This document shows, piece after piece, positions 1 to 24,400 of a DNA stretch of 24,400 nt (its first letter is position 1; every line of letters begins with the position of its first letter). The position numbers and the translations under genes were made by a program. The DNA is taken from IMG/VR virus record IMGVR_UViG_3300034170_000047, positions 1-24,400 of that record. One strand, given 5' to 3'. The notes under the pieces were generated by a model that was not told where the DNA came from, searched no databases, and saw nothing but the letters and a program-made list of their open reading frames with translations. Source of the stretch: a virus.

Positions 1-1
1 C

Positions 2-37
2 AACGGTAACATCGCCGAGGTACGTATCGGCTTCTAA
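2..37 (+). CDS. C-terminal end of an upstream virion gene (partial)
   Basis: The frame starting at base 2 reads NGNIAEVRIGF and then stops with TAA at 35-37. Only 11 codons are visible, so the protein cannot be identified. Its place directly before the major capsid gene suggests a head gene such as a structural cement/decoration or scaffold-type protein, but this is inference from order only. A good ribosome binding site (AGGAGAG, 62-68) for the next gene follows after a short spacer. Confidence 0.55.
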   Translation, partial: NGNIAEVRIGF

Positions 38-74
38 GCCGCTGCGACTTCCCTAAATTTCAGGAGAGACAAAC

Positions 75-1073
75 ATGGGCCGTATCATCCTCCCCGGCGA
101 TAAGCGTTTCGCCCGCACCCGCGATTCCGGCGCAGCCAATGCCCGGACTCAGGACAGCAATTTGGCGTACTACGTCAACCAGCTGGACAACTTCGACCAA
201 CGCCTGCACGAACCGCTCGTTGGTGTGACTTGGGGCCGTGACATCAAGTTGCGTACCGGCATCACCATGGCTAGCGAGTCGACCTCGTTCACCCGTTCTA
301 GCTTCGCTGGCGGCGGCACGCAGGAAGCTCAAGGCAAGCCATGGATCAGCCCGGAAACCACTACCATTCCTGGTGTGTCGGTCAACGGCGAGCGCATCGT
401 AACTCCACTGCGCCTGCTGGGCCGTGAAGTCAGCTACACCAGCGTGGAATTGGAGCGCAGCCAGCTCCTGGGCCAGCCAGTGGACACCGCGAAACTGAAC
501 GCGTTGAACACCCTGTACCAAATGAACACCGACGAGCAAGTGTACATCGGCGACACTTTCACTGGCGACACCGGCCTGGTTAACAGCGCACAGGTAGCAA
601 CCGGTAACGTCGTCGGCGGCACCTGGGCGGCCAACATTGCCACCCCGGATGTGATCCTCGCTCAAGTTAACGCCATGTTGACCGAAGCCTGGACCGCCAG
701 CGCTTACACTATCTGCCCAACCGAAGTCCGCCTGCCGCCTGCGCAGTTCGGCGCGATTGCAATGCAGAAAGTGTCTGGCCAGGCCAACATGTCTGTTCTG
801 GAGTACATTAAACAGAACAGCATCGCGACCAACCTGAACGGCCGCGCCATCAACATTCAGCCGCTGAAATGGCTGACTGGCCGTGGCGTCGGCGGCACCG
901 ATCGCATGATGTGCTACGTCAACGAAGAAGACCGCGTACGCTTCCCTATGGTGCCGATCCGCCGCGAAACGGCGTATTACCAGGGGATCCGCTTCATTTC
1001 CCCGTACATCTGGGCATTCGGCGCTGTCGAATTCGTCTACCCTGAAACCGTTCTTTACCGCGACGGTATCTAA
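75..1073 (+). CDS. Major capsid protein, DUF2184 family
   Basis: This 332-residue protein would form the icosahedral head shell. The sequence has the look of the DUF2184 family of HK97-fold-like capsid proteins used by many myoviruses: a conserved start with YYVNQLDNFDQ (about residues 31-41), a central region with GREVSYTSVELERSQ (about 115-129), and a C-terminal half containing YTICPTEVRLPP and the end VEFVYPETVLYRDGI. Length is usual for the family. The start is supported by AGGAGAG six bases upstream of ATG. It is followed by a UUCG-type hairpin and then connector genes, the standard head-to-tail order. A long open frame on the opposite strand is a shadow. The family call is from memory of the motifs, not a search. 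Confidence 0.88.
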   Translation: MGRIILPGDKRFARTRDSGAANARTQDSNLAYYVNQLDNFDQRLHEPLVGVTWGRDIKLRTGITMASESTSFTRSSFAGGGTQEAQGKPWISPETTTIPGVSVNGERIVTPLRLLGREVSYTSVELERSQLLGQPVDTAKLNALNTLYQMNTDEQVYIGDTFTGDTGLVNSAQVATGNVVGGTWAANIATPDVILAQVNAMLTEAWTASAYTICPTEVRLPPAQFGAIAMQKVSGQANMSVLEYIKQNSIATNLNGRAINIQPLKWLTGRGVGGTDRMMCYVNEEDRVRFPMVPIRRETAYYQGIRFISPYIWAFGAVEFVYPETVLYRDGI

Positions 1074-1082
1074 ACCAGGCAA

Positions 1083-1105
1083 GCAGCGCCTTTCGGGGCG
1101 CCTGC
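1083..1105 (+). other. Intergenic hairpin with UUCG loop after capsid gene
   Basis: GCGCC (1086-1090) pairs with GGCGC (1097-1101); a U-G wobble closes a UUCG loop (1092-1095), and GCA/TGC (1083-1085 with 1103-1105) extends the stem past one bulged C. No run of T follows, so it is more likely an mRNA-stabilising or processing element, or a leaky attenuator after the abundant capsid message, than a full terminator. Confidence 0.45.
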
Positions 1106-1123
1106 GATCCAGAGGATTGCGCC

Positions 1124-1447
1124 ATGTACAAGATCCAAAACAACCGTCAAGCGGACATCACTGTACGTAACGACGAAGGCAAGGTTCACGTTTTGACGCC
1201 TGGCCTCAACGAAGAAGTGCCGGAATGGCTCGATGCCGTGCAATATGTGGAAGATCTGGCCGATGCCGGTGACATCCTCGTTGTCGGGTTCACGCCCGGC
1301 GAAGGTAAAAAGGACGATCTGCCGCCTGCCCAGTACAAGCTGAACCCGGAAACCGGCCTGCCTATCCAGGCAACCGACGAAAAGGGCGAGTTGGTCTTCG
1401 ACGAAGCGACCGGCGAGCCTGTGTACGTACCGGCTGACGCGGAGTAA
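1124..1447 (+). CDS. Small head protein of unknown function
   Basis: This 107-residue acidic protein lies between the capsid gene and a DUF4054-type connector. The first 60 residues (MYKIQNNRQADITVRNDEGK and following) look like a small beta-rich domain. The C-terminal 40 residues are low in hydrophobics and rich in E, D, G and P, with a repeated look (NPETGLPI, DEATGEPVYV), suggesting an extended tail. Position suggests a head completion or decoration role, but no family was recognised. AGAGG lies upstream of ATG. It is close to the next gene (5-base gap) and clearly in the same operon. Confidence 0.7.
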   Translation: MYKIQNNRQADITVRNDEGKVHVLTPGLNEEVPEWLDAVQYVEDLADAGDILVVGFTPGEGKKDDLPPAQYKLNPETGLPIQATDEKGELVFDEATGEPVYVPADAE

Positions 1448-1452
1448 AGGTT

Positions 1453-1842
1453 ATGGAATTCGATATCGCCGCATTCAGGCTTGCGTTTCCGGAATTCGCG
1501 AATGCGGCTAAATATCCGGATTCCATGATCACTTTCTGGTCTGGTCTCGCCAAAGGGATGCTGATAGAGTGCCGATGGGGTAGCGTTTACAGCCAAGGAT
1601 TGAGCCTGTACGTTGCCCACGAAATTACGATTGCTGCTCGTAACGCCTTGATGGGCGCTATGGGCGGTACTCCCGGGCAAGGAGTTGGTCTGCGCAGCGG
1701 AAAGACCGTTGGCAGCACTAGCACCACTTTTGACACTAATAACACCGTCGAGAAAGACGCGGGCTATTGGAACTTGACGACCTACGGCCAGCAGTACATC
1801 CGCTTGGCCCGCATGATCGGCGCCGGGGCGCTGCAAGTGTGA
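1453..1842 (+). CDS. Head-tail connector, DUF4054-like
   Basis: A 129-residue protein that begins FDIAAFRLAFPEFAN, which is the typical opening of DUF4054 head-tail adaptor proteins: a helical protein that binds the portal ring and prepares it for the tail. The middle contains LYVAHEITIAARNAL (about residues 53-67), a predicted helix, and the C-terminal part has a Y/W-rich TTYGQQYIRLARM stretch, also usual for the family. It overlaps the next gene by four bases (GTGA), indicating translational coupling. Assigned from motif memory and gene order. Confidence 0.75.
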   Translation: MEFDIAAFRLAFPEFANAAKYPDSMITFWSGLAKGMLIECRWGSVYSQGLSLYVAHEITIAARNALMGAMGGTPGQGVGLRSGKTVGSTSTTFDTNNTVEKDAGYWNLTTYGQQYIRLARMIGAGALQV

Positions 1843-2333
1843 AAGGCGTCAAGGTTGTCAAGGATGACACTAAAAAGGTCATGGACACGTTGCGAGCCAT
1901 GACCATTCAGCAGGTGTACGTGGGCGTACCGATGGACGAAAACTCCCGTGATGATGACCCAATAGGTAATGCTCAAATCGGGTACATCAACGAAAACGGC
2001 AGTGAGGCCGCGCATATTCCACCGTCACCACATTTGGTGCCGGGCGTTGAGAAGGTTCAAGTCCGTTGCGCAGATTTAGTGGCGGCCGGGGCTGCAAAGG
2101 CTTTAAGCGGCGATACCGGGGCCATGCAGAAGGCTTACAACCAAGCAGGTCTGGTGGCCCAGGCCAGTGTCAGGCAGATGATAACGTCGCAGGAAGGGTT
2201 CCAAGAATTGTCTGAGTACACTTTGGAGAATCGCCAAAAAGCAGGCTTCCAAGGCACCAAACGGTTGATATGGACAGGTCAGTATCGCAACTCAATAACT
2301 TACGTTATCCGGGGCAAAAATGGCAGATCTTGA
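1839..2333 (+). CDS. Virion neck / tail completion protein (HK97 gp10-like)
   Basis: About 164 residues from a GTG start at 1839. The open frame extends further upstream (ATG 1767), but that start would lie deep inside the DUF4054 gene. The GTG sits in a GTGA overlap with the previous stop and has a GGGG stretch about 10 bases upstream, so it is preferred. The protein shows IGYINENGSEAAHIPPSPHLVPG (about residues 48-70) and ends TKRLIWTGQYRNSITYVIR: the E-x-G-s/t-xx-IP-x-RP/SP and tGqyRnSItY signatures of the gp10-like/neck protein family that joins head and tail. It overlaps the next gene by 14 bases. Confidence 0.75.
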   Translation: MKGVKVVKDDTKKVMDTLRAMTIQQVYVGVPMDENSRDDDPIGNAQIGYINENGSEAAHIPPSPHLVPGVEKVQVRCADLVAAGAAKALSGDTGAMQKAYNQAGLVAQASVRQMITSQEGFQELSEYTLENRQKAGFQGTKRLIWTGQYRNSITYVIRGKNGRS

Positions 2334-2697
2334 CACCTCCGAACTGTTGATTGACCCGGACTTCTGCGACATTGTGCAGCTGATCCGCCGGTCATCTGCA
2401 GTTAATGATAAAGGCCGCAATGTTCTTACCGAGGCTGAGCCCGTGGACGTGTTCATGTCCGTCCAGGGCCCTAAAGCTGAGGACTTCAAGCGCTATCCGG
2501 ATTTGGTTAACCTCGACGGCGCTAAGGCTATGTGGTATAGCGGCATCCTTTTGCCTTTGGTGGAGGGCGAATACTCCGACATCATCGTATGGAATGGGCT
2601 CCGCTATCAGGTTCACAAGATCGATGAAGATTACAGCAACTTCGGCGGTGGGTATATGAAGGCGTTCTGTGCGCTGCAGGGTGAAACTGATGCCTAA
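2320..2697 (+). CDS. Head closure / head-tail joining protein, putative
   Basis: A 125-residue protein between the neck protein and tail terminator-like gene. This slot in comparable myoviruses holds a small beta-barrel head-closure protein. The C-terminal half (YSDIIVWNGLRYQVHKIDEDYSNFGGGYMKAFCALQ) looks like the family ending, in which a short V-W-NG-xx-Y-x-V stretch is followed by an aromatic-rich strand. No catalytic motif is visible. ATG overlaps the end of the previous gene and its stop overlaps the start of the next. The assignment rests mainly on position. Confidence 0.62.
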   Translation: MADLDTSELLIDPDFCDIVQLIRRSSAVNDKGRNVLTEAEPVDVFMSVQGPKAEDFKRYPDLVNLDGAKAMWYSGILLPLVEGEYSDIIVWNGLRYQVHKIDEDYSNFGGGYMKAFCALQGETDA

Positions 2698-3268
2698 TAC
2701 CAGCGCAACTGGCGGATATTTGCTGCAGCCCCCATTCCCTCTGGATGACGAGGCGCTGCTTGATTTCATGCAGTCCGTCATTACCGGCATTACCGGCATG
2801 CCAGGAGCAATGGTCCGGCCAGCGTTTCAGCCGAACCCGCCTAAGCGGCCAGGCATTAGCGTTGATTGGTGTGCATTCTTCATCAACAATCAACGCCCGG
2901 AAGACGGCGTTGCGTATATAGTGACTGACGGAACAGGCGCCAAATCGACGAGACATGAAACCTTTGACCTCCGTTGCACGTTCTACGGGCCGAACGGCGG
3001 CAGTTACGCAGGCCGATGGCGTGATGGTTTGGAGATAGCACAGAATCGGGAGCCGTTGTTTGTAGCAGGCATGGCCTATGTAGAATCCAGCTCCACGACG
3101 CTCCTTGGCGAGCTTGTTAATGAACAGTGGTACAAGCGTTCAGATATTACGTCATCTTTCCGTAGGCAAGTTGATCGGGAATATGGCATACTGTCCTTTG
3201 CTTCGGCCAAGGGCCAAATAGTAACAGAAACCCTCACAATAGATTGGGCAGTCGGCCCGGAGGTTTAA
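2690..3268 (+). CDS. Tail/neck terminator protein, LIC_12616-like
   Basis: A 192-residue protein from ATG 2690, chosen over the upstream ATG at 2669 because GGGTGA lies about 6 bases before it and it overlaps the previous stop by only 8 bases. Near the N-terminus it has the pattern LLDFMQSVITGITGMPGAMVRP (about residues 22-43), which is typical of the LIC_12616 family of neck/tail terminator proteins (I-TG-p-xx-VRP). It would cap the tail tube and sheath after polymerisation. It is directly followed by the sheath gene with a one-base gap. Family call from motif memory. Confidence 0.68.
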   Translation: MPNTSATGGYLLQPPFPLDDEALLDFMQSVITGITGMPGAMVRPAFQPNPPKRPGISVDWCAFFINNQRPEDGVAYIVTDGTGAKSTRHETFDLRCTFYGPNGGSYAGRWRDGLEIAQNREPLFVAGMAYVESSSTTLLGELVNEQWYKRSDITSSFRRQVDREYGILSFASAKGQIVTETLTIDWAVGPEV

Positions 3269-3269
3269 C

Positions 3270-4763
3270 ATGCCACAAGGTCTTTCCATTGGTCGGCTCA
3301 TTCGTGCGACCGTAAATTTGTCGCCTCTCGCGGCCCAGCGCCGTGGATTCGGCACCCTTCTGACCCTGGGCGACTCCGATGTCATGTCCCCCGGCGAAGC
3401 ATTCCGCACCTACACCGGAGCCGAGGCAGTGGTTGCCGAGTTCGGCACCACTGCGCCAGAATCTTTGGAGGCGCAGTCGTACTTTGGTCAAACACCGAAA
3501 CCACAGACCATGATGATTGGCCGTTGGGCGCGCACCGATACTCCGGCCGTATTGAACGGTGGCATATTGAATGCGACCGAGCAGTTGATGCCGTCTTGGG
3601 TGTCTATTACTACCGGAAGTTTCTCCATTCTGGTTAACGGCGCCGCTAAAAATGTCACCGGCTTGAGTTTCGCTGCGCAAACCAACTTGAACGGCGTGGC
3701 AAACATCATCAACACCGCGCTGACCACAGCAACAGCAGGCGTTACTTGTGTGTGGGACGGCACGCGTTTTGTGTTCACTTCCACAGCAACAGGTGCCGAG
3801 GCCACGCTCGGTTACGTCAGTGCGGTCTCCCCCGCTACGGGCGTAGATATTTCTGCTAAGCTCAAAGGCACTAGCCAGACTGCATCGCCGCCTGTGGATG
3901 GTTTCGACGCAGAAGCCCCGGTGGACGCTGTGGCACGCGCCGCTAACCAGTCCGGCAAGTGGTTTGGTCTGACTTTCGCCGCATCTGTGCCGCCTACTGA
4001 CGACCAGGTCGTCGCCGTAGCCACTCTTATCGAGTCTTTGGAATTGGAGCGCATGTACGGCGCTACCATTACCTCGACTACTGTTCTGGACGGCAACATC
4101 ACCACGGACCTGGCCAGCCGTCTTAAAGCGCTGAAATTCAACCGCACTTTCACGCAGTACAGCGCTAACGTGCATGCTGTGGCTAGCCTGTTTGGCCGCG
4201 CCTTCTCGGTTAACTTCAGCGCTAACCGCAGCACCATCACGTTGATGTATAAGCAGGAACCCGGCATCGTCGCCGAGTACCTGACTGAAACGCAGGCGGG
4301 TGTACTCAAAGCCAAGAACTGCAACGTGTTCGTCAACTACATCAACGACACGGCCATCATCCAATACGGCGTTATGGCCAGCGGCGCATACTTCGACGAA
4401 ATCCACGGCCTGTCTTGGTTCAAGGACACTCTGCAGAATGCCGAGTATAACCTGCTGTATCAAAGCAAAACCAAAGTGCCGCAGACCGACCCAGGCCAGA
4501 ACGAACTGATTGCTACGGCTACCCGCGCCTGCGACGAGGCTGTCAACAACGGCCTGTCTGCCCCAGGTCAATGGAACGCTGACGGTTTCGGCCAGCTGTC
4601 TCGCGGTGACTACCTCAAGACCGGCTATTACATCTTTGCGTCGCCTCTGGCCCTGCAGGATCAGTCGTTGCGGGAAGCCCGTGTAGCTCCTCCAATCCAA
4701 ATCGCCCTTAAGTTGGCCGGGGCTTTCCAAGAACTTGACCTCATCGTTGACGTCAACCGCTAA
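3270..4763 (+). CDS. Contractile tail sheath protein, DUF3383 family
   Basis: This 497-residue protein is the decisive marker for a contractile tail. It opens with LSIGRLIRATVNLSPLAAQRR and continues FGTLLTLGDSD, the hallmark N-terminus of DUF3383 tail sheath proteins, with GEAFRTYTGAEAVVAEFG and SYFGQTPKPQTMMIGRW as further matches. The protein polymerises around the tail tube and contracts at infection, driving the tube into the cell wall. The usual insertion domain (about residues 90-210) and the C-terminal part with ALKLAGAFQELDLIVDVNR fit the family. Upstream spacing is GGAGG about 6 bases before ATG. A 498-codon open frame on the other strand is a shadow caused by codon bias. Confidence 0.9.
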   Translation: MPQGLSIGRLIRATVNLSPLAAQRRGFGTLLTLGDSDVMSPGEAFRTYTGAEAVVAEFGTTAPESLEAQSYFGQTPKPQTMMIGRWARTDTPAVLNGGILNATEQLMPSWVSITTGSFSILVNGAAKNVTGLSFAAQTNLNGVANIINTALTTATAGVTCVWDGTRFVFTSTATGAEATLGYVSAVSPATGVDISAKLKGTSQTASPPVDGFDAEAPVDAVARAANQSGKWFGLTFAASVPPTDDQVVAVATLIESLELERMYGATITSTTVLDGNITTDLASRLKALKFNRTFTQYSANVHAVASLFGRAFSVNFSANRSTITLMYKQEPGIVAEYLTETQAGVLKAKNCNVFVNYINDTAIIQYGVMASGAYFDEIHGLSWFKDTLQNAEYNLLYQSKTKVPQTDPGQNELIATATRACDEAVNNGLSAPGQWNADGFGQLSRGDYLKTGYYIFASPLALQDQSLREARVAPPIQIALKLAGAFQELDLIVDVNR

Positions 4764-4774
4764 GGATAACTACC

Positions 4775-5227
4775 ATGTCGACCTATTCTTTCCTTGACTG
4801 CAACGGGGCCCTCTCGGGCCCCGGCGGCTCCATCAACTTGGCTGCCGGTGCGGGCGCGGCCACTGAGGGCATCACCATCGTCGCCCTCGAAGATAAAAAT
4901 ATCATGGCTATCGGCGCGGGCGGCCAGGGCCAGCATTCTTTGGTGGCTGGCGATGCAGCTACTGTGACCGTTAACCTGCTGAAGACCAGCCCGGTCAACG
5001 CGCAGTTGATGAACATGTACAACTATCAGACCACTTCCAGCGCGCTGCATGGCCGGAATGTGATCGTGATCACCGACTTGGCTCGTGGCGACATCATCAC
5101 CATGTCCAAGGTGGCTTTTAAAAAGGTTCCTGACTTGGCCTACGCCAAAGAAGCAGGCAATAACGTGTGGACGTTTGACGCCATCCATGCCACCACTGTT
5201 CTCGGTACCGGGACTCCATCGCTATGA
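4775..5227 (+). CDS. Tail tube protein, DUF3277 family
   Basis: A 150-residue protein immediately after the sheath, the conserved place for the inner tail tube subunit. The opening STYSFLDCNGALSGPGGS and the central AATVTVNLLKTSPVNAQLM (about residues 65-83) match the DUF3277 tube family, where the KTSPVN stretch is highly conserved. Stacked hexameric rings of this protein form the channel for DNA. The gene contains a perfect 7-bp GC hairpin at codons 11-16. It overlaps the next gene by 4 bases (ATGA), so its translation is coupled to the assembly chaperone. Confidence 0.85.
   Translation: MSTYSFLDCNGALSGPGGSINLAAGAGAATEGITIVALEDKNIMAIGAGGQGQHSLVAGDAATVTVNLLKTSPVNAQLMNMYNYQTTSSALHGRNVIVITDLARGDIITMSKVAFKKVPDLAYAKEAGNNVWTFDAIHATTVLGTGTPSL
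4805..4822 (+). repeat. Perfect GC hairpin inside tail tube gene
   Basis: GGGGCCC (4805-4811), loop TCTC, GGGCCCC (4816-4822): a perfect 7-bp all-GC stem with a 4-base loop, codons 11-16 of the tail tube gene. It lies about 30 bases after the start codon, where it could affect initiation or mRNA half-life. Confidence 0.6.
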
Positions 5228-5682
5228 ATACTTTCACCTGCGGCTCTCATACTTACCGGGCGGCTGATATTGACGCCCGCAAGCAGTTTCACATCGTCCG
5301 TCGCCTGGCCCCCCTCTTGGGGGGCCTCGGCCCCGCTTTGGGCAAGATGGAGGCCCTTAAAAAAGGGGGCCTCAAGGCCAGTGACATCAGTGCCGCTGAC
5401 ATGGAGTCTGTGCTACCAGCCATTACCAATGCGCTATCGGGCATGGATGATGACACGGCGGACTATGTGATCTTTGGCTTGTTGGCTGCTGTTCACCGCC
5501 AAGAATCCCAGGGGCTGGGCTGGGCTCCGGTCGCACCCGGTGGTTCTTTGATGTACCAAGACATCACCATGCCACAGATGCTGACGCTCGCAGGCCGCGC
5601 ATTGGTTGCGAATCTTGGCGATTTTTTCGTCGTCCTCAACTCGCTTTCGAGCCAACTAGGCCAGAAACCAAAAGGCCAGTGA
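5224..5682 (+). CDS. Tail assembly chaperone, short form (G-like)
   Basis: A 152-residue protein between tail tube and tape measure, the universal position of tail assembly chaperones that coat the tape measure during tube polymerisation. It opens MNTFTCGSHTYRAADIDARKQFHIVRRLAPLL, with a basic FHIVRRL helix usual in such proteins. It is helical and lacks catalytic motifs. The last 17 codons include a T TTT TTC heptamer (5622-5628) in the phase required for -1 slippage, and the -1 frame stays open to 5858. Thus two products are predicted: this short form and a frameshifted form. It also contains two very strong GC hairpins at 5307-5326 and 5351-5372. Confidence 0.78.
   Translation: MNTFTCGSHTYRAADIDARKQFHIVRRLAPLLGGLGPALGKMEALKKGGLKASDISAADMESVLPAITNALSGMDDDTADYVIFGLLAAVHRQESQGLGWAPVAPGGSLMYQDITMPQMLTLAGRALVANLGDFFVVLNSLSSQLGQKPKGQ
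5307..5326 (+). repeat. Perfect 8-bp GC hairpin in chaperone gene
   Basis: GGCCCCCC (5307-5314), loop TCTT, GGGGGGCC (5319-5326). All eight pairs are G-C with a tetraloop, an unusually stable structure for coding RNA. It encodes the APLLGG region of the tail assembly chaperone. Confidence 0.6.
5351..5372 (+). repeat. GC hairpin in chaperone gene
   Basis: AGGCCC (5351-5356) pairs with GGGCCT (5367-5372) around an A-rich loop. This is the second strong hairpin in the same gene, 25 bases after the first, upstream of the proposed frameshift site. Confidence 0.5.
5622..5628 (+). promoter_or_regulatory. Probable -1 ribosomal frameshift site
   Basis: T TTT TTC lies in the X XXY YYZ phase of the chaperone frame (codons GAT TTT TTC). 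From here the -1 frame is open through 5858. A short CTCG/CGAG hairpin (5640-5651) starts 11 bases downstream. Slippage would give a 211-residue fusion of 135 residues from the first frame plus 76 from the second, as in the G/G-T arrangement of lambda-type and many myovirus tails. Confidence 0.6.
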
Positions 5683-5858
5683 TGTGGGTTGGGATGGCAG
5701 ATGGCGAAGATTGGCTTTGGCGGCCGTTCGCCAACGGCATGTGCAAGTATGAGAGTGTCATTGACGGCACTCTTTCGCTTGCTGATATAGCCACTATGAA
5801 CGATGTTCTGACTGTCAAACAAGAAAACGAAGTCAGATATATGGAGGCTAACGAATGA
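5682..5858 (+). CDS. Second tail assembly chaperone ORF (T-like / DUF6889-like)
   Basis: A 58-residue frame beginning with ATG in a TGATG junction with the stop of the first chaperone and ending in an ATGA overlap with the tape measure start. The sequence contains GEDWLWRPFANGMCKYES (about residues 8-25) and SLADIATMNDVLTVKQENE (about 32-50). The W-RP-xx-GM-x-YE and LADIA-MN pattern resembles small proteins often found before tape measure genes (DUF6889-like, from memory). It may be made by reinitiation, but it is also the 3' part of the predicted -1 frameshift product from 5622-5628, acting as the domain that binds the tape measure. Confidence 0.7.
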   Translation: MWVGMADGEDWLWRPFANGMCKYESVIDGTLSLADIATMNDVLTVKQENEVRYMEANE

Positions 5859-7474
5859 GTGGTCAGGTAGTCAAAGAGTTCCTAGTTAGCCTGGGCCTCG
5901 AAACCGAAGGCGCGCAGCAGTTCGAATCCCACGTAGGCAAGGCTACGGTCATAGTAGCTGGCCTAGGCACTGCTGTATTCGCCGCCACTGGCCTCCTGTT
6001 CGGCTTCACTAAAGCCGTGGCCGAGTACTATGATAACCTGGGCGACATGGCTGACCGCACGGATATCGCGGTCAATGCCATCGAGGAATTTGGCTATATC
6101 GCCACCATGACTGGCTCGGATGTCGCGGCCGCCAATTCATCCTTGGAAGCATTTTCCAGAACTGCAGGCGACGCTGCCAACGGCATGGGCAAGGGTCAAA
6201 AAGTCTTCGAACAGCTGGGCATCAGCGTAAAAGCAGCTAACGGGGACATTAAGGACACCACAGCCCTTCTTGGCGAAGTCGGCGAAAAGATAAAGGGCAT
6301 GGACCGTGGGCAGCAGATTGCTATTCTTGGTCGTCTGGGCGTAGATAAGACTTTAATCGGTGCTTTGACTTCTGATGTAAGCGGTCTTCGTGAAGAATTC
6401 CATAGCCTGTATTCCGCCGTTGGACTGGACTCGGCCAAAGCTGCCGAGAAAGCCGGGGCGTTCATGGACGCCATGGACCGCCTTAGCTTTGTGCTGTCCA
6501 CTGTCGGCCGGTCACTTGCTGTCAATTTCATGGACCGATTCACTGACGCTCTCGACAGCCTTCGCAAACTTATTGTTGACAACCTGCCCGGCATCATGCG
6601 TGCCATCAAGCCGGTAATAGCTCTGGTTTTGGCATTGGCTGACGTTTTCATTGCGTTGACTTACCGCGCAGCCCAGGGAATAGGGGTCATCATAGGGTGG
6701 ATAGGCGACTTGGTCGAATACACTAACAAGTGGGTTCTGGCCATATTCGCTGTTGTGGCTGCTTGGAAGTATTTAAACTTGGCCTTTTTGGCCAGTCCTG
6801 TCGGTATTATTTTGGCACTAGTCGTTGCGCTAGGCCTGCTGATTGATGACTTCATGGTATGGAAGGAAGGCGGCGAGTCCCTGATTCCTTGGGATGAATG
6901 GAAACCCCAGATTGACATGGCCGTGGCTGCGTTCGAATTCCTTAAGACCGCGCTAAAGGCTTGGTTCAAGGTCCTGGACGAAGTATTCAGCGCCATCGGC
7001 GCAATCTTCCGTGGGGACTTCCAAGAAGCATTGGACCACCTTAAGGCCGCATTTGGGTACTTCGCTGAGTGGCTATATTCCTTGTTCGGCCCGGTAGTGG
7101 ACAAGGTACGTGATGTCTTCATGGTAGTGTTTGATTACATCGTCGGAATCATCGATAAAGCGATCGGCAAGATAAAGACAGCCATTGACTTTGTAAAAGG
7201 CGCGGCCGATGCTGTTTCGTCCTTCTGGAGTGATGACGAGAAACAAGGCGGTCAGGCAGGTGGTACTCGCTTGAACAACAGCCCTATGGCAGCCCCTCCC
7301 TTGGCTCCGTCCCCGGTTGCGGCCGGTGGGTTGAATGCTCAGACCATACAGCAGCAAACCAGCATTATTCTCCAAGGCGGCGGCGATCCGCAAGCCAATG
7401 CACGGGCTATTGCTGGTGAACAAACCCAAGTGAACGGTGACATGGCTAGGAATCTTAAAGGGGCAGCACGATGA
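5855..7474 (+). CDS. Tail tape measure protein
   Basis: A 539-residue protein that sets tail length and leaves through the tube at infection. It is helical, with hydrophobic glycine/alanine segments near residues 30-52 (ATVIVAGLGTAVFAATGLLFGF) and 250-330 (ALVLALADVFIAL, ASPVGIILALVVALGLLIDDFMVW), usual for tape measure proteins. GYIATMTGSDVAAANSSLEAF (about 85-105) and GRLGVDKTLIGAL resemble the N-terminal part of family members. With about 1.5 angstrom per residue it predicts a tail around 80 nm long, short for a myovirus. It overlaps its neighbours by four bases on both sides. The C-terminus is low-complexity and A/P/Q-rich. Confidence 0.85.
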   Translation: MSGQVVKEFLVSLGLETEGAQQFESHVGKATVIVAGLGTAVFAATGLLFGFTKAVAEYYDNLGDMADRTDIAVNAIEEFGYIATMTGSDVAAANSSLEAFSRTAGDAANGMGKGQKVFEQLGISVKAANGDIKDTTALLGEVGEKIKGMDRGQQIAILGRLGVDKTLIGALTSDVSGLREEFHSLYSAVGLDSAKAAEKAGAFMDAMDRLSFVLSTVGRSLAVNFMDRFTDALDSLRKLIVDNLPGIMRAIKPVIALVLALADVFIALTYRAAQGIGVIIGWIGDLVEYTNKWVLAIFAVVAAWKYLNLAFLASPVGIILALVVALGLLIDDFMVWKEGGESLIPWDEWKPQIDMAVAAFEFLKTALKAWFKVLDEVFSAIGAIFRGDFQEALDHLKAAFGYFAEWLYSLFGPVVDKVRDVFMVVFDYIVGIIDKAIGKIKTAIDFVKGAADAVSSFWSDDEKQGGQAGGTRLNNSPMAAPPLAPSPVAAGGLNAQTIQQQTSIILQGGGDPQANARAIAGEQTQVNGDMARNLKGAAR

Positions 7475-8034
7475 ATTTCCTGTCGCAAGTGACGACCCCG
7501 GTGGTTTTCCGGCCTCGCCGCCGTATGGCGGAGTTCATTTCATACCTGACTATCGAGGAGTCCGGTGAGGATGAATTGGAAATCACCGAACATCCGGTTC
7601 AAGACGGCGCAGAAATCACCGACCACGCCTATTTGAAATCACCGACCTTGACCATGTCAGTACAATTCAGTGAAGCTGAAACGTTTACGCCACTTGACGA
7701 AACATACCGCGCCATGTTAGAATTACAAAAGTCGCGGGTCCCGTTCGAGGTTGTTACCGGAAAGCGGATCTACAGCAATATGCTGTTCAAAACACTGCGC
7801 TGCACGACCGACCGAGTTACTGACAACGTGTTGTCTATACAAGCTACCTTGCGCGGCATCATCATAACGCAGGTCGAGCTGACAACAGTGCCGCCGAGAG
7901 AGAAGCAGGCGAATGCCGGTAAGACAGGCGCCACCCAACGCGGCGGAAGTAAAAAGGCGCAGGAAGTAAAGGCGCAGGAAAAGCCGGCCAAACAATCCGC
8001 ACTGAAAAAAATCGCAGGTCTCGGCAATGGCTGA
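7471..8034 (+). CDS. Dit-like baseplate protein
   Basis: A 187-residue protein directly after the tape measure, where the first baseplate ring component is found. Residues about 24-75 (FISYLTIEESGEDELEITEHPVQDGAEITDHAYLKSPTLTM) contain the E-HPV-dGa-iTDHa--kp--l pattern of the N-terminal domain of Dit-like tail proteins. The C-terminal 50 residues are rich in K, Q and A and probably flexible. It overlaps the tape measure by 4 bases and the next gene by 8. It would connect tube and hub. Confidence 0.74.
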   Translation: MNFLSQVTTPVVFRPRRRMAEFISYLTIEESGEDELEITEHPVQDGAEITDHAYLKSPTLTMSVQFSEAETFTPLDETYRAMLELQKSRVPFEVVTGKRIYSNMLFKTLRCTTDRVTDNVLSIQATLRGIIITQVELTTVPPREKQANAGKTGATQRGGSKKAQEVKAQEKPAKQSALKKIAGLGNG

Positions 8035-8344
8035 AAATCTTTATACCGTTCCTCTGACCAGCATACCACAGGACTTTAACATAGTCCTGGCCGGTGTGCA
8101 GTTCAGAATTGTTTGCAAATGGAACGAATTCAGCGGTTGGATCATCGATTTGTATGATGGTGTATCGCAAGCTCCTGTCATCATGAACATACCCCTCGTT
8201 GTCGGGTGTGACCTCCTGGAACAGTATCGGTACACTGGAATCCAAGGGTCTTTGGCGGTTTATACTGACGGCGATCAATATGCCGTACCCACCCTGGACA
8301 ATTTGGGTAGCGAGTCCAACCTTTATTATTTGGTGGATGTATGA
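8027..8344 (+). CDS. Baseplate plug protein (Pam3 gp18-like)
   Basis: A 105-residue protein with PLTSIPQDFNIVLAGVQFRIVCKWN (about residues 9-33), GWIIDLYDG and an ending LGSESNLYYLVDV. This is the pattern of the small phage baseplate plug family, also described in cyanophage Pam3 as gp18: Q-F-i-L-g-xx-y-xi--rWn and a W-iDl-D stretch. It closes the hub opening before contraction. It overlaps both neighbours (8 and 4 bases). The call is from motif memory and the position between Dit-like and hub proteins. Confidence 0.7.
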   Translation: MAENLYTVPLTSIPQDFNIVLAGVQFRIVCKWNEFSGWIIDLYDGVSQAPVIMNIPLVVGCDLLEQYRYTGIQGSLAVYTDGDQYAVPTLDNLGSESNLYYLVDV

Positions 8345-9285
8345 ACGGCGGCCAGGAGCAGTACATCCGGAAGTGTAACCTGATATTGGCTAATGAGGCC
8401 GGTTCAGGTCTTGACGTATCCGAACAAAAGATAACTTTTGCGGTTAAAAAGACCGATGGCCAGACTCCAAACACAGCCGTGATACGCGTGTATGGTCTGA
8501 ATGAAGACACCCGCAACAAAATTCAGAAAGAATACACTAACGTACTGCTTCAAGGCGGCTATGATTCAAACTACGGCATAATATTTACCGGCACCGCCAA
8601 ACGCGTGGCCAAGGGTTCTGATAACAATGTCAGCCCGTACCTAGAGATACAGGCCGCTGATGGCGACACTGCATATAACTTCGCCGTGGTCAACGCCACC
8701 ATTTCCGCTGGCGCGTCTCAACGCGACCAGATTGACCAGGTCGCCAAAGTCCTGAAAACCAAAGGCGTGCAGGTCGGTCATATGGAAATGGACGACACCC
8801 AAAAACTGCCACGCGGCAAAGTCATGTATGGCATGGGTCGTGATTACATGCGCCAGTCGGCCGCCAGCGGCGGCGCCTCATGGACCATTCAGGACGGTGT
8901 GGTAAAGGTTATACCCCTGACGGGCGTTCTGCCTGGGCAGGCTGTAGTCCTGAATAGCCGTACTGGCTTGATCGGCCGTCCTGAGCAGACCAATACAGGT
9001 ATCAAATTCCGCTGCTTGCTGAACCCCATGATAATGATAGGCGGGGCGCTGCAGATCAACGAGGCCGACATACAAACCGGCCAATTGGAGGAGCCACCTG
9101 CGTCCAAGGACGGCAAGACCCCCAAAGACAAGAAAGAGTTGGCCACCATAGAAGCAGACGGCTTCTACCGGGTCATCACTTTGACCTATGTCGGCGACAA
9201 TCGCGGCAAGGATTGGTATTGTGAAGGCGAGTGTCTGGACATTGACACTACAGTCGACAAGAAAAAATCAGTGCAGGCCAACTAA
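8341..9285 (+). CDS. Baseplate hub protein (gp27-like)
   Basis: A 314-residue protein of the kind that forms the trimeric hub to which the spike is attached. The N-terminal part (RKCNLILANEAGSGLDVSEQKITFAVKK, NTAVIRVYGLNEDTRNKI) resembles hub proteins of this myovirus group, followed by LQGGYDSNYGIIFTGTAKRV, a typical beta-strand pair. The last third includes a basic, charged linker (about residues 256-270) and the VITLTYVGDNRGKDWYCEGEC strand region common to hub C-termini. ATA isoleucine codons are frequent here, which may matter for the phage tRNA. Immediately followed by the spike gene without a gap. Confidence 0.72.
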   Translation: MNGGQEQYIRKCNLILANEAGSGLDVSEQKITFAVKKTDGQTPNTAVIRVYGLNEDTRNKIQKEYTNVLLQGGYDSNYGIIFTGTAKRVAKGSDNNVSPYLEIQAADGDTAYNFAVVNATISAGASQRDQIDQVAKVLKTKGVQVGHMEMDDTQKLPRGKVMYGMGRDYMRQSAASGGASWTIQDGVVKVIPLTGVLPGQAVVLNSRTGLIGRPEQTNTGIKFRCLLNPMIMIGGALQINEADIQTGQLEEPPASKDGKTPKDKKELATIEADGFYRVITLTYVGDNRGKDWYCEGECLDIDTTVDKKKSVQAN

Positions 9286-9975
9286 ATGACTGACCGCCGC
9301 GAACTTTATCAAGACCCGGAAGAATCGGCCCGTTTGGCATTTGAGGGCCAAGCCGCCGCGCTTTGGACTACCATGCCCGGCATAATAGAATCTGTCGATT
9401 TGGATGCTCAGACCGTCACTGTGCAGCCTGCGATTCGCGGCGTCGTAACTGATGAGTCCGGTTCGACAGCCAGCACTGACCTGCCGTTATTGGCCGATGT
9501 GCCGATATGCTGGCCGCGTGCTGGCGGGTTTGCGATAACATTCCCGATCAAAAAAGGCGATGAATGTTTGGTTCATTTCGGAGCCAGATGCATCGACGCT
9601 TGGTGGCAGTCGGGCGGCGTGCAGAATCCCCTAGAGGATCGCATGCATGACCTTTCTGATGCGTTTGCCACGTTCGCCCCCACTTCACAAGCCAAAAAAT
9701 TGGCCGATGTGCAATCCGATGGTATGGAGCTGAGGAATGACGCTCGTTCTGTTTGGATGAAATTCACTGACGCGGGCATTGAAATTGAAGGCGACATAAT
9801 TCATCGCGGTGCATACGCTCAAACCGGAGACTACACGCATACCGGTAACTACATCTTGAACGGCGATATGACCCACGGCGGTGGTACCATTTATAGCCTG
9901 GGCCGCAGAATTGACGGTGCTCATACGCATGTCAGTTCTATTCCTGGAACCAATACATCGATTCCAAACGCCTAG
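9286..9975 (+). CDS. Baseplate spike, Gp138 N-terminal domain and HxH tip
   Basis: A 229-residue protein. Residues about 25-115 match the OB-fold of Gp138-type spikes: GIIESVDLDAQTVTVQP, LPLLADVPICWPRAGGFAITFP, GDECLVHFG and AWWQSGG. Residues about 165-205 form a repetitive strand pattern (TGDYTHTGNYILNGDMTHGGG), which fits a short trimeric beta-helix. Near the end is GAHTHVSS, with H213 and H215 forming the H-x-H motif that binds a metal ion at the apex of P2 gpV and phi92 gp138. The spike pierces the outer membrane on contraction, which argues for a Gram-negative host. Start ATG directly follows the previous TAA. Confidence 0.83.
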   Translation: MTDRRELYQDPEESARLAFEGQAAALWTTMPGIIESVDLDAQTVTVQPAIRGVVTDESGSTASTDLPLLADVPICWPRAGGFAITFPIKKGDECLVHFGARCIDAWWQSGGVQNPLEDRMHDLSDAFATFAPTSQAKKLADVQSDGMELRNDARSVWMKFTDAGIEIEGDIIHRGAYAQTGDYTHTGNYILNGDMTHGGGTIYSLGRRIDGAHTHVSSIPGTNTSIPNA

Positions 9976-9983
9976 GGTGCCGC

Positions 9984-10337
9984 ATGCGATACAGAAAGCT
10001 GGACAGCAACGGCGACATGACTTTTGGACTTCAACAGTCAAACTTCTATCGCGACGTGCCGGAAGCACCGGCCCAGGCTATAGCGACCAGATTCCGACTG
10101 ATCATGGGCGAATGGTTCCTAGATATCACGGCCGGGGTGCTATACCAAGGCGGTATCCTTGGCAAGTACACCAAAGAGTCTTCGGACCTTATCATCAGGT
10201 CCACTATTCTTGAGACAGAAGGTGTCAATAGCATTCTGACTTATGAAACCCAATTCAACCCTGACACGCGCAGATACTCAGTGCAAGGGTCAGCCGATAC
10301 CATATACGGCATAGCATTGTTTTCAGGAGTGATCTAG
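9984..10337 (+). CDS. Baseplate wedge protein (gp25-like)
   Basis: A 117-residue protein starting MRYRKLDSNGDMTFG and containing AIATRFRLIMGEWFLDITAGVLY (about residues 32-54). The R-L-x2-GEWFLD-xx-G pattern is typical of small wedge proteins in this slot (between spike and baseplate J), related in role to T4 gp25, which anchors the sheath to the baseplate. AGGGTG lies just upstream of ATG, and the stop TAG directly precedes the next ATG. Confidence 0.72.
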   Translation: MRYRKLDSNGDMTFGLQQSNFYRDVPEAPAQAIATRFRLIMGEWFLDITAGVLYQGGILGKYTKESSDLIIRSTILETEGVNSILTYETQFNPDTRRYSVQGSADTIYGIALFSGVI

Positions 10338-11516
10338 ATGGCCCTGGCAGACCTGGCTTATATTGATGACACAGGGTTCCATTACGCGGATTACCCGACT
10401 GTCCTTGAATACTACAAAAGTTCATACCGGGCCATATACGGTCAGGACACATATTTGGAGCCGGACAGCCAAGACGGGCAATGGTTGGCGATTGAAGCCG
10501 CAGCGATTTACGATGCTATTTCTTTGGCGGCTGATGTTTACAACTCATACTCCCCAAGCACTGCCCAGCGCGATGCCCTTAGCCGCAACGTAAAAATCAA
10601 CGGGCTGCGCCGTAAAATACCGAGCAGGTCAACAGTAGATCTGCTGCTTGTTGGCCAGGTCGGGTCTACGATTACTAACGGGGCTGCAGAAGACGAAGCG
10701 TCTGTGAAGTGGGAGCTGCCGCCATCTGTTACTTTTCCGCCGAGTGGCAGCATAACCATAACTGCGACAGCAACGGTTGATGGTGCGATTCGTGCGCCTG
10801 CAGGGTCTGTGAACAAGATTTCTACCCCAACCAGGGGCTGGCAGTCTGTAACGAATCCAAGTGACGCGGCGCCAGGGCGCCCGGTGGAGGAAGATGCCGA
10901 ACTTCGCCTGAGACAATCCCAGGCTTCGGCGCTGCCGAGCCGTACTGTGGTACAGGGCATCATCAGCGCGGTAGCCAACCTCGACGGCGTGTCCCGTCTC
11001 AGACTGTACGAAAATGACACGAAAGTCACAGACATTGACGGCCTGCCTGCAAATTCGGTAGCTTTAGTTGTTGAAGGCGGCGACAGCACAGAAATAGCAC
11101 AGACTTTAGCCGTCAAGAAGACTCCTGGCGGCTATACCTTCGGCACAGTAGAAGTCGACGTTACTGATACTTACGGCTTGCCGATGAAAGTGCGTATATC
11201 AAGGCCGATGTACGACACCATAACTGCTACCTTTAACATTAAGACCCTGTCCGGATACACCACAGCCACGGGCGATGCTATTCGTAAAGCGGTTTCCGAT
11301 TACATCAACGCCATCGCGATTGGCGGCGGAGTCAGCAAAACTGTAGAATGGGGCGATGCAATCTCAGTGGCGAATTCCGTAGGCGGCGGCGTGACTTTCA
11401 AAGTAACTGGCCTGACTCTTGAGGGACCGGACGGTCCTGGATCGCCAGACGTAGCTGTGGCATTTAACCATGCCGCCCAGGCTCAGCCGTCCGATATCAT
11501 ACTCTTGGAGACGTGA
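10338..11516 (+). CDS. Baseplate J-like protein
   Basis: A 392-residue protein of the baseplate J family, the main part of the wedge ring around the hub. Features are the N-terminal segment ALADLAYIDDTGFHYADYPTVLEYYKSSYRAIYG, the conserved PDSQDGQWLAIEAAAIYDA (about residues 43-61), the central APAGSVNKISTPTRGWQSVTNPSDAAPGRPVEEDAELRLR stretch (about 155-195), and a C-terminal region ending LLET. E-D-x-E-LR-R is the usual J signature. It follows the gp25-like gene with no gap and ends one base before the next ATG. Confidence 0.86.
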   Translation: MALADLAYIDDTGFHYADYPTVLEYYKSSYRAIYGQDTYLEPDSQDGQWLAIEAAAIYDAISLAADVYNSYSPSTAQRDALSRNVKINGLRRKIPSRSTVDLLLVGQVGSTITNGAAEDEASVKWELPPSVTFPPSGSITITATATVDGAIRAPAGSVNKISTPTRGWQSVTNPSDAAPGRPVEEDAELRLRQSQASALPSRTVVQGIISAVANLDGVSRLRLYENDTKVTDIDGLPANSVALVVEGGDSTEIAQTLAVKKTPGGYTFGTVEVDVTDTYGLPMKVRISRPMYDTITATFNIKTLSGYTTATGDAIRKAVSDYINAIAIGGGVSKTVEWGDAISVANSVGGGVTFKVTGLTLEGPDGPGSPDVAVAFNHAAQAQPSDIILLET

Positions 11517-11517
11517 T

Positions 11518-12192
11518 ATGTTCACCGCCGAGGAGTACCTAAAGCTCATAACCAGCGAGCATGCGGACAAGCCTAGATTTGTGTCCACTGTGTCCGTTTC
11601 CGCTGACGCGTCAACTTTGATAAAGAACCTGCTGGACGGCATGCGCTCCGGCACTTTTGACTTGGATGACGCGGTAGGCGTGCAGCTCGATACCGTTGGG
11701 GAGTGGGTCGGCATATCCAGAAACATCGACACCCCAATCACTAACGTGTACTTCTCGTTTGATATCGAAGGTTTGGGCTTTGACCAGGGGGCATGGAAGG
11801 GTCCTTTTGACCCGACTGACGGGATAACCCGCCTGGATGATGACACGTATCGCTTGCTGCTTCGGGCCAGGATCGGTGCCAACCAATGGGATGGCACTAT
11901 GGAGTCGAGCAAGGAAATCCTCGACTTGATTTTTGACATCAATGCCACCGGTACGTATGCGTTCATACGCGACAATCAAGATATGACGATGACAGTAGGC
12001 ATTGCAGGCACTGTTCCGCCAGCATTGAACTTGGCGCTGCTGACCAAGGGCTATATCTCTATCAAACCAAGTACAGTGGGCATTGACTACTTCATAGTGA
12101 CATCAGAAAACGACTCCCCGTTATTCGGGTTTGACTCGAATAACGAATTCATAGGCGGCTTCGACTTCGGGTCTTGGGGCACTTTACTGTAA
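11518..12192 (+). CDS. Baseplate protein, DUF2612 family
   Basis: A 224-residue protein from ATG 11518, with GGAG 8 bases upstream; an earlier in-frame ATG (11470) lies inside the J gene and lacks such a site. Residues about 45-60 (LDDAVGVQLDTVGEWVGISRNI) carry the GvqLD-lG--vG--R pattern of DUF2612, and DDDTYRLLLRARIGANQWDGTMESSKEIL (about 103-131) continues it. In P2-like nomenclature this is the gpI/J2 slot that connects the wedge with tail fibers. The C-terminal end (FGFDSNNEFIGGFDFGSWGTLL) is the usual aromatic/glycine ending. Confidence 0.78.
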   Translation: MFTAEEYLKLITSEHADKPRFVSTVSVSADASTLIKNLLDGMRSGTFDLDDAVGVQLDTVGEWVGISRNIDTPITNVYFSFDIEGLGFDQGAWKGPFDPTDGITRLDDDTYRLLLRARIGANQWDGTMESSKEILDLIFDINATGTYAFIRDNQDMTMTVGIAGTVPPALNLALLTKGYISIKPSTVGIDYFIVTSENDSPLFGFDSNNEFIGGFDFGSWGTLL

Positions 12193-12204
12193 CACGGAGA
12201 TAAT

Positions 12205-13755
12205 ATGGCAAACGATTTCTTGCCCTTCGGCATAAGCGAGAGTGCCAACGTGGTCACCCAAGCCGAATACGCAGGTTTGGCTTCTCGCAGCACCGGGTTC
12301 ACGGCTGGTACTGCTGTGTCCAAACAGCTCAACAAGGCTTGGCGTCAATCGTCGGTGATGTCCCACGTCTTGGCGGAATTTATAGAACAGAACAGCGGCA
12401 ATGATGTTCTGGACGACGGTGATATACCCACCATCCAGAACAACCTGACTTTGGCTGTTCAAGCTGCGATAGCCGATGGCATACCTTACGCCACTCAGCT
12501 GGAGGCGGAAGCAGGAACAGCGCTGGACAAGGTCATGAGCCCTTTGCGGGTTTTCCAAGCTATTGCCAAAGTCGTCGTCCAAGCTACGGAGACCGCATTT
12601 GGTTGGCTGAAAATAGCAACCCTGTCCCAGACCAACACCGGCACGGACGACAGCACGGCGATCACCCCGAAGAAACTCGCCGCAGCCACGCAAACACAAA
12701 CGCTTAGTGCCGGTACTACCACCGGCACTGCTACGGCGTATGTCATTTCGGGCATTCCTGGTTTGGCGTCGTATGTAACGAAACTTAGACTTAACGTGAC
12801 CTTTCACGTCGACTCAGGCGCCAACCCTACGGTCAACGTAAATGCCATCGGCGCAAAAAATCTCAAACAATACGACTCGACCGGTGCTAAGGTAGCAGTG
12901 GCCGTAAAAGCTGGCCAGATTGGCGATATCGTATATGACGGTACCGACATGGTTCTGCTTGACCCGTTGCCGACCAACACCGTAGTGCGGCAGGGTGTCA
13001 GGGGCGACTGCTCCAACTACCGTGCTATTGCCAACGGTATTTCTGGTAACATAGTTGTTACGGCTGATCGTGTTGTTGTGGAAGACTCTACCAATGACAT
13101 AGTCGCTCTGTACAACATCAGTCTCACGCTTAACACCCTGGCGGCCGCATCGGCTACTGTAGACGGCATGGCAACCGGCGCTACCGTGGCCAATGGTTTG
13201 TATGCGTTGTATGTTTGGTACAACAAGTCTACTGGTGCGATACGCATCACCGGGGACACGTCTTTCACTGCACCGACCTCGCCTGCCACAGGTTTTAACC
13301 ATTGGGCTCGTCGCGGGTCGTTTAAGGTGGATTCGACAGTAAACCGCTATCCACTGTCGTCCTCGCAGGCCAATAACAAGTTTAAATATGAAGTTGTAGC
13401 AGGCAGCAACGTGACGTCATTCCCAGGGGTGATATCCGGCCTATACAACACCGCAACTACTCAACCGTTGACCAGTTACTGCCCCTCTACCGCAAGCTCG
13501 GCCTATTTGGTGGCAGGCAGTAACGCCGGGTACATAGGGTTTGCGCCGGTTGGTGCTTTCTCCACCACTCCTGGGTCTCAGTACCTAAGCTTATCTCAAC
13601 CGAACGGATTCCCGTTTGTCGGCGGTTGGAACGCCTCAGGTCCTGTTCCCACCACTAGCGGTGAGGTTAGTTTGATGAAAGCTAACGCCGTTCAGTACTG
13701 CTGCACCGCAGCGGGCGGCATACTTCAATTGGTAGGTTTCGAGGACTCGCTATGA
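12205..13755 (+). CDS. Tail fiber protein
   Basis: A 516-residue fiber that probably binds the host receptor. The first 60 residues (ANDFLPFGISESANVVTQAEYAG) resemble the conserved virion-attachment part of many fibers. The segment GWLKIATLSQTNTGTDDSTAITPKKLAAA (about 133-161) is a tail-fiber repeat of the Phage_fiber_2 type. After about residue 165 it becomes a T/S/A/G/N-rich beta-structured shaft and tip without strong signatures, as expected for fast-evolving receptor-binding parts. GGAG precedes ATG by 7 bases. It overlaps the next gene by 4 bases, as fiber and fiber chaperone genes often do. Confidence 0.8.
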   Translation: MANDFLPFGISESANVVTQAEYAGLASRSTGFTAGTAVSKQLNKAWRQSSVMSHVLAEFIEQNSGNDVLDDGDIPTIQNNLTLAVQAAIADGIPYATQLEAEAGTALDKVMSPLRVFQAIAKVVVQATETAFGWLKIATLSQTNTGTDDSTAITPKKLAAATQTQTLSAGTTTGTATAYVISGIPGLASYVTKLRLNVTFHVDSGANPTVNVNAIGAKNLKQYDSTGAKVAVAVKAGQIGDIVYDGTDMVLLDPLPTNTVVRQGVRGDCSNYRAIANGISGNIVVTADRVVVEDSTNDIVALYNISLTLNTLAAASATVDGMATGATVANGLYALYVWYNKSTGAIRITGDTSFTAPTSPATGFNHWARRGSFKVDSTVNRYPLSSSQANNKFKYEVVAGSNVTSFPGVISGLYNTATTQPLTSYCPSTASSAYLVAGSNAGYIGFAPVGAFSTTPGSQYLSLSQPNGFPFVGGWNASGPVPTTSGEVSLMKANAVQYCCTAAGGILQLVGFEDSL

Positions 13756-14192
13756 GCGGATTTGCTGTTAAATACTACCCCGGCACAGAGATTGTGGCGG
13801 GCGTGCGGGTGTGGGATGACGAGGATACTGTTCCTGAGGATCATGTATGGTGGGACCCCGAAACTAAGGGGGAGCCTCCTAAGCCAGTCGATAGTCCCGA
13901 AGTAGTGGAGGCCAACGCACTGTTGGAAGTTTCCAACAGAACACGGCAGGCGAACCTTCAAGTCATCGCCCTCCAAGGACGGGTTGACTCCATTAACGAG
14001 GCTATTGAGGAAGATGACGTACTTCCAGAAGAAGTCGCCGAACTCCCGGTAAGGCAGGAGCAACTCACTCAATGGAAGCAGTACCGCAAGCTTTTGGGGA
14101 GGGTGAAAACGTCAGCCGGTTGGTTTGAATCCCCGGCTTGGCCGGAAGCCCCTGATTTGTACGCAGAAGAAGCTGTAAGCCTCAGCAAATAA
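13752..14192 (+). CDS. Tail fiber assembly protein (Caudo_TAP-like)
   Basis: A 146-residue acidic protein immediately after the fiber. The C-terminal part (QLTQWKQYRKLLGRVKTSAGWFESPAWPEAPD, about residues 103-134) fits the L-x-WK-xYR-xL pattern with a WP-xx-P ending seen in tail fiber assembly proteins, chaperones that help fibers trimerise. The N-terminal part (KYYPGTEIVAGVRVWDDEDTVPEDHVWWDP) is tryptophan-rich. The middle is a charged helix with coiled-coil character. Overlaps the fiber stop by 4 bases. Confidence 0.65.
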   Translation: MSGFAVKYYPGTEIVAGVRVWDDEDTVPEDHVWWDPETKGEPPKPVDSPEVVEANALLEVSNRTRQANLQVIALQGRVDSINEAIEEDDVLPEEVAELPVRQEQLTQWKQYRKLLGRVKTSAGWFESPAWPEAPDLYAEEAVSLSK

Positions 14193-14229
14193 CTAGATCC
14201 AACACTTAACGACACGTAGGGGCGCCCCG

Positions 14230-14694
14230 ATGGCAGAAAAAGAGGCGGCACGCCGAGGTGACACAGATATGACCACTGAAACGTACAATACGATAGACAT
14301 CGAAGTGATGAAATCCGAATTATCGGAGCTTCGCACTGACATTCATCAGATTGGCGCCAAAATGGACGTGGTGCTTCAAATGCAGGTTGCAATCACGCAA
14401 TTGCAGGAGCGGCACGAGACGCAGAAGGGGGGCCTTGACCGCGCCTTCTCTGCTATCAAGGAGAATAAGCATAACGCCGATGTCACCAACTCTGAGCTAT
14501 CCCGTTGGGTGTCATTTGTAAAAGGCGGCGTTGTGGTCGGGGGCCTACTGTTTGCGTTTACGCAATGGTATACGATGGGCCAAATCGAAAAGCTTGAAAA
14601 CACTTCCAAAGCGTACTTTTCGCTCGACAAGAGGATTACGTTCATGGAATCCAAACTCTGGCCGGACTTGGGTCCTGGGGAGAAGAAAAAATGA
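14230..14694 (+). CDS. Lysis-block membrane protein: coiled coil plus one TM (holin-like)
   Basis: A 154-residue protein with a helical, coiled-coil-like first half (VMKSELSELRTDIHQIGAKMDVVLQMQVAITQLQER, about residues 27-62), one clear membrane segment (FVKGGVVVGGLLFAFTQWYTM, about 97-117) and a charged C-terminus ending GEKKK. It sits directly before the endolysin and overlaps it by 4 bases. This resembles XhlA-type or class III-like holin accessory proteins, but no family was firmly recognised. Two starts are possible: ATG 14230 with AGGGG in a GGGGCGCCCC palindrome, and ATG 14269 with AGGTGA 7 bases upstream. The second may be the main one. Confidence 0.65.
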   Translation: MAEKEAARRGDTDMTTETYNTIDIEVMKSELSELRTDIHQIGAKMDVVLQMQVAITQLQERHETQKGGLDRAFSAIKENKHNADVTNSELSRWVSFVKGGVVVGGLLFAFTQWYTMGQIEKLENTSKAYFSLDKRITFMESKLWPDLGPGEKKK

Positions 14695-15161
14695 ATTTGG
14701 AGCAATCTCTGAAACACCTCTTGGGGAATGAGGGCGGTTTCGTAGATCACCCCAAAGACCCTGGAGGCGCCACAAACTTCGGCATCACTGAACGAGTGGC
14801 TAGGTCTCACGGGTATACGGGCGACATGCGCAATTTGCCGTTGACTACAGCATTGCGCATCTATCGTGAGGATTATTGGGACCGTATAAAAGCCGATCAA
14901 CTACCGGACCATCTGCGCTTTCATGTCTTCGATGCCGCAGTAAACAGCGGCCCAGGTCAAGCGGTCAAATGGCTGCAACGCGCAGCTGGGGTTGCCCAGG
15001 ACGGCGTCATCGGCCCGAAAACCATGTCGGCCGCTACTATGGTCACTGTTGCTCAATACAGCGCCATACGGCTCCGGTTTATGACCGACTTACCGACATG
15101 GACGTCATTCGGTAAGGGGTGGGCGCGGCGCATTGCCGATAATTTGGAGATTACCGAATGA
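14691..15161 (+). CDS. Endolysin, glycosyl hydrolase 108 family
   Basis: A 156-residue peptidoglycan hydrolase. The N-terminal GNEGGFVDHPKDPGGATNFG (residues 12-31) is the GH108 catalytic signature, with E14 the expected catalytic glutamate and the DPGG-T-xGIT loop following. The C-terminal half (RFHVFDAAVNSGPGQAVKWLQRAAGV, DGVIGPKT) is the associated peptidoglycan-binding domain type 3. No signal peptide or membrane anchor is present, so release requires a holin. It overlaps both neighbours by 4 bases (ATGA). Length is normal for single-catalytic-domain enzymes of this family, as used by Gram-negative phages. Confidence 0.88.
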   Translation: MNLEQSLKHLLGNEGGFVDHPKDPGGATNFGITERVARSHGYTGDMRNLPLTTALRIYREDYWDRIKADQLPDHLRFHVFDAAVNSGPGQAVKWLQRAAGVAQDGVIGPKTMSAATMVTVAQYSAIRLRFMTDLPTWTSFGKGWARRIADNLEITE

Positions 15162-15751
15162 AATGGTCAGACGTAGGCACGGTGGTCGGGCGCGCTGCGC
15201 CATATGTCGGCGCGCTCTTGGGGGGCCCGGCCGGGGCCTCGGTGGGGTCTCTCTTGGCTTCGGCGCTCGGGGTCGACGCGACACCCGAATCCGTCGACGC
15301 GGCTCTCGGACGCGATCCGGAGGCCCTAGCTAAGATCCAGGAATTACAGATCAATGCGAAGGTCCAACTGCAGCAGCTTGCTGTGACGGCGGAGTCCAAT
15401 CGCATGCAGGCCGAAGCCAAGCAATACAGCGCGGAGGCGGCCGACCGGAACAGTGCCAGGGAACTGGCGGCCAAACAGCCGAATGACCTTGTTCGCCCGG
15501 CACTGACTTTCATTATGCTTGGGGGTTCGCTATTTGTAATCGTGGCCGTGCTTTTGGGCTGGGCTACCGAAGTGCTAAGAGACGTAACGGCCGCATTGAC
15601 CGTGGGCACTGTCTTGGGGCTCTGGTTGGGCATGACCAAGGAAGTTATGGGCTTCTGGTTCGGCATGACCAAGGAAAGCCAGAAACAATCGGCTGCTATC
15701 ACTACGTTTGCTGTTACGCCAGGGACCGTAAGTAAGCCCGATGACAAATAA
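15158..15751 (+). CDS. Holin, GTA_holin_3TM-like
   Basis: A 197-residue protein with a glycine/alanine-rich hydrophobic N-terminus (APYVGALLGGPAGASVGSLLASALG, about residues 14-38), a charged helix rich in A, E and Q (about 50-105), then two strong membrane segments (VRPALTFIMLGGSLFVIVAVLLGW and VTAALTVGTVLGLWLGM). This order, with KQPNDLVRPALTF before the first strong TM, matches the 3-TM holin family first described in gene transfer agents. The last part holds a tandem 11-residue repeat (GLWLGMTKEVM / GFWFGMTKESQ). It follows the endolysin by ATGA overlap and ends the late operon. No spanin was found nearby. Confidence 0.75.
   Translation: MKWSDVGTVVGRAAPYVGALLGGPAGASVGSLLASALGVDATPESVDAALGRDPEALAKIQELQINAKVQLQQLAVTAESNRMQAEAKQYSAEAADRNSARELAAKQPNDLVRPALTFIMLGGSLFVIVAVLLGWATEVLRDVTAALTVGTVLGLWLGMTKEVMGFWFGMTKESQKQSAAITTFAVTPGTVSKPDDK
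15622..15687 (+). repeat. 33-bp tandem repeat in holin gene
   Basis: The block around GGCATGACCAAGGAA occurs twice, at 15629-15643 and 15662-15676, with period 33 bases (11 codons). Flanking TGGTT is also shared (15623-15627 and 15656-15660). It looks like an in-frame duplication near the C-terminal end of the last membrane segment. Confidence 0.7.
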
Positions 15752-15755
15752 GCAA

Positions 15756-15776
15756 AGGCCCGGATAATCCGGGCCT
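15756..15776. terminator. Bidirectional terminator between convergent operons
   Basis: AGGCCCGGA (15756-15764), loop TAA, TCCGGGCCT (15768-15776): a perfect 9-bp stem. It is followed by ATTTGTATT on the + strand and by TTTGCTTATTTGT on the - strand. Outer ACAAAT/ATTTGT halves (15744-15749 and 15777-15782) could extend it. It sits exactly between the stop of the + strand holin and the stop of the - strand DUF5664 gene, so it can serve both transcripts. Confidence 0.85.
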
Positions 15777-15784
15777 ATTTGTAT

Positions 15785-16177
15785 TCACTTTAAAACAATG
15801 GACTGAACCTGTCCTTCTGTAATTTCTTTAACGCGATGTAGTTCGCACAGCATAAGCGCATTGCACAGCAACTTGTCAAGGTGGGTGGCGCCTGTGCTGC
15901 TATCCGGGTCGACGACCTCGCCCGCCATATGTTTGGTCAAATGGCTCATTAACGAATCAATAAGCTCGTCCTGCGGCAGGCCCTTACGCCAATTGCCTCT
16001 GCCGTACTTCTCAACTCCCTCTTTGAACCCATTGGCGGCCCCCTCCAAAGCTTTGGCGAATTCCAAAACCAAGCTCAACTGAGGCTTGCTGCCGTCTGAT
16101 CGGTCCCTTTTAGCGCGTTCAACAGTTCCAAGAAGTTTATCTTGGCCTGCCATGTCAACGTTGCTTGTGCTTTCCAT
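15785..16177 (-). CDS. DUF5664-type putative dATP/dGTP diphosphohydrolase
   Basis: A 130-residue protein, last of the - strand operon. The core GFKEGVEKYGRGNWRKGLPQDE (about residues 50-71) followed by LMSHLTKHMAGEVVDPDSSTGATHLDKLLCNALMLCEL (about 76-113) fits DUF5664, annotated as the N-terminal domain of phage dATP/dGTP diphosphohydrolases. Likely metal-binding residues are H79, H83, E87, D90 and H99. The start ATG has GGAG 9 bases upstream; it overlaps the end of the nuclease gene by 103 bases in another frame. In this cassette it could reshape the dNTP pool. The activity is inferred; some members may not be catalytic alone. Confidence 0.72.
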   Translation of the reverse strand: MESTSNVDMAGQDKLLGTVERAKRDRSDGSKPQLSLVLEFAKALEGAANGFKEGVEKYGRGNWRKGLPQDELIDSLMSHLTKHMAGEVVDPDSSTGATHLDKLLCNALMLCELHRVKEITEGQVQSIVLK

Positions 16178-16512
16178 CCTTCATAACTCCTATCGTGGAT
16201 CAATTCCCGGCTCTTGGCGCCCGGAATCAAAAGATATTCTGATTTACCGAAATTGTCATCGTAGCGGGCTAGTATCCATGGAGTACCGCCATGCCTGACC
16301 CGATTGCACATCCATGCGTTCTGTGTCGCACGCAGGATGAAGCCGCCGCGCTTGCGGTCGTAGATTTTTAGTTCCACGTCGCCCTGGATGCCGCTGAAGC
16401 AATAGTTAACATCAGGGCGGCCCTGCGATGTGGCGTGGGATTCGATCCGGTCCAGGTGCCCCTGGTGATCGAGGCCATCCTTCACAGTTTTCCAGAGTCT
16501 GGCTTCTGTCAT
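16075..16512 (-). CDS. PD-(D/E)XK nuclease (VRR-NUC/resolvase-like)
   Basis: A 145-residue protein with the nuclease core E24, GRPDV (D34), VELK (E47, K49) and a following Q64 in RATQNAW, the arrangement of the PD-(D/E)XK fold as in VRR-NUC and Holliday-junction resolvase-like enzymes. Probably cuts branched or replicating DNA. It starts one base after the DatZ stop (TAA then ATG), so it belongs to the same transcript as the Z-genome genes. The last 34 residues share bases with the start of the DUF5664 gene. The exact substrate is unknown; structure-specific or DNA-degrading roles are both possible. Confidence 0.74.
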   Translation of the reverse strand: MTEARLWKTVKDGLDHQGHLDRIESHATSQGRPDVNYCFSGIQGDVELKIYDRKRGGFILRATQNAWMCNRVRHGGTPWILARYDDNFGKSEYLLIPGAKSRELIHDRSYEGWKAQATLTWQAKINFLELLNALKGTDQTAASLS

Positions 16513-16513
16513 G

Positions 16514-17023
16514 TTAAATCTCGTATGCCGCGTTTTGAATTTCGGACCAGATCTGCATCGAGACCCGACCCGGCTCCCCCACTAAATCAAAATAACGAAC
16601 GGCATGCGTCATGATGTCATCCATAACAGCGTCGGCATGCCGCCCTACTTTGTGTTCCATCAAAAATATCATGGACTCCAAATAATCGGCGCACTTCATC
16701 ACGGCTTTCAATTTGGGCTCGACTTCAAGCACCGGATCAAACTGCGCCAGAACTCTGTCGGCGGCGTCTCCGAGACTATCTCGGAGACGCGTCTTGGTCG
16801 GGGTGGGCACGTCGCCTGTCCGAACCTCGCCCGCGTCGTGGACTATGGACAGAAAGGCCAGACGGGCCACCGTCGCATCATCGAGGCCCAAGCGTGCGGC
16901 AATCTCGCAGGCTAGGACCGCCACGCCCCATTGATGTTCAGCCAACGTTTGGACTCGGGTGGTGTTGACGATATGGAATCGCTTGACCGTGCCAGCCCTC
17001 AGGATATCATGTAGGACTATCAT
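16514..17023 (-). CDS. datZ: DatZ: dATP triphosphohydrolase, HD domain
   Basis: A 169-residue HD-domain protein, close in length to S-2L DatZ. Metal ligands expected for the HD fold are visible: H30 (in TLAEHQWG), H62-D63 (in LSIVHDAGE), E66 and D113 (in KCADYLES). DatZ removes the triphosphate from dATP, clearing A from the nucleotide pool so that the polymerase inserts 2-aminoadenine. An HD protein of this size could also be a 5'-nucleotidase (YfbR-like), but adjacency to MazZ and PurZ makes the Z-pathway role by far the best explanation. Its start overlaps the end of mazZ by 17 bases. Confidence 0.86.
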   Translation of the reverse strand: MIVLHDILRAGTVKRFHIVNTTRVQTLAEHQWGVAVLACEIAARLGLDDATVARLAFLSIVHDAGEVRTGDVPTPTKTRLRDSLGDAADRVLAQFDPVLEVEPKLKAVMKCADYLESMIFLMEHKVGRHADAVMDDIMTHAVRYFDLVGEPGRVSMQIWSEIQNAAYEI

Positions 17024-17309
17024 GTTTCAGAATTCCTTGATCGTTCACCGACCACGTGCGTTTATCGTTAATGTCCATCTTGTGCTTGATCAATTTCGGC
17101 AGATCGAAGCCCATGTGGTCACACAGGTCAAACAGGATAATGGCGATATCCGCCATTTCAAAAGCATCGAGTGGATTGGCTTCAAGCTCCTTGAATTCCT
17201 CTTGGAGCTTGGCCAACATATGCTCTTTGGTGCGATTCGGATAAACCTCATCGCACCACTGCTTGATCCCGTCCGTTATTTCCCTGAGGTCATATAGGAC
17301 GGGGCGCAT
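17007..17309 (-). CDS. mazZ: MazZ: MazG-like (d)GTP pyrophosphohydrolase
   Basis: A 100-residue all-helical MazG-type protein. Key acidic residues are E37-E38, E41, E51 and D54 (in LQEEFKELE and FEMADI), the EExxE...ExxD metal site of MazG-like NTP pyrophosphohydrolases. In Z-genome phages, MazZ converts dGTP (and GTP) to the monophosphate, supplying dGMP for PurZ. It starts one base after the purZ stop and overlaps datZ by 17 bases, an order typical for the cassette. Function is assigned by combining fold motif and neighbours; the motif alone would only say MazG-like. Confidence 0.87.
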   Translation of the reverse strand: MRPVLYDLREITDGIKQWCDEVYPNRTKEHMLAKLQEEFKELEANPLDAFEMADIAIILFDLCDHMGFDLPKLIKHKMDINDKRTWSVNDQGILKHDSPT

Positions 17310-17310
17310 A

Positions 17311-18339
17311 TCAAGCTTTGTCCGCTTCTATCACTTCGCGGTACGAAGGACCAAAACCGAAATATGCAATCTTCACGCCTGTGGCCACACCGATGTCATA
17401 GGCCAGTGCGGGCACCTTGTCAGGGCAGTAATTGCAGAAGTTCAGGAAGATTTCATCAGGAGCACAGTAGAACGCCGCTTCCCGGATCTGTTCGAGGCTA
17501 AACGTGAATACCCGGCGTACCCTTCCTGTAACAGTCGTCGTTTCAGCGGTTTGGCCCAGTTCTTCCCACGAAGTCTCTGACTGATCTTCGTAACATGGAC
17601 CGCTGAAACCATCCGCCGTGTTTCCGACGCGGATAGGATACGTCCGGGCCGTGCCAATGACGCGGCGCAGGAAATTATGAGGGATCCCCATATCTGACAA
17701 GAATCGCGCTGGCGTGCAATCACGCGAAGTAGTAAACGGGTAGAAGTTCGTGTTGATCCCAAGCGAATACCCCTGGCTGCCCTCTGCGAGTATTTCTTCT
17801 GCTTGCTCAAGCGCATCACGCCACTCCTCGTGGGTGCAAACAAAACCGGCCCAGCCGAAACCTACTAACCCGGCGTTGGCGGCAATAGGAGCATCCAACA
17901 GCGGACGGCTCATTTTGTGGACCATGGCGGCCATGCTGCCTTGCATAGTGCTGCTGATGCCGGACAGGCTGCCGCGTTCGGTTTCGGCATGTTTTTCGCG
18001 CAGCACTGTAGCGTTAGGGTGAATGAGAATCTCGACCTCGGTGCCGAGGTAGCCCAGGGCGCGAGCTTCGTTCACTTCCTTCATCAGGCGGGCCGGGTCA
18101 AACACTGCCCCAGGGCCGATCATCACGGCGCGCAGTGCAGGCGACACGATGCCGTTCGGCAACACTTTATGGATCATCTTGTTGCCTTTGGAGTCGATGT
18201 ACGTATGCCCGGCGTTGGGCATATTGCACGTGACCACAGTATCGTATTCGCGGGTTTCGGCGAGATACCCGGCAATCAGACCTTTGCCGGTGCTGCCGAA
18301 CTGCAGGTCTACGATCATATCTACTTTTTTACATGTCAT
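17311..18339 (-). CDS. purZ: PurZ: 2-aminoadenylosuccinate synthetase
   Basis: A 342-residue relative of adenylosuccinate synthetase (PurA), shorter than the bacterial enzyme (about 430). The P-loop region is DLQFGSTGKG (residues 11-20): S16 stands where E. coli PurA has catalytic Asp13 (QWGDEGKG), and T17 replaces the next Glu. PNAGHT (41-46) keeps the catalytic His of PurA NAGHT (H45). Asp-to-Ser is the known change that lets PurZ use dGMP, giving N6-succino-2-amino-dAMP with ATP and aspartate. Host PurB would then release dZMP. It overlaps the primase-helicase gene by 11 bases and is followed by mazZ and datZ; AAGGGG lies upstream of ATG. Confidence 0.93.
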   Translation of the reverse strand: MTCKKVDMIVDLQFGSTGKGLIAGYLAETREYDTVVTCNMPNAGHTYIDSKGNKMIHKVLPNGIVSPALRAVMIGPGAVFDPARLMKEVNEARALGYLGTEVEILIHPNATVLREKHAETERGSLSGISSTMQGSMAAMVHKMSRPLLDAPIAANAGLVGFGWAGFVCTHEEWRDALEQAEEILAEGSQGYSLGINTNFYPFTTSRDCTPARFLSDMGIPHNFLRRVIGTARTYPIRVGNTADGFSGPCYEDQSETSWEELGQTAETTTVTGRVRRVFTFSLEQIREAAFYCAPDEIFLNFCNYCPDKVPALAYDIGVATGVKIAYFGFGPSYREVIEADKA

Positions 18340-20683
18340 CTTGTGGTTCCCCTTCTTCGTCGATGTTGCTTTCGATTGCGTAAACTTTCATGGCCAACTC
18401 GGCCAGTTCTTTGATGCTCGGTACTTCTATGGTGCGGATTCGTGCGTGTTTCTGGCGCAGCCTCGATCCCTCTTTGAATCCAAGCTCTGCCATTTTGGGA
18501 TAGAAGACCGACGACCCAAAAATCGGTACTTTGGACTTATATCGGCGCGACCAGTCAGCATAGGTTTCCCAAAGCTTGGACTTGTCAACGATTCCAGGCC
18601 ATCCAGTGCCCTCGCTCTGCATATCGGCCCGTACGTCATTGATGCCTAGGTTGCCGGTGTCGAGTAGGTACGCCACCCAAGCCGGTAGGCTATCATACAG
18701 GCTCTGCACTTGCATCAGGGTCCGTTGGGCCTTCAACTCCTGCGTCACTGGAGCATACCGCAAGTTACTTACCACTTGGCGATTCAACAACTCATACAGC
18801 ATGGCCTCATATCCGCCATTCTCAAGCTCGGACTTGATCGCCCCGAAGTATTTCCGGTCGTTCGCAACTGCGTCATTCACCTTCAACACGAACCAACGGC
18901 GGGATTCTGGCCCGGCCGCTACCTTCCAGTCGTTGTTGGTAGACATCATGATATGAATGAATGATTCTACCTTCTCTTTCGACCCGAATTTCTGTTCGCG
19001 GGTATTGGTCTTTTCAGTGACCATCGCCTTGAGTTGGTTAGCCGTCTCGTGATTACCGGCGTATACCACTTCGTCCGCGAACAGGAACACCGAATCCATG
19101 ATCATGTCGTTGAACTGCGACGTCAAGTGCTTGCTATTCGACACGATTGACGCATGCAGCCCGAATATGTGCGCCAAAGCGTTGGCCAATGTACCCTTAC
19201 CAGCACCCTCGATGCCGCCCAGGACCACGGCGCACCCTTTGGGGTTGGACGGATCTTGGAACATGTCGGCCATCCAGTCCATCAGCCAATCATAATATTC
19301 CTGGTTGCTGCTGCAGAGATTATGTAGAATGTGCGATTTAAGGCAATCCCACACACCTTCCTTTGCTTCTACTGCGAACCCGGCCCAAGTGTTAAGAAAT
19401 GTCAAGCCGGTTGAATCTGTGACCGTGTGCGGCATATCCGGCTTAAGCAGCAGCCCATCGAACGAATTGCGGCGCGGGCTAGCCATCCAAATGTCAAATT
19501 TACGGATCGGCTTCTCAGCGCCCTTTTCATTCTGCACCATTATGACATCATTGGCGAAGTACGCCCTGAATGCATCGATGCTATATAACTTGTAACGGTG
19601 CTGTATGGTGCCCAATACTTGCTCTTTCCGTGCTACCTTGACCTGCTCGCCGGACAGCACCAAGGCGAAACGGCGGTTGTACTCGTCGACGCTGTCAACC
19701 ACGAACCCGGTGTCGTCGCCGCCTTTGGCTTCCTCGACCATGGCCGGGGTGCCGAACTGTTGAACGATATAGAACAGGGTGGCCATACGCACAGGGCCGT
19801 TGGACTTGAACCCCTTCCAACGCACGTGGCATTCGCCAGACTCGTACCGCTCGCCACGTTGGGACCATTCATCCCACAAGTCCAATGCATCACCGCCAGA
19901 ATGCTGCGAGTGAATGGCCTGACCGATCTTGACCCACTGTTCGTAGTCTAACACGTTGGGGTCAACAGCGTCAAGTAGTGCTGCTACCTTGGTTAACGGG
20001 ACCTGGGTTTCGACATCCTCTGCCCGCATCCCCTCATTGCCGCGACCTTCTCCGTCCTGCTTGCGCCACGCAATGCCCATGGCGTCTTCAACCCACTGCG
20101 GCGATTCAATGACCTCGCCGCCTGATTTCCACATATACTGCTTATCGTCGACCACGGACGGGAATGCCATGATATGCGACGAGATTTTGCCCTTGTGACC
20201 GCCCCTGGTGTCGATCCCTAAGGCCAAGCGGTTCTGGCTCGGGGTCAGGTTTTCTTTCCACTGCATCACGACGTGTTCGCCGCCGCTTGGCGTGACCTGG
20301 ACCGGGGTGTCCATGAATCCGTGTTGGTTTTCAAGCAACTCCCAAGCGGCCGGGCCCCAAGGGCTATCCTCGTATTTCTCGGCGTACTTGTTATCGATGT
20401 CAATGGCAAAAATGCCGCCCTTGCCGTAATAGTCACCACACCCCAATGCGATGTTATAGCCCTTGAAGCTCCCCGTTTCCGGGTGGAACCACTCTATGAC
20501 CTTTTCCTTGCGCGCCGAACAGCGAGACGTATACAGCGTCTTGCTGTTAACGTGCTTCTCCCCGAAGGGTATCGGGATGACCGGGATACCCTGCGCTGCA
20601 TACATGAGGGCGGCCCGGAAGACTTTGACATTCCTGTCGTCTATCTTCTCAATTGCCTTAACTTCGGCCAAGTCGATTTTCAT
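18329..20683 (-). CDS. PrimPol-SF3 helicase replication protein
   Basis: A 784-residue fusion of primase-polymerase and helicase. Residues 25-175 form a Prim-Pol domain with IALGCGDYYGKGGIFAIDID (D95 and D97, the metal-binding DxD) and TPSGGEHVVMQW (H137). Residues about 228-312 look like a PriCT-2 linker domain (LDYEQWVKIGQAIHSQHSGGDAL). The C-terminal half is a D5/DUF5906-type superfamily 3 helicase: Walker A GGIEGAGKGT (489-498), Walker B FLFADE (533-538), motif C MSTNN (580-584). It would prime and unwind the Z-DNA fork. S-2L also uses a PrimPol. It overlaps the polymerase gene by 4 bases (ATGA) and purZ by 11. Confidence 0.87.
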   Translation of the reverse strand: MKIDLAEVKAIEKIDDRNVKVFRAALMYAAQGIPVIPIPFGEKHVNSKTLYTSRCSARKEKVIEWFHPETGSFKGYNIALGCGDYYGKGGIFAIDIDNKYAEKYEDSPWGPAAWELLENQHGFMDTPVQVTPSGGEHVVMQWKENLTPSQNRLALGIDTRGGHKGKISSHIMAFPSVVDDKQYMWKSGGEVIESPQWVEDAMGIAWRKQDGEGRGNEGMRAEDVETQVPLTKVAALLDAVDPNVLDYEQWVKIGQAIHSQHSGGDALDLWDEWSQRGERYESGECHVRWKGFKSNGPVRMATLFYIVQQFGTPAMVEEAKGGDDTGFVVDSVDEYNRRFALVLSGEQVKVARKEQVLGTIQHRYKLYSIDAFRAYFANDVIMVQNEKGAEKPIRKFDIWMASPRRNSFDGLLLKPDMPHTVTDSTGLTFLNTWAGFAVEAKEGVWDCLKSHILHNLCSSNQEYYDWLMDWMADMFQDPSNPKGCAVVLGGIEGAGKGTLANALAHIFGLHASIVSNSKHLTSQFNDMIMDSVFLFADEVVYAGNHETANQLKAMVTEKTNTREQKFGSKEKVESFIHIMMSTNNDWKVAAGPESRRWFVLKVNDAVANDRKYFGAIKSELENGGYEAMLYELLNRQVVSNLRYAPVTQELKAQRTLMQVQSLYDSLPAWVAYLLDTGNLGINDVRADMQSEGTGWPGIVDKSKLWETYADWSRRYKSKVPIFGSSVFYPKMAELGFKEGSRLRQKHARIRTIEVPSIKELAELAMKVYAIESNIDEEGEPQDDM

Positions 20684-22548
20684 TTTTTGTCAGGCTTCCT
20701 GATAGCTTCCCACCAATTGGACCCCGAACCGTTCAAGTCCATCAGGAGCGGCACCCTGGATGGCAACGATGCAGCAACGCCCTGCATAGACTTGAACCCG
20801 GCTGTCGGGTCATCCACGCTCGTATCAAAGCTGTCGTGGATGTTCAAAATAATAGTGCCGTTTCCTTCGATAGCGGTCTCGATGCCGGACCACAGCATCT
20901 TGTTGAAGTCGGCCGATGTTCCTTGAATCAACAGCCCGGATTGCTTGTACGACTTGTACCCGTTGATGCAGCGGAATCTGCGACCTGTGAAACTCTTGAT
21001 ATAGCCTCTGTCTTCCGAGATTTGCTTCGCCCGGTCAGCCAGTGTCTTCACGCCCGGAACTTGGCGGTGATACTCATCAATGATGGCCATCATTTCAGGC
21101 CCGGGCTTGCGATAGCGGATCGTTTTGCCCGCTTCGCGGCCGCTTCGCACCATGAACTCGGCCCATTCCCAAGGCAATCCTAGCTTGTGGGCGATTGCCC
21201 CGTTGCCTGAATTGAAAATCATTGACAGATTCAACTGTTTGGCGTTCGCCTCCCCTTGGCGAGTTGCGTTTCGCGGCACGCCCATCAGGTCAGCCACATA
21301 TTGGTGGAAGTCCATCGCCGGATTGGCCGCGTATACCTTCTGCAGGGCGTCGTTGTACAGCGCCACCAGATGGGCGAACACTCGCACTTCGAATGAGTTC
21401 ATGTCGCCGGACAGCCAACGCTGGCCGTGTTCAGGCAGGAATGCAGGTTTGATCCTCGCGGCTACTTCCTTGTTCCGGTTCGGAATCTGTTGCATCGCAG
21501 GGTCTTGGTATGACAGCCGCCCTGACCGGGTGCCGCCATCCTCGCCTGCGGTTTGGTTTATCGTCGGGTAAACCCGTTCGCCATGCATGTGACCAAGGAT
21601 GTGGCCGCCCAGGAACGTGTCACGGGTCTTGATCAGCGACCGGATTTCTACTACGGCATCAGCAATAGGATCGCCCATGGCATTCAAGATATCGGCTGTC
21701 ATCGATGCGCCGCCGGACTTCGCAGTGCCCAGGGTCGAGCCGGTCAATTCAGACACCCAAATTCCAGACGGCAGCTGCTTGGGCTTGAATAGCTGCTTAA
21801 TCTGCGGCGCGCTATTCACGTTGATGCCCTTGATCCCGACTGCTGTCTCGAATTTTACTTGAGCCTCGTCAATAATGACGGTAAGGTCATCCATTGCCTT
21901 CTCAGCGGCCACAGGGTCAACCCGTATGCCACGCAGCGCAGACCGTATAAGAGTAGGCTGCACCTTGCGTTCAAACTCGATGATTTCCTGCAATTCCTGG
22001 CGTTCAATCTCCTTTTGCTGCCACAGCCACAGGCGCAGCGCCAATTGGGCGTCCTTGTCCTGATAGCGGCGCACTAAATCGCGCGGCGCGTGTTGGAGAT
22101 TCATGATTTGACCATTCTTGGTGGGGCGACCGCCGAATATATCAGCCAACTCCTGCCAAGGCTCCTCTTTACCTTCTTTCAGGTATTTCTGAGCAAGATC
22201 CTCAAGCATGTAACTGCCTGGGCGGCCCCAAGGGAACAGGGTGCCCTCATGCTCATTGATAAGGCAGGCGCGTACCACGGTGCAGTCCACGCGATCCAGC
22301 GGCATGCGGATGCCCGCCGAAACGAGCATTTTAACGTCGAACTGTGCGTTATGAAATACGAACAAGCAGCGGGAGTTGTCGATGTCCCGCTGCAATTGAG
22401 GAATAAGGTGCTGCTCGGTCCGGAAATCCACGAAAACTGATTCGCCACTGGCAGGCGCAAGCGACACAGAAAAAGCCTTGTCGCGTGGATACACAAGACC
22501 GGTTGTCTCGGTATCCACGCCCACGACTGGAAGGTCGAATACTGACAT
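20680..22548 (-). CDS. dpoZ: Family A DNA polymerase with 3'-5' exonuclease (DpoZ candidate)
   Basis: A 622-residue replicative polymerase. The exonuclease sites are all present: D12/E14 (VDTET), N67/D71 (FHNAQFD), Y162/D166 (RRYQDKD). The polymerase domain has RSGRLSYQDPAMQQIP (341-356), motif A GDMNSFEVR (D382, E387), motif B ANAKQLNLSMIFNSG (K437, F445) and motif C NIHDSF (H571, D572). Motif B lacks Arg four residues before the Lys (E433 instead) and motif C lacks the usual Glu (S573), so the dNTP site is divergent. No 5'-3' exonuclease domain. The link to the Z cassette makes this a DpoZ candidate. Confidence 0.85.
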   Translation of the reverse strand: MSVFDLPVVGVDTETTGLVYPRDKAFSVSLAPASGESVFVDFRTEQHLIPQLQRDIDNSRCLFVFHNAQFDVKMLVSAGIRMPLDRVDCTVVRACLINEHEGTLFPWGRPGSYMLEDLAQKYLKEGKEEPWQELADIFGGRPTKNGQIMNLQHAPRDLVRRYQDKDAQLALRLWLWQQKEIERQELQEIIEFERKVQPTLIRSALRGIRVDPVAAEKAMDDLTVIIDEAQVKFETAVGIKGINVNSAPQIKQLFKPKQLPSGIWVSELTGSTLGTAKSGGASMTADILNAMGDPIADAVVEIRSLIKTRDTFLGGHILGHMHGERVYPTINQTAGEDGGTRSGRLSYQDPAMQQIPNRNKEVAARIKPAFLPEHGQRWLSGDMNSFEVRVFAHLVALYNDALQKVYAANPAMDFHQYVADLMGVPRNATRQGEANAKQLNLSMIFNSGNGAIAHKLGLPWEWAEFMVRSGREAGKTIRYRKPGPEMMAIIDEYHRQVPGVKTLADRAKQISEDRGYIKSFTGRRFRCINGYKSYKQSGLLIQGTSADFNKMLWSGIETAIEGNGTIILNIHDSFDTSVDDPTAGFKSMQGVAASLPSRVPLLMDLNGSGSNWWEAIRKPDKK

Positions 22549-22556
22549 ATTAGCCC

Positions 22557-22889
22557 CTAGAAAGGAATGTCATCATCGAAGGAGTCGAAATCCGGCTTAG
22601 GCGCCGGTGCCTTATGCTTATCGATTTTTGCTTGGTTGTTGGCCAAAAATCCGGCTGCATCAGACTGTTTGGCCTGAGGGCTGCGCTGCTGCGGGGCAGA
22701 ATCATCTTTTGGGGTCAAGGCCAGCGACAGATATTTGGCGCCCTTGCCGGACGTCTTAATCCAGCCGGACACCCAAAATTCGCGGCCGTTATCGTCCTCG
22801 ATAGAGCCTTTGTAGTCCGGGTGCTTGTCGGTGCTCTTGCGGTCGTTGAGGAACAACGCCCCGCGCAATGAGTTGTCGTATTCTGACAT
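22557..22889 (-). CDS. SSB-like protein with bacterial SSB-type tail
   Basis: A 110-residue protein. Residues 1-62 look like a small beta domain (RGALFLNDRKSTDKHPDYKG, REFWVSGWIK, AKYLSLALTPK), followed by a low-complexity linker rich in Q, K, A and P. The C-terminus DFDSFDDDIPF nearly copies the acidic tail of E. coli SSB (DFDDDIPF), which binds host partner proteins. This supports an ssDNA-binding role that recruits host repair and replication factors. The OB-fold itself is not recognisable by eye. GGAGA lies 7 bases before ATG, and the stop is 8 bases before the polymerase start. Confidence 0.75.
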   Translation of the reverse strand: MSEYDNSLRGALFLNDRKSTDKHPDYKGSIEDDNGREFWVSGWIKTSGKGAKYLSLALTPKDDSAPQQRSPQAKQSDAAGFLANNQAKIDKHKAPAPKPDFDSFDDDIPF

Positions 22890-22921
22890 GATTGTCTCCG
22901 GCGACAGGAGTAGGAATGGAT

Positions 22922-22939
22922 GGCGCCCCGAAGGGCGCC
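22922..22939 (-). other. UUCG-tetraloop hairpin between two early genes
   Basis: GGCGCCC and GGGCGCC (22922-22928 with 22933-22939) enclose a loop that reads UUCG on the - strand, closed by C-G, the extra-stable cUUCGg form. It lies right after the stop of the 251-residue gene and before the SSB-like gene. No T-run follows, so it may stabilise or process the transcript or attenuate it rather than fully end it. Confidence 0.6.
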
Positions 22940-22945
22940 GGGGTG

Positions 22946-23701
22946 TTACATGTCGGCTGCGTCAGCCCGTTCAGCAACTTCGGCCTTGCGGGACACATCT
23001 TTCTGGCCAGCCTTCACAGCTTCGTACACGGCCTCAGCACGCTTGAAGATGTACTCGGGCACGTAGCCCAGCTGCTTGGCCGACCAGTTGAAGAACGCGC
23101 CCTTAGGCGACTTGTCGCTGACAACCGACAGCTTGTAGGCACGAGCGAAGCGATCGCCACCCGACTGCTGAACCATCGTGTTCCACTTGCGGCTAGGTTT
23201 CAGCTGCGAGCGGGACATCGACAGTACCACGTCTTCGATGTGTGGCTTGGCCTCGGTGCTGTCCGGGTGGACCAGGAGGCAGAAATGTTGGTGAGTGTAA
23301 GAAATATCCCAAGCGTCAGGTTGCTCCTGATTCTTGATCCACTCCTCTGCTTCTTCTTCGGTGTTGGCTGCGACACCGAAACCGCCGCCTTGATCACGAT
23401 CCTTCCAAGCCACGTATTCAGAGCGGAAGAAGCACGGCACCAACAGCACGCTATCGCCCAACAGCACGTTGCTGGAGGTGTTGAACAGCATGCCTTCCTC
23501 GGCGCCTTCGATATAGGCGTCTTCGGATTTTTTGCGCTGAGGCGACAGATCCTGGATGATGGTAAGTCGCGGGAGCGACATATCATCGGTGGTAACCCCT
23601 TCACTGCCGCGCCCGGTGTCCTGGACGTAATCCGGACGTTCGCCGCCGAACAAAGCCATCTCTTGGTCGGCGGATGCTGCTGCCAATTCTTTCTTAGCCA
23701 T
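22946..23701 (-). CDS. Conserved phage protein of unknown function, early operon
   Basis: A 251-residue, mainly acidic soluble protein. Visible parts: an alanine-rich N-terminus (MAKKELAAASADQEMALFGG), DDMSLPRLTIIQDLSPQRKKSEDAYIEGAEEGMLFNT (about 39-75) and LGDSVLLVPCFFRSEYVAWKDRDQGGGF (about 81-108), then VLSMSRSQLKPSRKWNTMVQQSGG (about 162-185). No membrane segment or catalytic motif. Proteins of this kind occur next to phage replication genes, but I cannot name a domain. Its place beside the SSB-like protein and polymerase suggests a DNA-binding or replication accessory role. The ribosome site (GAAGTGAG) is weak and distant. Confidence 0.72.
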   Translation of the reverse strand: MAKKELAAASADQEMALFGGERPDYVQDTGRGSEGVTTDDMSLPRLTIIQDLSPQRKKSEDAYIEGAEEGMLFNTSSNVLLGDSVLLVPCFFRSEYVAWKDRDQGGGFGVAANTEEEAEEWIKNQEQPDAWDISYTHQHFCLLVHPDSTEAKPHIEDVVLSMSRSQLKPSRKWNTMVQQSGGDRFARAYKLSVVSDKSPKGAFFNWSAKQLGYVPEYIFKRAEAVYEAVKAGQKDVSRKAEVAERADAADM

Positions 23702-23749
23702 TTTCTTTTCTCACTTCTTCGTTAGCCCATTATTGGGCGGGGTCTTGCT

Positions 23750-23826
23750 TGGTGGGCCTGCAGGGACTCGAACCCTGGACCAAGGGATTATGAGTCCCTT
23801 GCTCTAACCATCTGAGCTACAGGCCC
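23750..23826 (-). tRNA. tRNA with CAU anticodon (probable tRNA-Ile2)
   Basis: A full cloverleaf reads on the - strand: acceptor GGGCCTG/CAGGCCC, D-arm GCTC...GAGC, anticodon stem AGGGA/TCCCT with loop CTCATAA (anticodon CAU), variable loop TGGTC, T-arm CAGGG TTCGAGT CCCTG, discriminator A and encoded CCA (23750-23752). CAU reads Met, or Ile AUA after lysidine modification. Pairs C4-G69 and C5-G68 match the known preference of the TilS lysidine enzyme, so tRNA-Ile2 is favoured. The gene lies between two early CDSs, 5 bases after the upstream stop, and is probably processed out of that transcript. Confidence 0.93.
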
Positions 23827-23831
23827 GTTGA

Positions 23832-24368
23832 TTACTTCTTGGTCACAGAAGCACGCATGAACGGCGTGTACTTGACCAATTTGGTGATCTTGTCGAACAG
23901 GGATTCATCGTCCAGGTCGGATTCGCCCGGCACGAATTCCACTGCGCCTTCGGACGCCTCTTTTTCGAGGTCCTTTACGATGGACTTAAGGGAGGACGGG
24001 TTGACGCCTTCCTTGATGACGTCCGGATAGCCGTTTTCGCGCAGGAATTCGAACAGAGCTTCCTGGGTTTCTTTCGGCTGGGTGCAATAAGCGTCCTTGG
24101 CGATACCGAGGCGACCCACGCCAGCGATGTTCATTGAGGTTACTTCATCAGCCAGGAAACGCTCAGGCACGACGCGCAGGCGAATCACGTCAAATTCAGC
24201 GCCCAGGCGGGTGCTTTCATCCTGGGCCTGTTTGGCCAGGCGCTGCAGTTCAACCATGCGGGCGGCGAGTTTGGTGTAGGGCTGGTCTTTGTACTCGTTA
24301 TACCACACAAGCGCGGGATCGATGACTGGGTCGTCCAGATCATCATGTTCAGGGGTGGGGAGTGTCAT
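23832..24368 (-). CDS. Conserved phage protein of unknown function
   Basis: A 178-residue, strongly acidic protein at the start of the visible early operon. The start ATG has GAGG about 8 bases upstream. Residues about 33-60 (KLAARMVELQRLAKQAQDESTRLGAEFD) form a probable coiled coil. The following part (RVVPERFLADEVTSMNIAGVGRLGIAKDAYCTQP and FEFLRENGYPDVIKEGVNPSSLKSIVKD) is well folded by composition and ends FTPFMRASVTKK in style (YTPFMRASVTKK here). Similar proteins are common in phage early regions, without known function. The rest of the operon upstream is outside the window. Confidence 0.7.
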   Translation of the reverse strand: MTLPTPEHDDLDDPVIDPALVWYNEYKDQPYTKLAARMVELQRLAKQAQDESTRLGAEFDVIRLRVVPERFLADEVTSMNIAGVGRLGIAKDAYCTQPKETQEALFEFLRENGYPDVIKEGVNPSSLKSIVKDLEKEASEGAVEFVPGESDLDDESLFDKITKLVKYTPFMRASVTKK

Positions 24369-24400
24369 TGTACATCCTCGGCGAAAGAGGTCAGGGGAGT

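Follow-up and report, generated by a model that had tools for sequence, protein, structure and literature searches.

The window, a 24.4 kb metagenomic contig that constitutes an entire IMG/VR virus record, very probably encodes a complete phiVC8-type Z-genome replication module in a contractile-tailed phage, in which 2-aminoadenine (Z) is expected in place of adenine. From position 15785 to the right end of the window, the main genes lie on the minus strand. In the direction of transcription, they begin with DUF7307 (Pam3 gp33-like), followed by a tRNA-Met (CAT, 23750-23826) inside the replication module, a Pam3 gp34-like gene (22946-23701, PF23977), the single-stranded DNA-binding protein SSB (22557-22889, phrog_18154), a family A polymerase and a PrimPol-helicase. 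These are followed by PurZ, a DUF550 protein (MazZ-1), an HD hydrolase (DatZ), a small nuclease-like protein and a DUF5664 protein. The first-pass annotation had recognized three neighboring Z genes at 16514-18339, and these exact positions are borne out, all three being minus-strand open reading frames. The two neighbors it named are also correct, with the polymerase at 20680-22548 and the PrimPol-helicase at 18329-20683. Its gene inventory captured the cassette, but neither the DUF5664 gene nor the half of the contig that encodes a contractile tail was noticed. PurZ, MazZ-1 and DatZ stand head to tail with the PrimPol-helicase and polymerase upstream, and from the polymerase to DatZ the frames overlap or lie 1 base apart. 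Such packing is compatible with one transcription unit and is no proof of it; of the earlier proposal of one operon, the close gene packing thus stands, and operon status itself is read from the packing alone. No match to the whole window was found by megablast among phage records.

PurZ (17311-18339, minus strand, 342 aa), the putative N6-succino-2-amino-2'-deoxyadenylate synthetase, is homologous to the PurA family (PF00709). It scores 340 bits (E 1e-101) against the curated NCBIfam PurZ model NF038379, above the cut-off of 300 bits, and stays below every PurA cut-off (120 bits for TIGR00184 against a cut-off of 396). Its best PDB match is phiVC8 PurZ (6fm1, 4e-110) with S-2L PurZ second, the identities being 55% and 39%, respectively. 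As claimed earlier, a Ser replaces the catalytic Asp of PurA, namely S16 in the motif DLQFGS16TGKG, which aligns with S14 of phiVC8 and S23 of S-2L PurZ and is invariant in the ten aligned PurZ sequences. In addition, T268 and V238 are conserved, whereas Q308 of S-2L PurZ corresponds to N303, the same residue as in phiVC8. By its sequence features, the protein groups with the S-2L and phiVC8 enzymes and away from PurA, so that the refutation by alignment proposed in the first-pass annotation, a grouping with ordinary PurA, fails.

The two small enzymes downstream of PurZ belong to the families that had been named for them, a MazG-like dGTP pyrophosphohydrolase and an HD-domain dATP phosphohydrolase. 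MazZ-1 (17007-17309, minus strand, 100 aa) scores 33.5 bits against PF04447 (DUF550; cut-off 23), and its sole match of solved structure is S-2L MazZ (7ody, 2e-10), with 34% identity. The metal ligands E37, E38, E41, E51 and D54 correspond to E34, E35, E38, E50 and D53 of S-2L MazZ, the guanine determinants I57 and D61 to its I56 and D60, and its R83 is also conserved (residue roles from PMC8342488). DatZ (16514-17023, minus strand, 169 aa, phrog_7076) is a predicted dATP triphosphohydrolase with S-2L DatZ as its best solved match (6zpa, 3e-18). It retains the metal ligands H30, H62, D63 and D113 (S-2L H34, H66, D67 and D119) and the phosphate contacts R15, K77 and K110 (S-2L R19, K81 and K116). 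Residues I18 and P75 equal I22 and P79 of S-2L, where I22 excludes the 2-amino group (PMC8065100). W20 of S-2L, which keeps out ribonucleotides, is conservatively changed to F16 in the window and is Tyr in BUCT555. Since F16 of DatZ and N303 of PurZ differ from S-2L, specificity details may deviate. Elsewhere, DatZ directly follows PurZ with no MazZ-1 or MazZ-2 detected in the loci L023, L026, L028-L031, L037, L038 and L068, and in Vibrio phage K300 a MazZ-2-like frame that lacks an annotation separates DatZ from PurZ (L009, about position 2802, minus strand).

By its sequence, the polymerase (20680-22548, minus strand) is a member of the Z-selective DpoZ family, the aminoadenine-incorporating family A enzymes of the phiVC8 type with 3'-5' exonuclease, an assignment absent from the first-pass annotation. 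It scores 745 bits (E 5e-224) against the curated DpoZ model NF038380, whose cut-off is 500 bits, and its best PDB match is phiVC8 DpoZ (7pbk, 1e-188), to which it is 50% identical. The signature residues described for phiVC8 DpoZ (PMC8599892) are present, L441, F445 and G538 corresponding to L455, F459 and G548, and insertions 1-3 all align. Across MazZ and DatZ of S-2L and DpoZ of phiVC8, every published metal-binding residue and nearly every specificity residue has its counterpart in the window. The PrimPol-helicase (18329-20683, minus strand; Prim-Pol, PriCT_2 and DUF5906 domains) is 41% identical to that of ZP6 and 36% to that of phiVC8. Chance resemblance is excluded by the E-values of PurZ and DpoZ, by the PDB matches to Z enzymes and by the recurrence of the system in two further contigs.

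Two more genes complete the block. The small nuclease-like protein (16075-16512, minus strand, 145 aa) is conserved in Z loci, is 28% identical to ZP6 gp20 (annotated as a nuclease) and 36% to phiVC8 p23, and its relatives are annotated either "DNA helicase" or "nuclease". Its family, phrog_2165, bears the name "DNA helicase", which looks wrong for a protein of 145 residues with a nuclease annotation on its relative in ZP6. The stand-alone DUF5664 protein (15785-16177, minus strand) scores 70.5 bits against PF18909 (cut-off 27) and matches phrog_801, dATP/dGTP pyrophosphohydrolase, making it a candidate extra dATP/dGTP hydrolase. For phage Wayne, hydrolysis of dATP, dGTP and dUTP by DUF5664 is reported, and in PurZ phages this domain is frequently fused to DUF550 (PMC12884076). 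In the window, it is encoded by a gene of its own behind the nuclease gene. The nuclease is followed by a separate DUF5664 in 19 of 53 comparable loci and by DUF6378 in 12, never by both, and a separate DUF5664 occurs in 9 of the 10 loci lacking any MazZ; the loci are related to one another and hence not independent. This distribution suggests that DUF5664 can substitute for MazZ. DUF6378, which takes the slot of DUF5664 in many Z loci (L004 1351-1647, L008 2134-2406, L009 1520-1855, L011 10211-10573 and L003 32727-33413), is possibly another nucleotide-pool enzyme. A common origin of the two domains was considered and dropped, as hhalign found no homology.

For every step of the dZTP synthesis and dATP removal proposed in the first-pass annotation, there is thus an enzyme whose family and residues fit, which makes the pathway a strong prediction. 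Following the biochemistry of these families (PMC8342488, PMC8065100, PMC8599892 and PMC12884076), MazZ would convert dGTP to dGMP, and PurZ would make the succino-intermediate dSMP from dGMP and aspartate, using ATP. PurB and nucleotide kinases of the host would carry dSMP to dZTP. DatZ would destroy dATP, a task in which the DUF5664 protein probably assists, and DpoZ, a polymerase type that prefers dZTP, would act together with the PrimPol-helicase to copy the genome with dZTP opposite T. The expected product is a Z-DNA genome inside a myovirus virion. Gene identities, key residues, gene order and their recurrence in related contigs are read from the sequences, and from them we infer the enzyme activities, the host PurB and kinase steps and the presence of Z in virion DNA.

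Active enzymes might also achieve partial replacement, leaving a mixture of A and Z in the DNA. In this direction point F16 of DatZ in place of W20, the variability of base-contact positions among relatives, and the S-2L genes expressed in E. coli, which converted a significant amount of adenine but not all of it (PMC8342488). We regard such a mixture as improbable, as a full-signature DpoZ accompanied by two or three dATP/dGTP hydrolases favors full replacement, as in phiVC8. That the genes instead represent ordinary purine-salvage PurA and nucleotide-pool enzymes of an ordinary A-containing phage would fit the PurZ-PurA homology, the MazG and HD hydrolases known from ordinary phages and the HD hydrolase that phage RH2G carries without PurZ, but is hardly credible given the Asp-to-Ser change, the PurZ score of 340 bits against 120 for PurA, and the DpoZ polymerase alongside.

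The left 15.7 kb of the window, on the plus strand, encodes capsid, tail sheath, tape measure, baseplate hub and wedge, fibers and lysis proteins. The contractile tail sheath (DUF3383, 3270-4763) scores 375 bits against phrog_205 and 424 bits against PF11863. The baseplate hub (8341-9285) matches phrog_196 and PF22759 (E217 gp41), and the baseplate wedge subunit (10338-11516) scores 175 bits against phrog_6. From the sheath, hub and wedge genes, a myovirus morphotype is predicted. The window by itself is a single metagenomic contig whose replication genes are nearest to those of podo- and siphophages and whose tail genes are nearest to those of Magia-like phages, as might result if an assembly error had joined the tail half to the Z half of a phage with another tail type. 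Such a chimera is very unlikely, because the layout recurs in two other IMG/VR contigs, which join the Z cassette to sheaths 71% (G001, 38 kb) and 70% (G002, 41.6 kb) identical to that of the window, and because the cultured Burkholderia phage Bm1 likewise combines a tail sheath with Z genes.

A scan of IMG/VR with a PurZ alignment returned 382 places encoding a relative, of which the best 80 were taken, and 50 PurZ-bearing records, mostly the longer and closer ones, were examined for a sheath. The PF04984 model missed the sheath in known positives as well, and phrog_205 took its place. It detects a sheath in at least four of the 50 records (G001, G002, G044 and Bm1), three of which (G002, G044 and Bm1) also yielded a baseplate wedge; these counts are lower bounds, many records being fragments. 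The gene set and order of the window recur in G001 and G002. G044 (IMGVR_UViG_3300020045_009460, L080, 63.7 kb) carries sheath, PurZ, DpoZ, MazZ-1, DatZ and DUF6378 and is nearest to Bm1.

In the PurZ tree, the window with G001 and G002, and Bm1 with G044, form two separate supported groups, and placing all five sheath-bearing PurZ in one group is rejected (p-AU 6.8e-5), a result to be taken with caution as this grouping was defined once a first tree had been seen. Known Z phages are the nearest relatives of the replication module. This includes the Pam3 gp34-like gene, whose best matches are in ZP6, DMU1, SH-Ab 15497, K21lambda1, PMBT28 and K300 and most of whose nearest phage relatives are known to have PurZ. 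Most simply, exchange brought the Z replication block and the contractile-tail module together on at least two occasions in the tree, and the replication genes seem to be transferred as one block among phages of different body types. We consider it likely that Z-DNA is packaged by contractile-tailed phages, that the two modules were united at least twice (window/G001/G002 and Bm1/G044), and that a stand-alone DUF5664 took the MazZ role in some PurZ phages. A search for lysogeny genes found no PF00589 integrase in the 50 PurZ-bearing records, and none was found in the window or G001. In prokaryote assemblies, PurZ was found at only four loci, all in metagenome-assembled bins and giving no host link; one of them seems to be identical with the contig of an IMG/VR record. 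A clade-wide tRNA-Met was dropped as a candidate feature, the window and Bm1 having one (Bm1 CAT, L003 37780-37855, in the replication module) and the scanned stretches of G001 and G002 none. On a 119.9 kb contig (L058), PurZ occurs with no DpoZ, DatZ or MazZ detected within 10 kb, and its Z gene set may be differently arranged or incomplete.

The Z gene set itself is already known, and the window cassette confirms and widens the system. The part that may surprise specialists is the contractile-tail setting. Z phages are described as siphoviruses or podoviruses in the abstract of PMC8599892 and in a figure legend of PMC8342488, the string "myo" is absent from PMC12884076, and the openly searchable literature does not mention a contractile tail for Z phages. 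Our analysis suggests that the Z-genome machinery extends beyond these two types. For the cultured phage Bm1, electron microscopy showed particles of myovirus type (PMC12003559), and the text of that paper does not contain "aminoadenine", "diaminopurine" or "adenylosuccinate". Its record (PP183292.1, L003) encodes PurZ, a DUF550-like MazZ-1, DatZ, the nuclease, DUF6378 and DpoZ at 32727-37748, and itself annotates PurZ, DatZ and a polymerase. We predict 2-aminoadenine in the DNA of Bm1, a lytic myovirus under consideration for therapy that provides a directly testable isolate.

Among the closest known systems, Bm1 shares with the window the contractile tail, PurZ, MazZ-1, DatZ, nuclease and DpoZ, but differs in its PurZ branch (AU test), its 67.5 kb genome and the presence of DUF6378 instead of DUF5664. 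Burkholderia phage Magia, Bordetella phage IFTN9 and similar DUF3383-sheath phages resemble the window in the sheath (49% identity for Magia) and capsid (about 45%), whereas Magia and IFTN9 have an annotated integrase and no annotated PurZ. The cyanophage S-2L (datZ-mazZ-purZ) shares the three genes and the MazZ-1 residues, but has no DpoZ and copies its genome with PrimPol alone (PMC8065100). In Acinetobacter phage SH-Ab 15497 and Klebsiella phage K21lambda1, which also combine DUF5664 and DUF550 domains with DatZ, DpoZ and PurZ, the two domains are fused, whereas in the window they are two genes with DatZ and the nuclease between them. The order of polymerase, primase, PurZ, MazZ-type enzyme, DatZ and nuclease is common to phiVC8, ZP6, K300 and BUCT555. 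The Vibrio podophages of the phiVC8/Enhodamvirus group share with the window the order SSB, DpoZ, PrimPol, PurZ, MazZ-type enzyme, DatZ and nuclease. Where the window has DUF550/MazZ-1 and DUF5664, phiVC8 carries MazZ-2 and DUF6378, and it is described as a podovirus, whereas the window encodes a contractile tail.
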